This document shows, in pieces, positions 1 to 64,000 of a stretch of DNA of 64,000 nucleotides; position 1 is the stretch's first letter, and every line of letters starts with the position of its first letter. Below the pieces are notes generated by a model, which was not told where the DNA came from, did not search any database, and saw only the letters and a program-made list of their open reading frames with translations. Made by a program: the position numbers and the translations under genes. Source of the stretch: Aquificota bacterium (GTDB lineage: Bacteria > Aquificota > Aquificia > Aquificales > Aquificaceae). The DNA is taken from NCBI GenBank assembly GCA_018771605.1, contig CP076324.1, positions 186,001-250,000 of the forward strand, read 5' to 3'.

Positions 1-13
1 TATACTTCTTCAT
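1..13 (-). CDS. Start of an unidentified gene (partial)
   Basis: An ATG at base 13 read leftwards gives M-K-K-Y before the window ends. A strong ribosome-binding site (AAGGAGGT) lies a few bases upstream of it. The first four codons are the same as those of the cytochrome c gene starting at 52708, which hints at a signal peptide, but nothing more can be said. Confidence 0.5.
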
Positions 14-101
14 GACCCTACCTCCTTGGGTTTATCTTGAAAACTCTACCACAGGGTTGCAAACTTTGTCAAGAGGTTTTAGAGGCTGTTTCAAAAATCT
101 C

Positions 102-130
102 TTGCCAGCACACCTTTAATGGGTTATAAT
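102..130 (+). promoter_or_regulatory. Sigma-70 promoter of the element RNA
   Basis: TTGCCA (102-107), a spacer of 17 bases, and TATAAT (125-130). The predicted transcript start is near 137-140, a few bases before the first RNA stem at 144. It lies wholly inside the element, so the RNA would be expressed wherever the element lands. Confidence 0.7.
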
Positions 131-137
131 ATATACT

Positions 138-381
138 GTGAAGCCCCAAGAGTGGACGGGCACCACCTCTGGATGGAACAAGTGGGCTCGGCGGGTCTTA
201 TGACCCGTTAATGGGAGTTCTTGGGGTAGCGGCGCTGACTGCGCTCTCTCCTGAGGCTATTAGAAGCCTCTGTCCTGGGGCATATGGCTTACCAGGGCAA
301 GTGGGGAGACCCTATATGGGCGCGAGTTCCCGCTGCAGGGGGCGGGGACGTAGCCTACGAATATGTTAGTAGGCTATTTTT
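138..381 (+). ncRNA. Structured RNA homologous to the 3' end of tnpB (omega-RNA-like)
   Basis: Compared with the 3' part of tnpB at 41608-41851, stems are kept while their bases change. The closing stem is CCCCAAGA/TCTTGGGG here (144-151 with 219-226) and CCTTGAGA/TCTCAAGG there, with three compensatory pairs. Another is GAGGCT/AGCCTC here (253-258 with 265-270) and AGGTCC/GGACCT there. A hairpin at 192-207 (CGGGTC/GACCCG) and one at 329-346 (CCCGC/GCGGG) are also present. Indels destroy the TnpB reading frame, so selection has acted on the RNA fold. TnpB nucleases of IS605-type elements are known to use an RNA made from the tnpB 3' end. Here a terminator follows, so no host-derived guide is obvious. 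Confidence 0.75.
351..381 (+). terminator. Intrinsic terminator of the element RNA
   Basis: TAGCCTAC (351-358) pairs with GTAGGCTA (369-376), followed by TTTTT (377-381). The T run is part of the terminal inverted repeat. The large copy has a different but equally pairable stem at the same place (41613-41634). Confidence 0.7.
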
Positions 382-418
382 GAAACACCCTGAGAGGTTT
401 TATAATATTTACCCACAA

Positions 419-490
419 GGGTGCGTAGCTCAATGGCAGAGCGGGCGGCTCATAACCGCCCGGTTGGGGGTTCGAGTCCTCCCGCACCCA
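419..490 (+). tRNA. tRNA with anticodon CAT (elongator Met, or Ile2)
   Basis: Full cloverleaf: acceptor GGGTGCG/CGCACCC, anticodon stem GGCGG/CCGCC around loop CTCATAA (anticodon CAT), T-loop TTCGAGT, discriminator A at 490. The CCA tail is not encoded. The first pair is G-C and the anticodon stem lacks three G-C pairs, so it is not an initiator. A tRNA-Ile with modified C34 cannot be excluded. The next gene runs towards it and its stop codon begins at the next base. Confidence 0.9.
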
Positions 491-967
491 CTAATTCAAA
501 AAACCTTTCAAAAGGTCTCCAAAGAAGACAAAAACACCTATCCTTATAGCCCTTGCTACCAAGCTTGCCACTATAAAGGTAAGCAAAGGCATATGGAAAA
601 GTCCAGCAAGCCAACAGACCAGTTTGTAAGGCTCGCCTATAAGCACAGCCCAAAAGCCATATCTATGGAATAGGGCTTCGCCCTTCATATAAAGCCTTTC
701 TCCAAAAATTCTTTTGACAAAAACCTCTCCTAACAACTTTGCAAGGTAATAAGCTACAATGGCACCAGCCAAATTTCCCACAAGGGACACCCAGCCAGCC
801 ATATATGGGCTAAGGCCAAAGAGTGGAGCGCTTACAATAAAAGGATAGGGAGGTATGGGCTGGATTATAGATTCTGTAAAGGAAAGGATAAAAAGGGCTG
901 TATAGCCATGGTCTTGCACAAAAGTCTCTGCCCATGCCTTTAGGCCAGGGAAGAACTGTTCAAGCAT
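491..967 (-). CDS. DedA/VTT-family small membrane protein
   Basis: A 158-residue, very hydrophobic protein with about four membrane segments. Around residues 30-50 it has a segment with TESIIQPIPPYPF, of the kind (E and P-rich re-entrant loop) seen in DedA/YqaA proteins of the VTT (SNARE-associated) family, thought to scramble or flip lipids in the inner membrane. It is shorter than DedA (~200 residues) and closer in size to YqaA. The start ATG overlaps the stop codon of the upstream metallo-hydrolase gene, so the two are probably co-transcribed. The exact substrate is unknown. Confidence 0.7.
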   Translation of the reverse strand: MLEQFFPGLKAWAETFVQDHGYTALFILSFTESIIQPIPPYPFIVSAPLFGLSPYMAGWVSLVGNLAGAIVAYYLAKLLGEVFVKRIFGERLYMKGEALFHRYGFWAVLIGEPYKLVCWLAGLFHMPLLTFIVASLVARAIRIGVFVFFGDLLKGFLN

Positions 968-1749
968 TAAAGATGAACCTCCATAAAGTCCTCTGCAGGG
1001 ATTACTGGTAGATTATACTTTTCTGAAAGGCCTTGGGCTACTTTTTTGGGGTCATGGCTTGTAAGGAATTCATAACCAAAATGGGTAAGTATAACCTTCT
1101 TAGGCTTTAAATTGCTTATTAACCTTTCCGCATCTTCTACTGTAAGGTGGTCAATAGGCTTTGTTTTTTTGTATAGAGTAGTATTTATTATCATAATGTC
1201 CACATTTTGCGGGTACATTTTAAGCATTTTATCCTCGTAAAGGGCGCAGGAAACATAAAGGACCTTATCATTAAAAAGTAAAGCGTAAGTCTCTACTCCG
1301 TGATGGGTGTGTTTCATAACAGCTTTTACCCTTATGGATTTATACGATAGCTCCACGCCTTCTTCCAAATGGCCTTCCTTTGCAAGCCTTTCTCTTATGA
1401 AAGGAAGAACTACCCTCTCATGGCCTTCAAAGGCGGATTTTGGAGCAAAGAGAGCAACGTTTTTCAATTTTCCACCATCAGTGGCGGATTCAATTACTGC
1501 GTTTACATCGGAAGAGTGGTCTAAGTGTATGTGGGAAAGGACTACAAGGTCAATGTGCCTCGGGTCTATGCCAAGCTGATGGAGGTATACAAAGGCGCCA
1601 GGACCTGGGTCCACATGGACAAGATTCCCAGAAAGCTCTATTAGAAAACCACCAGACCTTCTTAAAAACCTAAAGACACTGGCTCTACCGCCTGCAGTTC
1701 CTAAGAATATTATTCTATCCAACGTACTAATATGGAATTGCTTGGGCAA
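967..1749 (-). CDS. Metallo-beta-lactamase-fold hydrolase
   Basis: A 260-residue protein with the di-metal motif HIHLDH near residue 74, a later conserved His in KHTHHG (~150), and HFGYEF near 224, in the order typical of the RNase Z/phosphodiesterase-like branch of the MBL fold. A phosphodiester or cyclic nucleotide substrate is a guess. Both possible starts are TTG (1749 and 1722) and neither has a well-placed ribosome-binding site. The 1749 start overlaps the ferredoxin gene by 40 bases. It follows the two ferredoxins on the same strand, with the membrane protein after it. Confidence 0.75.
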   Translation of the reverse strand: MPKQFHISTLDRIIFLGTAGGRASVFRFLRRSGGFLIELSGNLVHVDPGPGAFVYLHQLGIDPRHIDLVVLSHIHLDHSSDVNAVIESATDGGKLKNVALFAPKSAFEGHERVVLPFIRERLAKEGHLEEGVELSYKSIRVKAVMKHTHHGVETYALLFNDKVLYVSCALYEDKMLKMYPQNVDIMIINTTLYKKTKPIDHLTVEDAERLISNLKPKKVILTHFGYEFLTSHDPKKVAQGLSEKYNLPVIPAEDFMEVHL

Positions 1750-1940
1750 TCCTCTGCCACTTGTAAAAGTTCATCCAACACACTGCTTATAGATACTTTA
1801 ATAAAAACAAGGGGGAGGCCATCCCCCCTGTCCACAAAAACCTCCGGCAATCTCTCATAACAAAGCTGGCAGGCTGTGCAGGTATCTATGTCAACCTCTA
1901 TTTTTAAACCTCTTCCGTTATTATGGAGCCACTGGGACAT
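1710..1940 (-). CDS. [4Fe-4S] ferredoxin, second of a tandem pair
   Basis: 76 residues with CTACQLC plus a distal CP (EDCPSNSI), the four cysteines of a single [4Fe-4S] cluster. It is a paralogue of the gene just upstream. The family supplies low-potential electrons to 2-oxoacid:ferredoxin oxidoreductases, which fits a reductive TCA organism, and Hydrogenobacter is known to carry two such ferredoxins. The ATG at 1940 overlaps the upstream gene by 37 bases. The similarity to its paralogue only begins at about residue 12 (LKIEVDIDTC), where no ordinary start codon exists, so the N-terminus is either extended or uses an unusual start. Confidence 0.85.
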   Translation of the reverse strand: MSQWLHNNGRGLKIEVDIDTCTACQLCYERLPEVFVDRGDGLPLVFIKVSISSVLDELLQVAEDCPSNSILVRWIE

Positions 1941-2122
1941 TCGTCAGTAACCTCTTTTACCTCATTTTCCAACTCTGCCGGAACCATCATCCAACCATCT
2001 GGGCCAGGGCTTACAACTTCCGCAATACCATCTCCTCTGTTTTTGTAAACCTCTGGAACCCTATCATAGCAAAGCTCACATGAGGTACAGGTATCTGGGT
2101 CTACTTTTGTCCTCAAAGCCAT
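1904..2122 (-). CDS. [4Fe-4S] ferredoxin, first of a tandem pair
   Basis: 72 residues, with CTSCELC at 12-18 and ECPSGSI near the C-terminus supplying the fourth cysteine. It is a small one-cluster ferredoxin of the thermophilic type. The ATG at 2122 follows AGGAGGTG. The sequence reads very like the ferredoxins of Hydrogenobacter thermophilus as I remember them, including the acidic VSPGPDGW loop; this was not checked against a database. It probably carries electrons for reductive carboxylation. sucD/sucC lie directly upstream on the same strand, putting rTCA functions together. Confidence 0.9.
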   Translation of the reverse strand: MALRTKVDPDTCTSCELCYDRVPEVYKNRGDGIAEVVSPGPDGWMMVPAELENEVKEVTDECPSGSIITEEV

Positions 2123-2193
2123 ATTAACACCTCCTACTAAAATTTGGAGTCTATAAAGTATATCACAGTTTCAAATTATCAATATAAACTTAA

Positions 2194-3075
2194 TCATATC
2201 TTGCCAAGAACCTCTGCCACAGTTTTACCTATAAAGGCAGGGTTTTCTATAACGGTTGCACCAGCCTCTCTTAGGGCCTGCATTTTTGCCTGTGCCGTTC
2301 CCTTTCCTCCGCTTATTATGGCACCAGCATGACCCATACGCCTTCCTGGGGGTGCGGTTATACCAGCTATGTATGCAAAGACGGGCTTTTTCACATGGGC
2401 TTTTATAAACTCTGCCGCCTCCTCTTCTGCAGTGCCACCTATCTCACCTATCATCAAGATGGCTTCCGTTTCTGGGTCCTCGTTAAACATGGCTATTACA
2501 TCCTTATGAGAAAGACCATGCACTGGGTCTCCACCTATGCCTACGGCGGTGGATTGGCCAAGGCCATACTGGGTAAGCTGGTAAGAGGCTTCATAGGTCA
2601 ATGTTCCACTCCTTGAGACTATGCCAACGTTGCCCCTTTTGAAGATATGACCGGGCATTATGCCCACCTTAGCCTCACCGGGAGTTATCACGCCTGGGCA
2701 GTTGGGACCTATAAGCTTGGCGTTGGGATAGTTCTTTTTCATGTAGTCCTTTACCATCATCATGTCCCTTACCGGTATGCCTTCCGTTATGCAGACAATA
2801 AGCTCAATGCCAGCATCCAAAGCCTCCACTATGGCATCGCCGGCAAAGGCTGGTGGGACAAAGATCAAAGAACAGTTGGCGCCCGTTTCCCTTACTGCAT
2901 CCTCCACCGTGTTGAAAACTGGTATGCCCTCTACCTGCTGGCCCGCCTTTCCGGGAGTCACTCCTGCCACCACTTGGGTGCCGTAGGCTTTACACTGGGT
3001 AGCGTGAAAGGAACCTTCCTTTCCTGTAATGCCTTGCACTACCACCTTTGTGTTTTTATTCACCAGTATGGCCAT
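2194..3075 (-). CDS. sucD: Succinyl-CoA synthetase alpha subunit
   Basis: 293 residues, the usual length. The N-terminal CoA-binding Rossmann domain has [13 protein letters not shown] at 12-24. The ligase domain carries the phosphorylated histidine in [10 protein letters not shown] (~254). The enzyme interconverts succinate, CoA and NTP with succinyl-CoA; in a reductive TCA organism it runs towards succinyl-CoA. It lies 3 bases after sucC and has its own AGGAGG site, so it is the second gene of a sucC-sucD unit. The following ~70 bases are AT-rich and separate it from the ferredoxins. Confidence 0.97.
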
Positions 3076-3078
3076 AGT

Positions 3079-4236
3079 TTAACCTCCTTTTGATGCTAAG
3101 GCTACAGCCTTTTTTGCTCCATCCCACATGTCCACTGCGTTTATAAAGTTTAGGCCCGATTCGGCCAAGATTTTCCTACCTTCTTCCACATTGGTACCTT
3201 CCATCCTTACCACAACAGGAACTTTTATCTCCACCATCTTGGCCGCCTCTATGAGGCCTTGGGCAAGCCTGTCGCATCTAAGAATACCACCAAATATATT
3301 TATGAAAACAGCCTTCACATTGGGGTCTGCCATCAGGATCCTAAAGGCGTTGGCTATCTGCTCTACGTTGGCACCACCGCCCACATCAAGGAAGTTGGCA
3401 GGCTCTCCACCGGCCAGCTTTATTATATCCATGGTGGTCATGGCAAGGCCTGCACCGTTTACCATACAGCCTATGTTTCCATCCAGCTTTATGTAGTTAA
3501 GGTTGTACCTTTTGGCCTCCACCTCAAGGGGGTCAAGCTGGGTTAGGTCTTCCAATTCTTCAAGGTCCTTATGCCTTATAAGGGCGTTGTCATCCAGTTC
3601 TACCTTGGCATCAAGGAGTATAAGGTTTCCTTCCTTTGTAAGCACAAGGGGGTTTATCTCCACAAGGCTTGCATCAAGGTCTATGTATGCCCTGTATAGG
3701 GCTAAAGCTATCTTTACAAACTCATTTACAGGAAGGCCAAGCTTGAAGGCTATCTTTCTGGCTTGAGAAGGCATAAGGCCAAGGGCTGGGTCTATGTGGA
3801 ACATATGAATGGCCTCTGGCTTTTCCTTTGCCACCTCTTCTATCTCCATCCCACCTTCTGCAGAGGCCATCAAAATTGGCTTGGATACAGACCTGTCAAG
3901 GGTTATGGAAAGGTAGTATTCCTTTCCTATGTTGGTTGCCTTTTCTATCCATACCCTGCTTACTGGCTTTCCATCGGGGCATTGGAAGGTCTTAAGGACT
4001 TTACCGAGCATACCTTCCACCGCCTGCTGTAGCTCTTCCATGTTTTTAACAAGCTTTACACCGCCCGCCTTTCCCCTTCCACCGCAATGCACCTGAGCCT
4101 TTACCACAAGTGGAAACTCACCAAGCTCTTCCGCCGCCTGCAAAGCTTCCTGAAGGCTAAAGGCCACCCTTCCTTCTGGCACAGGAAGGCCATATTTTTT
4201 TAGAAGCTCTTTTGCTTGATGCTCATGTAATTTCAT
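3079..4236 (-). CDS. sucC: Succinyl-CoA synthetase beta subunit
   Basis: The ATG at 4236 is chosen because AGGAGG precedes it by a normal distance and the protein then begins [12 protein letters not shown], the standard SucC start. The reading frame is open further upstream but without family similarity. About 385 residues with an N-terminal ATP-grasp domain ([16 protein letters not shown] ~45-60) and a C-terminal CoA-ligase domain containing the conserved [10 protein letters not shown]. It forms the ATP-dependent synthetase with SucD, next on the same strand. Confidence 0.97.
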
Positions 4237-4612
4237 GCCAGCCTCCTGCAGTTTAGTTAAACAATTATAGCTCAAAAAGCATATGATTTTAAGCATACGC
4301 TTATACGTAGAGTGATAAGTTAATCTTCTACGTTGGGTGAAAATTAGTTTTGCTAAAAGTAAATGAGACAATTAAACGCAGGGGCAAGCTAATGCGTGCC
4401 TTAAAAAAAATCCAAATAAAGGCACGGCATGCCGTGCCACTACAAAGGATGAATTTCTCAGCCTGCGTGTATTTAAAAGAGATTTATAATCAAAAGCATG
4501 GCTGGGGCCATTAAAGATAAGGCCAAAGATATAGCCTTACAAGGGATGCTCTGGAGTTTTTGGCAGGGCTTTTGGTCTTATAAAGTAGCCTCTGCGTGTA
4601 AAATATTCAATA
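4237..4612. other. Intergenic region between sucC and argS
   Basis: The divergent region (376 bases) is AT-rich near sucC and must hold the sucC promoter, which I could not place firmly. It contains a perfect 18-bp palindrome at 4421-4438, a TATAAT at 4485-4490 followed seven bases later by an ATG, and a TAAAAT at 4599-4604 eight bases before argS. No other gene is evident. Confidence 0.6.
4421..4438. repeat. Perfect 18-bp palindrome
   Basis: GGCACGGCA is followed directly by its complement TGCCGTGCC. Upstream on the plus strand is an A-rich stretch (4403-4410), so read on the minus strand it is a hairpin followed by a T-rich stretch, but no minus-strand gene ends here. It may be an extragenic palindromic repeat. 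Its core (GCACGG/CCGTGC) recurs in the porin terminator at 11849-11867. Confidence 0.6.
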
Positions 4613-4644
4613 ATGAAAGCAAAGGTAAAAAAGGCACTGCTTGA
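4498..4644 (+). CDS. Possible 48-residue leaderless small ORF ahead of argS
   Basis: An ATG seven bases after TATAAT (4485-4490) opens a 48-codon frame that ends 32 bases inside argS. The product has a lysine-rich start and end and an aromatic middle (MLWSFWQGFW), and resembles nothing I recognise. The -10-to-ATG spacing is the same as at many genes of this window. It could equally be just the 5' leader of argS. Confidence 0.3.
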   Translation: MAGAIKDKAKDIALQGMLWSFWQGFWSYKVASACKIFNNESKGKKGTA

Positions 4645-6268
4645 GACAATAAGATCTCTATACTCCTTAGAAATAAACGGCTTTAGCCTTGAACAGCCAA
4701 GGGAAGAGAGCTATGGAGACTATGCCACAAACGTGGCCTTTTTGCTTGCAAAAAGCTTAAGGAGAAACCCTCAGGAGATAGCCCAAGAGGTAGCTCAAAG
4801 GCTTAGCAATGAAAGTTTTTTGGCAGAGGCTCTAAAGGGCTTTATAAACATAAGGCTAAAAGAGGGCTTTTTGCAAGAGGAGTTTTCAAGGCTTTTTAAG
4901 GAGGGTAGCTCTTACTTTTTTGAACCTGTGGAAAGGCCTCTTTATATGCAGGTGGAGTTTGTAAGCGCCAACCCTACCGGTCCTTTGCATGTGGGGCATG
5001 GAAGGGGTGCGGTGGTAGGCGATGTGTTAAGCAGAATCCTCAAAAGGTTTGGCCACAAGGTGGTAAGGGAATATTACATAAACGACGCTGGAAATCAGGT
5101 TTATATGCTGGGCCTTTCGGTGGTTTATAGATACTATGAGCTTTTTGGGAAGGAGGAAGAAGGCCTCAAAAAGGCCTTTGAAGAGGAAGGCTATAAGGGC
5201 AAGTATGTAATAAGGCTTGCCAAGGACCTAAAAGCTTTTTATGGAGACAGACTCCTTCATATACCCCTTGAAGAGGCTATAAATGTAGCCAAAGAATACG
5301 CCTACAGGAGACTTCTGGAGGATATAAAAGAGACCCTTGATAGTATGGATGTGGCCTTTGATGTGTGGTTTAGTGAAAGGAGCCTCTATGAGAGGGGTGT
5401 TGTGGAGGAGGTGATAAGAGAGCTGGAAAATAGGGGCTACGTGTATGAGAAGGATGGCGCCCTTTGGTTCAAAAGCAGTGCCTTTGGCGACGACAAGGAT
5501 AGAGTTTTGAAAAAGTCCGATGGCTCTTACACTTACTTTGCCGGAGACATTGCCTATCACTACGAGAAGTTCAAAAGGGGCTTTGAAAGGGTTATAAACC
5601 TTTGGGGTGCAGACCACCATGGGTATGAGAAAAGACTAATGGGGGCCTTGAAGGCCCTTGGCATTCCAGAAGATTGGCTTGTGGTGGAGTTTGTGCAGAT
5701 GGTAAGGCTCATAAGCGAAGGGCAAGAGGTGAGGATGTCCAAAAGGACTGGTGAGTTTATAACCCTTGCAGACCTTTTGGAAGAAGTAGGAAAAGATGCA
5801 GTAAGGTTTGTCTTTTTGACAAGGAGTAGCGACACACCCCTTGACTTTGATATAGACCTTGTGAAGAAAAAGACATCAGAAAACCCCGTATTTTATGTGC
5901 AGTATGCCCATGCAAGGGTGAGGGGAGTGTTCAGGGAAGTAAAGGAAAGGTATGGCATAGATGCGGACAAGGAGGACCTTGTGCCTTATGTAAAGCATCT
6001 TAGCTCTCAAGAGGACCTTGGGCTTATGAAAAGATGCCTCTATTTGAAAGATGTCTATGAAGGCGTTCTTAACACCTTTTCTCCACACCTTATCACCTAT
6101 GCCCTCTTGGACCTTGCCAAAGACTTCCATCACTATTACAACCACCATAGGGTAATGGTGGAGGACAAAAACACAATGCTTTCAAGGCTTGCCCTTTTTA
6201 AGGGAGTGGAAATCACTTTAAAAACAGCTTTTGAAATCTTAGGAATAAACGCACCGGAGAGGATGTGA
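4613..6268 (+). CDS. argS: Arginyl-tRNA synthetase
   Basis: 551 residues, a normal class I ArgRS. It has the N-terminal additional domain (1-110), SANPTGPLHVGHGRG with the HIGH-type motif at 126-129, the insert with GADHHGY, a degenerate KMSK loop (RMSKRTGEF), and the C-terminal anticodon-binding domain. There is no ribosome-binding site. A TAAAAT box ends eight bases before the ATG, so translation is probably leaderless. The stop codon overlaps the start of the UDP-glucose dehydrogenase gene, suggesting one transcript. Confidence 0.97.
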   Translation: MKAKVKKALLETIRSLYSLEINGFSLEQPREESYGDYATNVAFLLAKSLRRNPQEIAQEVAQRLSNESFLAEALKGFINIRLKEGFLQEEFSRLFKEGSSYFFEPVERPLYMQVEFVSANPTGPLHVGHGRGAVVGDVLSRILKRFGHKVVREYYINDAGNQVYMLGLSVVYRYYELFGKEEEGLKKAFEEEGYKGKYVIRLAKDLKAFYGDRLLHIPLEEAINVAKEYAYRRLLEDIKETLDSMDVAFDVWFSERSLYERGVVEEVIRELENRGYVYEKDGALWFKSSAFGDDKDRVLKKSDGSYTYFAGDIAYHYEKFKRGFERVINLWGADHHGYEKRLMGALKALGIPEDWLVVEFVQMVRLISEGQEVRMSKRTGEFITLADLLEEVGKDAVRFVFLTRSSDTPLDFDIDLVKKKTSENPVFYVQYAHARVRGVFREVKERYGIDADKEDLVPYVKHLSSQEDLGLMKRCLYLKDVYEGVLNTFSPHLITYALLDLAKDFHHYYNHHRVMVEDKNTMLSRLALFKGVEITLKTAFEILGINAPERM

Positions 6269-7569
6269 TGAGGATAACAGTTGTAGGTGGAGGATACGTA
6301 GGGCTTACTACGGGTGTTTGCTTTGCCCATCTGGGCCACGAAGTAATGGTGGTGGAAAAGATTCCACAAAAGGTGGAGATGCTAAGGTCTGGCAAATCTC
6401 CTATCTACGAGCCTGGACTTGAAGAGCTTCTAAAAGAGAACCTTCAAAGGGGAAGGATAAGCTTTACCACAAGCCTACGGGAAGGGCTTGATTTTTCCGA
6501 TGTGATCTTTATATGCGTGGGAACACCACAGAGGCCCGATGGCTCCGCAGACCTCTCACAGGTGGAAGAGGTGGCAAGGGAAACGGCAAAGATAATGAAA
6601 TCTTACAAGCTACTCATAGAAAAGTCCACGGTGCCAGTAAATACACACAAGCTCATAAAGAAGACGGTGCAAAGATACCTAAAGGACCCAAACATACCAT
6701 ACGATGTGGCATCAAACCCAGAGTTTTTGAGGGAAGGGTCCGCCATAGAGGACTTTTTAAACCCAGACCGTATAGTGGTAGGCTTGGAAAGCCAAAGGGC
6801 AAAGGAAATCTTTGAAGAGCTTTATAAGGACTTTAAATGTCCTATCATCTACACAGACCCGGCCACGGCAGAACTTATAAAGCATGCCAGCAACTCCTTC
6901 TTGGCAATGAAGATATCCTTTATAAACATGGTGGCAGACCTGTGCGAAAAGGTTGGTGCGGATGTAAAGCTTGTGGCCGATGGAATGGGCTACGATAAGC
7001 GTATAGGTAGGGCCTTCCTCAATGCGGGCATAGGCTATGGAGGGTCTTGCTTTCCAAAGGATGTGAAGGCCTTTATAAGGATGGCTCAAGATTATGGCCT
7101 TGACTTTGGGCTTTTGAGAGAGGTAGAAAGGATAAATCAAGATAGACCCACAAGGTTTGTGGAAAAGGTAAAGAATGTGCTTTGGAGCTTACGGGATAAA
7201 AGACTTGCAGTCTGGGGCCTTTCTTTTAAGCCTAACACGGACGATATAAGGGAAGCGCCATCTTTGAAGGTGGTGGATATGCTCTTAAGGGAAGGTGCCT
7301 ATCTTTCCCTCTATGACCCAAAGGCTATGGAAAACTTCAAGCTTGTCTTTCCAGAGGGCAAGCAGATAAGCTATGCCAAGGATATGTACTCTGCGGTGGA
7401 AGGCGCCAGCGCCCTTCTTATACTTACCGAGTGGGAAGAGTTTGTGAGGGCAGACCTAAAAAGGGTAAAGGAGCTTATGGAACTTCCCATAATAATAGAT
7501 GGAAGGAACATCTTTGAGCCGGAGGATGTAAGGGCCTTGGGCTTTGAATACTATCCCACAGGAAGATGA
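6268..7569 (+). CDS. UDP-glucose 6-dehydrogenase
   Basis: Starts at the ATG at 6268 (overlapping the argS stop by one base, preceded by GGAGAGG); a GTG one codon upstream is less likely. It has the N-terminal NAD fold with [10 protein letters not shown], the central helix, and the active-site cysteine in [11 protein letters not shown] (~260). It makes UDP-glucuronate from UDP-glucose with two NAD. The next gene decarboxylates that product, so the pair forms a short UDP-xylose pathway for surface glycans. Confidence 0.95.
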
Positions 7570-8507
7570 GGGTCTTGATAACAGGTGCAGCCGGCTTTAT
7601 AGGTTCACACCTCTGCGAAAGGTTTTTGAAGGAAGGCTTCTATGTGATAGGAATGGATAACTTTTTGAGCGGAAGCCCAGACAACATAGCCCACCTTTTT
7701 GGGAATAAAAACTTCCACTTTATACACTACAATGTGGTCAATTACATCTATGTGGAAGGGCCTGTGGACCTGGTGGTCCATCTTGCCTGTCCTGCCTCTC
7801 CAGTAGATTATATGAACCATCCCATACACACCATGAAGGTGGACTCCCTTGGAACACTAAACACCCTTGGCCTTGCAAAGCTAAAAAGGTCCCGTTATGT
7901 CTTTGCCTCTTCTTCCGAGGTTTATGGGTCTGCACAGGTGCATCCTCAACCGGAAGACTATTGGGGCTACGTGAACCCAATAGGTCCAAGGAGCGTTTAC
8001 GATGAGGCAAAGAGGTTTTCTGAAGCTTTATGCATGGCCTACTGTAGAGAGCATGACCTTGATGTGAGGATAGCAAGGATCTTTAACACCTACGGTCCTC
8101 GCATGAGAAGGGGAGATGGAAGGGTGATTCCCACCTTTATAGAAAAGGCCCTAAAGGGTGAAAGTCTTCCCATATACGGTAATGGTTCTCAGACCAGGAG
8201 TTTTTGCTACATAGATGACCTTGTGGAGGGGCTTTTTAGGCTTTCGGTAGAGGATGGATTAAAAGGAGAGGTGATAAACTTGGGAAATCCAGAGGAGATA
8301 AGGGTGTTAGACCTTGCTAAAAAGATCATTGAGCTTACAGGGTCCTCATCCAAGATAGAATTTCTTCCACCAAGGCCCGATGACCCGCCAAGGAGGTGTC
8401 CGGATATAAGTAAAGCAAAAAGGTTGCTAAATTGGTGGCCACAGACCTCTCTGGAAGAAGGCCTGAAAAAAACAATAGAGTGGTTTAGAAGGTTTATAAT
8501 TAACTAA
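7566..8507 (+). CDS. UDP-glucuronate decarboxylase (UDP-xylose synthase)
   Basis: 313 residues of the extended SDR family: NAD motif [10 protein letters not shown] (7-16), catalytic YxxxK in SVYDEAKRF (~150) and the [11 protein letters not shown] signature typical of UXS rather than epimerases, plus HLACPASP (~72-79). It overlaps the dehydrogenase gene by four bases. It converts UDP-glucuronate to UDP-xylose. A UDP-glucuronate 4-epimerase is the main alternative but fits the signature less well. Confidence 0.88.
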
Positions 8508-8521
8508 GGGAGGAAAGAAAG

Positions 8522-9148
8522 GTGAAAAGGGAAAGGTTGATTATACTCTTGGGAATACTCATAGCCCTTATATTCTTTTACTTTGGCCTAAACGAATGGT
8601 TGAAGAGCAAAGAAGAGCAGGTTAGCCCACCACCTGTGGTGGTAAAGCCCACATCACCTCAAACGCAGCCACTACAAACACCACCTACGGAAAAGCAAGA
8701 AGTGAAGAAGGAAGAAGCTAAGCAAGAGGCCAAGCCCACACCCAAGCAAGAAGAAAAGGAGGACCTTTTGGCAAAAAAGATAAAGGAAGAAAAGGAAAAG
8801 GCAAGTAAGGAATCTGTGGCAAAAGCGGAAGGAGGTAAAGATAAGATAAAGGTAGAAAAACAGGTTCCACAAAAGGAACATATGGAGGAAGCTTCAAAAA
8901 CCCACAAAGAAGAAAAGAAACAACAGCAAGTAAAACCAGTAAAGACTTATACAGTTCAAGTGGGTGCATTTACCAACGAAAATAATGCCAAAAAGGCGGC
9001 TGAGAAGGCAAGGAAAATGGGCTATAGTGTAAAGATAGTGGAGGAGGACAACTTTTATAAGGTTAGGCTAATCGTTCGCACGGATAATATAGAATCGGAG
9101 CTAAGTAAGCTTAGAAAGGCCTTTGGAAGTGCCATTATCAAACAATGA
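8522..9148 (+). CDS. SPOR-domain protein with membrane anchor
   Basis: GTG start with AGGAGG a few bases upstream. One N-terminal membrane segment (6-25), then a long Lys/Glu/Pro/Gln-rich linker (~30-135), then a C-terminal SPOR domain (TYTVQVGAFTNENNA onward). SPOR domains bind denuded peptidoglycan glycans at the division site, as in FtsN and DedD, so a role in septation or envelope upkeep is likely. It overlaps the next gene, which also ends in a SPOR domain, by four bases. Confidence 0.85.
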   Translation: MKRERLIILLGILIALIFFYFGLNEWLKSKEEQVSPPPVVVKPTSPQTQPLQTPPTEKQEVKKEEAKQEAKPTPKQEEKEDLLAKKIKEEKEKASKESVAKAEGGKDKIKVEKQVPQKEHMEEASKTHKEEKKQQQVKPVKTYTVQVGAFTNENNAKKAAEKARKMGYSVKIVEEDNFYKVRLIVRTDNIESELSKLRKAFGSAIIKQ

Positions 9149-10266
9149 AGAGGCTTATTTTCCTTCTCTTACTTTCCCTTGTCTTTTCCTGTGCCACACC
9201 ACAGGAAGATGAAAAAAAGGTAAAGTGGCAATATTACTATGACCTTGGCATGTCCTCTTATATAGCAAAGAATTACTCAGAGGCTATTGCCAACTTTTTT
9301 ATAGCATCACAGCTTGCTCCCAATGAGCCAAAGGTATGGAACGCCTTAGGCTTGGCCTACATGGAGGTTCAAGAGTATAAAAAGTCAGAAAGCGCCTTTT
9401 TGAAAGCCCTTGAGGTGGACAAAAAGTTTACGGAAGCCAAGCTAAACCTCGGCATCCTTTACTACAGGCAGGCAGATTACGAAAAGGCCATAAGCACTCT
9501 TAAGGAGGTTTTGCAGGATGAGGCCTTTCCACAAAAACATATGGCCTTTTATTATCTTGGAAAGGTTTATCAAGCTATTGGCAATAGGCGTGAGTATATA
9601 AACAATCTAAGGAAAGCGGTAGCCTACAATCCCATGTTTATAGATGCACAGCTGGAGCTTGCCCAAGCCTATGAGCTTGAAGGAAACTACAGCTTGGCAA
9701 GGGAGATATACCAAAGCCTTATAAACAACGGTATTAATGACCCAAATCTGGATTTTAGCCTTGCAAGGATAGAATATAAACTTGGCAACCATACCTTAGC
9801 CAAAGACCATATAAAAAAGGTTCTGGAAGATAGGCGCACCACACCCCAACTTAAAACTCAAGCTTATGAGCTTTTGAGCCAAGTGCTTATAGCGGAACAA
9901 AACAAGACTGTAGCTTCAACAGTCCAAGCACAGGACATACAAAGAGAAGAAAGCCCTCAAGAAGCAGAAAAGGAAAAAATAAATGAGACAAACCAACAAA
10001 GTCAAGAAGTAAAAACGGAACAAACCCCTCCTCAGAAAAAAGGCAAAACATACAGAATCCAACTGGGCGCCTTTTCCTCCAAAGAATCTGCAGAAAAATG
10101 GAAAGAAAAGCTTGAAAGGGAACTAAGGCTAAAAGGTGTGGAGATAATAGAAGGATCGGGCATATTCAAGGTGCTATATGGCAATTTTGGCACCAGAGAA
10201 GAGGCAAAAAAGGAACTTGAAAAGCTTTGGAATATGAACATATACGGTTTTATAGTTTATGAATAA
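9145..10266 (+). CDS. TPR lipoprotein with C-terminal SPOR domain
   Basis: Signal peptide with lipobox LVFSC (Cys 16), at least four TPR repeats (~28-245) of the PilF/outer-membrane assembly type, a charged Gln/Glu-rich linker, then a SPOR domain (TYRIQLGAFSSKESA onward, ~300-373). 373 residues. The pairing with the SPOR protein upstream suggests both act on the cell wall, the TPR part recruiting partners in the periplasm. The gene ends one base before the convergent hisB. Confidence 0.85.
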   Translation: MKRLIFLLLLSLVFSCATPQEDEKKVKWQYYYDLGMSSYIAKNYSEAIANFFIASQLAPNEPKVWNALGLAYMEVQEYKKSESAFLKALEVDKKFTEAKLNLGILYYRQADYEKAISTLKEVLQDEAFPQKHMAFYYLGKVYQAIGNRREYINNLRKAVAYNPMFIDAQLELAQAYELEGNYSLAREIYQSLINNGINDPNLDFSLARIEYKLGNHTLAKDHIKKVLEDRRTTPQLKTQAYELLSQVLIAEQNKTVASTVQAQDIQREESPQEAEKEKINETNQQSQEVKTEQTPPQKKGKTYRIQLGAFSSKESAEKWKEKLERELRLKGVEIIEGSGIFKVLYGNFGTREEAKKELEKLWNMNIYGFIVYE

Positions 10267-10845
10267 TCAAAGGCTTTCTTTTGTAGATGGAAGTTTTCCG
10301 CCAACCACATTTACAGCCTGTTTTAGACTAAGAGCAAGGGCCTTAAAAGCGGCTTCCGCTACATGGTGAAGTATTTTTCCAGAAATTACCCTTATGTGTA
10401 AGGTGCTTTTGCTCTCAAGAGCAAAGCCTTTAAAAAACTCCCAAATAAGCTCAAAGTCAAAATCTGTTATCTTACCCCTTAGTCCTAAGTCCTCGTAGAA
10501 AAAGAGAGGCCTTCCAGAAAGGTCTATGCTTGCCAAAACAAGGGCTTCGTCCATGGGTACTATAGCATAGCCGTAGCGGTTTATTCCCTTTTTATCACCA
10601 AGGGCTTCAAGGAAGGCTTTGCCAAGCACAATGCCCACATCCTCCACCGTGTGGTGATGTGATACATGCACATCTCCCTCTGCGTAAAGCTCTATGTCAA
10701 ACCTACCGTGCCTTGCCAAGGTCTCCACCATGTGGGTGAGAAAGCCCACAGGAGTTTCTACCTTATAGCTACCTTCCCCGTCAAGGTTCAAGCTCAGCTC
10801 TATCTTGGTCTCCCGCGTTTGTCTCTTGATATATGACTTCCTCAT
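10267..10845 (-). CDS. hisB: Imidazoleglycerol-phosphate dehydratase
   Basis: 192 residues, a monofunctional HisB. Both metal-binding motifs are present: HHHTVEDVG (~64-72) and [10 protein letters not shown] (~155). It catalyses the sixth step of histidine synthesis. The ATG at 10845 lies within the end of holA (65-base overlap), and the N-terminus [16 protein letters not shown] matches the family from its first residues, so the overlap is real. No other his gene is nearby, as is usual for scattered biosynthesis genes in this group. Confidence 0.95.
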
Positions 10846-11824
10846 TTAGCATGTATTCTACCACAAAGTTTCTCAAAGAAGTAATAGGATCGGAAAAATA
10901 GACCTTTATACCTATGTCCAAAAGGTAAAGCCTTTTCAACAAAGACAAAAGATCCTGCTTGGAGCTTTTCTCAAGGTATCTTTTGAAGTTAAGCACTTGA
11001 AAAGGATGTTTTACATCCACCAAGCTTAGGGCTTCTTCTACCTTCTTTCCTTCTTCTACAAGGCTCTTGGCTGTATATAGCCTTAGAGCATAGTTTGCCA
11101 AAAGAGTAAGAATTTGAAGAGGATGCATGCCAGATCTAAGCACAGCGTTTAAAGAATCCAAAGCCTTGTCATAGTCTTTTAGAAATATTCCATCTGCAAA
11201 GTCAAAAACACTCATCTCTAAATCTGCCACCAACACGGCCTTTATGTCTTCAAGAGTTAGTTTGGGTTTTCCATAGAGTATTAACTTGTCTGTTTCCCCT
11301 TTCAAAATCATTAGCTGGTAAGAGGTGGCCTCAAGGAGGTAATCAAGGGCAGAGTCCTCTATGCTAATACCTTCCTTTTGAAACTTATTTTTCACCAGCT
11401 CTCTTATTCTCCTTTTATCAAGCTTATTAGCGCTTATCACATCCCCAAGCTTTGCTATTGTAGAAAAGGGCTCCTTTTGGAGATCCTTATCGGTAAGCTT
11501 GGTCTCTACGTAAAAAAAGATAAACTTGTCCCTTACCTTTCCAAAGAAGTAAGCAAATCTCTTATGATCCTTTATATCCCCAAGTAGGTCCATGGCTTTG
11601 TAGATAAATAGGATCTCTTCTTTACCAAACATCCCTCCAGTGGTAATGGTCCTTTCAAAGTCCTGCAAAGATACCTCATCCCCCCAAATTATGCTAACAG
11701 GGTATAGGTCCCTAAGCTTGTCTAAAAGAGTTTTTACAAGATACTCCTCCTCACCGTGGACAAGATTTATCCTTTTTAGGGTCTTTTGTGAAAGGTTCTT
11801 TTGGTAGTCAAGTATGTTTATCAT
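10781..11824 (-). CDS. holA: DNA polymerase III delta subunit
   Basis: 347 residues with the N-terminal RFC-like AAA+ fold without a Walker A motif ([17 protein letters not shown] at ~22-38), a helical lid and a C-terminal collar domain, matching HolA. It loads the sliding clamp together with delta' (holB at 19150). TATAAT (11833-11838) lies eight bases before the ATG and there is no ribosome-binding site, so the mRNA is probably leaderless. A strong terminator for the upstream porin gene sits directly before this promoter and overlaps its -10 region. Confidence 0.88.
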
Positions 11825-11835
11825 AAGAATTGATT

Positions 11836-11867
11836 ATAAAAAAAACTCCCCGTGCCGAAGGCACGGG
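11836..11867 (-). terminator. Intrinsic terminator of the porin gene
   Basis: On the minus strand CCCGTGCC-TTC-GGCACGGG, then GAG and a run of eight T, 25 bases after the porin stop codon. The T run merges into the holA -10 box. Confidence 0.9.
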
Positions 11868-11891
11868 TACCAACATAAGGAAGAGCCTTTT

Positions 11892-13127
11892 TCAAAAGAT
11901 GGTTTGAAGTGCCAAAGTCCAGTCGGTGAAGTTTTTGCCCTTATTAGTACCGCTTTTGTTATATTCTTTCAAAACACCGTTCGGATTCACCACGTCCGTA
12001 CCAAAGCTTACCAATCCGTTCCAGCCCTTGAGATAGTAGTTGAAGAATACGCTGGTCCTGTTCACTTTGCCCTTTAGTCCGTTGATAGTGGGATTTCCAT
12101 AACTAAAGTTCTTATACTCAGAATACTCATACCTTACAGCAAGGGCTGGCTTTCCAAGACCCACCACTTGGTCGTAGAGAAGTTGGCCTTGCACATAGTA
12201 GGCGTTGGTCTTTGGCTTTACATTATTGTACCCAAGCGTAATTGGAAGGCTTGATTGCCCAATATATCCCAACTGAAGGTTTGGCACCATATCGCCGAAC
12301 TTTTGCTCCCACATGGCATCTACAGCCCAAGCCTTAGCCGTGCCAGACTTGCCTGCGTTGTCATCCCACTTCTGAGCCCAGTATGCTACACCTATGTTAA
12401 ACACGTTCTGCTTGCCCAGGTAGCTGTCCGCCTTGCCCCAAGCCTTTTCGGCCTTGTAGCCCAGCATAACGGGGTTAAACTCCAGCCTCATACCGTACGC
12501 TATGTTGTCCTTTTGACCCAGCTTGGTATCTGTATGGTCAAACTTACCGTCAAATATTCCCAGCCTGTATTGAAGCATACCGTCCGCTATGTTACCCCAC
12601 ACAGATATACCAGCATCCCTATCACCAGCAAGGGTTGCTGGAGCAAAGGGATTCCAACCTGGTGTCGTGTATCCTAACTGGCCATTGCTAGAAAATCCCC
12701 ACCTTATACCTGTGGGTATTATGTAGTTCCTGGATGAGGTGAGGTTGCCTCTTGCAAAAGGCACTCTGTACTTACCAGCCCTAACCTTAAACTCATCTGC
12801 AAAATCAAGGGTTATAACACCATCGTTCAAAGATGCGGAGCTTGCTTGATGGGACCCCCTATTGGTAGTGTTTGGAGAAAAGTCGCCTTCAAACTCAAAC
12901 TTAACTATCTTGTTGACCTGTCCAGCCATGTTGATGGTTGCCCTTCTTATGGAGAAGTCTGTGTAGTCCTTTGCATCGCTCCTTGCCTTGCCAAGTCTTT
13001 GGGCGGTTATCCTGAGGGTAAGGTCAAGGGTTGAAAAGGTGTTTTCATCCACCTTAAACATGGCTGCCTCTGCGGGCAACGAGATAGCACCCACCAAAAG
13101 TGCGCTCAAAAGTAGCTTCCTGTTCAT
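11892..13127 (-). CDS. Outer-membrane porin of the phosphate-selective (OprO/OprP) type
   Basis: The ATG at 13127 is preceded by AGGAGGTG and starts a clean signal peptide (MNRKLLLSALLVGAISLPAEA). The mature protein (~390 residues) is rich in alternating beta strands, has FEFEGDFSPN and RAGKYRVPFARGNLTSSR (~115-135) as in OprO/OprP porins, and ends in a C-terminal Phe, the usual outer-membrane assembly signal. Upstream are four CTTAAC repeats at 11-bp spacing (a Pho box), which supports a role in taking up phosphate when it is scarce. The gene is monocistronic, with its own terminator. Confidence 0.88.
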   Translation of the reverse strand: MNRKLLLSALLVGAISLPAEAAMFKVDENTFSTLDLTLRITAQRLGKARSDAKDYTDFSIRRATINMAGQVNKIVKFEFEGDFSPNTTNRGSHQASSASLNDGVITLDFADEFKVRAGKYRVPFARGNLTSSRNYIIPTGIRWGFSSNGQLGYTTPGWNPFAPATLAGDRDAGISVWGNIADGMLQYRLGIFDGKFDHTDTKLGQKDNIAYGMRLEFNPVMLGYKAEKAWGKADSYLGKQNVFNIGVAYWAQKWDDNAGKSGTAKAWAVDAMWEQKFGDMVPNLQLGYIGQSSLPITLGYNNVKPKTNAYYVQGQLLYDQVVGLGKPALAVRYEYSEYKNFSYGNPTINGLKGKVNRTSVFFNYYLKGWNGLVSFGTDVVNPNGVLKEYNKSGTNKGKNFTDWTLALQTIF

Positions 13128-13161
13128 ATCCACACCTCCTTTTGTTTGATTACGCAATAGA

Positions 13162-13216
13162 AGTATAGGGAGTGTTTGTTAAGAATAGGTTAAGGTTTGG
13201 TTAAGAAATTGTTAAG
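13162..13216 (-). promoter_or_regulatory. Pho box and -10 of the porin gene
   Basis: On the coding strand CTTAAC occurs four times at exact 11-base intervals (plus-strand GTTAAG at 13178, 13189, 13200, 13211). After the last repeat come 10 bases and then TATACT (13162-13167). PhoB boxes are tandem repeats of 11-bp units that replace the -35 box about 10 bases before the -10, and CTTAAC is the core described for cyanobacterial Pho boxes. The four units suggest two PhoB dimers. Confidence 0.8.
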
Positions 13217-13263
13217 AAAATAAGAACATTCCTATATTTATGTTTTTATCTTGAATGGTAGCT

Positions 13264-13301
13264 AAAAATAAAAAGGGACAAACCTTACCACTATCCCTTT
13301 T
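13264..13301 (-). terminator. Intrinsic terminator after rho
   Basis: AAAAGGGA pairs with TCCCTTTT across a 15-base loop and is followed on the minus strand by a T-rich stretch. It is six bases after the rho stop codon. Confidence 0.75.
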
Positions 13302-13306
13302 GCAAG

Positions 13307-14593
13307 CTATGAGTGCATAGCCTTAAGAAACTCTTTGTTTGTCTTGAACTTTTTGAGCTTATCTAACAGGAATTCCATAGCCTCTATTGGGTCCATGGTA
13401 GCCAAGAACTTCCTTAGAACCCATATCCTTTGAAGCTCCCAGTCTTCCAATAGCAACTCTTCCTTTCTTGTACCAGACTTTTCTATGTTTATGGCTGGGA
13501 AAATTCTCCTCTCCATAAGCCTTCTATCTAGGTGTATCTCCATATTGCCCGTGCCTTTGAACTCTTCGTATATAACATCGTCCATTTTGGAGCCAGTCTC
13601 TATAAGGGCAGTGGCTATTATGGTGAGAGATCCGCCTTCTTCTATGTTCCTTGCTGCACCAAAGAACTTTTTGGGCCTTTGAAGGGCTGTTGCTTCTATA
13701 CCACCAGTAAGCACCCTACCAGTGGGCGGGGTCACAGCGTTGGAAGCCCTTCCAAAACGTGTCATGGAGTCCAAGAGGATTACCACATCATGTTTTAGCT
13801 CCACCAACCTTTTCGCCTTTTCTACCACAAGCTCAGCCACTTGCATGTGCCTTTCTGGCGGCTCATCAAAGGTAGAGGCTACAACTTCCGCACCATCGCC
13901 CACAATCCTGCGCATTTCAGTCACTTCCTCTGGCCTCTCGTCTATGAGAAGTATTATGAGATAGACCTCTGGGTGGTTTTGAATGAGAGCCTTGGCTATT
14001 TTTTGAAGAAGCACTGTTTTACCAGCCTTTGGCGGAGCCACTATCATACCTCTTTGGCCCTTGCCTATTGGCGCTATAAGGCTTATAACCCTTGTGGAAA
14101 GCTCTGTGGGAGATGTTTCAAGATTGAATCGTTCCGTTGGGTGATAAGGAGTGAGCTTTTCAAACTGGGGCCTTGATCTTAACACTTCTGGGTCTGGTGG
14201 AAGTCCGTTTACAGATTCTATCTTTATAAGGGCTTGGTATTTTTCCTTCTCCTGTGGAGGCCTTGCAAAGCCTATTATGGTGTCTCCAGTTCTTAGGCCA
14301 AACTTCTTTATCTGAGAGGGTGCCACATACACGTCCGTGTAGCTGGGCATATAGTTGTTTTCTTGGCTTCTTATAAAACCATAACCTTCGGGTAGAATTT
14401 CAAGCACACCTTTGATAAAGTTTAGGCCCTCTTCCTTCGCTTGAACGCTCAAAATCTTCTCTATAAGCTCCTCCTTTCTAAGGCCAGTTACCCTTGAAAG
14501 CTCAAGCTCTCTCCCTATTTTTTGTAGTTCTTGAAGAGAAAGTTTTTTAAGTTCTTCAAGGGTATAAATCTTTTTCTCTTGGGTTTGTTCCAT
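13307..14593 (-). CDS. rho: Transcription termination factor Rho
   Basis: 428 residues: N-terminal helical domain (1-50), cold-shock-like RNA-binding domain (GYGFIR at 70-75), then the RecA-type motor with Walker A APPKAGKT at 186-193, Walker B VILLDS near 272 and the Q/R-loop region [11 protein letters not shown]. It is a ring hexamer that ends transcription in an ATP-driven way. An AGGAGGT site precedes the ATG. mnmE lies 17 bases upstream on the same strand. Confidence 0.97.
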
Positions 14594-14610
14594 AATCTAC
14601 AACCTCCTTT

Positions 14611-15963
14611 TTATTTTCCTATGCAAAACCTTGAAAATATGCTTCCAAGGATATCTTCTGTGCTTATCACACCTACTATCTCTTCCAAATAGCTTATAGC
14701 TTCCCTAAGGTCAAGCATAAGTATCTCTGGGAATATATCTCCTGTCTCCAGTTTATTTATTAATGATTTTAACACTTCTTTGGATTTTTTCAAGAGGTTT
14801 TCGTGCCTTACAGATAAATAGACCTGCATACTATCCAAAGCATACACACCAAGCCTTTCCAAAAGGGCCTCTTTGAGTTCTTCAATGCCTTCTCCCTTAA
14901 CTGCGCTAACTTTGATGGCCTCCGGGAAAGTCCTCAAAACCTCCTCCTTTAATGGTAGGTCCGCCTTGTTTATAACTACCATATGGGCCAAAGGCTCCAC
15001 CAACTTATATATGTTAAGGTCCTCTTCCTCCAAAGGACTGCTGCCATCCACCACAAAAAGCACCAAGTCCGCACTTTTGAGCTTTTGGAGGCTCCTTTCT
15101 ACGCCTATCTTCTCCACTGGGTCCTCTGTATGCCTTATTCCTGCTGTGTCTATTAGGTTTATGGGTATGCCTTTTAAAGTTAAGCTCTCTTGGAGAAAGT
15201 CCCTCGTAGTTCCCGGTATGGGTGTGGTTATGGCCCTCTCTGTCCCCAAAAGGGCGTTAAATAGAGAAGATTTGCCCACGTTGGGCTTGCCTACTATGGC
15301 AAGGTTTATGCCCCTTCTTAAATACTCTCCCGTTCTTACCGTTGAAAGGAGCCTTTCTATGCTTTGAACTATGTCTTTTAAAAGGTAAATTATCTGCTCT
15401 TTACTTAAAGTTGGAATGTCCTCTTCTGAAAACTCTATGTCCGCCTCCACATAGGCCAATATCTCAAGTAGCCTTTCTCTCAAAGAGTTTATAAGTGAGG
15501 ATAGCTCGCCTTGGAGCTGTCTTTGGGCTGCCCTTAAGGCCCTTTCCGACTTGGAGCCAATTAGGTCTGCCACCGCCTCCGCTTGAAGTAGGTCCATCTT
15601 TCCGTTCAAAAAGGCCCTTTTGGTAAATTCTCCCGGTTCTGCAAGCCTTATACCCTTTGAGATAAAGAGTTCAAGGGCCTTTCTTAGGATGAGAGGATTG
15701 CCATGCAAAAATATCTCCACCATATCCTCGCCCGTGTAGCTTTTGGGAGAAGGATAGTATATGAGAATGCCCTCATCCAATATCTCACCCTTTTCATCTT
15801 TTAGTTTTATAAAGTGGGCATACCTGGGCCTTGGCTCCCCTTTCATAACAATTAGGTCCCTTATCCTGTTCATCACATCAAGGCCAGAGAGCCTAATGGC
15901 CCCTATGGCGCTCTCTCCAAAGGGTGTGGCTATGGCAACTATGGGTTCTCTTTGCTTTATCAT
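14611..15963 (-). CDS. mnmE: tRNA modification GTPase MnmE
   Basis: The ATG at 15963 is preferred over an upstream TTG because the protein then starts MIKQREPIVAIATP, the normal MnmE start. 450 residues: N-terminal formyl-THF-binding domain, helical domain interrupted by the GTPase (G1 GKPNVGKSS, G3 DTAG, G4 NKAD), and the C-terminal CIGK with the conserved cysteine. With MnmG it makes cmnm5U34 in tRNA wobble positions. Only one base separates it from the radical SAM gene upstream. Confidence 0.97.
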   Translation of the reverse strand: MIKQREPIVAIATPFGESAIGAIRLSGLDVMNRIRDLIVMKGEPRPRYAHFIKLKDEKGEILDEGILIYYPSPKSYTGEDMVEIFLHGNPLILRKALELFISKGIRLAEPGEFTKRAFLNGKMDLLQAEAVADLIGSKSERALRAAQRQLQGELSSLINSLRERLLEILAYVEADIEFSEEDIPTLSKEQIIYLLKDIVQSIERLLSTVRTGEYLRRGINLAIVGKPNVGKSSLFNALLGTERAITTPIPGTTRDFLQESLTLKGIPINLIDTAGIRHTEDPVEKIGVERSLQKLKSADLVLFVVDGSSPLEEEDLNIYKLVEPLAHMVVINKADLPLKEEVLRTFPEAIKVSAVKGEGIEELKEALLERLGVYALDSMQVYLSVRHENLLKKSKEVLKSLINKLETGDIFPEILMLDLREAISYLEEIVGVISTEDILGSIFSRFCIGK

Positions 15964-15964
15964 G

Positions 15965-16858
15965 TTAGTCCAAGACAAGTTTAAAGCCTTCAGCCAGGTT
16001 TAGAGCCTCCTGGTATTCTTTATAATTTATCCTTCTTGAAAGTTCTGGGTAGTCGTAGGCCTTATAGTAAGGCATATACTGGTCCATGATGTTTATATAA
16101 GTTTGTGGAGATATTTCTTTAAGACTTTCCAAAACCTTTTGGGTGCCCGCAAGGCCGTTGGGAAGCACAAGATGCCTTATAAGCAGGCCCCTTACGGCTA
16201 TGCCTTCCTCATCCACCTTGAGGTCTCCCACCTGCCTATGCATCTCCCTTATGGCCTCTAAGGCCACCTCATAGTAGCCTTTTACCTTTGAATACTTCCT
16301 TCCTGTGGAGCTATCTCCGTATTTAAAGTCCGCAAGGTATATATCCACTATGCCATCAAGAAGCTTCAGGCTCTCCAAGCTATCGTAAGAAGAGGTGTTA
16401 TAGACTATGGGTATTCTAAGGCCCTTCTTTACAGCCAAATAGAGGGCTTCTAATATCTGTGGTACCACATGGGAGGGGCTAACCAGGTTTATGTTATGAC
16501 AACCAAGCCTCTGCAAGGTCAAAAATATCTCCGATAGCTCTTCCGGCCTTACCTCTTCTCCTTCTCCCAGCTGGCTTATGGTGTAGTTCTGACAGTAAAC
16601 ACATCTCATATTACAGTAAGAGAAGAATACGGTGCCAGAACCTCTTTTGCCCCTTATGGGCCTTTCCTCTCCTCTATGAGGAAAATAGTCTGCCACAATT
16701 GCATACCTTCCCGTTTTGCAATAGCCCAGCTCACCTTCCAGCCTGTTTACTCCGCACCTGTGAGGGCACACTTTACAGCTTTTTAGCATATCAAGGGCCT
16801 TTTCTATCCTCTCTTGCCAGTCCTTTTCTGTAAGGTTTAGGTAAGATGTGTATAGCAT
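15965..16858 (-). CDS. Radical SAM protein of the PflA/AmrS-like group
   Basis: 297 residues. The cluster motif is CNMRCVYC (Cys ~82, 86, 89). A preceding CPHRCGVNRLEGELGYC region (~33-48) adds further cysteines, as in PflA-like and AmmeMemoRadiSam-associated proteins. The substrate is unknown; no glycyl-radical enzyme is in the window. It stands in a tight run with mnmE (1-base gap) and the GYD-domain gene (3-base gap). Confidence 0.8.
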   Translation of the reverse strand: MLYTSYLNLTEKDWQERIEKALDMLKSCKVCPHRCGVNRLEGELGYCKTGRYAIVADYFPHRGEERPIRGKRGSGTVFFSYCNMRCVYCQNYTISQLGEGEEVRPEELSEIFLTLQRLGCHNINLVSPSHVVPQILEALYLAVKKGLRIPIVYNTSSYDSLESLKLLDGIVDIYLADFKYGDSSTGRKYSKVKGYYEVALEAIREMHRQVGDLKVDEEGIAVRGLLIRHLVLPNGLAGTQKVLESLKEISPQTYINIMDQYMPYYKAYDYPELSRRINYKEYQEALNLAEGFKLVLD

Positions 16859-16861
16859 GCC

Positions 16862-17173
16862 TTAGCTATAATCCACCTTTATGCTTCCAAGGATGTTTTT
16901 AAAGTCCTTCCATTGTATGGCAGGCCAGGTTTCTGTGGTGGCATGTCCAAAGGACCTTATAATCATGGCAACCTTTGCTGCCTCTTCATCGCTTGGTGCC
17001 TCAAATATATCCAGATAGTCATAAGGGCCAAAGACCACAAGGTTCATAAGCCACTTAACATTGGGGCAGTTTTCCTCAATAAGCTTTTCTGCATGCTGTT
17101 CTATCTCCTTTAGCTTTTCAAGGTTTTTGACCGCATAGGGTGAAATCTTTGTAAGCATAACATATATTCCCAT
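16862..17173 (-). CDS. GYD-domain small protein
   Basis: The ATG at 17173 has AGGAGGTG at a normal distance; a GTG three codons further up would be too close to it. 103 residues with MGIYVMLTKISPYA at the start and FGPYDYLDIFEAPS, the signature of the GYD family (ferredoxin-like alpha/beta fold, function unknown). It probably shares an mRNA with the radical SAM gene. Confidence 0.8.
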   Translation of the reverse strand: MGIYVMLTKISPYAVKNLEKLKEIEQHAEKLIEENCPNVKWLMNLVVFGPYDYLDIFEAPSDEEAAKVAMIIRSFGHATTETWPAIQWKDFKNILGSIKVDYS

Positions 17174-17198
17174 GGTATACACCTCCTTAGTTTTAAAT

Positions 17199-17780
17199 TT
17201 AGGCTTTTTCCTCTTTCCATCTCCTATAGAGGCTATGCTCCAGCCTTAGGCTGTCCAGAACTTTCCCTACTACAAAATCCACAAGGTCTTGAATTGTCTT
17301 TGGTCTGTGGTAAAAGCCTGGGCTTGCTGGGATAACTATGGCGCCAGCCTGGGCTACCTCAAGCATGTTTTTTATATGCACAAGGGAATAGGGCGCTTCG
17401 CGCACAAGCAATACAAGAGGCACTCTTTCCTTTAAAGCCACCTCACCTATGCGATGGATGAGGTTTTGGTTTGTGCCATTGGCTATGTGGGCCAGTGTGC
17501 TCATAGAACAGGGTGCTATGATTACACCGGTGTATTTTACAAGCCTTGAACCGCTTGCCACAGGACTGGCTATATCCTTTTCCGACAAAAGGTTTACACT
17601 TGGAAACTCTTTGAGTATATCTTCTTTTGTAATATCCAACTCCTCCTTTAAAACTATCCAGCCGGAGGAAGATACCACAAGGTCTATATGAAAGCCCATA
17701 GAGCTTAGCACTTGCAGAAGCCTGTAGCCGTATATGGCACCACTGGCGCCTGTTATGCATAGGACCACTTTTTTGAGCAT
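17199..17780 (-). CDS. ubiX: Flavin prenyltransferase UbiX
   Basis: 193 residues, the usual size. It starts KKVVLCITGASGAIYG, the FMN-binding loop, and contains APCSMSTLAHIANG (~90-103) and the C-terminal PASPGFYHRP. It makes prenylated FMN for UbiD decarboxylases, acting in quinone synthesis. The gene diverges from accC with a gap of only 38 bases. Confidence 0.95.
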   Translation of the reverse strand: MLKKVVLCITGASGAIYGYRLLQVLSSMGFHIDLVVSSSGWIVLKEELDITKEDILKEFPSVNLLSEKDIASPVASGSRLVKYTGVIIAPCSMSTLAHIANGTNQNLIHRIGEVALKERVPLVLLVREAPYSLVHIKNMLEVAQAGAIVIPASPGFYHRPKTIQDLVDFVVGKVLDSLRLEHSLYRRWKEEKA

Positions 17781-17818
17781 GTAAAAATTGTAGGACTTTT
17801 GCGTGTAAAATATTCACA

Positions 17819-19150
17819 ATGCAAAGCCTTTTGATAGCCAACAGGGGCGAGATAGCTGTTAGGGTGATAAGGACCTGCAGAGAAATGGGGATAAGAACTG
17901 TGGCCATATATTCGGAAGCAGACAGCAACAGCATACATGTAAAGCTTGCAGACAAAAGCCTATGCATTGGACCTTCTGAACCCTCCAGAAGCTACCTTGA
18001 TATACCAAGGGTAATGTCCGCCCTTGAGGTATCCGGCGCGGACGGAGTGCATCCGGGCTATGGCTTTCTTTCAGAAAATCCAAGGTTTGCCGAGATAGTT
18101 AGAGCAAGCGGTAAGGTCTTTGTTGGACCATCTCCAGAAACCCTTGAGCTTATAGGTGATAAGGTAAAGGCCAGGGAGATAGCCAAAAAGGTAGGCCTTC
18201 CTCTATTGCCCGGAAGCGATGGGCCCGTGGACTTTCAAAAGGCCCTTGAGGTGGCAAGCAAGATAGGCTATCCTGTGGTTATAAAGGCGGCGGCTGGTGG
18301 AGGTGGTAGAGGCATAAGGGTGGTATATAACGAGAAAGAGCTTAGGGAGAAGTTCCCATTGGCAATGCAGGAAGCGGAAGTGGCCTTTGGCGATGGAAGG
18401 CTTTATGTGGAAAAATACCTTATAAACCCAAAGCATATAGAGATACAGGTGCTTGCAGACAAGTATGGAAACGTTATAACCCTTGGAGAAAGAGAGTGTT
18501 CCATACAGAGAAGGCATCAAAAGCTTATAGAGGAGGCACCAAGCCCTGCCTTAACAGAAGAAAAAAGGAAAGAGATGGAGGCCCTTGTAAAGGAGTTTTG
18601 CAGGGAGATAGGTTATGAAGGCGCTGGGACTGTAGAGTTTCTTATGGACCAAGAGGGGAACTTCTACTTTATGGAGATGAACGGGCGCATACAGGTGGAG
18701 CATCCCGTTACAGAAATGGTCTATGGCATTGACCTTGTAGAGTGGCAGATAAGGATAGCAAGGGGGGAGAGGCTAAACATAGGAAAGCTACAAAGGAGGG
18801 GTTATGCCATAGAATGTAGGATAAACGCAGAAGACCCAAACACCTTTTTACCCTCTCCCGGAAAGGTGGAAGAGCTATACATACCCGGTGGCTACGGTGT
18901 GAGGGTAGATACACACCTTTACTGTGGCTATGCGGTGCCACCCTTTTATGACTCTCTCCTTGCCAAGCTTGTATGCTGGGGTCAAACAAGGGAGGAGGCT
19001 ATAAGAAGAGCATTAAGAGCCTTGGAAGAGTTCCACATATCTGGAAATGGCTTAAAGACCAACATAGAGTTCCACAAAAGAGTTTTATCCACAAGGGAGT
19101 TCCAACAGGGCAGGCACCACATAAGGTTTATAGAGGAGCTTATGATCTGA
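17819..19150 (+). CDS. accC: Biotin carboxylase subunit of acetyl-CoA carboxylase
   Basis: 443 residues. N-terminal LLIANRGEIAVRVIRTC, ATP-grasp with the GGGGRGIRVV loop (~160), the biotin/bicarbonate site RIQVEHPVTE (~285-294) and C-terminal PSPGKVEELYIPGG, all as in AccC. Related 2-oxoglutarate or pyruvate carboxylase subunits of Aquificales (CfiB type) are longer and differ in the C-terminal part, so AccC fits best. No ribosome-binding site; TAAAAT lies seven bases before the ATG, in a context (GCGTGTAAAATATTCA) almost identical to that of argS. The last base of the stop is the first of the holB ATG. Confidence 0.9.
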   Translation: MQSLLIANRGEIAVRVIRTCREMGIRTVAIYSEADSNSIHVKLADKSLCIGPSEPSRSYLDIPRVMSALEVSGADGVHPGYGFLSENPRFAEIVRASGKVFVGPSPETLELIGDKVKAREIAKKVGLPLLPGSDGPVDFQKALEVASKIGYPVVIKAAAGGGGRGIRVVYNEKELREKFPLAMQEAEVAFGDGRLYVEKYLINPKHIEIQVLADKYGNVITLGERECSIQRRHQKLIEEAPSPALTEEKRKEMEALVKEFCREIGYEGAGTVEFLMDQEGNFYFMEMNGRIQVEHPVTEMVYGIDLVEWQIRIARGERLNIGKLQRRGYAIECRINAEDPNTFLPSPGKVEELYIPGGYGVRVDTHLYCGYAVPPFYDSLLAKLVCWGQTREEAIRRALRALEEFHISGNGLKTNIEFHKRVLSTREFQQGRHHIRFIEELMI

Positions 19151-20121
19151 TGAGGGAAAAAATCAAAAAGTTTTTGAGCAGTCTCTTCTATCAGAATAGG
19201 GTTCCCTCTTCCATCATCTTTTATGGTAGGGAAGGCATTGGCAAAAAGGAGCTTGGCTTTGAATTGGCCATGGCCCTTTTGTGCCTTGAAAATAAGTATC
19301 CACCTTGCGGTAGCTGTGATTCTTGCAGGCATATGGAGGACTTTAAACAAAAAAAGACGGAAGAGTTAAAGTTCTATGGGGAGGATAAGAGGGGTAAAAA
19401 GGTCTATCTATACCTTAGGGGAGACCATCCAGACTTTATATACCTTGCACCGGAGAAGGCGGAGATAAAGATAGACCAGATTAGGGGTGTAAAAGACTTT
19501 GCCTATCTTACCCCAGCCCTATCCAAGAGGAAGGTCATATTTATTGAGCCTGCGGAGGCCATGAACCCGTACGCTCAGAATGCCTTGCTTAAGGTGCTTG
19601 AAGAGCCACCAGAGGATACGCATTTTATACTCATAACAAGCCAACTTCAAAAGATGCTACCCACGGTTAAATCAAGGAGCTTCCTTATAGAGGTGCCACC
19701 ACTAACCCAAGAAGAGCTAAAGGCTTTAACGGGCATAGAAGACCCCCTAATCCTTGAGCTTGCAGAGGGCAGCATAAACATGGCTAAAAAGCTAAGGGAA
19801 GATAAGGAACTTCTAAACACGGCAAAGCATATATTGGAAGGTGATGTTTTAACCCTATACAAGAAGGCCCTTGAAGTGGAAAAATGGGAACAAGAAAGGC
19901 AATACCTTTTACTTAGATTGATCCAAACCTTACTTCATAAGAGGTATATGGAAAGCAGAAGCTACGAGGACAAAAAAGCCCTTGACATAGTTTCTTCAGG
20001 ATTAGAATATTTAAGCAAGGGTATAAGGCTTAGCCTTTTATTATTTCAGATAAGAGGAGGTAATAAAAATGTCTTACATAAAGGCACGCTTTCAGGATAC
20101 AAACAAGATACTTCAGGTTGA
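19150..20121 (+). CDS. holB: DNA polymerase III delta' subunit (holB type)
   Basis: The ATG at 19150 overlaps the accC stop by one base; the open frame extends upstream only inside accC. 323 residues with GREGIGKKELGF as the P-loop, a zinc-binding CGSCDSC (~50-56), and NALLKVLEEPPEDTHFIL, the signature of DnaX/HolB clamp-loader proteins. The nucleotide loop ends in KKE instead of GKT/S, so ATP binding is probably lost, as in delta'. Its last 17 codons overlap the next gene, whose ribosome-binding site lies within it. Confidence 0.85.
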   Translation: MREKIKKFLSSLFYQNRVPSSIIFYGREGIGKKELGFELAMALLCLENKYPPCGSCDSCRHMEDFKQKKTEELKFYGEDKRGKKVYLYLRGDHPDFIYLAPEKAEIKIDQIRGVKDFAYLTPALSKRKVIFIEPAEAMNPYAQNALLKVLEEPPEDTHFILITSQLQKMLPTVKSRSFLIEVPPLTQEELKALTGIEDPLILELAEGSINMAKKLREDKELLNTAKHILEGDVLTLYKKALEVEKWEQERQYLLLRLIQTLLHKRYMESRSYEDKKALDIVSSGLEYLSKGIRLSLLLFQIRGGNKNVLHKGTLSGYKQDTSG

Positions 20122-20938
20122 GGGAGTCTGGGAAAAGGATGTATTAAAGGGAGACTACCTTGTGGTTCAGTCGGACAAAGGCGAAGAGGTGGTAAAGGTG
20201 CTTGGCATTTCAAAGTCCACCACTCCACTAAAAGCCTACTTTCTTAGAAAGGCAAAGGAAGAAGACCTAAAAAGGATGAAAGAAAACGAGGAAAAAGCAT
20301 TGGAAGCTTCAGAGATATGTAAAAAGAAGATAGCCGAACATGGCCTTGATATGAAGCTAATAAAGGCTTACATCCCCCTTGACAGAAGCAAGATATTCTT
20401 CTACTACACTTCCGAACACAGAGTAGACTTTAGGAATTTGGTGAAGGACTTGGCAAAGGTCTTTAAAAAGAGGATAGAGATGAGGCAGATAGGGGTGAGG
20501 GATGCGGTGCAGATGATGGGGTGGATAGGAGCTTGCGGTGAAATTCCTTGCTGTATAAGGTTCCAAGAAGAGTTTCAATCTGTTTCTTTAAGGGATATAG
20601 AGGAACAAAACCTTCCTCTCTCTCCCCAGAAGTTTACAGGCCCGTGCGGTAGGCTTATGTGCTGTCTTGTTTTTGAAAGGGAAAACTACTTGGTAAAGAG
20701 CCTGCTTCCAGAGGTGGGTGGAGAAATCTGCTTTGAGGGAAAGGTCTATAAGGTGGAGTATATAGACCCTATAAGGAATAAGCTTTTGCTACTTTCGGAA
20801 GATTCAAGAAGGGAGATAAACTTGGAGGAGATACTACCAAAGGGTTATGAAAGGGCCTTGGACCATTGCAAGGCCTGCGGAGGCTGTTGTAGAAGGGGTG
20901 TGGTGGAAAATGAAGCTTTTGCAGGACTTGAGCAGTGA
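20069..20938 (+). CDS. PSP1-domain protein (RicT/YaaT-like)
   Basis: 289 residues. ATG at 20069 after AGAGGAGG. The middle has the PSP1/YaaT core: IPLDRSKIFFYYTSEHRVDF, MRQIGVRDAVQMMGWIGACG and PCGRLMCCL, with several cysteines (ACGEIPCC, CGRLMCC, and a final CKACGGCC) suited to an Fe-S cluster. In Bacillus, YaaT/RicT is part of the RicAFT complex that controls RNase Y. Its position just after a clamp-loader gene repeats the holB-yaaT order of Firmicutes. Confidence 0.85.
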   Translation: MSYIKARFQDTNKILQVEGVWEKDVLKGDYLVVQSDKGEEVVKVLGISKSTTPLKAYFLRKAKEEDLKRMKENEEKALEASEICKKKIAEHGLDMKLIKAYIPLDRSKIFFYYTSEHRVDFRNLVKDLAKVFKKRIEMRQIGVRDAVQMMGWIGACGEIPCCIRFQEEFQSVSLRDIEEQNLPLSPQKFTGPCGRLMCCLVFERENYLVKSLLPEVGGEICFEGKVYKVEYIDPIRNKLLLLSEDSRREINLEEILPKGYERALDHCKACGGCCRRGVVENEAFAGLEQ

Positions 20939-21710
20939 TCTAAACAGGCTTTTCCTCTTTGAGCTTGAGGATGGCAAAAGGGTGGAGGCCGTCTTTTATA
21001 GAGGTGATACGCTATGCATATCAACGCAGGTGGGCTGTGCCATAAGTTGTCCCTTTTGTCTCTCTGGCCAAGAGGGCCTTTTGAGAAACCTTAGCTTTAA
21101 AGAGCTAATAGGCCAGTATGAGCTTTTAAAGAATATGGTAAGCATAAAAAGGATAGCGGTAGCTGGCATAGGAGAGCCTTTGATGAACTGGGAAGCTGTA
21201 AAGGAAGCCTTTTGGTATTTTAAAAGGTTTGGCCTAAAGGTGAGCTTCTACACTACTGGACACCCAACAAAAAACTTGAGAGAACTTTTAAAACTTCCCC
21301 ACTCTGGCGTAAGCATATCTTTGCATTCTACCGATGAAAGCAAAAGGAAAAGGCTGTTGCCCCATGCTGGACCACTAAAGGAGCTTATAGAAACCTTAAA
21401 GGAAGAACTTTTTAGTATGTCCCTAAGGAAAAAAAGGAAGGTAAGCCTTGCCTACCTACTTCTAAAAGGTATAAACGACTCTCCACAAGATTTGCTGGAC
21501 CTTGCAAGGCTTGCAAAGGAACTAAGTGTAGGTATAACGCTTCTTCGCTACAACAAAACAAGGGAAGGCTATGAAGATGTAGAAGACTTGGCCTATGAAG
21601 AGGCCTTTTTATTCCTCAGGTCCTACGGTATAAGGGTTACGCTTTCTACACGATTTAGAAAGGATAGGCTTGGGGGCTGTGGAACACTCGTAGTCAATAG
21701 AGTGCTATAG
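20910..21710 (+). CDS. Short RlmN-like radical SAM methyltransferase
   Basis: The ATG at 20910 is chosen (frame open upstream inside the previous gene). 266 residues, about 80-100 fewer than E. coli RlmN, with the N-terminal helical domain nearly absent. Everything catalytic is present: CISTQVGCAISCPFC gives the first catalytic Cys plus the CxxxCxxC cluster, GIGEPLMNW, and the C-terminal GGCGTL that carries the second catalytic Cys. It probably methylates C2 of an adenine in 23S rRNA or tRNA. It overlaps ricT by 29 bases. Confidence 0.8.
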   Translation: MKLLQDLSSDLNRLFLFELEDGKRVEAVFYRGDTLCISTQVGCAISCPFCLSGQEGLLRNLSFKELIGQYELLKNMVSIKRIAVAGIGEPLMNWEAVKEAFWYFKRFGLKVSFYTTGHPTKNLRELLKLPHSGVSISLHSTDESKRKRLLPHAGPLKELIETLKEELFSMSLRKKRKVSLAYLLLKGINDSPQDLLDLARLAKELSVGITLLRYNKTREGYEDVEDLAYEEAFLFLRSYGIRVTLSTRFRKDRLGGCGTLVVNRVL

Positions 21711-22124
21711 GGTGTTTAATAGGTCCTTTATGATCTCTTCGTGGTCTTCTTCACCAATCTCTTCCTCTTGTGTGGCGCAGTAAAGGGGCATGACTTGAAC
21801 CTTGGCAACTCCCTGCCTTACAAAGCCCAACTTTTCCGCCGCAGCCTTTGAGAGGTCTATGATCCTACTCTTTTTGGCCGGGCCTCTATCTGTTACTATT
21901 ACCACTACCTCCTCACCGTTATCTAAATTTTTCACAAGGAGGTATGTTCCAAGAGGAAAGTCCCTTGAAGCTGCCGTGTATTTGTATTTGTTAAATATCT
22001 CTCCATAGCTTGTTTTTCTTCCGTGGAACCTCTTTCCATACCAACTGGCGTAGCCCTCATAAACCTTGCACTCTTCGGCCAGCACCAAAGAAAAAACCAT
22101 TAAAAGAAATACCAAAACTTTCAT
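21705..22124 (-). CDS. RlpA-like double-psi beta-barrel protein
   Basis: The ATG at 22124 follows AAGGAG and starts a signal peptide (MKVLVFLLMVFSLVLA). 139 residues. The domain starts GYASWYGKRFHGRKTSYGE and has the conserved TDRGP (~85-89) with catalytic-type Asp, then SRIIDLSKAAAEKLG. RlpA proteins are septal lytic transglycosylases for bare glycan strands. It lacks the SPOR domain. A second RlpA-like protein lies at 33855. The 3' end overlaps the convergent rlmN-like gene by six bases. Confidence 0.88.
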   Translation of the reverse strand: MKVLVFLLMVFSLVLAEECKVYEGYASWYGKRFHGRKTSYGEIFNKYKYTAASRDFPLGTYLLVKNLDNGEEVVVIVTDRGPAKKSRIIDLSKAAAEKLGFVRQGVAKVQVMPLYCATQEEEIGEEDHEEIIKDLLNTL

Positions 22125-22293
22125 GGCTATACTCCTTGAAGGGTCTCTTGCCAATTATACCATAAATGGGGGACATTTCAAACACTATAAGATGAAATAT
22201 TCGTTTACAATTACACAATCTAGCTTATTACAGACCACTTGCAAATGTTTTAAAAGACGTTTTAAAATTTTTGTTATGTATAGGATAATTTCA

Positions 22294-22303
22294 CCCCCCC
22301 CCC
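22294..22303. repeat. Homopolymeric tract of ten C
   Basis: Ten C in a row in the 5' region of the GGDEF-EAL gene, 54 bases before its start and just after a -10-like GATAAT (22284-22289). No other such run occurs in the window. Tracts of this length slip during replication and often act as expression switches. Confidence 0.8.
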
Positions 22304-22357
22304 GTTTGGAGCTTGATTTGCAAGGGTTTTACGTAATTTACCAAAAAGGAATATGCC

Positions 22358-24940
22358 ATGCATGAACTTTTAAAAACTGTTCACAACGTTCTTGAAAGAG
22401 AGGAATTTATAAAGCCGCTTTTAAAGGTATGTGCAGAAAGAACAGAGGCAGAAAGGGTGGGTTTTTGGAGCGTAAAAGAGGAGATAATTTTCTGCGAATG
22501 GCTCTATGTAAAAGAAAAGGGAAATTTTGAACATGGACTTTCCTTTGAAAAGAACAAGTGCAAGGAATTTTTAAATGCTTTGGAAGAGGAGGGCATATTT
22601 GAAAGCAGGATGGTCCAAGAGGATGAAAAGTTAAGTGAGTGTATGAAAGACTACTTTAAGTCCCACAATATAACCCTCCTCCTTGCCATCCCAATATGGT
22701 TTGAGGGAAGGCTTTTTGGATTTTTATCCCTTGAAAAGTCCCAAAAAAGGCAATGGTTAGTTTTTGAAAGATACAAGGCCCTTTATACAGCCAGCTTGAT
22801 AAGCCTTTTGCTTGAAAAACAAAGGGGAGACTTTTTACTTAGGATGTATAAAACTCTATCCTCCGTCAATCATATCATCTTACAGGCAAAGGACAAGGAA
22901 GAGCTTCTAAGATGGTTCTGCAAAACAGCCACAGAAGAAGGCATGTTTAGGATGGCATGGGTGGGACTTTTGGATGAGGAAGGCAATGTAAAACCCCTTT
23001 GTTCCTCAGGTTATGTGGAGAACTACCTTAGCTCTTTGAATATCAACATATACGATGAGAGTGTAAATAAGGGACCCACAGCCAGAGCCATAATAGAGGA
23101 CAGAGTGCAGGTAAACAACGACACAGAAACAAACCCAGCCATGGCTCCATGGCGGGAGGAGATGCTAAAGAGAAACTACCTCTCAAGCTGCGCCCATCCC
23201 ATAAGGTTTAAGGGTAGGATAATTGGCACCATAAACCTATACTCTGACAAAAAGAACTTCTTTACTGGTGATGTTTTAAAGCTTGTGGAAGAGCTTGCAG
23301 AAGACATATCCTTTGCCCTTGAACACTTAGAAACCTTAAGGACAAAGGACACCCTCTTTAGGGCTGTAGAGGAAATAAAGGATTGGATCGTGATAACAGA
23401 CAAGAACGGCTACATTGAGTATGTAAATCCTGCAGTGGAGGAGATATCGGGCTACAAAAGGGAAAAGCTCATAGGTAAAAGGCCATCCATATTCAAGTCT
23501 GGCTTGCACTCTCAGGAGTTCTACAAGGAGCTGTGGGACACCATCCTCTCTGGAAAGGTCTTTCATGCCACCTTTATAAACAGGAGAAAAGATGGTAGCC
23601 TTTTCTACCTTGATTCAAAGATAGTGCCTGTAAGGGATAAGAAGGGTGAGATAAGCAACTTTGTAGCCGTTGGAAGGGATATTACACAGGTTAAAGAAAT
23701 GGAGGAAAAGCTAAGGTTCCTTTCCAACTACGACCTCCTTACCGGTGTGCCAAACAGGAAGCACTTCCTTGAGCTCCTAGAAGAGGTTATGAAGGAAAGT
23801 GAAAATATAGCCGTAGCCTTTGTAGATATATACAACTTCTCCAGCATAAACCTATTGTATGGATACTCTGTGGGTGATAAGATCCTTTCCTCCTTTGCGG
23901 AAAGGCTTTCAAAGGTTGGGGACGGATGCGGAAGGTATGGCTCTGATGAGTTTCTTGTATTTAAAAAGTTGGAAAGCTCAGAAGACCTTGAAAAACTTAC
24001 AAGGGGTATTTTAAAGGCTGCACAAGACCTAAAGCTCACAGTAAACATAGGCATATCCATATACCCCTTGGATGGAAGGAGCCCATCTGAGCTTGTGGAA
24101 AAGGCTATTCTTGCCCTCAAACAGGCAAAGGGTGGCACTTCTTCCTTTGCATATTATAAAAAGGGTGAAGAAGAGAGAATAATAAAAGATCTAAAGATTG
24201 GAGAAGAACTAAACTATGCCATAGAGAGGGGTGAGTTTGTACTGCACTTCCAGCCCTACTATAGCTCAAAGGACCTAAGACCGGTTGGAGCTGAAGCCCT
24301 TATAAGATGGTATTCTGCCGTTTTTGGCCTTTTGTATCCCAAGGACTTTTTACACATTGTGGAAAAGAAAAGGCTCACAAAAAGGCTTGACTATTGGGTC
24401 TTTGAAGAGGCCATGAGACTCATAAAAGACTATTCTATAAGTGTTCCCATCTATTTAAACCTTTCCCCCCTCAGTATAGATGAAGACCTCCCAGATTACC
24501 TTAAAAGTCTTATAGAGAAGTATGAAATTAGCCCAAGCCTTATAAACTTGGAGATAACAGAGGAGGCTGTAATAAAAGACCTAGAAAGGGCTAATAGAAT
24601 CTTGGAAGAGGTGCATAACTTGGGCATAAGCATAGTCCTTGATGACTTTGGCATTCTGTATTCCTCACTTTCCCTCCTTTCCAAGTTCCCTATAAGCTAT
24701 CTAAAAATAGACAAGTCCTTTGTGGACAGGTTAGAAGATGTAAAAACCCTCAACATAGTGCAACATCTTGTAAGCATGTGTAAGACTCTAAACATAAAAA
24801 CCATAGCGGAGGGTGTGGAATATGAGTGGCAAGCAGATTTGCTTATGAGAATGAGTTGTGATTATCTGCAAGGCTATTATCTTAGCAAGCCTATAACCCT
24901 TGACAAGTTTCTGGATCTTTTAAAAGGCCAAGCCACATAA
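22358..24940 (+). CDS. GAF-GAF-PAS-GGDEF-EAL cyclic di-GMP protein
   Basis: 860 residues, no membrane segment. Order: N-terminal GAF-like (1-150), GAF (~165-320), PAS (~325-450), GGDEF (~455-600), EAL (~615-860). The diguanylate cyclase site reads RYGSDEF, so GGDEF has become GSDEF and activity may be reduced. The EAL domain keeps AEALIRW, LNLSP, EITEEA, DDFG, KIDKSF and AEGVE, so phosphodiesterase activity is expected. Of the close ATGs, 22358 is chosen for its distance from AAGGA. The C10 tract upstream may switch it. It probably senses a small ligand or redox signal to set c-di-GMP. Confidence 0.9.
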   Translation: MHELLKTVHNVLEREEFIKPLLKVCAERTEAERVGFWSVKEEIIFCEWLYVKEKGNFEHGLSFEKNKCKEFLNALEEEGIFESRMVQEDEKLSECMKDYFKSHNITLLLAIPIWFEGRLFGFLSLEKSQKRQWLVFERYKALYTASLISLLLEKQRGDFLLRMYKTLSSVNHIILQAKDKEELLRWFCKTATEEGMFRMAWVGLLDEEGNVKPLCSSGYVENYLSSLNINIYDESVNKGPTARAIIEDRVQVNNDTETNPAMAPWREEMLKRNYLSSCAHPIRFKGRIIGTINLYSDKKNFFTGDVLKLVEELAEDISFALEHLETLRTKDTLFRAVEEIKDWIVITDKNGYIEYVNPAVEEISGYKREKLIGKRPSIFKSGLHSQEFYKELWDTILSGKVFHATFINRRKDGSLFYLDSKIVPVRDKKGEISNFVAVGRDITQVKEMEEKLRFLSNYDLLTGVPNRKHFLELLEEVMKESENIAVAFVDIYNFSSINLLYGYSVGDKILSSFAERLSKVGDGCGRYGSDEFLVFKKLESSEDLEKLTRGILKAAQDLKLTVNIGISIYPLDGRSPSELVEKAILALKQAKGGTSSFAYYKKGEEERIIKDLKIGEELNYAIERGEFVLHFQPYYSSKDLRPVGAEALIRWYSAVFGLLYPKDFLHIVEKKRLTKRLDYWVFEEAMRLIKDYSISVPIYLNLSPLSIDEDLPDYLKSLIEKYEISPSLINLEITEEAVIKDLERANRILEEVHNLGISIVLDDFGILYSSLSLLSKFPISYLKIDKSFVDRLEDVKTLNIVQHLVSMCKTLNIKTIAEGVEYEWQADLLMRMSCDYLQGYYLSKPITLDKFLDLLKGQAT

Positions 24941-24976
24941 ACACTTTTAACCTTTCCGCATATAATTATTTACTAA

Positions 24977-26404
24977 ATGGCTAAGCGTATAAGGTACGAA
25001 GACAGGAACCCCGAACCTCTTATGCCCCCTCAAGAGAGGGTAAAAGGCTTTAGAGAGTACGCCTTTGGCTATTCTGTCCCTCTTGCCCTTGATGAGGCCC
25101 AGAGGTGCCTTTTTTGCAAGGATGCGGACCAAAGGTGTATAAAGGGCTGTCCCATAAACGTGGACATACCTGGCTTTATAAAGAAGATAACAGAAGGAGA
25201 CCTTGTGGGTGCTTACAAAAAGATCATTGAGGCGGACCCTTTCCCCTCCATATGCGGTAGGATATGTCCACAGGAGAGGCAGTGTGAAGGCTCTTGCATA
25301 CTGTATTATGATACGGTAAGGGGCAGAAAGAATAAGGGGCTTCCAGTAAGCATAGGTGCCCTTGAGAAGTTTGTGGGAGACTTTATAAGGATATCTGGCA
25401 TAAAGGTGGACGTGGAGAAGGAAAAAGCCACGGGCTATAGGGTAGCTGTAATAGGTGCTGGGCCTGCAGGCCTTGCCTGCGCCTATGACCTGGCAAGGTG
25501 GGGGCATGAGGTGCATGTCTTTGAAGCACTGCCAAGGGCTGGGGGTGTGATGGCCTACGGCATACCCCATGCAAGGCTACCCAGGGAGATAATAGACTGG
25601 CATATAAAAGAGCTTGAGGATTTAGGTGTTAAGTTCTTCTTTGGTTATGTGATGGGAAGGACAGTAAAGCTTTCCGAGCTTTTGAAAAAATACCATGCTG
25701 TCTTCTTGGCTGTAGGTGCAGGAAGGGGGTCTTTGGGTATAAAGGGGGACCATCTGAAGGGTGTATACTCTGCCATTGAGGTGCTAACAAGGGTTGGGCT
25801 TGCAAGGGCAGACCTTTTTCCACAGAGCGCAACACCTGTAAACCTTGGAAGGAGAACTGCCATAATAGGTGGTGGCTTTACGGCGGTGGACTGTGCCATA
25901 ACGGCACTGAGGCTTGGAGTGGAGACCCATGTGGTCTATAGAAGGACAAGGGAAACCTCTTCTGCACGCCAAGAGGAGTGGGACCACATTGCAGAAGAAG
26001 GGGCTATAATCCACTGGCTAACACAGCCCATAGAGATAGTAGGAGACGAAGAGGGTAAGGTGGTAGGCCTAAGGTGTATAAAGATGGAGCTGGGAGAGCC
26101 AGACGAGAGCGGAAGGCCAAGGCCTGTGCCAGTAGAAGGGTCAGAGCATATAATAGAGTGCGATTCGGTCATATTTGCTATAGGGCAAAAGGCAAACCCT
26201 GTAGCTTATGAAGACCTGCCAGAACTTGAGCTTACTAAGTGGAAAACCATAAAGGTGGATGAAAACTTTAGGACATCTGTAAGAGGCCTTTTTGCCGGTG
26301 GAGATGTGGTAAACGGTGGAGACACGGTGGTAAGGGCCCTCGCGGAAGGAAGAAAAGCGGCCAAGTCAATACATAAATTTCTTATAGAGGAGGTAAGTTC
26401 ATGA
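24977..26404 (+). CDS. NADPH-dependent GltD-like oxidoreductase
   Basis: 475 residues. N-terminal double cluster domain (CLFCKDADQRCIKGCP, CGRICPQERQCEGSC), FAD motif GAGPAGLACAYDLARWG (~160), NADPH motif GGGFTAVDCA (~300) and GGDVVNGGDTVV (~435). This matches the glutamate synthase small subunit and the related stand-alone homotetrameric GltA group (also the NfnB/SudA type). No large subunit is next to it. TATAAT is ten bases before the ATG, without a ribosome-binding site. The 3' end overlaps the next gene by four bases. Confidence 0.88.
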   Translation: MAKRIRYEDRNPEPLMPPQERVKGFREYAFGYSVPLALDEAQRCLFCKDADQRCIKGCPINVDIPGFIKKITEGDLVGAYKKIIEADPFPSICGRICPQERQCEGSCILYYDTVRGRKNKGLPVSIGALEKFVGDFIRISGIKVDVEKEKATGYRVAVIGAGPAGLACAYDLARWGHEVHVFEALPRAGGVMAYGIPHARLPREIIDWHIKELEDLGVKFFFGYVMGRTVKLSELLKKYHAVFLAVGAGRGSLGIKGDHLKGVYSAIEVLTRVGLARADLFPQSATPVNLGRRTAIIGGGFTAVDCAITALRLGVETHVVYRRTRETSSARQEEWDHIAEEGAIIHWLTQPIEIVGDEEGKVVGLRCIKMELGEPDESGRPRPVPVEGSEHIIECDSVIFAIGQKANPVAYEDLPELELTKWKTIKVDENFRTSVRGLFAGGDVVNGGDTVVRALAEGRKAAKSIHKFLIEEVSS

Positions 26405-26829
26405 AAAGGATTGTTCTTATCTTAGGAGCTGTCCTTTTGGTCTTTTTTGTCTTCAGGGCCTGCGGCGAAAAGCCGGAGGAGTCTGCCAGAGATACGGTAA
26501 AAGACTTTATTGAAGAGGTAAGGGACGGGGAAGGAAAAGAGGCCGTAAAGCTTCTGTACCCACCTTTTAGGGATGCTTTGGTGCAGGAACTAAAAATGCC
26601 TGTTCAACTAACGGAGATGAAGCCATCGGAAGTTCTGGCCTGCGTGCTTTCTTCCATGGGTGAGAACATAAAGAAGGTAAAGGTGCTTGATGCAAGCAAG
26701 ATAGACGATAAGCATGTGGAGGTGGTGGTAAAGATAATAGATAAGCAAGGGGTGGAAAAGATCCTTAGCTTTATAGTGATAAAGGACGAGAAAAAGTGGA
26801 AGATAGCCAGCATATCTGGTATTAAATGA
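26401..26829 (+). CDS. Lipoprotein or anchored protein of the DUF4878 type
   Basis: 142 residues. The N-terminal hydrophobic segment ends in FRACGE, a plausible but not perfect lipobox. The rest has the layout of an NTF2-like lipoprotein: VKDFIEEVRDGEGKEAVKLL, then a C-terminal strand region VEVVVKIIDKQGVEKI...EKKWKIASI. The role is unknown. It overlaps the genes on both sides by four bases. Confidence 0.6.
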   Translation: MKRIVLILGAVLLVFFVFRACGEKPEESARDTVKDFIEEVRDGEGKEAVKLLYPPFRDALVQELKMPVQLTEMKPSEVLACVLSSMGENIKKVKVLDASKIDDKHVEVVVKIIDKQGVEKILSFIVIKDEKKWKIASISGIK

Positions 26830-27758
26830 GGATACTCCTTTGGCAGACAGCCTACCTGGGGGACGTGGTCCTTGCCACCCCCCTTATAAAAAGTCTCAAA
26901 AAGAATTTTCCAAAGGCACATATAGCCTTTGTGGGCAGAAGCTTTATAAAAGAACTTCTAAAGGGCTTTGATATAGAGTTAATTCCCTTTGATAAGGGCC
27001 TAAAAGAAAGCTTTGAGATGCTGGAAAAAATAAAAGACTACCATGTGGCCATAAGCCCGCACATATCCGCAAGGACAGCCCTCATCCTTTTTTTCTCCGG
27101 CATACCTATAAGGATTGGCTTTGACAGGTCGGAGTTATCTTGGTTATACACACATAGGATAAAACACCGATGGGACATGCACGAAGTAGACAGAAACTTA
27201 GAACTTTTAAAGCCCCTTGGCATAAAAAACTTTGAAAGGCTTCCTGCTTTGATGGTAGAAGAGGAGGAAAAAAGAAAAGCCATTGAAAAGTTCAATCTTC
27301 CAAGGGAGTTTGTGGTTATATCTCCTTTTTCTAACTTTCCACTAAAGGAGTGGAGCTTGGAAAACTGGCTTGAGCTTGTCAAAAGGATAAGGCTTCCCGT
27401 GGTGGTGGTTGGTAAAGAAAGAGGAGAGGCCTTCAAAGATAGCTCAGTTATAAACCTTGTAGGAAAAACAAGCTTGAGGGAGCTTATGGCCGTCATAAGC
27501 CTCTCAAAGGCTGTAATATCCTGCGATTCCTCCCCTGTGCATATAGCCAACGCCCTTGGCGTGCCAGCCATAAGCATATACACTGCCACCTCACCAGACT
27601 ATGGCTTTTATCCTCTAAAGGGCTACTACCTTAAGCCAGACCTCTGGTGTTCTCCCTGCTCGCCAAACCCAAAAAGGTGCAAAACTGGCACTCAGGCATG
27701 CTTAAACAAAGTTAGGGTAGAAGATGTGCTTGAAAAGCTTGAACTTGTCCTCTCTTGA
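26826..27758 (+). CDS. Glycosyltransferase family 9 (heptosyltransferase-like)
   Basis: 310 residues with the GT9 plan: N-terminal LLWQTAYLGDVVLATPLIKSL, the central PFSNFPLKEWSLENW, GKTSLRELMAVISLSKAVISCDSSPVHIANALGVP, and a Cys-rich tail (LWCSPCSPNPKRC) common in WaaF. It probably adds a heptose to the lipopolysaccharide core. A heptose epimerase gene is at 43704. The 3' end overlaps the convergent rodA/ftsW gene by 67 bases. Confidence 0.88.
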   Translation: MRILLWQTAYLGDVVLATPLIKSLKKNFPKAHIAFVGRSFIKELLKGFDIELIPFDKGLKESFEMLEKIKDYHVAISPHISARTALILFFSGIPIRIGFDRSELSWLYTHRIKHRWDMHEVDRNLELLKPLGIKNFERLPALMVEEEEKRKAIEKFNLPREFVVISPFSNFPLKEWSLENWLELVKRIRLPVVVVGKERGEAFKDSSVINLVGKTSLRELMAVISLSKAVISCDSSPVHIANALGVPAISIYTATSPDYGFYPLKGYYLKPDLWCSPCSPNPKRCKTGTQACLNKVRVEDVLEKLELVLS

Positions 27759-28858
27759 TGGTTTATAACCGACTGGGCTATGCCCAAAAACAGAAGGGAA
27801 GCAAAAAGGTTAGAAGAACCATAGCTTATGAAGGGTAATGCTATACCCTTTGGTGGTATTAGGTTGGAAACCATTGCCATATTCCACAAAAAGGAGAGTG
27901 CAAAGTTTATGGCTATGCCAAAGAGAAGGAGCTTTTCCATAGGTTCATACATCCTTAGAGAATACCAGAATAATCTACCTATGAGAAGGCAGTAAAGGAC
28001 AATAACCATAAATATCCCCAAAAATCCCATCTCCTCACCTATAACAGCCATAATATAGTCCGTGTCAGATGCAGGCAAGGCTCCCAGCTTTTGAACACCT
28101 TGACCTATTCCCACGCCCATAAGACCACCCCTTGCAAGGGCATAAAGGGACTGTATTATCTGGTATCCACTGTCCTCTGGGTCAAGGAAAGGGTCCTTCC
28201 ACGCAGAAAGCCTTTCGGCCACATAGCCCTTTGATGTAAGAATGTAGTATATGACAGTAAACATTAAGGGAAGCACTGCAAGATAAACCTTTTTTGGAAC
28301 ACCACCTACATATACCATTAAAGCAGTCATCAACAGAATAAAAACTGCACCCCCTTTGTCTGGTTGCAAAAGCAGAAGGAAGGCAATAAGAAAAGGGAAA
28401 AACAAAGCCCATAAAAGATTTTTCCATTGTCTTAAGTTGCCCTTTCGTACTATGTAGTAAGACAGAAATATAACAAGGCTTATCTTTGCGAACTCCAAAG
28501 GTTGTATGCTTGTGCCAAAAAGCCAACGGTCTACAGCTCTGCCAGATATGAACTTCTTCATAAGCACGGCTATTAAGCTCAAAACAGTAAGTCCTATAAG
28601 GAGGTAAGGAACTATACCTTTCATAAAAAGCCTATAATCTACCCTTGCCAATATATTAGCTATATAAAGACCCAAGAAAAACACAACGAGTTGAAAGATC
28701 GGTTTTTTATAAAGGGAAAAGGTAGAGTAAGAATCCATAAAGTAAGGCACCACATTAATGCTTATTATGGCAGTCTCTCCTATTATAAAGAGGGCAAACA
28801 GGCTAAGGATAATCCATCCATCCCAGTGTTTAAGCACAATAGATAAAAGTATACACAA
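27692..28858 (-). CDS. RodA/FtsW family peptidoglycan polymerase
   Basis: 388 residues with about ten membrane segments. It has the conserved DTDYIMAVIGEEMGFLG (~275-290) and the late FISYGSSNLFASL (~345). RodA and FtsW are lipid II polymerases paired with class B PBPs; the short loop pattern does not settle which. The first possible start is TTG at 28858 and a GTG follows at 28837; neither has a clear ribosome-binding site. The C-terminal ~20 codons overlap the GT9 gene on the other strand. Confidence 0.9.
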   Translation of the reverse strand: MCILLSIVLKHWDGWIILSLFALFIIGETAIISINVVPYFMDSYSTFSLYKKPIFQLVVFFLGLYIANILARVDYRLFMKGIVPYLLIGLTVLSLIAVLMKKFISGRAVDRWLFGTSIQPLEFAKISLVIFLSYYIVRKGNLRQWKNLLWALFFPFLIAFLLLLQPDKGGAVFILLMTALMVYVGGVPKKVYLAVLPLMFTVIYYILTSKGYVAERLSAWKDPFLDPEDSGYQIIQSLYALARGGLMGVGIGQGVQKLGALPASDTDYIMAVIGEEMGFLGIFMVIVLYCLLIGRLFWYSLRMYEPMEKLLLFGIAINFALSFLWNMAMVSNLIPPKGIALPFISYGSSNLFASLLFLGIAQSVINHQERTSSSFSSTSSTLTLFKHA

Positions 28859-28890
28859 GGGAGTGAAAGGTGTATAATATATTATTGTGA

Positions 28891-28966
28891 TCCGGGGTAG
28901 CTCAACGGGCAGAGCAGGCGGCTGTTAACCGTCAGGTTGGGGGTTCGAGTCCCTCCCCCGGAGCCA
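28891..28966 (+). tRNA. tRNA-Asn(GTT)
   Basis: Acceptor TCCGGGG/CCCCGGA, anticodon loop CTGTTAA (anticodon GTT), T-loop TTCGAGT, discriminator G and encoded CCA at 28964-28966. TATAAT lies at 28873-28878. minC begins 11 bases after the tRNA with no terminator, so minCDE may be transcribed through the tRNA gene. Confidence 0.95.
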
Positions 28967-28977
28967 TAAAAGACATC

Positions 28978-29547
28978 ATGATAGAAATAAAGGGTATTAC
29001 TCTCCCCGTCCTGTTGGTAGAGATAAAGGAAAAAGGTAATATTGACAACATTGTGGAGGAAATAAAGAAAAGGATATCCTCTAAACTCTTTGAAGGTAGC
29101 TATGTACTCATAGACGGCAAAGGTCTACTGGAAAAGGAAGAAATAGAAAAGATAGAAAGCGCCCTTGCAAGCAAGGATATAAAAAGCGTCAAAAAAATAA
29201 GCAATCTTGAAACCACCAGAGGAGAAAGGCTTTTAATAGTTCAAAAGCATCTCCGTTCCGGCCAAAGGATAGAACACAATGGAGATATCCTTGTTCTTGG
29301 GGATGTGAATAAGGATGCGCAGGTTATAGCAACTGGTAATATTATAATTATGGGAAAGCTTAGGGGCATTGCCATAGCCGGAGCTTTGGGCGATGAAAAG
29401 GCGGTGGTGGTGGCCCTTGAAATGGAACCACAACAGATAAGAATAGGTAAAAAAGTAGCCATAATGAACGAAGAAGAAAGGAAATCTCCCGGCTATCCGG
29501 AGGTTGCAAAGATTGAGGATGGGAGTATAATACTTGAGAGGGTATAA
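28978..29547 (+). CDS. minC: Septum site-determining protein MinC
   Basis: 189 residues, somewhat short. N-terminal FtsZ-inhibiting domain (1-85) and C-terminal beta-helix with GQRIEHNGDILVLGDVNKDAQVIATGNIIIMGKLRGIAIAG (~98-135 region), the hallmark of MinC. It blocks FtsZ rings away from mid-cell together with MinD. There is no ribosome-binding site before the ATG, only the tRNA end. It is followed by minD without a gap. Confidence 0.95.
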   Translation: MIEIKGITLPVLLVEIKEKGNIDNIVEEIKKRISSKLFEGSYVLIDGKGLLEKEEIEKIESALASKDIKSVKKISNLETTRGERLLIVQKHLRSGQRIEHNGDILVLGDVNKDAQVIATGNIIIMGKLRGIAIAGALGDEKAVVVALEMEPQQIRIGKKVAIMNEEERKSPGYPEVAKIEDGSIILERV

Positions 29548-30336
29548 ATGAGTAGAGTGTTTGTAGTTACTTCTGGAAAGGGAGGTGTAGGAAAGACAAC
29601 CATAACTGCCAATCTAAGCGTTGCCCTTGCAAGCCTTGGCAGAAAAGTGCTTGTGGCGGATGCGGACATAGGCCTTAGAAATCTTGATATGATACTGGGT
29701 CTGGAAAACCGTATAGTTTATGACGTGCTTGATGTTTTGGAAGGCAGGGTAGATTTTCATAAGGCTTTAGTTAGAGATAAAAGGGGTCTTAGCCTTTGGC
29801 TACTTCCCGCAAACCAAACAAAGAACAAGGACGCCATAGACAAAGATAAGTGGGTAGAGCTTATAAACACCATAAGGGAATCCAATGAATACGATTACAT
29901 ATTCATAGATTCACCAGCTGGCATTGAAAGGGGCTTTCAGATAGCTTCTCTTCCAGCGGATGTGGCCTTAGTGGTGGTAAACCCAGAAGTTTCTTCTATT
30001 AGAGATGCGGACAGGGTAATAGGACTATTGGAAAACATGGGCAAAAAGGAATCCTACTTTGTTATAAACAGGATAAAGTGGGAAAGTGTAAAAAAAGGAG
30101 AGATGCTTTCGGTGGAGGACATAGTGGATATACTCAAAGTGGAGCCAATAGGCATAGTGCCAGAAGAACCAAAGCTTATAGACTTTACCAACAGGGGAGA
30201 ACCAATAGTGTTATTCGGAGAATACAATGCCTCAAAGGCCATAATGGACATGGCAAGAAGGATTGAAGGTGAGGACGTTCCTATGGTAAGATATGGTGAG
30301 AAAAAGAGCTTCTTTGAAAAGCTCTTTGGGAGATAA
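29548..30336 (+). CDS. minD: Septum site-determining ATPase MinD
   Basis: 262 residues. Deviant Walker A GKGGVGKTT (10-18) with the signature Lys, DADIGLRNLD (~40), and FIDSPAGIE (~118). The C-terminal FFEKLFGR is a short amphipathic helix for membrane binding, typical of MinD. It carries MinC to the membrane and is released by MinE, next in the operon. Confidence 0.97.
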   Translation: MSRVFVVTSGKGGVGKTTITANLSVALASLGRKVLVADADIGLRNLDMILGLENRIVYDVLDVLEGRVDFHKALVRDKRGLSLWLLPANQTKNKDAIDKDKWVELINTIRESNEYDYIFIDSPAGIERGFQIASLPADVALVVVNPEVSSIRDADRVIGLLENMGKKESYFVINRIKWESVKKGEMLSVEDIVDILKVEPIGIVPEEPKLIDFTNRGEPIVLFGEYNASKAIMDMARRIEGEDVPMVRYGEKKSFFEKLFGR

Positions 30337-30338
30337 GA

Positions 30339-30581
30339 ATGATATGGGACCTACTTTTCAATAGAGGGAAGAGCAAGGAGGAGGCTAAAAAAAGATTGAC
30401 TTTAGTTTTATCTTATGAAAGGAAGGGACTTCCGCCAAACTTTGTTGACCGCCTTAGGGATGACCTCATATCTGTTTTCTCTAAATACCCTCAGTTTGAA
30501 GTAAAAAGGATTGAAGTGGATATAAGAAGAGAAAGGGAGGGCTTTGACGAACTTTGGATAAGTATCCCCTTTAAGCAATGA
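30339..30581 (+). CDS. minE: Cell division topological factor MinE
   Basis: 80 residues. N-terminal membrane/MinD-binding part (MIWDLLFNRGKSKEEAKKRL, residues 1-20) followed by the beta-strand dimerisation domain (FEVKRIEVDIRRERE). It stimulates MinD ATPase and gives the pole-to-pole pattern. It overlaps the following HAD gene by four bases. Confidence 0.93.
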   Translation: MIWDLLFNRGKSKEEAKKRLTLVLSYERKGLPPNFVDRLRDDLISVFSKYPQFEVKRIEVDIRREREGFDELWISIPFKQ

Positions 30582-31375
30582 AAAGGCCCGTTATACTCCT
30601 TGACCTTGACGGTGTGCTTGTAAAAGACAAGGCGTTAAACCCTTTCCCAGATACTCATAGCTTTCTTAATGGTATTAGAAGCCTTAACATACCTTTCAGG
30701 GTGGTCTCTAACAACTCCACAAGGCCTCCAAAAAAGATATTGGAGGAGCTAAAAAATAAAGGCATAGAGTTAAGAGAAGATGAATTCATATCACCCCTAT
30801 CCATACTGGGAGATTATCTAAAAGAAAAAGGCATAAAAAGGGTTTTCTTCATAGGCATGCCCGTTGTAAGGGAATATCTTTTGGACCTCGGTTTTGAGGT
30901 GCTTGAGGATTATAGAGTGGATGCGGTGGTAATAGCTCAGGACAGAAGCATAGACTTCAAAAAGCTAAAGCTTGCTACTTCCGCAGTCTTTTTGAACGGT
31001 GCAAGGATAGTTCCTGTAAATTTAAGCAGGATAGTTAAGGATGATGATGGATTGTATTTTCCGGGTGCTGGGTCCATAGCTATTTCCATAGCCCATGCAT
31101 GCAACTACAAGGAAGATATACCCAATCTGGGCAAGCCCTCCAAAGAGTTTATAGAACATGCTCTAAAAGGGCTTAAAGGAGAAGAAGTATATCTTGTAAG
31201 CGACGATATATACACAGACCTAATGGGGGCAAAGGATTTGGGAATAAAGACAGTTTTTATGACAACAGGTAAATATAGAGATGAGGAGTTAAAAAAGGCA
31301 AGCTTTAGCCCAGACCTTGTTTTTAACAGCTTGGAAGACCTACTGCAACACCTTTACAAAGCTATTCTTCCTTAG
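30578..31375 (+). CDS. HAD-superfamily phosphatase of the NagD type
   Basis: 265 residues. Motif I LLDLDGVLVKD (7-17), motif II VVSNNST, a C2-type cap with FFIGMPVVREYLLDLGF, and the late KPSKEF and VSDDIYTDLMGAKDLGIKT. This is the NagD/phosphoglycolate phosphatase layout; phosphoglycolate or another small sugar phosphate is possible. It ends the minCDE operon and overlaps the convergent SurA-like gene by 36 bases. Confidence 0.85.
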   Translation: MKRPVILLDLDGVLVKDKALNPFPDTHSFLNGIRSLNIPFRVVSNNSTRPPKKILEELKNKGIELREDEFISPLSILGDYLKEKGIKRVFFIGMPVVREYLLDLGFEVLEDYRVDAVVIAQDRSIDFKKLKLATSAVFLNGARIVPVNLSRIVKDDDGLYFPGAGSIAISIAHACNYKEDIPNLGKPSKEFIEHALKGLKGEEVYLVSDDIYTDLMGAKDLGIKTVFMTTGKYRDEELKKASFSPDLVFNSLEDLLQHLYKAILP

Positions 31376-32182
31376 CCTTTCAATAAGCTCCTGTTTCCTT
31401 TGTTCTATTTTCCTTAAAAGTATCTCCTGTTTTATCTCTTCTATATCCTTATCCTGCGAAGTGTTTTCCTCCGATATGACCCTTGCTATGTATATATGGT
31501 CCTTGTCCTCCGCCATTACTATCTCACCGGCCTTAGCACGCCACACCTCTCTGTCAAGAGCTTCTACAAGATCCCCCTTACTTACCTTAAGCTTCTCCAA
31601 ACTTAGCCCCATTTCTTTGGCCATTGATTCCAATGTTTTCGATGGACTAAATACATTTTTTAGTTTGTCTGCATCCTTTTTATCCACCACAAGAAGTTCT
31701 ATATTTTTCAATATTTTTATATCGCCTTTTTTCAATTTTTCCAGTTCAACCTCCATATCGGAAACCTTTATCTCTCTTCCTAAAAAAGCTATAAGGCCCT
31801 GGGTAGCCAGAAGTTCTTTTTCCAAGAACCTCCTCAGGTCCTGAATTGTAAGATTTTCCTTTGCAAGTTCCCTTGCCAACCCTTCAAGATCTGTCCCGTT
31901 TGCCTTTGCTATGTTTTGAATAGTTCCATCTATTAGTTCTTGAGGCACCTGAAGGCCCTTACCTATAAGGAATTGATACAAAAGCATGTGTTCTACAAGC
32001 TTATCCACAACCTGTTTTTTTGTTAGGCCTTCATAAAAAAGCATGCCCATCTTTACATCACTTTCCAGTATTGGCTCTGAATTAACAGAAGCCACAACCC
32101 TATCTACAAGGACCGCAGAAAAGCTTATAGCTGTCCAAAGTAAAACTCCACAGAGTACCTTTTTAAAGCTTCCTGAAACCAT
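31340..32182 (-). CDS. SurA-like periplasmic chaperone without a PPIase domain
   Basis: 280 residues with a signal-like start (KVLCGVLLWTAISFSA). The SurA N-terminal domain is present (VDRVVASVNSEPILESDV, LVEHMLLYQFLIGKGLQVP). The region after ~150 does not show a clear parvulin domain. It probably carries outer-membrane proteins through the periplasm, with the next gene as partner. Its first 19 codons overlap the gene upstream, which encodes the active-looking relative. Confidence 0.75.
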   Translation of the reverse strand: MVSGSFKKVLCGVLLWTAISFSAVLVDRVVASVNSEPILESDVKMGMLFYEGLTKKQVVDKLVEHMLLYQFLIGKGLQVPQELIDGTIQNIAKANGTDLEGLARELAKENLTIQDLRRFLEKELLATQGLIAFLGREIKVSDMEVELEKLKKGDIKILKNIELLVVDKKDADKLKNVFSPSKTLESMAKEMGLSLEKLKVSKGDLVEALDREVWRAKAGEIVMAEDKDHIYIARVISEENTSQDKDIEEIKQEILLRKIEQRKQELIERLRKNSFVKVLQ

Positions 32183-32949
32183 CTTTGAAAGACCTCCTGC
32201 CTTTTTTCTCTGAGAAGCTTTTCCCTAACTATAGGCTTTGCCTCCTCAAGTGGCATTATACCACTTCCCCTCTTTTCTGCCACTCTAAAGATAACATAAA
32301 CTCCACCCACCTCTATAGGTTTTGTGGTCTTACCCACCTCATAGGGGTATAGCTGTCTTCTTACTATCTCCGGCAAGGTCTGTATGGAATACCACATGGG
32401 CTGGCCCTTTTTTATCTCCCTATCTTCCTTTACCGTAATTCCGTTGGCAAGGTTGTAGTATAGCTCATTAGCCCTATCAAGGTTGTCTACAGAATACCTT
32501 TCAAGTAAAACCTGGGCTGGAAGCTTGAATTCCCTTAGATTGAGGTAATAATAGGCAGTAATCTGTCCATCTTTTATATCCATATTCCCAGCTATCCTAT
32601 CTATGATCTTTTGCGTGAGAATCTCCGTGTATAAAAACTCCTTGGCTATATTACTTAACCTTTTGCTTCCCACGTGCTTTTCCACATAGTCCTCAAATTC
32701 TGCATTTGAGACCGAAAGCCCCATACGTTTTGCTTCCATCATTATTATCTTACTTCTCACATACTCTACCAAAAACTCTTGCAGGTCCCTGGAAGTTGCC
32801 CTTGCAATGGGAAGATGAAGGATCTCCCTCCAATAAGCACCAAAGGCCTCCCTTACCTCCTCTGAAGTTATAACCTCCTTGTCTATGCGTGCAACTACCT
32901 TGGCAAAGGAAAAGCTTATAAGGAAAAGTAAAATCAAAAATCTTACCAT
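32125..32949 (-). CDS. SurA/PrsA-like peptidyl-prolyl isomerase
   Basis: 274 residues: signal peptide (MVRFLILLFLISFSFA), SurA-type N-terminal helices (VVARIDKEVITSEEVREAF), then a parvulin-like PPIC region (~160-245: EVGKTTKPIEVGGVYVIFRVAEKRGSG). It acts on folding of exported proteins. It is divergent from the BASS transporter, with 18 bases between the start codons, and is followed by its paralogue in an overlapping arrangement. Confidence 0.82.
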   Translation of the reverse strand: MVRFLILLFLISFSFAKVVARIDKEVITSEEVREAFGAYWREILHLPIARATSRDLQEFLVEYVRSKIIMMEAKRMGLSVSNAEFEDYVEKHVGSKRLSNIAKEFLYTEILTQKIIDRIAGNMDIKDGQITAYYYLNLREFKLPAQVLLERYSVDNLDRANELYYNLANGITVKEDREIKKGQPMWYSIQTLPEIVRRQLYPYEVGKTTKPIEVGGVYVIFRVAEKRGSGIMPLEEAKPIVREKLLREKRQEVFQRWFQEALKRYSVEFYFGQL

Positions 32950-32967
32950 CTGGTATATTATAGCAAT

Positions 32968-33858
32968 ATGGAAGCCATCTTAAGCCTTACTATTATATTG
33001 GTCTTTAGCTTTCTTGGTATATACATGAAAGAATTCTTTATAGGTCTTAAACCCTTTGTGGTTCCCATGCTTGCTTTTGTAATGCTTAGTATGGGTCTGA
33101 CCATGAAGGCTTATGATTTTATGGAAACCTTAAAAAAGCCCTTTAGAATATTCTATGCGGCGCTTCTTCAATTTACCATAATGCCCTTCCTTGGATATTT
33201 TCTTGCAAAAATCCTAAGTGTAAACACAGAATTGACCGTAGGGACAGTGCTTGTAGGCTCTGCCCCTGGTGGGACCGCTTCTAATGTTATAACCTACCTT
33301 TCCAAGGGAGACTTGGCCTATTCGGTAAGTATGACCACCTTTTCTACCCTCATCTCCCCCATTTTGACCCCGCTTCTCACCTACCTTTTGGTAGGAAAAA
33401 AAGTGGATGTGCCAGTGATGGATATGCTCAGGGACCTAATTTTTATAGTCGTATTGCCCGTAGCTATTGGCATATTCATAAAAAGGTTCCTTCCATCCAC
33501 AAAAGCCTTTGAAAAGGTCCTGCCCTATATGGCAATAGTTGCCATAGGTATAATAATTGCCGTGGTGCTTGCGCTAAACTCTGAAAGGTTAAGGGACCTT
33601 AGCATGCAGGTGTTCCTTCTTGTATCCCTTCATAACCTTTTTGGTTTTCTCCTTGGTTATATCTTTGGTTTGCTTGCAGGCCTTGATAAGGTAAGGGCAA
33701 AGACCCTATCCATAGAAGTTGGCATTCAAAACTCTGGACTTGCTGTGGTGCTTGCCCTAAAGTACTTTTCTCCCTTGTCCGCCTTGCCTGGAGCCTTGTT
33801 TAGCTTAGTGCAAAATATAAATGGCCTACTTCTCTCCGCTTTATACAGAAGGCTATGA
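32968..33858 (+). CDS. Bile acid:sodium symporter family (BASS) transporter
   Basis: 296 residues, about ten membrane segments. It has the family hallmarks GSAPGGTASNVITYLSKGD (~93-111) and the late SIEVGIQNSGLAVVLAL (~249-265), which line the sodium sites. The substrate in bacteria is often an organic acid such as pyruvate or pantoate. TATTAT is six bases before the ATG and there is no ribosome-binding site. Confidence 0.92.
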   Translation: MEAILSLTIILVFSFLGIYMKEFFIGLKPFVVPMLAFVMLSMGLTMKAYDFMETLKKPFRIFYAALLQFTIMPFLGYFLAKILSVNTELTVGTVLVGSAPGGTASNVITYLSKGDLAYSVSMTTFSTLISPILTPLLTYLLVGKKVDVPVMDMLRDLIFIVVLPVAIGIFIKRFLPSTKAFEKVLPYMAIVAIGIIIAVVLALNSERLRDLSMQVFLLVSLHNLFGFLLGYIFGLLAGLDKVRAKTLSIEVGIQNSGLAVVLALKYFSPLSALPGALFSLVQNINGLLLSALYRRL

Positions 33859-34502
33859 AAAGGCTTACAGTCATTTTTATACCTTTTCTATTTTCCTGTT
33901 CTGTTATGGTGAGGGAAGCTTCCAAAGAAGAACATCTTAGGGTAAGCTGTCCAACCATTATACGAACAGAAGGTTTTTATTGTGATGGTGAAAGGGCATA
34001 TAGCAACGCAGTTCAAAGTGGAAGCAGGGTAAAGATAGAAAACCTTTTAACTGGAAGAAGTATAACCATAGCCGTTTTTAGAAAGGAGGACGTAAAAGGC
34101 ATATGCGTGCCGGATAGGTTTAGAGGTCTTCTCGGGCCAGCTCCATTCCCAGCAAGGCTTGAGGTTCAAAGGTGTGGAGTAGATGATATTAGAACCTGCC
34201 CAGCCTATATAAGGGGTCCTGCCAGTTATTATGCCGAACAATACCACAAAAGAGAAACTCCCTATGGTATTCCCTATGACATGCATGGTTTATATGCGGC
34301 AAGCCCAAACTTGCCCCTCGGTAGCCTTTTAAGGGTAAAAAACTTAAAAAACGGTAGAGAAGCCACGGTAAAAGTGATAGATAGGGGACCTTTTAAAGGC
34401 AATAGGGTGCTTGACCTTTCCTATGCTGCCGCCAGGGAGCTTGATATGATAAAGGATGGAGTTGTAGAGGTAGAGGCAAGGGTGCTAAGGTGTGGAGACT
34501 AA
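33855..34502 (+). CDS. RlpA-like lipoprotein
   Basis: 215 residues. Lipobox FLFSC at about residues 11-15. An N-terminal Cys-containing segment (16-115) has no clear family, then a double-psi beta-barrel with GPASYYAEQYHKRETPYG, the conserved DRGPF (~185) and RVLDLSYAAARELD. It is related to the RlpA-like protein at 21705. Probably an outer-membrane lytic transglycosylase for septal glycan strands. It overlaps both neighbours by four bases. Confidence 0.85.
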   Translation: MKRLTVIFIPFLFSCSVMVREASKEEHLRVSCPTIIRTEGFYCDGERAYSNAVQSGSRVKIENLLTGRSITIAVFRKEDVKGICVPDRFRGLLGPAPFPARLEVQRCGVDDIRTCPAYIRGPASYYAEQYHKRETPYGIPYDMHGLYAASPNLPLGSLLRVKNLKNGREATVKVIDRGPFKGNRVLDLSYAAARELDMIKDGVVEVEARVLRCGD

Positions 34503-34990
34503 GGGGTGTGTGGTGGATAAACTATAAGCATAACCCTTCCCATCTTTGACCAAAGCCTATCAAGGTCTTTTGCCTCCATGCTTTTTGACTCCTCATAGCC
34601 CGTATGCACAAAAAATTTACCTCCTTCATAGCCAACTACCACCATATAGTGGGGTATGCTTACAAAAAAACTTCCCAAATCAACGAGGATAATGGGAGGG
34701 ATACCCTTGTCTATTAGGACCTTTAAATCCTCAAGGGTGCCTTGTCTTGTCTCAGCTTTTAGCCCAAGAGATTTGACATAGTTTTCCAAGTCTGTTATAA
34801 GAGCTCCTTTGAGCTTTGGATTATACACCTTTTCCGCTATAGCCTCTTGGGAAAGGGATATGCCATAAAAGCCAAGAACAGAGCTTAAAGAGGCAGGACC
34901 ACAGAACTGGTCCTTTTGCTTTACAAAAGGCGCTTCAAGGCTTTTTGAGTATATAAAAAGGGGGAAAAGGAGGAGCAGGAAAAAGGTCAC
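34499..34990 (-). CDS. C39-like cysteine peptidase
   Basis: 163 residues with a signal peptide (MTFFLLLLFPLFIYS). The Cys is in QFCGPASLSSVL (~29-31) and the His in PHYMVVVGYEGG (~117), as in C39 double-glycine peptidases. It forms a four-base overlapping pair with the PA2779-type gene upstream, a combination also seen in Pseudomonas (PA2778/PA2779) and other proteobacteria, where the function is unsettled. Confidence 0.85.
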   Translation of the reverse strand: MTFFLLLLFPLFIYSKSLEAPFVKQKDQFCGPASLSSVLGFYGISLSQEAIAEKVYNPKLKGALITDLENYVKSLGLKAETRQGTLEDLKVLIDKGIPPIILVDLGSFFVSIPHYMVVVGYEGGKFFVHTGYEESKSMEAKDLDRLWSKMGRVMLIVYPPHTP

Positions 34991-35376
34991 CTTATTATGA
35001 TTTCTTTGTTGAGAAGCTTTAGGAGTATAACAAGGAGTATGGCAACCACAAGGATGCCTATGGCCAAGCCTATACCATCCCCACCTGCCAAAACCCTATC
35101 GGATGCCTTTGCAAGCATGTGTATTTGTTCATCGCTTAGTTGAGAGAGTTTTTGTTCCACTTCTTCCTTTGTAAGTCCATATGCCTTTAGCTTCTCTTGA
35201 AGCTCTTTGCTTTCAAGGACCCTTTGGACCTTGGCAAGGTCCTCTTCCCTCTTTATAATCTCTTCTGAAGCAGGCTTGGAGCTTACAAGTCCAGCCACGG
35301 CAGGAGCAGAGTTAAAGGTGAAGAACCATCCTGCCACACCCAACACCAAAAGTGGCCTCCTAAAAAACCTTAGCAT
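34987..35376 (-). CDS. PA2779-family small membrane protein
   Basis: Start at the ATG at 35376, which has AAGGAGGTG upstream; a GTG two codons earlier is too close to it. 129 residues: N-terminal hydrophobic segment, a helical region (EEDLAKVQRVLESKELQEKL, LTKEEVEQKLSQLSDEQIHMLA) and a C-terminal membrane segment (GLAIGILVVAILLVILL). This is the layout of the PA2779 family, which is coupled to a C39 peptidase as here. Confidence 0.8.
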   Translation of the reverse strand: MLRFFRRPLLVLGVAGWFFTFNSAPAVAGLVSSKPASEEIIKREEDLAKVQRVLESKELQEKLKAYGLTKEEVEQKLSQLSDEQIHMLAKASDRVLAGGDGIGLAIGILVVAILLVILLKLLNKEIIIR

Positions 35377-35405
35377 GTCCACACCTCCTTTTTGCGTTAA
35401 TTATA

Positions 35406-36053
35406 TCAAAAGTCTTCAACGTTTGGGTTAAAAGGCAAAGTCCCGTATTGAGCGCCTTCTACTATAACCTTTCTACCTTCCACCTTTACCCTACCCTCTG
35501 CCATCCACTTGACCGCCTGCGGTAGTATTCTATGCTCATGAAAAAGGATTCTTTGAGAAAGGCTCTCTTCCGTATCCTCCGGAAGCACTGGCACGCAAGC
35601 CTGAACTATAACAGGACCATTATCAAGCTCTTGCGTAACAAAATGGACAGTACAGCCTGTTATCTTTGAACCATAGTCAAGGGCTTGTTTTTGGGCATTT
35701 AGGCCCTGGAAGGCTGGGATTAGGGAAGGATGTATGTTTATAACTTTCATAGGAAAGGCGCTTAGAAAAGTGGCAGAAAGCACCCTCATAAAGCCCGCAA
35801 GCACCACTAATTCCACACCCGCCTCTTTTAGGGCTTCTACCATAGCCAGTTCAAAGGCCTCTTTACTTTGAAAATCTTTCCGCTTTATCACCTTGTATGG
35901 TATATGATGCCTTATGCACCTGTCTATTGCCTGAACGCCTTCCTTATCCGATATGACTAAGGATATTTTACTTTTTAGCTTTCCCCTTTCTATGGCATCT
36001 ATAATGGCTTGGAGGTTTGACCCTCGCCCAGATACAAGCACGCCTAAATTCAT
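35406..36053 (-). CDS. purN: Phosphoribosylglycinamide formyltransferase (PurN)
   Basis: 215 residues: [16 protein letters not shown] at the start for the GAR site, catalytic [13 protein letters not shown] with Asn and His (~105-115) and [18 protein letters not shown] with the Asp. It adds a formyl group from 10-formyl-THF in purine synthesis. It is divergent from hpf with 44 bases between. Confidence 0.96.
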
Positions 36054-36097
36054 GCTATTATATTCTATCCTAATACAAGGCTAAAAGGAGGCTTAGA

Positions 36098-36700
36098 ATG
36101 AACGTAGAGTTTATAGGTAAGGGTATTGAATGGACAGATTCTATGAAAGCCTTTGTGGAAGGCAAACTTGAAAGGTTTAAGAGGTTTCTCAAAGAAGCTG
36201 ATGAAGACCAAGTAGAAGTGGTAGTTACCCTTTCCACTTCAAGGGCAAAACAAAAGGATTTTGCAGGCGATAGCAGGCCCACCTTATACAGGGTAGACAT
36301 GGACATTTATCTAAAAACGTGGGGTGGTGGTGCCTTGCACGCTTGGGATGAAGATACTGACCCATTCTCCGCCCTTGACAGGGTAATGGATGAAATAGAA
36401 AGACAGTTAATAAAGTTAAAACAAAGGAGGCTTGAACTAAGGAGAAAAGGACACAAGATAAAAGAAGAAATGATAATGGAAGAGATCCTTCCTCATGAAG
36501 AAAGAGAAAAGCCTCTAATAATTGAAGAAGAGCTGGTAATAGAAAAGCCTATGAGTGTGGAGGATGCTATCTTTGAACTTCAAGATTCTGGCGTTTACTT
36601 TTTACCTTTTGTAGATATAAGCACGGGAACGTTAAAAATAGCCTACAGGAAAAGGGGCGGCAACTTTGGAGTTATAAATACAAAATGTAAAGGCATGTAA
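36098..36700 (+). CDS. hpf: Ribosome hibernation-promoting factor, long form
   Basis: 200 residues: N-terminal HPF domain (1-105) and the separate C-terminal dimerisation domain (~145-195: MSVEDAIFELQDSGVYFLPFVD). The long form pairs 70S ribosomes to 100S particles in slow growth. An AAAAGGAGG site precedes the ATG. The middle linker is charged (KIKEEMIMEEILPHEERE). Confidence 0.95.
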   Translation: MNVEFIGKGIEWTDSMKAFVEGKLERFKRFLKEADEDQVEVVVTLSTSRAKQKDFAGDSRPTLYRVDMDIYLKTWGGGALHAWDEDTDPFSALDRVMDEIERQLIKLKQRRLELRRKGHKIKEEMIMEEILPHEEREKPLIIEEELVIEKPMSVEDAIFELQDSGVYFLPFVDISTGTLKIAYRKRGGNFGVINTKCKGM

Positions 36701-36725
36701 AAAAAGGGGCTGCCCTTATGGGCAG
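36698..36725 (-). terminator. Intrinsic terminator of the glycine-zipper gene
   Basis: On the minus strand CTGCCC-ATAA-GGGCAG, then CCCC and a run of T. The gene's own TAA stop lies in the hairpin loop. It faces the end of hpf and may also affect that gene. Confidence 0.75.
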
Positions 36726-37114
36726 ACCTCCTTCTCTTCTACCTTTGCCACTTTGCCGTTTTGATAATAGGTGGTCTTTACTATCTTGCAGTTTCCTTTT
36801 GAGGCAACTGGCTCAGCTACTACCTTTTGAGTGCCATCCTCCGACCTGTACTCTACTGGCCTGTTTTGCATGGCCGCTTCCCTTGATGCCCTTGCAGCTA
36901 TCTCTGTTATTGTTCCGCCTATAACCGCACCAAGAACGCCACCGATAACAGCACCACGCCAACGGTTATTTTTGTCTATAAGTGCGCCAGCTATGGCACC
37001 GCCCGCCGCTCCTATGCCTGCTCCCTCATAGGTCCTTTGCGTGGTTACCTGACCACAAGAAAAGACAAATCCTAAACTAAATACTCCAAAGAGTATAAGT
37101 GCCTTCTTTCTCAT
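36716..37114 (-). CDS. Glycine-zipper outer-membrane lipoprotein
   Basis: 132 residues. Lipobox GFVFSCG (Cys 20). A glycine zipper (GAGIGAAGGAIAGALI, then GAVIGGVLGAVIGG, ~31-67) forms a membrane-inserting hairpin as in 17-kDa surface antigen and YMGG proteins. The C-terminal part is charged, with two cysteines (NCKIVKTTYY, KEVCP). Possibly an envelope stress or outer-membrane integrity protein. Confidence 0.8.
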   Translation of the reverse strand: MRKKALILFGVFSLGFVFSCGQVTTQRTYEGAGIGAAGGAIAGALIDKNNRWRGAVIGGVLGAVIGGTITEIAARASREAAMQNRPVEYRSEDGTQKVVAEPVASKGNCKIVKTTYYQNGKVAKVEEKEVCP

Positions 37115-37137
37115 GTTTCACCTCCTTTACATAACAA

Positions 37138-37869
37138 TTATAGGTTTCTTTTCATTAAAAAACCATTAAAAATTCCAAGGGATTGTATAGCTTTCTCATC
37201 AAGGTCATATTGTAAGCATGAAGTAAAATATTCAACCAAAAAGCTTTGATTAAAACCATTTACCTTTATTCTTCCTTGCATAAGGTCTTTGAAAAACAAA
37301 TCCTTGGACGTAGAACATTGTTTAGCTATATAATCACAAAGCCAAGTGGGTGCATCCCTCCTGACTAAAAAAAGAGCAAAGACAAAAGGAAGTCTATGTC
37401 GTTTAAACCACTCCTCACCCAGGTCATATACATACTGCCATTTTCCAAGAGACTTCTCAATCATAGCCTCATCACCTATAAGCATGATGGCATCCGCCTT
37501 AGACCTGTCTTTAACAAGCTCGGGACTGTTGCCGTATATAACCTTAACAACGTACATAGCAAGCTCCTTAGAGGTTAGAGAAGCAGGCGTCAGGTAAAGG
37601 CTTTTTATATCCTCAAGGGGTCTATTAGAGAAGATAAGTACAGAACAGGCCCTTTCTCTTGATGCTATACACACCTTAGGAACAATCAAGTAGTCCTCTT
37701 TATGAAAAAGATATTCCACAGAAGAAACTATACCCGCATGTAGCTCTCCTTTTCTTAGCCTGTCTACCAGTTCTGAGGGATGGCCTTCTACTAAGACTGT
37801 TTGTGAAGTATCCCATTTATAAAAGAGGGGTAGAGTATTAAGGTAGCCAATCTTACCAACCTTTATCAT
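37138..37869 (-). CDS. mqnA: Chorismate dehydratase MqnA
   Basis: 243 residues starting MIKVGKIGYLNTLPLFY, the MqnA signature. The ATG at 37869 overlaps the trpD stop by one base. It makes 3-enolpyruvylbenzoate from chorismate, the first step of the futalosine menaquinone route, which Aquificales use for their menathioquinone. Being next to trpD, which also draws on chorismate, may be meaningful. Confidence 0.9.
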   Translation of the reverse strand: MIKVGKIGYLNTLPLFYKWDTSQTVLVEGHPSELVDRLRKGELHAGIVSSVEYLFHKEDYLIVPKVCIASRERACSVLIFSNRPLEDIKSLYLTPASLTSKELAMYVVKVIYGNSPELVKDRSKADAIMLIGDEAMIEKSLGKWQYVYDLGEEWFKRHRLPFVFALFLVRRDAPTWLCDYIAKQCSTSKDLFFKDLMQGRIKVNGFNQSFLVEYFTSCLQYDLDEKAIQSLGIFNGFLMKRNL

Positions 37870-38882
37870 CAAAGGCTTTTGGACAGTTCTATAAAGGCTT
37901 GAAGCTTTTGGTAAGCCTTTCCAGAATGTATGGACTCTTTTGCCATCTCAAGGGCCAATTCTTTATCATCTGTCAATCCAGAAACCATTATGCCAAATAT
38001 AGAGTTTAATAAGACTATATGATAGGCAGGAGAGACTTCACCCTTAAGAATTGAAAGAACCATCTTTGCGCTCTCTTCCACAGAAGACACTCTTATATAA
38101 TCCACAGGATAGGTCTTAAAGCCAAGCTCTTCCGGATGGAAGTCATACAGAAAAACTTCTCCATCTTTTAGCTCAGCTATACGCGTGGGCGCGCTAATGG
38201 AAACTTCATCTATACCATCCTTTCCATGCACCACAAAGGCCCTTTTTATACCCAATCCCTTCAAAGCAAAGGCCACCTTATCTACAAAGCTATCGGAGAA
38301 AACTCCAATAAGCTGTCTTTTGGCGCCCGCCGGGTTTGAAAGGGGGCCTATAAGGTTAAAAATAGACCTAATGCCTACTTCTCTCCTTGGCCCTATAACC
38401 CTCTTCATGGCAGGATGAAAGTTGGGGGCAAACATAAAGCCTATGCCTATTTCTTCTATCATTCTCTTTACCTGCTGTGGGCCGAGGTCTATCTTTGCAC
38501 CCAGATACTCCAATAGGTCCGCACTGCCACTTTTAGAGGATATGGACCTATTTCCATGCTTTGCCACCTTTATGCCCACGCCTGCAAGAACAAAAGCGAC
38601 AGTGGTAGAAACGTTAAAGGTTCCCGACATATCTCCACCAGTACCGCACGTATCCACCAAGTTTTCCTTGTCTTCTATATCCACCTTTGTGGCCTTTTCT
38701 CTAAAAAAGCTTGCAGCACCCTCTATCTCCTCTGGTGTTTCTCCCTTCATCTTAGTGCCCATAATAAAAGCACCTATCTGGGCATCTGTTGCCCTACCTT
38801 CTGTAATCTCTTCTAAGGCCTGCCTTACCTCTTCCTTGGTAAGATTTTCAAACTCGGAGAGCTTTTTTAGAAGATCCTTCAT
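37869..38882 (-). CDS. trpD: Anthranilate phosphoribosyltransferase
   Basis: 337 residues with the family signature: VDTCGTGGDMSGTFNVST (PRPP site, ~77-94), KHGNRSISSKSGSADLLEYLG (~107-127) and GFMFAPNFHPAMK (~153). It adds phosphoribose to anthranilate in tryptophan synthesis. No other trp gene is close. It is transcribed with mqnA. Confidence 0.97.
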   Translation of the reverse strand: MKDLLKKLSEFENLTKEEVRQALEEITEGRATDAQIGAFIMGTKMKGETPEEIEGAASFFREKATKVDIEDKENLVDTCGTGGDMSGTFNVSTTVAFVLAGVGIKVAKHGNRSISSKSGSADLLEYLGAKIDLGPQQVKRMIEEIGIGFMFAPNFHPAMKRVIGPRREVGIRSIFNLIGPLSNPAGAKRQLIGVFSDSFVDKVAFALKGLGIKRAFVVHGKDGIDEVSISAPTRIAELKDGEVFLYDFHPEELGFKTYPVDYIRVSSVEESAKMVLSILKGEVSPAYHIVLLNSIFGIMVSGLTDDKELALEMAKESIHSGKAYQKLQAFIELSKSL

Positions 38883-38967
38883 AGTTTAAAATTTTAAACC
38901 ATTAAGCTCCAATCCTTCTAAAAGTTCAAGGCATGTTAAATAAAAACCCTTTTATGATATTTAAGCT

Positions 38968-39981
38968 ATGGAGCTTTTAAAGCTTGTAAGGGCCTCCGGG
39001 TGAGCCAGTAAGCTGGGTCCGGCGGACCTAGAAAACTTAATAAGGGGGCTGGACCTATATGTTGATGAGCACACCCTTGTGGGTGTGGGTGATGATGCGG
39101 GAGTTTACGCATACGGAGGAAAGGTATATGTGCATACGGTAGACTTTATAACCCCTATACTAAACGACCCATACCTATGGGGTGCCATATCTACCGTCAA
39201 CTCCCTAAGCGATGTTTATGCCATGGGTTGCAAGCCACTTAATGCCCTTGCCATTGTGGGCTTTAATAACTGCGACCTTGATATTGGAGTTTTAAGGGAA
39301 GTTATGAAAGGTTGTGCGGACAAGCTAAAAGAGGCTAAAACGGTATTATTGGGAGGACACACAATTGATGACAAAGAACCCAAGTTTGGTCTTGCGGTGA
39401 TGGGGGTGTGTGAAGGTGGTAAATATCTCACGCAAGAGGGGGCAAAGCCCGGCGACCTTTTGGCCCTAACAAAGCCCATAGGTGTAGGCATCCTTACAAA
39501 GGCTATAAAGGAAGGAAGGCTAAAGGAGGAAGATATAAGGCATGCCATTGATTATATGCTCATGCTTAACGACAAAGCATCTTTACTTACAAGAGAGTTT
39601 GCAAGCGCTTGCACAGATGTAACGGGCTTTGGCCTTCTGGGCCATGCCTACAACATAGCAAGAAGGTCTAAGGTGAGGTTATACATAGATTTTTCAAAAG
39701 TTCCAATCTATGAAGAGTCCATGAGGTTTGTAAAAGAGAAGGTCTATCCTAAGGGAGCTATGGATAATTACAACTTTGTTAGGGATTACCTTATGGTGGA
39801 GGGCTTGGAGTCTTGGGAGCTTTTGGTTCTTTCTGACCCTGTCACCTCTGGAGGGCTACTTTTTAGCTTTCCAAGAGAAAGACTCCAAGACCTTGAAAAG
39901 AAAGCCCAAGAGCTGGGCATTAAACTTTGGATAATAGGGGGTGTGGAGGAAGGGGAAGGGCTTAGGGTCTATAAAGGTTAA
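38968..39981 (+). CDS. selD: Selenide,water dikinase with selenocysteine (in-frame UGA)
   Basis: The gene starts at the ATG at 38968, and codon 12 is TGA (39001-39003) in ASG-UGA-ASKLGP, exactly where SelD proteins have the catalytic Cys or Sec. Counting UGA as Sec gives 337 residues. The rest is ordinary Sel[22 protein letters not shown], and [13 protein letters not shown]. It makes selenophosphate from selenide and ATP, so it feeds its own synthesis. A hairpin (SECIS) follows the UGA. TATGAT is nine bases before the ATG, without a ribosome-binding site. An annotation that stops at the TGA would start at 39079 and lose the active site. Confidence 0.95.
39001..39033 (+). promoter_or_regulatory. 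SECIS hairpin for selenocysteine insertion
   Basis: After the UGA, CTGGGTCC (39013-39020) pairs with GGACCTAG (39024-39031) across the loop GGC. The loop lies 17 bases after the UGA, within the spacing bacterial SelB needs. The stem also codes for protein (KLGPADLE). Confidence 0.8.
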
Positions 39982-41537
39982 ACCGTCCCTTCCCTTCTTA
40001 AGTTCTCCTTTGAAATTATATAGCTCTTCCTAAGCAAGGCTCTGTTTAAAGCATCCACAAAGCCGTTCACACTTGCTCTTATTATATCCACATCCACACC
40101 CCTTCCGCTTGCCTTTACACCATCAAGCTCAATAACAAGCCTGGATTCGGCTTGGGCATCCGTGTTGGGAGTTAGGGCCTTTATGGAAAAGTCCAACAAC
40201 TTTGGCTCTATGTTAAGAGCCTTTTGAATGGCCTTTATTATGGCATCCACCGGGCCATTGCCTGTAGAGGTGGCCGTCCTCTCTTCGCCTCTGAATGTTA
40301 GAACCACAGTGGCCGTAGGCAAAAGCTTATCTCCTGTTTGAACCTGATAATGCAAGACCTTTATAGGCTCCTCTTCCTCATGCTTCATAAACTCCTCATA
40401 GACCAGTGCCTCTATATCTTCTTCATATACCTCCTTTTTCTTGTCCGCCAAAGCCTTAAACTTTTCAAAGATCCTATCCAAGTCCTCCTCTGAAAACTCA
40501 AAGCCAAGCTCCTTTAGCTTGCTTTTTAGCGCATGTCTTCCAGAGTGTTTTCCCAAAACTATCCTTGTGGAAGGAAAGCCCACATCCTCTGGGGACATGA
40601 TTTCATAAGTTAGAGGGTTTGCCAAAACGCCATGTTGGTGTATACCCGACTCGTGGGCAAAGGCGTTATCGCCCACCACCGCCTTGTTTGGCTGGACAAA
40701 GCTTCCCGTTATCCTGCACAATAGCCTACTGGTTTTGTATATCTCCTTTGTGTTTATGTTGGTGTATAGACCGCCAAAGAAGTCTTTCCTTACCTTGAGG
40801 GCCATAACGATCTCTTCCAAGGCTGCGTTCCCAGCCCTTTCACCTATGCCGTTTATAGTGCATTCCACCTGCCTTGCACCGTGCTTTACGGCCATAAGGG
40901 AGTTTGCCACAGCCATTCCAAGGTCATCATGACAATGGACGCTTATTATGGCCTTGTCTATGTTTGGTACATTGTTCCTTATATCCTCTATAAGCCTTGC
41001 AAACTCCTCCGGCACTGCATATCCAACCGTGTCTGGTATGTTTATCACAGTAGCTCCAGCCTTTATGGCAGTCTCTATAACCTTGTAAAGGAAATCCCTT
41101 TGGCTTCTTGTAGCATCTTCACAAGAAAACTCCACATCGTCGGTGAATTTCCTTGCAAACTCTACGGCCCTCTTTGCCCTTTCTAAGACCTCCTCTGGGG
41201 ACATCCTTAGCTTATACTTCATGTGTATTTCAGAAGTGGCTATAAAGGTGTGTATCCTTTTCCTTTCCGCAGGCCGTAGGGCTTCGCCCGCCAGCTCTAT
41301 ATCCTTTTCCAATGCCCTTGCAAGGGAACATATAGTTGGGCCCTTTACCTCGGTAGCTATTAGATTGACAGCCTCAAAATCGCCCTTTGACGCAGCCGCA
41401 AAGCCCGCCTCTATAACATCCACCCCAAGCCTTGCCAACTGGTGTGCCATTTGGAGCTTTTCTTCTGTAGTCATAGAAAATCCCGGTGCTTGCTCTCCAT
41501 CCCTTAAGGTGGTGTCAAAGATATAAACCCTTTCCAT
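39978..41537 (-). CDS. leuA: 2-Isopropylmalate synthase
   Basis: 519 residues. HMGL domain with [16 protein letters not shown] (7-22), [15 protein letters not shown] (~201) and [13 protein letters not shown], then the C-terminal LeuA regulatory domain (~390-519), which normally gives leucine inhibition. Citramalate synthase is a related alternative, but the catalytic part reads like LeuA. It has AGGAGG before the ATG and a full sigma-70 promoter. It overlaps the convergent selD by four bases. Confidence 0.94.
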
Positions 41538-41558
41538 CCTTTAACCTCCTATTAAATG

Positions 41559-41587
41559 ATAATAATTTGCAATTCATTCTTTGTCAA
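41559..41587 (-). promoter_or_regulatory. Sigma-70 promoter of leuA
   Basis: On the minus strand TTGACA (41582-41587), a 17-base spacer and TATTAT (41559-41564), about 20 bases before the leuA ATG. The TnpB element's target duplication ends at the first base of this -35, so the promoter was left intact. Confidence 0.8.
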
Positions 41588-41604
41588 GGGGAAGGCAGGG
41601 TGTT

Positions 41605-43092
41605 TCAAAAATAGCCCGTGCTTTCACACAGACCACCGCCCCCGCCCCCTGAAGCGGGAACTTGCGCCCTTCTCGGGTCTCCCCACAAGCCCCGAAAGAG
41701 AATATCTTTCAGGACAGAGAGGTCCCTTAGGACCTTCTCAGGGGAGAGTGCAGTCAGCACCACTACCTTGAGAACTTGCCATGGATTAAATCGGATACCT
41801 AAGCTTGTTCCTTCCAGAGACTCAGATACCCTCCATGACTCACTCTCAAGGCTTAAAGACTTTATTAATGCTTCTATTTCTTTCATATGCTTGACCTTCA
41901 AATAGGCATTCTTTACTTTCTCTTTTACATATTCTTTTAGCTCCTTTAATTCCTCTACGCTTAGCCTTTTTATAAGCTCCATATAATTCTTTGGCACTTT
42001 TTCTTTTAGCCCTAAGCCTTTTCTTGCTATCACATAGGCACTTGCTACATCCTTGCTTACCATATATTGTGGTGCATACTTTAACATGCCTATGATGGAT
42101 GTGTAGGCTGGATTTACTTCTATCACTTCTATGCCATTCCTTTTTGCAAGTAGCTTTATCCTTTCTAATAGCTTTCTGTAAGCAAAGTTATGCCTTATCC
42201 TTCTTGAAAGCCTCCCAGAATAATCTCCTTTTTTTCCTTTGTCTTTTATCCTTAACTTCTCTATAACTATTGCCTTTCCTTTCTCTTTGGCTAAGCTTAT
42301 AACTTTATGAGCGTATATCCATGTGTAGTAGTCTCTCTTATTGCTATTGCCACTTCCCAATTCTGGCATAGGTATTTCACCATAAGAAATAAGTCCGCCA
42401 CGTTCATCCGTTTCTGTCCAAGCTATGTGGTTTGGATAGGCGTTTAGGTCTATGCCTATTACTCCATAAGCTTTGGTTATCTCTATCTGTGGATATTCTT
42501 CCTCTATGGTGAAGTAAGCATACACATTGCCATCTCTTAGCTTTAGCTCTACCGTATATGCTCTTCCAGAAAAGGCTATCTCTTTAATCTTCTCTATCCT
42601 ATCCCCCGCACTTATCAAGGCATAAACACATTGCCTTTCTCCTGTGTTTATTCTAAGATAGGTCCTATCCTCTTTTACTTCTATCCTTGTGTTTTGGTTT
42701 CCTTTTGAGTGTTTTTGTCCTATGGAGTATAGATTGCCTTTTCTCCTCTCTTGGAATTGAATTTTTAACTTTTGGTAGTCTTTCCCGTTTATATGTCTTT
42801 TTTGCAATTTTCTAAAATTATCTCTTCCGCCAAATATAACCTTTTTTAAGCTTTCTCCTTTCTCTTTTCTTACTTTCATCAAGGTTTGTGCTTTAACAAT
42901 GGCTGAGTGTGAATATCTTGCGTTTAGTCCAAACACATTTTGAATTAACTTTCTTAAAGTGTTGATATCCATGCTTTCTAAAAGTCTTTTGTAGGCATAT
43001 CTCATAGCAGAAGACCATATTCTCATTAGGTTTAAGACCTTCTCTTTGTCTTGATAGTTTGAGAATAAAAGCTTAGTGCTTATGGTTATCAT
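41605..43092 (-). CDS. TnpB-family RuvC protein lacking the zinc ribbon
   Basis: 495 residues. The RuvC-like catalytic acids are visible: GIDLN (Asp 215), VIEKL (Glu 278) and KDVASAYVIARKGL (Asp 348). Between the last two, normal TnpB carries two CxxC pairs; here that stretch (NPAYTSIIGMLKYAPQY) has none, and the protein has only two cysteines (155 and 489). TnpB proteins are RNA-guided nucleases. The C-terminal ~80 codons (from ~414) coincide with the structured RNA, which explains the odd glycine-rich tail (PASGGGGGG). This matches the IS605 OrfB/TnpB-related group. Whether it cuts DNA is unknown. Confidence 0.82.
   Translation of the reverse strand: MITISTKLLFSNYQDKEKVLNLMRIWSSAMRYAYKRLLESMDINTLRKLIQNVFGLNARYSHSAIVKAQTLMKVRKEKGESLKKVIFGGRDNFRKLQKRHINGKDYQKLKIQFQERRKGNLYSIGQKHSKGNQNTRIEVKEDRTYLRINTGERQCVYALISAGDRIEKIKEIAFSGRAYTVELKLRDGNVYAYFTIEEEYPQIEITKAYGVIGIDLNAYPNHIAWTETDERGGLISYGEIPMPELGSGNSNKRDYYTWIYAHKVISLAKEKGKAIVIEKLRIKDKGKKGDYSGRLSRRIRHNFAYRKLLERIKLLAKRNGIEVIEVNPAYTSIIGMLKYAPQYMVSKDVASAYVIARKGLGLKEKVPKNYMELIKRLSVEELKELKEYVKEKVKNAYLKVKHMKEIEALIKSLSLESESWRVSESLEGTSLGIRFNPWQVLKVVVLTALSPEKVLRDLSVLKDILFRGLWGDPRRAQVPASGGGGGGLCESTGYF
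41608..41851 (-). ncRNA. Structured RNA overlapping the 3' end of tnpB (omega-RNA-like)
   Basis: Same architecture as the RNA at 138-381. Closing stem CCTTGAGA/TCTCAAGG (41844-41851 with 41766-41773), hairpin AGGTCC/GGACCT (41730-41735 with 41720-41725), hairpin CCTGAAAGA/TCTTTCGGG, hairpin CCCGC/GCGGG, and a final stem (41627-41634 with 41613-41620) followed by the T run of the TIR, which looks like a terminator. No separate promoter was identified, so it may be processed from the tnpB mRNA, as reported for other TnpB guide RNAs. Confidence 0.7.
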
Positions 43093-43099
43093 CTCTTTG

Positions 43100-43735
43100 T
43101 TATTTTAACATAACCGTAGGTAAAATGGATTTTTGAAACACCCTCAGGGGAAGGAAACACTCCCCCGTAGCCACCACTATCTTCCCATCTTTTCCAGAAA
43201 AAGCCAAAGCCTTACCCATAATATAGCACACACCCGCAAGCCAACAGGCTACAGCATCCAATTCATCTTGAGAGTAAGGCCTATCTTCCAGCTCAAAGGG
43301 TAAGCTTTTATACAGGCTAAGGATTGCATTTTTGTCTCTTCTGTCTATTCCCAAAAGGTCATACATGGCTCCAGGAAAGGTCTCCAAAACTTCTAAACCT
43401 TTTGACCTCAAAATACTCGCCAGCCTCATGCCTCTCTCTGTAAGCATCCTCATAGGTCCAAGGCTTATGGGAAAGAACCTGTATCCACTTTTCTTCAAAA
43501 GGCGGTCGCACTCCCTAAAATGAGGCCCCCTCTCTTCTATGCTCCTTCTTCCCTCTGGCAAAGACAGAGGAGCATCTATCATAACAAGCTTAAAGCCCTT
43601 TGAAATTTCCAGTATCTCCTCATCCGTGTATAGTGTGCCTACCACCAGTCTTTTATCCTTCAAAAAGGCATAGCCCGTTTTCCTCTTTGGACTTCCTGCA
43701 AGGTCAAGACCTAATACTCTCTCCCAGTCTTTCAA
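43100..43735 (-). CDS. DUF429 protein with C-terminus altered by the TnpB element
   Basis: 211 residues of the DUF429 family (predicted RNase H-like nuclease fold): GLDLAGSPKRKTGYAFL (~9-25), MIDAPLSLPEGRR (~52-64), TFPGAMYDLLG and QDELDAVACWLAG. The last residues RVFQKSILPTVMLK are translated from the element's inverted repeat. Removing element and one duplication gives ECFLPL then D-K-E and a TGA, so the original protein ended 10 residues earlier. The change is at the extreme end and probably tolerated. Function unknown. Confidence 0.8.
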   Translation of the reverse strand: MKDWERVLGLDLAGSPKRKTGYAFLKDKRLVVGTLYTDEEILEISKGFKLVMIDAPLSLPEGRRSIEERGPHFRECDRLLKKSGYRFFPISLGPMRMLTERGMRLASILRSKGLEVLETFPGAMYDLLGIDRRDKNAILSLYKSLPFELEDRPYSQDELDAVACWLAGVCYIMGKALAFSGKDGKIVVATGECFLPLRVFQKSILPTVMLK

Positions 43736-44636
43736 GGTAATCCCTTATCCCTTCCTCTAACCTATACCTTGGCTTGTAGCCCAAAAGCCTTTCCGCCTTT
43801 GATATATTAGCCTGAGTAAGCTTTTGGTAAAAGTCGTAGGGACAGTCAAAGTATTCCACCTCATAGCTTGTGCCAAGGTATCTGTTTAAAAGCTCCACAA
43901 TTTCGTTAAAGCTCCTTGCCTCTCCTGTGGCTATGTTAAAAATACCTGAGACATCCTTTTCTAAAGCCAAAAGGTTTGCCTCAATAACATCCTCTATATA
44001 AACAAAGTCCCTCTTCTGCTCCCCCCATTTGAAAAGCCTTGGCCTTTTTCCTTCCTTCATCTGCCTGTATAGCTGGTATATCATGCTTGCAGTCTTTCCC
44101 TTATACTGCTCACCGGGCCCATAGACGTTAAAGTATCTAAAGCCTACCACCTGAATATGTTTGTTCTCTTCCATAAAAGACAAGGCTATGTGGTCCATCA
44201 TGAGCTTGGAAAAGCCGTATACGTTCTCCGGTACCAAACCCTCTTCTTCCCTCATGGGAGGTTCTGTGTTTCCATAAACGCCTGCGGATGAGGCGTATAT
44301 TAGCTTGGCATTCCAATAGAGGCAAGCGTTTAATATATACCTTAGGCTGTCCGTGTTTACTTTCAGCATATTCCATTGGTCCTGCACGGTGGTATCTGTT
44401 ATGGCGCCTTTGTGAAAGACCACGTCAAAGGTAAAGTTATTTTTTAGCCATTCCCAAAGGCTGGAGTCTGAGAGGTCTCCCGTTATCACCTCTCCTTTGA
44501 AGCCCAAAAGGTTTTTAAAATGCCCAGAGGAGAAGTTGTCTAAAACATATACCTTTGCCCTTGGATAGCGCCTTTCAATAGCCTTTGCTAAGTTGGAACC
44601 TATAAAGCCTGCACCACCCGTTATCAAAACTCTCAT
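43704..44636 (-). CDS. rfaD: ADP-L-glycero-D-manno-heptose 6-epimerase
   Basis: 310 residues of the extended SDR family: NADP motif GGAGFIGSNLAKAIE (7-21), ASSAGVYGN, catalytic YxxxK-like ENVYGFSKLMMD (~137), and RYFNVYGPGEQYKGK. The YFNVYGP(G)E form and length match RfaD/HldD, which makes the heptose precursor of lipopolysaccharide. It overlaps DUF429 by 32 bases. A GT9 heptosyltransferase is at 26826. Confidence 0.9.
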   Translation of the reverse strand: MRVLITGGAGFIGSNLAKAIERRYPRAKVYVLDNFSSGHFKNLLGFKGEVITGDLSDSSLWEWLKNNFTFDVVFHKGAITDTTVQDQWNMLKVNTDSLRYILNACLYWNAKLIYASSAGVYGNTEPPMREEEGLVPENVYGFSKLMMDHIALSFMEENKHIQVVGFRYFNVYGPGEQYKGKTASMIYQLYRQMKEGKRPRLFKWGEQKRDFVYIEDVIEANLLALEKDVSGIFNIATGEARSFNEIVELLNRYLGTSYEVEYFDCPYDFYQKLTQANISKAERLLGYKPRYRLEEGIRDYLERLGESIRS

Positions 44637-46132
44637 CTTTTCTTACCCTTTTTCTTGGTAGGCTTTTCTTCCTTAAAGGTTAGCTTCTTTATCACATAAG
44701 TTTGGCCAAGGTTAAAAATGTTGTTGAGGGTCCAATATAGCACAAGGCCAGCTGGAAAGCTGGCAAAGAGAAAAGTAAAGAAGACAGAGCTTATAATCAT
44801 TATGTAGTTTTGGGATTTTTCTGGGCTTGGGCTTATGAACTGCTGGGCTATCATGGTAATACCCATAAGAACAGGGAGTATGTAATAGGGGTCCTTTTGA
44901 GCAAGGCTCTGTATCCAAAGGAACTTGGCAAGCTGTAGGTCTGCCGTTATGGTAAGCACCTTATATAGAGCAAAGAAGACGGGTATCTGCAAAAGGATGG
45001 GTAGACATCCAGACATGGGGTTAAAGCCTACCTCTTGGTAGAGCTTCATCATCTCCTCTTGGAACTTAACAGGGTCGTTCTTGTATTTTTCTTTTAGCTC
45101 TTGCATTTTGGGGGCAAGCTCTGCCATCTTGCCCATGGCAACAGTGCTTTTGTATGTGAGGGGGAACATGAAAAGTCTAACTATCAGTGTTAGGGCAACA
45201 ATGGAGAAGACCCAAGAGTGAAGATGTTCGTATATCCAATACATAAAGATAAAAAGGGGCTTTACTATAAGCCTTAGAGTGCCAAAGTCTATGGTGTCAG
45301 AAAGACCTATGGTCCTTAGCCTTGAATACTCTTTTGCACCGGCGTAGAAAATAAGCTTGCCATTTGGCCTTACCAAGGTGATTGTGTTTTTATTTTCTAC
45401 CTTATAAATGGCTACAGCCGAAATGGAGCCAGAAAAGCCTTTAAAGTAATACCTGCTTTCCTCTCCAGCAAACTTAATGTCTCCAGTTATAAGCTGTCTT
45501 CCTTCTACTTTTTCTACATCTATCCTTTCCACCCTATCACCTATCTTTATCACAGGGCCAGAATGGCTGTAAAAATCCGCCTCTTGGACTCTCATACCCG
45601 CAGAAACAAACATAGGTGGAAGGCCTGAGGATTCTATGCTTAAAGAAAAGTAATCGCCCTTATATTCCAATATCTTTTTAATTTCAAAGTTTTCTGCCCT
45701 TAGCCTTGCTATTATCTGGTTGTCTTTTGTATAAATCTCGTAGCGTGAGAAGTTAAGTATATAGTCTATCTGGGGGTCTCCTGTGTATACTTCAAGGGGG
45801 TATAGGTTTAGCCTTTTCTCTTCTTCTGTTATAAGCTCCTTTTTATATTTTTTATCCACTAAGCTTATTACCCTTGCACCCTCTTCCGAAAGGGTTAGGC
45901 TAAACTTTTCAAAGTTAAAGGTCCTCAAGCTTTGTGGCTTTTCCTTTTCCCTTGTGGTGCCAAGAAGTAAGGATGGCACATCCTTTGGTTTCTCTTCGGG
46001 CTTCTTTTGGGGTTGTTGGGTGGTTTGCTGAGGGGCAAAGAATATAAGGTAAGCTTGATAGCCAAAGAGGAAAAGGGTTATAACTGCAAAGATGATAAGA
46101 AGTCCTTTAAGGTCTAAATCTTTTCTCTCCAT
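44633..46132 (-). CDS. yidC: Membrane protein insertase YidC
   Basis: 499 residues: an N-terminal membrane segment (~11-32), a periplasmic beta-sandwich domain (~60-280), then the conserved five-helix core (YKSTVAMGKMAELAPKMQELKEKYKND, GFNPMSGCLPILLQIPVFFALY) and a Lys-rich tail. The periplasmic domain marks the Gram-negative form. It inserts small membrane proteins, including ATP synthase subunit c, encoded 700 bases away. Overlaps yidD by one base and rfaD by four. Confidence 0.97.
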   Translation of the reverse strand: MERKDLDLKGLLIIFAVITLFLFGYQAYLIFFAPQQTTQQPQKKPEEKPKDVPSLLLGTTREKEKPQSLRTFNFEKFSLTLSEEGARVISLVDKKYKKELITEEEKRLNLYPLEVYTGDPQIDYILNFSRYEIYTKDNQIIARLRAENFEIKKILEYKGDYFSLSIESSGLPPMFVSAGMRVQEADFYSHSGPVIKIGDRVERIDVEKVEGRQLITGDIKFAGEESRYYFKGFSGSISAVAIYKVENKNTITLVRPNGKLIFYAGAKEYSRLRTIGLSDTIDFGTLRLIVKPLFIFMYWIYEHLHSWVFSIVALTLIVRLFMFPLTYKSTVAMGKMAELAPKMQELKEKYKNDPVKFQEEMMKLYQEVGFNPMSGCLPILLQIPVFFALYKVLTITADLQLAKFLWIQSLAQKDPYYILPVLMGITMIAQQFISPSPEKSQNYIMIISSVFFTFLFASFPAGLVLYWTLNNIFNLGQTYVIKKLTFKEEKPTKKKGKKR

Positions 46133-46338
46133 CAGGGATAATCCACGCCACCCTTAGAAAAGGGGTTGCACCTTAATACTCTCCACATAGCCTTCATCAT
46201 ACCTCTAAGAACTCCATGCTTTTCCACCGCCATTATAGCATAGTTGGAGCAGGATGGATAATACCTACAGCTTGGTGGATAAAGGGGAGAGATGAAAACC
46301 TGCCAAAACCTCAAAAAGGCCAAAACTCCCTTCTTCAA
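46132..46338 (-). CDS. yidD: Membrane protein insertion efficiency factor YidD
   Basis: 68 residues with the family signature: [31 protein letters not shown] and HC-less end [11 protein letters not shown]. The start is a TTG that overlaps the rpmH stop (rpmH ends CCTTGA; yidD reads TTGAAG). In most bacteria rnpA stands between rpmH and yidD; here it is absent. Confidence 0.93.
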
Positions 46339-46478
46339 GGCGCCAATCTCTTTCTTCCCTTCTGTCTTCTTCTCTTTATTATAGCCCTTCCGCTTTTGGT
46401 AGACATACGAGCCAGAAAACCACTTTTGCGCTTGCGCTTAAGGTTGGAAATGCGTGTTATATTCCTCTGCGTTGCCAT
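46335..46478 (-). CDS. rpmH: Ribosomal protein L34
   Basis: 47 residues, Arg/Lys-rich: starts [20 protein letters not shown], then [19 protein letters not shown] and ends GRKRLAP, the L34 pattern (RARM..K.GR...RRR..GRKRL). GGAGG lies eight bases before the ATG. It is directly followed by yidD and yidC. The order rpmH-yidD-yidC without rnpA fits the Aquificales, where a protein-only RNase P (HARP) replaces RnpA and its RNA. Confidence 0.95.
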
Positions 46479-46519
46479 CTTCTACCTCCAAAATAAAAAG
46501 GGGGCAAAAGCCCCGGCTA

Positions 46520-46828
46520 TTACTTTACAAAGAGAAGTATTATAGCTATAAGCAAAGCATAAAGAGCCAAAGTTTCTATAAAGGCGAGGCCTATAAACAT
46601 TATGGTTTGCAACCTACCACCCACAGTAGGATTTCTGGCCACACCTTCCTGAGTACCCCTTACTGCATGACCCATACCAATGCCTGTTCCCAAAGCTGCA
46701 AGCCCTATGGCAAGGCCAGCACCAAGGAACATAAGTCCCTGTTTAAGAGAATCCCCCTGACCAGGTTCTGCAGCAACAGCCATAAAAGGCACCAACAGCG
46801 CCAAGGCGGTCATAAGCTTCCTTTTCAT
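46520..46828 (-). CDS. atpE: ATP synthase F0 subunit c, with signal peptide
   Basis: The ATG at 46828 has AGGAGG upstream (an in-frame start six codons earlier does not). 102 residues: a cleavable-looking N-terminal signal (KRKLMTALALLVPFMAVAA) followed by the two-helix c subunit with the polar loop ARNP and the ion-binding Glu in FIETLALYALL. A signal sequence on subunit c is unusual and known from Aquifex. There is no sodium-type Gln signature, so proton use is expected. It follows atpB. Confidence 0.94.
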   Translation of the reverse strand: MKRKLMTALALLVPFMAVAAEPGQGDSLKQGLMFLGAGLAIGLAALGTGIGMGHAVRGTQEGVARNPTVGGRLQTIMFIGLAFIETLALYALLIAIILLFVK

Positions 46829-46857
46829 TTTATCAACCTCCTTCAATGGATTTATTA

Positions 46858-47517
46858 TTAGTGTTCCTCATGGGCTACAGCACCAGCAAGATAAACCACA
46901 GAAAGTATCATAAATATGTAGGATTGTATAAATACGGCGAGGAACTTGATGGCTATTATAAACAGTAGGAAGACAGGCGAAACGGCCATAGTGAATGGGT
47001 TTTGGACCACAAGGCCCACCAAAACTACCAGAAGCAAGGCGCCACCCTTCATGTTGGCAAAAAGCCTGAGGGTGAGGGTTATGGGCCTTGCAAGATGGGA
47101 AATAATCTCTATTACAAAGAAAACGGGGGCAAGGTAGGGATTGGGGCCCATAAAGTGCTTGAGGTAGCCAATGCCATGAAGCCTAAAGCCTTCTATGTTA
47201 TAGAGTAGAAATACTACCAAAGCCATGGCAAGGTTTGTGTTCACGTTGGCTGTGGGAGCTTCAAGGCCGGGCACCATACCAAGAAGGTTGGAGAAAAAGA
47301 CAAAAAGGCCTATACTGGCTATGAGTGGCACATACCTTAAGCCTTCGTGGCCTATGTTTTCAAGAACCATACTCCTTACAAACCTAACATATCCTTCCCA
47401 AAAGGCTTGAAACTTTGTGGGCTTTAGGGATGGTTTGCCTGCCAAAGATACCAACCCAAGAGCTATGCCCATGGCAACCAAACCTAAATACACATGGCTT
47501 AAACTTATTTCTTGCAT
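46858..47517 (-). CDS. atpB: ATP synthase F0 subunit a
   Basis: The ATG at 47517 is preferred (MQEISLSHVYLG); the frame is open 13 codons upstream. 219 residues, five to six membrane segments, with the essential Arg in PITLTLRLFANM (~145) and late FMILSVVYLAGAVAHEEH. It forms the proton half-channels against the c ring. The rest of the ATP synthase is not in this window, so F0 a and c are split from the F1 genes, as in Aquifex. Confidence 0.94.
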   Translation of the reverse strand: MQEISLSHVYLGLVAMGIALGLVSLAGKPSLKPTKFQAFWEGYVRFVRSMVLENIGHEGLRYVPLIASIGLFVFFSNLLGMVPGLEAPTANVNTNLAMALVVFLLYNIEGFRLHGIGYLKHFMGPNPYLAPVFFVIEIISHLARPITLTLRLFANMKGGALLLVVLVGLVVQNPFTMAVSPVFLLFIIAIKFLAVFIQSYIFMILSVVYLAGAVAHEEH

Positions 47518-47547
47518 AGCAAAAAGATTATACCATAAAATTTCCAC

Positions 47548-50061
47548 ATGCACCATAAAAGCGTTGAAGAGAGCCTAAGGGACCTAAATACAAGTCTGAG
47601 AGGTCTTACAGAGGAAGAAGCCAGAAAAAGGCTTTCTTTCTATGGCAAAAACACCCTTGAGGAGGAAAGGGAAAGCAGGATAAAGGTCTTTATCCGACAG
47701 TTTACAAGCCCCTTTATCCTTATCCTTCTTGTGGCGGGCCTTATAGCCTTTATTTTGGGAGATGTAAAGGATGGTTTATTGGTCTATGGCATTGTGCTTA
47801 TAAACGGCCTTTTGGGCTTCTATCAAGAGCTAAAGGCTATAGCCTCCATAGAGGCTTTGAGGTCCTTGACTGCTTTGAAGACAAAGGTGATAAGGGATGG
47901 TAAAGAGGTTGAGGTTGACAGCAGAGAGCTTGTTCCTGGAGATGTGGTGCTTTTGGGTGAGGGAGATGTGGTGCCGGCGGACATAAGGCTTTTGGAGAGC
48001 GTTGGCCTTTTGATGGATGAGGCCTTGCTAACGGGTGAGTCCTTGCCGGTAGAAAAGGATGCGGACCTTTTGCTTTCTGAAGACACTCCACTTCATGCGA
48101 GGGCAAACTGTCTTTATAAGGGCACGGTGGTTTTGCGTGGCAAGGCCTTGGGTGTGGTCTTTGCCACTGGAAAGAATACGGAGCTTGGGAAGATAGCCCA
48201 AAGGGTTCAAGAGGGTTCGCCAGAGAGCCCACTTACCAAAGCCTTGGGGGTTTTTGGAAAAAGATGGATATTTATACTCCTTGTGCTTCTTAGCCTTCTT
48301 GCCCTTGTAGGCATAATGCAAGGAAGGGAACCAAAGACCATCATCTTCTTTGCCATAGCCCAGCTTATCTCTGCAGTACCAGAGGGCCTTCCCATAGTGG
48401 TCACCCTTGCCCTTGTGGTGGGAGCCATAAGGCTTTCAAAGGAGAAGGTGCTTGTAAAATACCTACCTGCGGTAGAAACCTTGGGAAGCGCCACCTACAT
48501 ATGCACGGACAAGACTGGTACCATAACCCTTGGAAGGTTAACAGTTCAAGATTATGTGGCCTATGACAAAAGGAAGCTACTTTTGGCCTCAACCCTTTGC
48601 AACGATGCGGACAGCATGAAGGGGGACCCTTTGGAGATGGCCTTGCTTGAATGGCTTGAGAAGGAGAGGGTAAACTGGCAGTTTTTGAGGAAAGCCTACG
48701 AGAGGGTGTGGGAGCATCCCTTTGATACAAAGAGGAGGCTTATGGCCGTTATTGTGTCCGATGGGTCCGGCGTGCTGGACTTCTATGTAAAGGGTGCCTT
48801 GGAGAGCCTCTCTAATATGTGTGAAAGGGAATGTCCAAAAGAAGTTTGGGAGGACCACAACAGGATGGCACAGGAGGGGCTAAGGGTTTTGGCCTTTGGC
48901 CATGCAAAGCTTGACAAGATTCCAAAGGATGTGGAGGAGGTAAGGATTGAAATTGTGGGGCTTGTGGGCTTTTTGGACCCACCGAAAGAGGGAGTAAGGG
49001 AGGCTGTAGAAACGGCAAGGTCTGCGGGCATAAGGGTAATAATGATAACCGGCGATAACCTTCTTACGGCCAAGGCTGTGGCGAGCATGGTAAATATATA
49101 TGAGGAAGGGGATATAGCCCTTGAGGGGAAGGACCTTGAAAGGTATAGGGATGATGAGCTTTATAACTTGCTTAAAAAGACTACTGTGGTTGCAAGGGCT
49201 ACGCCCGAGGACAAATACAGGATAGTAAAGGTTTTGCAGTCAAGGGGTGAGGTGGTGGCTGTGACGGGTGATGGTGCCAACGATGCGCCCGCCTTGAGGG
49301 TGGCAGACCTTGGTATTGCCATGGGTTCTGGCTCTCAGGCAGCAAAGGATGCAAGTAAGATGATCATTCTGGATGACAACCTTGCCATCATAGTAAACGC
49401 CATAAGGCGTGGAAGGCTCATAGCAAAAAACATAGGCAAGGTTATAAGATACCTCCTCTCTGCCAACTCCTTCCAGATCTTTTACAACTCCCTTGCCATC
49501 ATCACAGGCCTTCCCCTGCCCTTATACCCTACCCAAATACTCTGGATAAACTTGGTAACGGACGGCGTTCAGGACAAGGCTTACCCCTTTACCAAGTATG
49601 AAGGAAACCCTATGAAGGAAAAGCCCAAAAGTCCTATAGAGACCTTTATAGGAAGGCACCAGATTATGGCGGTAATCTACAACGGCCTTCTTATGGCCAT
49701 AGCCCACTACTTCCTATTCCTATACATGCTTAAAAACTACCCTTATGATATAGCCCTTACCGTTAGCTTTACTTCGGCAGTCATAAGCCAGTGGGCCGTT
49801 GGCATACAGGAAATTTCTGACAGACCCTTCTTTAAAAACCCCATAGAACATATAAGGCTAAACCCTTATGTATTCTTAGGCATCTCCATAGGTGCAATCC
49901 TCCAAGCCGTTGCCGTATACCTTCTCTCCGATTACTTCCATGCGGTAAAACTCCCCTTAGATATGCTTCCCTATGTGTTTTTCATACCAATTTTGACCTT
50001 TTTGGGGATAGAGGTGAGGAAGTGGGTGCAAAGATTTGAAAAAAACCAGTTTTTGAGCTAA
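47548..50061 (+). CDS. P2-type cation-transporting ATPase (calcium-pump-like)
   Basis: 837 residues: N-terminal cation ATPase domain, TGES loop (DEALLTGESLPVEKDA, ~155), membrane helix 4 with VPEGLPIVVTLAL (the PEGL form of P2 ATPases), phosphorylation site CTDKTGTITLG (~320), MITGDN and VTGDGANDAPALRVADLG, and six C-terminal helices. Calcium is the commonest substrate; sodium or manganese are possible. No ribosome-binding site: TAAAAT is six bases before the ATG. It is divergent from atpB. Confidence 0.93.
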   Translation: MHHKSVEESLRDLNTSLRGLTEEEARKRLSFYGKNTLEEERESRIKVFIRQFTSPFILILLVAGLIAFILGDVKDGLLVYGIVLINGLLGFYQELKAIASIEALRSLTALKTKVIRDGKEVEVDSRELVPGDVVLLGEGDVVPADIRLLESVGLLMDEALLTGESLPVEKDADLLLSEDTPLHARANCLYKGTVVLRGKALGVVFATGKNTELGKIAQRVQEGSPESPLTKALGVFGKRWIFILLVLLSLLALVGIMQGREPKTIIFFAIAQLISAVPEGLPIVVTLALVVGAIRLSKEKVLVKYLPAVETLGSATYICTDKTGTITLGRLTVQDYVAYDKRKLLLASTLCNDADSMKGDPLEMALLEWLEKERVNWQFLRKAYERVWEHPFDTKRRLMAVIVSDGSGVLDFYVKGALESLSNMCERECPKEVWEDHNRMAQEGLRVLAFGHAKLDKIPKDVEEVRIEIVGLVGFLDPPKEGVREAVETARSAGIRVIMITGDNLLTAKAVASMVNIYEEGDIALEGKDLERYRDDELYNLLKKTTVVARATPEDKYRIVKVLQSRGEVVAVTGDGANDAPALRVADLGIAMGSGSQAAKDASKMIILDDNLAIIVNAIRRGRLIAKNIGKVIRYLLSANSFQIFYNSLAIITGLPLPLYPTQILWINLVTDGVQDKAYPFTKYEGNPMKEKPKSPIETFIGRHQIMAVIYNGLLMAIAHYFLFLYMLKNYPYDIALTVSFTSAVISQWAVGIQEISDRPFFKNPIEHIRLNPYVFLGISIGAILQAVAVYLLSDYFHAVKLPLDMLPYVFFIPILTFLGIEVRKWVQRFEKNQFLS

Positions 50062-50119
50062 ATTTATCCTTTGCAAAGGAGGTGGGAAAACTATTTTGCA
50101 ATAACAAGGGAGGAAGGAA

Positions 50120-50500
50120 ATGAGTTGGGACGATTGGTATTGGGAAGATTGGAATAGGTATTGGGAAGATAAAAGTCGGCAAGATTGGGATGATTGGAAC
50201 GATAGGTGGCATGACGATATGCGCCGTTTACATGATGATATGCGCCGGTTGCACGATGATTTATATTGGAGTAGTCAACATAACTCCATAAATGACCCTT
50301 TGAATCCGCTCAGTCCTAATTACATGTTCAAAGATAACTACACGACAGGTGAAGGCGAAGGACCGGAAAGTGTTATTGGAGCTATCATAGTTCTTCTCAT
50401 TTTTGGATTTCTTTTGTGGATTGCATGGGAACATGTTAAATTATTAGAGAGCTGGGGCTTTATCGTAAAAGAAATAGCAAGACTTTTTGGTTTTAAATAA
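50120..50500 (+). CDS. Unrecognised Trp/Asp-rich small membrane protein
   Basis: 126 residues, ATG after GGGAGGAAGGAA. The first ~50 residues are very rich in W, D, R and H with an internal repeat (DDMRRLHDDMRRLHDD) and DWYWEDWNRYWEDK. A neutral segment follows, then one membrane helix (IGAIIVLLIFGFLLWIAWEHV, ~85-105) and a short cytoplasmic tail. I do not recognise a family. Codon use is more AT-rich than in neighbours, and with the next two genes it forms an accessory patch. Confidence 0.65.
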   Translation: MSWDDWYWEDWNRYWEDKSRQDWDDWNDRWHDDMRRLHDDMRRLHDDLYWSSQHNSINDPLNPLSPNYMFKDNYTTGEGEGPESVIGAIIVLLIFGFLLWIAWEHVKLLESWGFIVKEIARLFGFK

Positions 50501-50528
50501 TCTTGGCTTTTAAGATGGAGGTGGTAGG

Positions 50529-50828
50529 ATAGGAGAAGAAGAACTCAAAGAGCTTAAAGAGGTTCTTAAAGAGATAAGGGATGAGTTAAGGGAGATAAGG
50601 AAGGAGATAAAGCAGTCAAAGCAGTCTCAATCTATTCAGACCACATCAGAAGAGCCACCAGTTGTCTATACAGTGCCGTATAATTATACAGTCATAAGTA
50701 GCTTTAAAGACTTTGTGATTTTTGTGATATTTGCTGTAATATTTATAGCGATTGGGCTTACAATGGTGAAGCATGGTGAAAAGATACATGCTTTCATTGA
50801 CCACATCATGGAAAACTACCTACCTTAA
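50529..50828 (+). CDS. Unrecognised coiled-coil membrane protein with no standard start codon
   Basis: The frame has no ATG, GTG or TTG until residue ~79. The best start is ATA at 50529, after a well-placed GGAGGTGG. About 99 residues: a charged coiled coil (ELKELKEVLKEIRDELREI), a Ser/Gln/Pro linker, a membrane segment (FVIFVIFAVIFIAIGLTMV) and a short tail. In another frame the ATG at 50515 reads MEVVG then stop, so a frameshift is the alternative. The layout, N-terminal charged part then one helix, mirrors the previous gene. Confidence 0.5.
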   Translation: MGEEELKELKEVLKEIRDELREIRKEIKQSKQSQSIQTTSEEPPVVYTVPYNYTVISSFKDFVIFVIFAVIFIAIGLTMVKHGEKIHAFIDHIMENYLP

Positions 50829-51103
50829 CTCTTCTTAGCCTTTTTCTTTGGCTTATTTTGTGGTGCAAAGTTTAAATTATTTGTTTGTGGCACTATTTTT
50901 TGTTCTTTTGCTTTCACTTCTTCCTGCACCTTCTCTTTGTGCTTTTCTCCTTCTTCAAGCTTTTGCTGGATTGGCTGTGTATCTACCTGTGGTCCAATCT
51001 TCTGTTCTCTGTTAAATTGCTCCACAAGCTTCTCAAGGATTGGTCTTCTTTGTGGATCAACTGCCATGCTATTAAGTTCGGTATAGAACCTTATCTCACT
51101 CAT
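50825..51103 (-). CDS. Unrecognised Lys/Glu/Gln-rich small protein
   Basis: 92 residues from the ATG at 51103 (GAGGA upstream); a TTG six codons earlier is possible, and the frame stays open 14 further codons until a TAG, which suggests an older longer gene. The sequence includes DPQRRPILEKLVEQFNREQ, then a long low-complexity charged coil (KLEEGEKHKEKVQEEVKAKE) and a Lys-rich end. No family recognised. It overlaps the preceding plus-strand gene by four bases. Confidence 0.45.
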   Translation of the reverse strand: MSEIRFYTELNSMAVDPQRRPILEKLVEQFNREQKIGPQVDTQPIQQKLEEGEKHKEKVQEEVKAKEQKIVPQTNNLNFAPQNKPKKKAKKS

Positions 51104-51183
51104 GCCTTCCTCAAAGCCCAATTCTTTTAGTTCTCCCTTCTGATACTTTTCCTAAGCCAACTTTGCAAATATACCCCCACAAA

Positions 51184-51996
51184 CTATCCACCCTTTACAA
51201 ACCCCACTATCTCTTCCACCCTCAGACTCTCCAGTGCCTCAATCCCATAGGGCCTTTCTGCCTCTTGAACTTTTATAAAATCTCCCTCCATGGACCTCCA
51301 ACGGTTCAAAACTATATACACCTTCATATCCCTTAAGGACCTTTTTATCTCTTGGGCTTCCTCCAAAGATAATGGCTCTTCGTTGGCCACGGCAAAGACC
51401 AAGCTTTTTTCTCTTAAAATGTTCAAAAGTCTTTCTACTCTGCTTTTTCTTTCTTCTATCAGACTCAAAAGACTGTCCCTTTTGCCCATAAAGGCTTGCA
51501 CCTTTTCCCTTTCCTTTGCCAAGCGTGTCAAAAAGTCAAACCAGCCCTTTACCATGTGGGCTGTCTCAAAAAGCCTTAGCATCTGGCCTGTGGGCGCAGA
51601 GTCCACTATCACATAAGCATAGTCTTGGCATAGGTCCAAAAGGTGGTCCAAGATGGCTGTCTCAAGGGCTGTGGGTGAATGCTTCAAATACTTGGCATAC
51701 TCCTTTAGCCCAGACCTCACATGGGGCAAAAGGTCCTGCAAGCTGTTTAGAACCCTTTCTGTGTATTCTTCCACAAGCCTTTCTGCGGAAAGTTCTAAGG
51801 CATGGAGGTTTTCTTTTATTTTTTTGACCTCATGGCCTATGGGCATTCCAAGTATGCCAGAAAGGGAATGGGCCGGGTCTATGGAGACCAAAAGGCTTTT
51901 GTCTTCTTTTGAGAGTCTTAAGGCTACGGCGCAAGAGAGGGTACTTTTGCCCACTCCTCCCTTTCCACCAAAGAAGACAAGCCTTTTTAGCAGCAC
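51184..51996 (-). CDS. ArsA/GET3-like ATPase
   Basis: 270 residues. Deviant Walker A GGKGGVGKST (10-19), DPAHSLSG (switch I-like, ~41-48), and VIVDSAPTGQMLRLFE (~130-145) are the ArsA family motifs. It is a single domain, unlike plasmid ArsA (two). No arsenite genes are near. With the 78-residue gene and the cytochrome c it makes a three-gene overlapping run, so a role in membrane-protein targeting or cytochrome handling is possible but unproven. Confidence 0.88.
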   Translation of the reverse strand: MLLKRLVFFGGKGGVGKSTLSCAVALRLSKEDKSLLVSIDPAHSLSGILGMPIGHEVKKIKENLHALELSAERLVEEYTERVLNSLQDLLPHVRSGLKEYAKYLKHSPTALETAILDHLLDLCQDYAYVIVDSAPTGQMLRLFETAHMVKGWFDFLTRLAKEREKVQAFMGKRDSLLSLIEERKSRVERLLNILREKSLVFAVANEEPLSLEEAQEIKRSLRDMKVYIVLNRWRSMEGDFIKVQEAERPYGIEALESLRVEEIVGFVKGG

Positions 51997-52223
51997 GGCA
52001 GGAAGTCTAAACCGCTTTTTTCCATGCCAAGGGTCTTGTGCCAGAGGTGAAACTCTTCAAGCAAGTAGGGATAGAGGTCCAAGGCGTATATGCCCAGGGG
52101 GTTGTCAAGGCCAAAGTAGTCTAAAAAAAGAGATAGGATGAGGAGGTCCCTCACATAGGACTGGGAGACCTCCACAGGCTTTTTAAAGTGAACGTCTAAA
52201 AAAGCTTTGAAAAACTCCCTCAC
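51987..52223 (-). CDS. Unrecognised 78-residue protein
   Basis: Contains a helical, Leu/Tyr-rich core (RDLLILSLFLDYFGLDNPLG, IYALDLYPYLLEEFHLWHKTLG) and ends CC. No family known to me. It overlaps arsA by 10 bases and the cytochrome gene by four, so it is certainly in their operon. Confidence 0.6.
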   Translation of the reverse strand: MREFFKAFLDVHFKKPVEVSQSYVRDLLILSLFLDYFGLDNPLGIYALDLYPYLLEEFHLWHKTLGMEKSGLDFLPCC

Positions 52224-52708
52224 TTTAAGCTAAGCACCCACTTGGCAAGATCCCTTGCCTCTTGTTCTGTCACATTCTGAGGAGGCATTGGCACATTGCC
52301 CCAAGTACCTACACCACCATTCTTTATTCTCTTGGATATTTCCTCCTCTGCACCGGGCTGCCCAGCAAACTTCTTTGCCACATCCTTAAAAGCTGGGCCT
52401 ACCTTTTTGGTGTTTATATCATGGCAAGCAAAACAGCCCTTCTGCTGGGCAAAGGCTTGCATATCCTTTGCTGGTGCCTGAGAGCCTTTTTGTTCGGCAG
52501 GCTTTTGTTCTTGTGGCTTTTGAGGCTGTTCTGCCGGCTTTTGTTCTGCCTGCGGTTGAGCAGGTTGCTCTGCAGGCTTTTGTTCAGCCTGTGGCTGTTG
52601 CTGTTGAGGTTGTTGTTCTTGCTGGGCTGGCTGTTCTGCCGGCTTTTGCTGGCAGGAAAAGGCAAAAAGGGCTCCCACTGCCATTGTTAAAAATAGATAC
52701 TTCTTCAT
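52220..52708 (-). CDS. Cytochrome c (c552 type) on a lipoprotein tether
   Basis: 162 residues. Signal peptide with lipobox AFSC (Cys 19), then a ~55-residue Gln/Pro/Ala/Glu repeat linker (units like QKPAEQPAQ), then a small class I cytochrome c: CFACH haem site and KNGGVGTWGNVPMPPQNVT with the Met ligand. The domain resembles Hydrogenobacter c552 closely. It would be a membrane-tethered electron carrier on the outer face of the inner membrane. AAGGAGGTG precedes the ATG. Confidence 0.9.
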   Translation of the reverse strand: MKKYLFLTMAVGALFAFSCQQKPAEQPAQQEQQPQQQQPQAEQKPAEQPAQPQAEQKPAEQPQKPQEQKPAEQKGSQAPAKDMQAFAQQKGCFACHDINTKKVGPAFKDVAKKFAGQPGAEEEISKRIKNGGVGTWGNVPMPPQNVTEQEARDLAKWVLSLK

Positions 52709-53060
52709 GCTACACCTCCTTAGGGGAAATTATAAGATGTAAAGCATAAGGTTTTTATGAAGTTTTGATGAAAACTGTAGGGCTTTTATGATTTCGCTAT
52801 ACACACACTGTGACAAATTTATATCTAATTGGCAATGTATTTACAACATACTTAGAAACTATTCGGCGGATATTGGGCCCGCCTGCTGGTTGAAGGCCAG
52901 TACCTAATTTTGAATTGTCTAATTTCAGCTTCGGCAAAACAGGCTTCACTTATACTTTTGCATAACAGGATGTATAGGCAGGCTTGCCTGTAGTACAGGC
53001 TATCAGCAAAACCTTCCAATTCCCAATTTATCACTCCGTGTATAACCTTATAATTTTACT
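52709..53060. other. Intergenic region between cytochrome c and argH with GC-rich hairpins
   Basis: A 352-base gap. The part next to each gene is AT-rich. The middle (~52862-53010) holds GC-rich pairs such as GGCGG/CCGCC, CTGG/CCAG and CAGGC/GCCTG. These could be a small RNA or leader. The -10 box TATAAT (53049-53054) belongs to argH. No protein gene is supported. Confidence 0.35.
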
Positions 53061-54434
53061 ATGCAAAAGCCTTGGGAAGGCCGTTTTAAGGAAAGGACGG
53101 AAGAGTTCGTAGAAAGGTTTACCCAATCGGTAAGCTTTGACAAAGAACTTGCACCTTGGGACATAAGGCAGAGTATAGCCCATGTGAAAACCTTGCTAAA
53201 GGCTGGGCTATTGAAGGAAGAAGAAGCGCAGAGGCTAATTGAAGGCCTTGAGGCCATAAAAAAAGAAATCCTTGAAGGAAGCTTTGAGTTTAAAGAGGAG
53301 CTTGAAGATGTGCATATGAACATAGAGGCGGAGCTTATAAACAGGCTTGGAGACCTTGGGGGAAAGCTTCACACTGCAAGAAGTAGAAACGACCAGGTGG
53401 CAACGGATGAAAAGCTTTACATAAAGGATAAGCTTTTGGAGGTCATAAGGGTCTTAAGAGAATTAAGAAAAAGCCTTGTGAGGCTTGCCGAAAACAGCTT
53501 GGAATTTGTTATGCCCTCTTATACACACCTTCAGAGGGCCCAGCCCATAAGGCTCTCTCACTACTTTTTGGCATACAGGGAGGTCTTTTTAAGCGATGAG
53601 CAGAGGTTTTTGTTGGCCTACAGGTCTTCCGACTGCCTTTCTCTTGGCTCCGGTGCGGTGGCTGGCTTAGACTTCCCCTTAGACAGATTTTATACGGCAG
53701 AGCTTTTGGGCTTTGGTAGAGTATGTAGAAACTCCATGCAGGCCACTGCGGACAGGGACTTTATCTTGGATGTGCTATATGCTTGCGCTGTGTGCGGTAT
53801 GCACCTTTCGCGCCTGGCGGAGGACCTTATCCTTTGGTCAACGGAGGAGTTTGGCTTTGTGGACCTTCCAGACAGGCTATGCACGGGAAGCTCCATTATG
53901 CCTCAGAAGAAAAATCCAGACGTGCTTGAGCTAATAAGGGGAAAGACAGGAAGGCTCTATGGAAACCTTATGAGCCTTCTTACCACCTTAAAGGGCCTTC
54001 CCATGGCCTACAACAGGGACCTTCAAGAGGACAAGGAGCCCCTCTTTGATAGCCTTAAAACTATAAGGGATTGCCTTGAGGGCATGAGGCTTGTGCTTGA
54101 GGGCATGAGCATAAGACCAGAGAGGCTAAAAGAGGCAAGCGGTGGCTTTACTCTCATGACGGACCTTGCCAACTACCTTGTTATGAAGGGCATTCCCTTC
54201 CGTCAAGCCCACAAGATAGCTGGGTCCATAACGGCCTACCTTTTGGAAAAGGGCAAAAGGCCAGAAGACCTTACCCTTGAGGAGTTAAAAGAGTTCTCAA
54301 GCCTTTATGAGGAGGATGTGCTTGAGCTTTTGAGCGCAGAAAAGGTGGCAGACAGGAGAAAGACCTTTGGAGGCACTGCCAAAGAGGACCTTTTAAAGAG
54401 GATTGAAGTGGCAAAAAGGGAGGAAGGATTATGA
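53061..54434 (+). CDS. argH: Argininosuccinate lyase
   Basis: 457 residues with HTARSRNDQVATD (~109-121), the catalytic His in PSYTHLQRAQP (~155) and the signature GSSIMPQKKNPDVLE (~276-290). It splits argininosuccinate to arginine and fumarate. No ribosome-binding site; TATAAT ends six bases before the ATG. The 3' end overlaps the next gene by four bases. Confidence 0.97.
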   Translation: MQKPWEGRFKERTEEFVERFTQSVSFDKELAPWDIRQSIAHVKTLLKAGLLKEEEAQRLIEGLEAIKKEILEGSFEFKEELEDVHMNIEAELINRLGDLGGKLHTARSRNDQVATDEKLYIKDKLLEVIRVLRELRKSLVRLAENSLEFVMPSYTHLQRAQPIRLSHYFLAYREVFLSDEQRFLLAYRSSDCLSLGSGAVAGLDFPLDRFYTAELLGFGRVCRNSMQATADRDFILDVLYACAVCGMHLSRLAEDLILWSTEEFGFVDLPDRLCTGSSIMPQKKNPDVLELIRGKTGRLYGNLMSLLTTLKGLPMAYNRDLQEDKEPLFDSLKTIRDCLEGMRLVLEGMSIRPERLKEASGGFTLMTDLANYLVMKGIPFRQAHKIAGSITAYLLEKGKRPEDLTLEELKEFSSLYEEDVLELLSAEKVADRRKTFGGTAKEDLLKRIEVAKREEGL

Positions 54435-54655
54435 AGATGTTTTTCGGCTTTTTGATTTTGATTGTGGTGGCTGGCCTCTCTGGCATGCTCTTATTTTTAA
54501 ACCAAGAAAAGGTAGCCTTTGTTCTTACACCAGCCTTCAGAGGTGTATACTATATGCTTCCAGAGATGCCTTTGGGCCTTTTGGTGGTTTTGAGCTTCCT
54601 CCTTGGTGTATTGGTGGGCTACATAGGCGCTTTGATCTCAAGGTTTTTCAGATGA
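54431..54655 (+). CDS. LapA-domain small membrane protein
   Basis: 74 residues, two membrane helices (FFGFLILIVVAGLSGMLLF and LPLGLLVVLSFLLGVLVGYIG) joined by a strand NQEKVAFVLTP, as in LapA/YciS (DUF1049). YciS-type proteins work with LapB in regulating lipopolysaccharide synthesis, but no LapB partner is adjacent. Overlaps argH and the permease gene by four bases. Confidence 0.7.
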   Translation: MKMFFGFLILIVVAGLSGMLLFLNQEKVAFVLTPAFRGVYYMLPEMPLGLLVVLSFLLGVLVGYIGALISRFFR

Positions 54656-55632
54656 GAGGGCTTATCTTCCCCCTTACTATAATAGGGCTTTTTGTCTTCT
54701 TTGCCCTCTTTGCAGAGCTTGTGGCACCCTATCCTTACGCCTTGCAAAATAGGCAGGCACCCTTTCATCCACCTACAAAAATACACCTCTTTAAAGAAGG
54801 GAAGCCCACCTTTCCCTACGTACATCCCTACAAGATGGTAGACCCCCTTTTTAAGGTCTATGAAGAAGATAAAAGCGTATCATGCAGGCTTAGGTTTATG
54901 CATAAGGGTGAGTATGGATACAAGCTTTTGTCTGTAGAAGAGCCTTGTAAGCTATACCTTTTGGGAACAGACAAGCTTGGCAGGGACATCCTTAGCAGGA
55001 TAGTTTATGGCGCAAGGGTCTCTTTGACGGTGGGGCTTGTGGGAGTTGTCATAACCTTCTTCCTTGGAAGCTTGATAGGTGGCATAGCGGGCTATTTTGG
55101 CGGAAGGGTAGATGCTTTAATAATGAGGATAGTGGAAGTCCTTCTTGCCATACCTACCTTTTACCTTATGCTCTCTTTGAGGTCTGTCTTTCCTCTGACT
55201 ATGGAGAGCTTTTATGTGTTTATTATGGTTATATTTATCCTCTCCTTCCTTGGCTGGGCTGGGCTTGCCAGGGTGGTAAGGGGCATGGTGCTTTCCATCA
55301 GAGAAAAGGAGTTTGTCCAGTCTGCAAAGACCTACGGTGCTGGAACCCTTAGAATTTTGAGGGTTCATATACTACCCAATGCCTACTACTACCTTATAGT
55401 GTCTGCCACCCTTTCTTTCCCGGGCTACATACTGGCCGAGGCCTCTTTGAGCTTTTTGGGCCTTGGCATACAAGAACCTTACCCAAGCTGGGGCAACATG
55501 CTTTCTGATGCAAGAAATGTAAACCTAATCTCCGCCCATCCTTGGATACTTTCTCCCGGTGTAGCTTTATTTTTGGTAGTTCTATCTTTTAACCTTTTGG
55601 GAGATAACCTTTTAAAGGGTGAGAAAAGATGA
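54652..55632 (+). CDS. Peptide ABC transporter permease (DppC/OppC-like)
   Basis: The ATG at 54652 is right; the frame is open upstream only inside other genes. 326 residues: an N-terminal helix, a periplasmic insert (~30-105), then five helices with the binding-protein-dependent permease EAA loop (REKEFVQSAKTYGAGTLRILRVHILPN). This is the OppC/DppC/NikC type. ATP-binding and solute-binding genes are not adjacent, so the transporter genes are dispersed. Confidence 0.88.
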   Translation: MRGLIFPLTIIGLFVFFALFAELVAPYPYALQNRQAPFHPPTKIHLFKEGKPTFPYVHPYKMVDPLFKVYEEDKSVSCRLRFMHKGEYGYKLLSVEEPCKLYLLGTDKLGRDILSRIVYGARVSLTVGLVGVVITFFLGSLIGGIAGYFGGRVDALIMRIVEVLLAIPTFYLMLSLRSVFPLTMESFYVFIMVIFILSFLGWAGLARVVRGMVLSIREKEFVQSAKTYGAGTLRILRVHILPNAYYYLIVSATLSFPGYILAEASLSFLGLGIQEPYPSWGNMLSDARNVNLISAHPWILSPGVALFLVVLSFNLLGDNLLKGEKR

Positions 55633-56375
55633 AGGATATATTGGCCCTTGTGGAAGAGAACACGTATATATCTGGAAGGCTCTACCTTTTGAAGGTTTTG
55701 GCTCCAGAGATAGCAAAAGATATAAAGGCTGGGCATTTTGTAATGGTAAAGGTCTCCAACAGTCTTGACCCTATGGGCAGAAGAGCCTTTGCTGTGGCCG
55801 ATGTAAGAGGTGATAGTCTTCTCATCTTTTACGACCTTGTGGGAAGAGGAACAAAAATACTTTCGGAGTTAAAGAAAGGAGAAAGGCTCTGGATTCTTGG
55901 ACCTCTTGGAAAAGGGCTTTTCTCATACGAGGGTGATAGACATCTTCTCTTAGGTGGTGGCGTGGGCCTTGCGGGCCTCACTTTGCTTGGAAAAGAGCTA
56001 AGGAATATGGGCAAAAAGGTCCTCTTTGTTTATGCGGGAAGGTCAAAGGAACATCTTGGTATGGAAGATTGGCTAAAGGAAGAGGGCTTTGATTATATCC
56101 TTTACACAGAGGATGGAAGCAAGGGCAAAAAGGGGCTAATAACGGATGTGCTAAAGGAGTTTGACACCTCATGGATAGTCCATGCCTGTGGTCCAAAGGC
56201 TATGCTAAGGGCTTTAAAGAAGATGAAGACGGGCCATAGGATGTATTTTTCTCTTGAAAGCAGGATGGCCTGCGGTTGGGGTGTTTGCTTGGGCTGTGTG
56301 GTTCAAACTAAGGAAGGCTACAAGAGGGTATGCTATGAAGGGCCTGTCTTTTCTTCCGAGGAGGTGATCTTCTAA
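55629..56375 (+). CDS. pyrK: Dihydroorotate dehydrogenase electron-transfer subunit (PyrK-like)
   Basis: 248 residues: FAD domain with MGRRAFAVADV (~36-46), NAD domain with LGGGVGLAGLTLLGKEL (~104-120), and the [2Fe-2S] motif MACGWGVCLGCVV with a later C (~213-237). This matches PyrK, which links pyrimidine synthesis to NAD. A sulfhydrogenase gamma-type subunit is a related alternative. No pyrD is adjacent. The next gene starts at its last stop base. Confidence 0.85.
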   Translation: MKDILALVEENTYISGRLYLLKVLAPEIAKDIKAGHFVMVKVSNSLDPMGRRAFAVADVRGDSLLIFYDLVGRGTKILSELKKGERLWILGPLGKGLFSYEGDRHLLLGGGVGLAGLTLLGKELRNMGKKVLFVYAGRSKEHLGMEDWLKEEGFDYILYTEDGSKGKKGLITDVLKEFDTSWIVHACGPKAMLRALKKMKTGHRMYFSLESRMACGWGVCLGCVVQTKEGYKRVCYEGPVFSSEEVIF

Positions 56376-56998
56376 TGTTTACAGGCCTAGTGGAAAAGGT
56401 AGGTGTTGTAGAGAGTTTAAGGAATGGAAGGCTAACAGTTAGGGCTGGCTTTGATGAGGTAAAGGTGGGTGATAGCATAGCGGTAAACGGCGTGTGCCTC
56501 ACCGTTGTAAAGATAGAAAAAGATAGGCTTTCCTTTGACCTCTCTGAAGAGACGTTGAGCAGGAGCAATTTAAAGTTTTTAAAGCCTGGAGACATTGTGA
56601 ATTTAGAGAGGGCTTTGAGGGCCTCCGATAGGCTAGGTGGCCATATACTTCAGGGCCATGTGGACTTTACAGCACCCATAGTGGAGCTTATAAGGAAGGG
56701 GGAACATTGGTCCCTAAAGGTAAGGATAAAGGAAGACCACGAGGTCTATTTTGTAGAAAAGGGTTCTGTTGGTATAGATGGCATTAGTCTAACAATAAAC
56801 AAAATAGAAGGTAGTATTATTCATATGAATATCATCCCTCACACCTATGAAAATACTAATTTAAAAGTGAGAAAGCCCGGAGACATGGTAAACGTGGAAA
56901 TTGATATCATAGGAAAGTATGTTGTAAATTATCTAAAAAGTGTTAGAAAAACCGATTTGCAAAGTTTATTAGAAGGTCTTTATAATATAAACCCATGA
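56375..56998 (+). CDS. ribE: Riboflavin synthase
   Basis: 207 residues of two lumazine-binding repeats: MFTGLVEKVGVVE with NGVCLTVVKIEKDRLSFDLSEET, then LQGHVDFTAPI with DGISLTINKIEGSIIHMNIIPHT. It joins two 6,7-dimethyl-8-ribityllumazines to riboflavin. It is in one run from argH to the EAL-HDOD gene, overlapping its neighbours. Confidence 0.96.
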   Translation: MFTGLVEKVGVVESLRNGRLTVRAGFDEVKVGDSIAVNGVCLTVVKIEKDRLSFDLSEETLSRSNLKFLKPGDIVNLERALRASDRLGGHILQGHVDFTAPIVELIRKGEHWSLKVRIKEDHEVYFVEKGSVGIDGISLTINKIEGSIIHMNIIPHTYENTNLKVRKPGDMVNVEIDIIGKYVVNYLKSVRKTDLQSLLEGLYNINP

Positions 56999-58209
56999 AT
57001 GTAATTTGCAAGCAAGCTATTCATAATAGAGAGGGGAAGGTGGCCTTTTATGAAATATTTTTACAAGATAGAAGGACAGGCCAATATCCAGAAGGATTTG
57101 ACCCTCTAAAGGCTACAAGTATAGCCATAGATGTATTAGTAGAGATAGGTCCAGAATTAGTAGGTGGTGGTAAGCTTGTCTTTGTAAATGTTCCAGCTAT
57201 ATTTCTTGAGGCTTCCATGTTTGACCTTCTTTCTCCAAAGTATGTAGGTATAGAGTTGGTAGAAAATAAAAGATTGAACAATACGCTTCTGGAAGCTATT
57301 GATATACTTATAAAACGTGGTTTTAAGTTTTGTATAGACGATTTTGGGTTTGAAAAAATAGATTACTTACCACTTTTAAATAAATGTCATTTTGTTAAAA
57401 TAAATATAAAAGACAATCCTTATAACCAAGAGGAATTAAAAGAAGTTATAAGTATATTAAAAAGCCTTAAAAAGGGCATCATAGCCAAAAATATAGAATC
57501 TAAAGATGACTATGAAAATGCGTTGAAATTGGGATTTGAATACTTCCAAGGCATTTATCTATCAAAACCAGTAATGGTTAGAGATACAAGGACAATATCC
57601 TTTTTAAAATCTACAATAATCAAGTTATATAATGCTATAAAGGAAAAAAACATAAAAAAGGTTGTTGAAATAATAGAAAAGGATGTGGGTGTTACATATA
57701 AATTACTAAGGTTTGTAAACTCTGCTTACTTTCCAAAGGTGAGAGAATTTAGCAATGTAGAGGATGCAGTTCTCTATCTTGGTCTTGAGAATGTAGCCAA
57801 GTTTGTCATAGTCTTGGCTTTGTCCGATATGTTTGCAGATGAGGAAGAAAAAAAGTTGTGGAAAAGGGCGCTCTTTAGAGCAAGCCTTGCAGAAAAGCTT
57901 GCAGAAGTATATTCAAATGAGGTAAAGGATAAGGCTTATCTTATGGGTCTTTTTTCCCTCTCCTGGGAAATACTTAGGCAAAAACCGGCTGAATTAGCAA
58001 GAGCAGTTGCTTTAGACGGAGAAATAGTAGAAGCCTATGAAAATAGACTTAGCTTATTAGGATTCATACTTTCACTTGTGGAGCTTCTGGAAGAAAGCGG
58101 GAGTGATGAAACTATAAAAAAGGTGGCAAAGGTATTAGAAATTCCATCAGAAAAAGTAAAAGAAATACTTGAAGAGGCAAAGAAAGAATCAGAAAGGTTT
58201 ATAGATTAA
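56995..58209 (+). CDS. EAL-HDOD signalling protein
   Basis: 404 residues. The N-terminal EAL-type barrel (1-200) starts ICKQAIHNREGKVAFYEIFLQD. It lacks the EAL triplet and full metal set, so it is a degenerate binding domain of the YuxH group. A C-terminal HDOD domain follows (~200-390: VTYKLLRFVNSAYFPKVREFSNVEDAVLYLGL). Such proteins relay signals, often in motility or c-di-GMP networks. Base composition is clearly more AT-rich than its neighbours. It ends four bases inside the convergent ccsA. Confidence 0.85.
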   Translation: MNVICKQAIHNREGKVAFYEIFLQDRRTGQYPEGFDPLKATSIAIDVLVEIGPELVGGGKLVFVNVPAIFLEASMFDLLSPKYVGIELVENKRLNNTLLEAIDILIKRGFKFCIDDFGFEKIDYLPLLNKCHFVKINIKDNPYNQEELKEVISILKSLKKGIIAKNIESKDDYENALKLGFEYFQGIYLSKPVMVRDTRTISFLKSTIIKLYNAIKEKNIKKVVEIIEKDVGVTYKLLRFVNSAYFPKVREFSNVEDAVLYLGLENVAKFVIVLALSDMFADEEEKKLWKRALFRASLAEKLAEVYSNEVKDKAYLMGLFSLSWEILRQKPAELARAVALDGEIVEAYENRLSLLGFILSLVELLEESGSDETIKKVAKVLEIPSEKVKEILEEAKKESERFID

Positions 58210-59123
58210 TCTGTTGCATAACTATGAAGTCCAGGGAAGAAGAGGTTTACTGCAAAGAAGCATATAAGCACGGTTATAAAACCAAAGACTACCATCCAAG
58301 CCGTTCTTTTACCCTTCCATCCAAGCATCTGCCTCGCATGAAGATAGGCTCCAAAAAATAGCCACACTATAAGAGCCCATACCTCTTTTGGATCCCAACT
58401 CCAGTATCCACCCCAAGCCTCGTTTGCCCAGGCAGCACCAAGAATTATGGATGCAGTCCATATAGGAAAGACTATAACTATAGATTTATAGGTTATCTCG
58501 TCAAGTACTTCTTTTGATGGTAAGGGCATGTTGGGGAATTTATCCTTTAGAAGATAAAGAACTGCCCCACCAAAACCCACCGTAAAGCCAGCATATCCTA
58601 TAAAGGCTGTAACTACATGTAAATAAAGCCAATAGCTTCTAAGGGCTGGCATAAGAGGCACTATCTCCTTTGAAGCATAAAAGATGGCAAAAGCAGAAAG
58701 AGAAAAAACCACCAGAACCACTATAGCACCCAAAAGCCTTATATGGTATTTCTTTTCAAGGAACAGGTATATAAAACCAACCACAAAGCTCCAAAAGGTC
58801 AAGGCTTCAAAGAGATTGCTCCAAGGTGGATGTGGAACACCGAGTTCATAGGTTTGTATAGTTCTTCTGACCATTCCAGCCAGATTGAGCATAAGCCCGA
58901 GGAAAAGGCTAAAGGAAGCAAGGCGTTGAATAGTCCTATCTCTTAATAAGACTGTGCTTAGGTATATGATAGAAGACAAAGCATAGGCTAAGGTGGCAGA
59001 CTTATACCAAAAGGTATTGTCTATTTTTATAAACCCAAGCCCTGCACCAACAAGGAACAAAAGAACCCATAAAAGAAAGCCATAGGACCTTTCCGTTGTC
59101 TTTTCAAAGTATACTTCTCTCAT
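58206..59123 (-). CDS. ccsA: Cytochrome c biogenesis protein CcsA/CcsB family
   Basis: 305 residues, about eight helices with the haem-handling tryptophan motif WGGYWSWDPKEVWAL (~240-254) and conserved His residues (LHVVTAFIGYAGF, AYLHAR). It is the System II haem attachment component, needed for the c-type cytochrome encoded at 52220. The partner ResB/Ccs1 is not in the window. It precedes the ribosomal-protein run on its other side. Confidence 0.9.
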   Translation of the reverse strand: MREVYFEKTTERSYGFLLWVLLFLVGAGLGFIKIDNTFWYKSATLAYALSSIIYLSTVLLRDRTIQRLASFSLFLGLMLNLAGMVRRTIQTYELGVPHPPWSNLFEALTFWSFVVGFIYLFLEKKYHIRLLGAIVVLVVFSLSAFAIFYASKEIVPLMPALRSYWLYLHVVTAFIGYAGFTVGFGGAVLYLLKDKFPNMPLPSKEVLDEITYKSIVIVFPIWTASIILGAAWANEAWGGYWSWDPKEVWALIVWLFFGAYLHARQMLGWKGKRTAWMVVFGFITVLICFFAVNLFFPGLHSYATD

Positions 59124-59139
59124 TGTTTATAAATATATG

Positions 59140-59586
59140 CTACTGTTGCGGTTTTACATCCACTTTTATGGACACGCTTACCTCTGGATGAAGCTTCAAG
59201 ACAACGGTGTAAATCCCTATATCCTTTATAGGGTTCTTTAACATCACCTTTTTTCTGTCTATGTCAAAGCCCCTTTCCTTTAAAGCCTGTGCTATATCCT
59301 GAGGTGTAACTGAACCGAAAAGCTTTCCTTTTTCTCCTACTTGTCTGGTAATCTCCACAACAAAGCCTTCCAGCTTTTTAGCCAATTCTTGCGCCTTTTC
59401 CTTTTCCCTTTGAAGCTTTCTGGCCTTTTGGGAGATTATACTCCTAACATGCTTAAGATTTCCCTCTGTGGCTGGCAGGGCTATACCCCTTGGTATAAGA
59501 TAGTTCCTTGCAAAACCATCTTTTACGTTTATAACATCGCCAAAAACACCATATCCTTCAAGGTCCTTTATAAGTACTACCTTCAT
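59140..59586 (-). CDS. rplI: Ribosomal protein L9
   Basis: The ATG at 59586 is preceded by AGGAGGTG; the frame is open upstream only within rpsR. 148 residues, MKVVLIKDLEGYGVFGDVINVKDGFARNYLIPRG, then the long helix (KARKLQREKEKAQELAKKLE) and C-terminal domain. It is last in the rpsF-ssb-rpsR-rplI operon. Confidence 0.97.
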   Translation of the reverse strand: MKVVLIKDLEGYGVFGDVINVKDGFARNYLIPRGIALPATEGNLKHVRSIISQKARKLQREKEKAQELAKKLEGFVVEITRQVGEKGKLFGSVTPQDIAQALKERGFDIDRKKVMLKNPIKDIGIYTVVLKLHPEVSVSIKVDVKPQQ

Positions 59587-59597
59587 GCTACACCTCC

Positions 59598-59819
59598 TTA
59601 TGCTATAAGGTAAGGTAGAAGGGCAAGTTGCCTTGCTCTCTTTATTTCTCTTGATAACATCCTTTGATGTTTGGCGCACACGCCCGTTTGCCTTCTGCCT
59701 ATAATCTTACCTCTTTCTGAAAGGAACCTTCTTAGCTCTTCATAGTTCTTATAGCTTGGGTCCTTCTTTGCTTCACAAAAAGGACACGTCTTTTTTGCAG
59801 ACCTTTTAATTACATCCAT
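59598..59819 (-). CDS. rpsR: Ribosomal protein S18
   Basis: 73 residues with [36 protein letters not shown], the S18 core. An N-terminal CPFC and a CAKH motif give a possible zinc site, the C+ form of S18. It binds with S6 in the ribosome and pairs with its operon partner rpsF. Confidence 0.97.
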
Positions 59820-59830
59820 AATAAACCTCC

Positions 59831-60259
59831 TTAAAAAGGTATTTCATCGTCTTCTGAGTTAAAAGGTTTTTCTGGAAGGTCCTCTGGAAAAGCTTCCTCT
59901 TCTTTTAACACCACCTCTTCCGTAGGCCCTTCCATCTTTGGCTTGGTGATTATCCTAACGCTATCGGCCACTATACGCACCTTACTTTGCACCTTACCTT
60001 CCTTATCTGTCCACCTATCTTGAACCAACCTTCCTTCCACCACCACTGTATAGCCTTTTGATATACGCGTTCCAAGCCCATCTGCCAATTTCCCGTAGGC
60101 TTTTACCTCAAAAAAGTGGCTTTCTTCTTTCCATTCTTCACCTACCATATACCTTCTATTGTAGGCAAGCACAAATTCTGCCACTTGAGTACCGGAAGGC
60201 AAATACCTTATAACCGGGTCCTTTGTAAGCCTTCCAATGATTATGACCCTATTGAGCAA
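59831..60259 (-). CDS. ssb: Single-stranded DNA-binding protein
   Basis: 142 residues: N-terminal OB fold ([37 protein letters not shown]) and an acidic C-terminal tip ending NSEDDEIPF, which binds partner proteins. It overlaps the end of rpsF by 11 bases. The rpsF-ssb-rpsR-rplI order is widespread in bacteria. Confidence 0.97.
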
Positions 60260-60587
60260 CCTTCTCTACCTCTTGCTTTTTTACTTGTATGTTTAGCCAA
60301 CGGATTATATCTTCGCTTATTTTGTAATAAAAGTCAAGCTCGTTGGGAAGTTCTGGTTTTTCAGACCTAAGATGGAATATAAAGTATCTCCCATGGTTGA
60401 AACGTTGTATGGGGTAGGCCAGTTGTTTTGTCCCCCAGTCGGTTATGTGTAATATCTCTCCACCTTTCTTTTGTATAAAGTCTTTTATTTCTTGCACCCT
60501 TCTTTGAACCTCATCTTCTGTAAGGGTGGGCTTAAAAACCACAACGCTTTCATAGTAGCGCTCAGTTTGATAATACCTTCTTGCCAT
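60249..60587 (-). CDS. rpsF: Ribosomal protein S6
   Basis: 112 residues with YYESVVVFKPTLTEDEVQRRVQEI and HITDWGTKQLAYPIQRFNHGRYFIFHL, the S6 pattern. AGGAGGTG precedes the ATG. First gene of the operon, with a hairpin in its leader. Confidence 0.96.
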   Translation of the reverse strand: MARRYYQTERYYESVVVFKPTLTEDEVQRRVQEIKDFIQKKGGEILHITDWGTKQLAYPIQRFNHGRYFIFHLRSEKPELPNELDFYYKISEDIIRWLNIQVKKQEVEKVAQ

Positions 60588-60611
60588 CTTTCACCTCCTG
60601 GACTTTTAATG

Positions 60612-60634
60612 GTCCCCGCCCTAAGGGCGGGAAC
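60612..60634 (-). promoter_or_regulatory. Strong hairpin in the rpsF leader
   Basis: On the minus strand GTTCCCGCCC-TTA-GGGCGGGGAC, a ten-pair stem, 25 bases before the rpsF ATG and downstream of TATAAT (60648-60653). S6:S18 autoregulatory leaders are known at this place in bacteria. The stem also closely resembles the 3' hairpin of the element RNAs at 329-346 and 41641-41660, and IS605-type right ends, so an element remnant is the other reading. Confidence 0.6.
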
Positions 60635-60668
60635 GAGGCAAGAGATTATTATAACATAGAAGAAGCTT

Positions 60669-62336
60669 TTATGCTTCCAGGACGGCCCCCTTGGAGGCAG
60701 AGGTTACAAACTTCATGTATCTTCTTAACCATGGGCTCTTTACTTCCTTCTGTATGGGCTTGAAGTTCTCCATCCTCCTTTTGAACTCTTCCTCCGGTAT
60801 AAGAAGCTCCAGTTTTCTGTTTGGTATGTCTATGAGTATCTCATCTCCATCTTGAACTATACCAATGGGCCCTCCGCTGGCAGCCTCTGGAGAGATATGT
60901 CCTATACAAGCGCCCCTCGTGCCACCAGAGAACCTTCCGTCGGTTATAAGGGCTACCTTATCGCCAAGGCCCATACCCATAATGGCAGAGGTAGGAGAAA
61001 GCATCTCCCTCATGCCAGGACCACCCTTTGGACCCTCATACCTTATAACCACCACATGGCCGGGCTTTACCTTGCCTCCCAGTATGCCATCTATGGCTTC
61101 CTCTTCGGAATTGAAGCATATGGCTTTGCCTTTAAAGACAAGCATTTTTGGGTCCACTCCGGCCGTTTTTACCACCGCACCCTCTGGAGCCAAGTTGCCA
61201 AATAATATGGCTATACCACCTTCTTTTGAGTAGGGGTCTTCTATTCTTCTTATTACCTCTCCATCCGCCTCTGGCGCCTCTTGAGCTATCTCCCTTAGAG
61301 TTTTCAAGCTTACTGTAAGTTTATCTGGGTGTGGTAGATAACCACCCCTTATTAGCTCCTTGAGGATGGCAGGGATGCCTCCCGCATTGTCCAGGTCTTG
61401 TATGTGATAGTGGGAAGCTGGCGAGATTTTACATATATTGGGCGTCCTTTTTGATATTTCGTTTATCCTTGAAAGGTCATACTCAATGCCTGCCTCCCTT
61501 GCTACTGCCAAAAGGTGGAGTATGGTATTGGAAGAGCCTCCCATGGCAATATCAACCGCAAAGGCGTTATCAAAGGCCTCCACCGTGAGAATGTCCCTTG
61601 GCCTTATGTTCCTCCTTAGAAGCTCCATTATTTGCCTTGCTGCCTGTCTTGCCAAAAGCTCCCTCCTTGGGTCCACCGCCGGTATGGTGCCGTTGCCAGG
61701 CAGGCCAAGGCCAAGCACTTCAGTAATACAGTTCATAGAGTTGGCCGTAAACATGCCAGAACAGCTACCGCAAGTGGGACAGGCTTGCTCTTCTATGAGC
61801 TTTAGTTCTCTTTCTGTTATCTTTCCAGCCTTGAGCTGGCCAATGCCTTCAAAAACACTGATAAGGTCCACCTTTTTACCATTGGCTTCGCCCGCCAGCA
61901 TGGGGCCACCGCTTATAAAGATGGTAGGTATGTTTAGCCTTGCGGCAGCCATAAGCATGCCTGGAACGATCTTGTCGCAGTTGGGAATGCATATTAAAGC
62001 ATCAAGCTGGTGGGCCTCCACAACCGTTTCTATGGAGTCCGCTATAAGCTCCCTTGAGGGCAAGGAGTAGTGCATACCATAATGGCCCATGGCAATGCCA
62101 TCGTCCACGCCAATCACATTGAACTCTATGGGCACACCGCCCGCCTTACGCACCTCTTCCTTTATAGGCTGGACAAACTCCCTAAGATGCACATGGCCGG
62201 GGATAATGTCTATGTAAGAGTTGGCTATACCTATAAGTGGCTTGTCAAAATCTTCATCGGAGAGGCCACAGGCCCTGAGCAAAGCCCTATGGGGGGACCT
62301 CTCTATACCTTTTTTGACCTTATCGCTTCTAAGCAT
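60669..62336 (-). CDS. ilvD: Dihydroxy-acid dehydratase
   Basis: Start ATG at 62336 with AAGGAGG upstream (an earlier in-frame start lacks it). 555 residues with the cluster cysteines in [11 protein letters not shown] (~117) and [18 protein letters not shown] (~190), and [18 protein letters not shown] near the end. It is the third step of valine, leucine and isoleucine synthesis; leuA is at 39978. Not in one operon with other ilv genes. Confidence 0.97.
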
Positions 62337-62346
62337 TTTTGCCTCC

Positions 62347-62808
62347 TTATTTTGATTCAAAAGCCTTCATTTCAAGCCTTTGTATTCTTATAAGCATATC
62401 ATCAATTATCTCTTTTTGAGATAAAGCCCTGTTTAGGTCTCCTCTTATCTTGGAAACCTCTATATAAAGGTAGTCAATCCTTTGGGTGTTTTGGGCTATC
62501 TCAGATTTTAGTTCCATCCTAGTTTGATCAATCTCAGCCTTTAGCTCCGCTCTTGTTTTATCAATCTTTTCGTTTGTCTCGTCAATCCTTTTATTTACAT
62601 CGTCAATCCTTTTGTTTGTATCGTCAATCCTCTTGTTTGTCTCATCTATCCTTTGGTTGATGTATTCAAGCATCCTTTTTATCTCTCTCATCTCTGCCTC
62701 AAGGCTTTCCTGCCTTGACTCAAGGGAAGCCATCCTTTGATTGAGAGATTCCACAACGAGCCTAAAGCCCGCAAGCTCTCCGCTAACGGTGGCTTTGTCC
62801 ATAATCAC
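62347..62808 (-). CDS. Coiled-coil protein with heptad repeats
   Basis: 153 residues. Five consecutive seven-residue units, of the form NKRIDDT, at ~52-86, encoded by 21-base repeats (62560-62660), within a longer helical coil ([19 protein letters not shown]). This is the pattern of DUF1640-like or hypothetical "coiled-coil" proteins. The number of units may vary between strains. It overlaps nuoH by four bases and lies 10 bases before the ilvD ATG. Confidence 0.7.
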
Positions 62809-63812
62809 ATAATATAGGCCACTATGGCTGTCGCTACCACATTAACAATGGATATAGGCAACATGATCTTCCAGCCTATCTCTGTTATGTCCCTTGCTTG
62901 AAATCTTGGCAAGGTCCAGTGAAGCCAAAGGACAAAGAAGACAAGGGCAAACATCTTTATAAGGAACCAAAGGTAGGGGGAAAGGGGTCCAAAGATGGGT
63001 GGTCCAGACCAGCCACCAAAGAAGAGAACCACCGCAATGGCGGAAAGGGCCATTACATTCAAATACCACTCGGCCAAAGGAAAGACTCCAAACCTCATGC
63101 CTCCGTATTCCACGTTATAACCTGTTACCAGCTCCGCTTCTGCCTCCTGTATGTCAAAGGGCACTCTTCCCGATTCGGCCAGCATACAAAAAAGGTAAAG
63201 TATAAAGGCCACAGGCTGGTAGACTATAAACCAAACTCCTCTTTCTATCTGGGCTTGCACTATGCCAGTGGTGCTCATGGTGCCAGCCAAAAGGATAACA
63301 CCAAGGACGGAAAAGCCAAGAACTACTTCATAAGATATCACTACCGCAGACTTTCTCAAAGAACCTATAAAGGCATACTTGGAGTTAGAAGCCCATCCGG
63401 AGAATATGGTGCCATACACAGCCAAAGAACCAAAGGCAAAGACCAAAAGCAAGGCAATGTTTACATCGGATATTATGGGCTTTATCTCATAGCCAAAGAG
63501 TTTAAAGCCCGGGCCAAAGGGGATTACAGAGAACAAAAGCAAGGCTGGAGCCACAGCCATAACAACGGCCAAATAATACACGGGCTTATCCGCATTCTGG
63601 GGCACTATGGACTCTTTGGTAAGGAGCTTGATACCGTCAGCCAAAGGTTGCAACAGTCCAAAAGGACCTACAAGCTTTGGTCCCATACGGGCCTGAATGT
63701 GGCCTGCCAGCTTTCTTTCAAACCATGTAAGGTAGGCACCTATTCCAAGGAAAACACCAAGAACCACAAGTATTTTGATAAGGGTTATAAGTATTGAAAG
63801 CCAAAGCTCCAT
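62805..63812 (-). CDS. nuoH: NADH-quinone oxidoreductase subunit H
   Basis: 335 residues, eight helices: WFERKLAGHIQARMGPKLVGPFGLLQPLADGIKLLTKE (~30-67) and LAESGRVPFDIQEAEAELVTGYNVEYGG (~209-236), both at the quinone chamber. It is the membrane link to the peripheral arm of complex I. AGGAGG precedes the ATG. nuoD lies directly upstream. Confidence 0.97.
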   Translation of the reverse strand: MELWLSILITLIKILVVLGVFLGIGAYLTWFERKLAGHIQARMGPKLVGPFGLLQPLADGIKLLTKESIVPQNADKPVYYLAVVMAVAPALLLFSVIPFGPGFKLFGYEIKPIISDVNIALLLVFAFGSLAVYGTIFSGWASNSKYAFIGSLRKSAVVISYEVVLGFSVLGVILLAGTMSTTGIVQAQIERGVWFIVYQPVAFILYLFCMLAESGRVPFDIQEAEAELVTGYNVEYGGMRFGVFPLAEWYLNVMALSAIAVVLFFGGWSGPPIFGPLSPYLWFLIKMFALVFFVLWLHWTLPRFQARDITEIGWKIMLPISIVNVVATAIVAYIM

Positions 63813-63823
63813 CTATAACCTCC

Positions 63824-64000
63824 TTACCTGTCTGTTTCTCCCACCACTGGGTCCAAACTACCAAGAAGGGCTATAGCATCAGCTATGGTTCCATCTTGTA
63901 TAAGCTTGGGAAAGATGGAAAGGTTATACAATGCTCCAGACCTTATTCTTAACCTGTAGGGTTTAGAACCTCCCTTGGAGTATATGTAAAAGCCCAGCTC
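63824..64000 (-). CDS. nuoD: NADH-quinone oxidoreductase subunit D, C-terminus (partial)
   Basis: The last 58 residues: ELGFYIYSKGGSKPYRLRIR, then SGALYNLSIFPKLIQDG and the ending LGSLDPVVGETDR, the conserved end of the 49-kDa subunit, with the Asp near the [NiFe] hydrogenase-like site region. The TAA is at 63824-63826, 11 bases before nuoH. The rest lies outside the window. Confidence 0.9.
   Translation of the reverse strand, partial: ELGFYIYSKGGSKPYRLRIRSGALYNLSIFPKLIQDGTIADAIALLGSLDPVVGETDR

Follow-up and report, generated by a model that had tools for sequence, protein, structure and literature searches.

A four-unit CTTAAC array ahead of an OprP-like porin gene in Aquificaceae, very probably a Pho box that recurs at phosphate genes

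The window, by which we mean the whole 64-kb stretch of DNA that was analyzed, carries on its minus strand a gene for an outer-membrane porin, and the promoter of this gene contains an array of hexamer repeats. The features of the locus are:

11892..13127, minus strand: Porin_O_P (OprO/OprP-like) outer-membrane porin, 411 aa from the ATG (PF07396, E=7e-12, and structural model)
13133..13139, minus strand: ribosome-binding site GGAGGTG, read directly
13162..13167, minus strand: -10 element TATACT, 10 bp past the last CTTAAC repeat
13178..13216, minus strand: predicted four-unit Pho box with an 11-bp period (from the sequence and from the four-unit arrays kept at the orthologous porins L078 and L079)
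13211-13216, 13200-13205, 13189-13194 and 13178-13183, minus strand: the CTTAAC units, read directly

Read 5' to 3' on the minus strand (window 13162-13216), CTTAAC occurs four times with the linkers AATTT, CAAAC and CTATT between the units, and aaacactccc then leads to TATACT; in compact form this is CTTAACAATTTCTTAACCAAACCTTAACCTATTCTTAAC-aaacactccc-TATACT, followed by the ribosome-binding site and the porin ATG (13127). The initial annotation had described four CTTAAC repeats at 11-bp steps ending ten bases before TATACT, and direct reading of the minus strand finds this exact, as are the coordinates it assigned, which begin precisely at the -10 element and finish where the array does. The porin promoter has no TTGACA -35 element, the place of which is occupied by the CTTAAC box. 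All three overlapping CTTAACN5CTTAAC pairs in the array are perfect, no further match to that pair with at most one mismatch occurs anywhere in the 64-kb window, and no other non-simple hexamer there makes up a four-copy array with a constant period of 8-14 bp. In 60 dinucleotide-preserving shuffles of the window there were no four-unit fixed-period arrays, and two-unit CTTAACN5CTTAAC appeared once in total. The four-unit CTTAAC array is not due to chance.

Searches with the porin used 11892-13130, that is, one residue extra ahead of the methionine. Its AlphaFold2 model is of moderate quality (mean pLDDT 70.8, pTM 0.73), and a fold search with this model returned OprP (2o4v) and OprO (4rjx) as the two best solved matches, while a phmmer search against PDB sequences gave nothing relevant and a search among plasmids was empty. 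OprP and OprO are the phosphate and polyphosphate porins of Pseudomonas aeruginosa. The present porin resembles them in its Pfam family and, as modeled, in its OprP-like barrel, but it is only ~14% identical to them and has a sister paralogue in the same genome with an ordinary -35/-10 promoter. Phosphate is its putative cargo.

The window comes from a Hydrogenobacter-like bacterium of hot springs: the named genomes with the porins closest to this one are Hydrogenobacter MAGs, which assigns the genome to Aquificota. Orthologues in two other Hydrogenobacter species (78% and 73% identity) both keep the four-unit array, with some units decayed and 10 bp to TAGAAT or TAAGAT. The paralogous porin G000:1581402 of the present genome is 55% identical, and the promoters of the paralogous porins consist of a TTGACA-type -35 plus a -10, with no box. 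The boxed porins group in a single clade (support 100/100). In one branch of a duplicated porin a Pho box thus occupies the place that a standard -35 takes in the paralogues, a clean pair in which a sigma-70 -35 promoter serves one porin and a Pho box the other.

When the present genome, a single contig of 1.72 Mb, was scanned for CTTAACN5CTTAAC with at most one mismatch, 21 matches were obtained vs 6 for the reversed pattern. The exact matches collapse to nine places, at eight of which TANNNT lies exactly 10 bp past the last unit (P about 2e-13, given a chance of TANNNT of 0.020 per position). These eight places precede the porin, pstSCAB, phoX, a TonB-receptor/PhoD operon, a DUF2334-glycosyltransferase operon and three operons that are harder to interpret. 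The ninth (1701584) falls inside a kinase gene, has no -10 and was not counted; nor was the one-mismatch site at 1703797, ahead of lplA and likewise lacking a -10, and two further one-mismatch sites (79173 and 1178714) fall within coding frames. We also noted a 726-aa fusion (L044:9889-12069) that joins a lipoate-protein ligase, a CO-dehydrogenase-beta-like part and a weak match to DUF116.

Several of the boxed genes have a recognizable role in phosphate metabolism. One box is followed by a 74-aa ORF, the start of which is signal-like, and then by pstSCAB, of which PstS, PstC and PstB score above their NCBIfam equivalog cut-offs; another precedes a PhoX phosphatase (E=3e-151), and a third an operon for a 274-aa protein, a TonB receptor, ExbB, ExbD, TonB and PhoD. 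The box of phoU has one mismatch (ATTAACCAAATCTTAAC) and stands 10 bp from TAAAAT. The boxed lipid-type operon encodes DUF2334 and two glycosyltransferases. Of the remaining boxes, one stands before the Ras-like/HEAT/EAL-GGDEF operon that immediately precedes pst, one before a 68-aa ORF and one before a 129-aa ORF that is followed by a P-type ATPase gene; for these three no phosphate role is evident. The initial annotation had staked its reading on the pst and pho genes of the same genome, and the motif was found at pstSCAB, phoU (with the one mismatch), phoX and the phoD operon. Its expectations that the geometry would be that of PhoB promoters and that the motif would serve to find the Pho regulon were both borne out: repeats at 11 bp and 10 bp to TANNNT recur at eight of the nine exact sites and at phoU, and the scan reached the pst, phoU, phoX and phoD-operon promoters. 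Its four-unit box stands as exact at the porin but is not the rule, as the majority of boxes here carry two units.

Some details of these loci deserve mention. The phoU box is contained in the 3' end of the ABC-transporter ATPase gene that precedes it (L037:9254-9934), and the pst box in the end of the upstream EAL-GGDEF gene, which belongs to a boxed operon (L041:7822-12289, G000:1196822-1201289) of two unknown proteins, a Ras-like GTPase, a HEAT protein and the EAL-GGDEF protein. The 74-aa protein (L041:12324-12548), which has no Pfam match, is encoded in the interval that separates the box from pstS, a position that it retains in three genera of the family (g1, g3 and g4).

Is the box particular to this genome? 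We searched a phylum sample of 121 genomes with the pattern CTTAAN6CTTAAN11TANNNT and used the reversed pattern as a control. All 13 same-genus genomes in the sample, the present one included, have 3-10 boxes each, and the control gave one match in total among these 13. Elsewhere in the family, genera g2, g3 and g4 have boxes too, with the exception of two of the five g4 genomes, and the other genera are mostly without exact matches; two genomes of g6 have GTTAACN5CTTAAC before pstS. The box stands at orthologous pstS genes and, in several genus-mates, at a second, non-orthologous type of pstS; the pstS genes of G017 and G023 have no exact box even though their genus bears boxes. In relatives the box also precedes phoX, phoU, DUF2334, 68-aa and 129-aa genes, and in single genomes it is found at PhnD (G016) and at a type I phosphodiesterase (G013).

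The core of the box had been described as cyanobacteria-like, and it does agree with the SphR box of Synechocystis PCC 6803, which consists of CTTAACCT (8 bp) with 3-bp linkers in at least three repeats (PMC1906773). The two have in common the core CTTAACC(T/A), the 11-bp period and a position upstream of pst, alkaline phosphatase and related genes. They differ in that two perfect units alone are present at most promoters here whereas SphR is described as binding three or more, and in that the present box has four units at a defined subset of promoters, a fixed 10-bp spacing to the -10 and an Aquificota host. The E. coli Pho box likewise consists of tandem direct repeats with an 11-bp period, 10 bp upstream of a TAN3T/A -10 (PMC1906773, PMC4415409), but its unit is CTGTCAT rather than CTTAAC. 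The arrangement fits a PhoB regulon of Aquificaceae that would combine a cyanobacteria-like Pho box with an E. coli-like placement.

A question that follows is which regulator would read the box. The present genome encodes four OmpR-type regulators, three of which were scanned with NCBIfam models, and only G000:1015195-1015863 had PhoB as its best model, albeit below the equivalog cut-off (232.9 vs 296.2 bits). It is also the only one of all four with the E. coli PhoB recognition helix DRTVDVHI, its own helix (DRTVDVHIKKLREKL) being nearly identical. This PhoB candidate adjoins neither phoR nor pst in the present genome; its best matches in other genera adjoin pstS (e.g., in G109, G061, G028, G083, G035 and G050). 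A match of at least 57% identity is present in every box-bearing g1-g4 genome sampled except G079, the assembly of which is 87% complete. In E. coli PhoB, Arg201 contacts a guanine (PMC3973317), and at that position this genus has Lys, three related genera have Asn and two others have His, substitutions that might, as no more than a suggestion, fit the loss of the G of CTGTCAT. We infer that PhoB (G000:1015195-1015863) is the protein that binds the CTTAAC box.

Other binders have to be weighed against PhoB. The PmrA box of Salmonella and Klebsiella, CTTAAG-N5-XTTAAT, shares the N5 spacing and the CTTAA core (PMC3973317), PmrA is the best NCBIfam model of another regulator (G000:1702826-1703473), and a porin together with lipid-type genes would suit an envelope regulon, so that the array could be imagined to serve an envelope response to metals or pH and not to phosphate. 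We consider this highly unlikely and rejected it on account of the phosphate target genes and the absence of the regulator from box-bearing genomes: the boxed genes are pst, phoU, phoX, phoD and phnD, and six box-bearing genus-mates that are at least 90% complete (G020, G048, G058, G063, G065 and G077) have no orthologue of the PmrA-like protein, the box evidently not requiring one, their best matches to it being other regulators at 40-48% identity. Moreover, its recognition helix (SNSLEVLISRIRKKL) is unlike that of PhoB, and while the spacing fits PmrA half-sites, each of the four units has C, not G or T, as its sixth base.

The two remaining OmpR-type regulators, G000:1064284 and G000:524451, would make the link to phosphate an indirect one. 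Both are widely conserved in the family, and OmpR-family sites frequently show periods of 10-11 bp. Nevertheless, G000:1064284 has no orthologue at E 1e-40 in box-bearing G063 and G016, G000:524451 has none in box-bearing G055 (97% complete), and the recognition helices of both differ from that of PhoB, which makes either a very improbable binder. Least probable of all, to the point of being barely credible, is that the repeats are a product of chance or a structural AT-rich element (e.g., an iteron-like array) with no regulatory role. CTTAAC is indeed short and AT-rich, but the shuffles and the reversed-pattern controls, on which we rejected a chance repeat, were almost without matches, the spacing to the -10 is fixed, and the array is kept in the orthologous promoters of other species.

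The array is thus very probably a docking site for PhoB, since in its own genome and in relatives the genes for the phosphate transporter, phosphatase and related functions are preceded by this motif with an equal spacing to the promoter. What is observed directly is the motif with its geometry, its placement at pst and pho genes across the genome and across genera, and its match to known Pho boxes; to this we add, with high confidence, the reading of the array as a Pho box, in which PhoB would drive a phosphate-starvation promoter for the OprP-like porin and the Pho genes. The porin, which the initial annotation had called phosphate-responsive, would accordingly be induced at low phosphate. 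In the mechanism we propose, the array represents two tandem pairs of PhoB half-sites. When phosphate is scarce, a sensor kinase, probably that of the gene immediately following phoU, would phosphorylate PhoB, and PhoB dimers would then bind head-to-tail along a single helical face of the four CTTAAC units. At the unit nearest the promoter, 10 bp away from the -10, PhoB could stand in for the missing -35 contact and recruit sigma-70 RNA polymerase, and the porin would be made. The same box would drive pstSCAB, phoU, phoX, the TonB-receptor/PhoD operon and the lipid-type glycosyltransferase operon. Such a mechanism is ordinary, but no description of a Pho box or Pho regulon in Aquificota turned up when we searched the literature. 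For this deep-branching phylum of thermophiles, the motif would be a precise regulatory signal of phosphate starvation.

The number of units differs between classes of promoter. With promoters classed by downstream gene, four-unit boxes occur at 5/6 phoX, 8/10 DUF2334, 3/3 porin and 2/3 TonB-receptor operon promoters (18/22 together) vs none of the 39 promoters of pstS, phoU, 129-aa, 68-aa and EAL-operon genes, which have two units. The Fisher P of about 6e-12 for this comparison is descriptive only, because the genomes are related, and hence not independent, and the grouping was chosen after seeing the data. Variation in unit number has a precedent, since repeat number and organization differ among promoters in Streptomyces (PMC4415409, a review). 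We give roughly even chances to the view that the Aquificaceae PhoB regulon has two tiers, with unit number a conserved, promoter-specific setting (two for pst, phoU and small proteins, four for surface and lipid-type functions) and with one branch of the porin duplicates carrying a four-unit Pho box at the place of the -35 of its paralogues. The difference in box number between target classes is conserved, and it may reflect a requirement of surface and lipid-type functions for more active PhoB.

The motif would also tie genes of unknown function to phosphate limitation, among them the EAL/GTPase operon, the two small proteins and, in relatives, arsenate-reductase-like genes. The last are LMWPc genes with a two-unit box (L130:2047-2487, L132, L136 and L141, in G009, G007, G019 and G027, respectively), of which the G009 copy scores 134.9 bits against TIGR02691, below the cut-off; their boxes suggest a phosphate-linked arsenate defense. 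DUF302-type genes are boxed in three genus-mates as well (L131, L133 and L139, in G009, G007 and G019, respectively).
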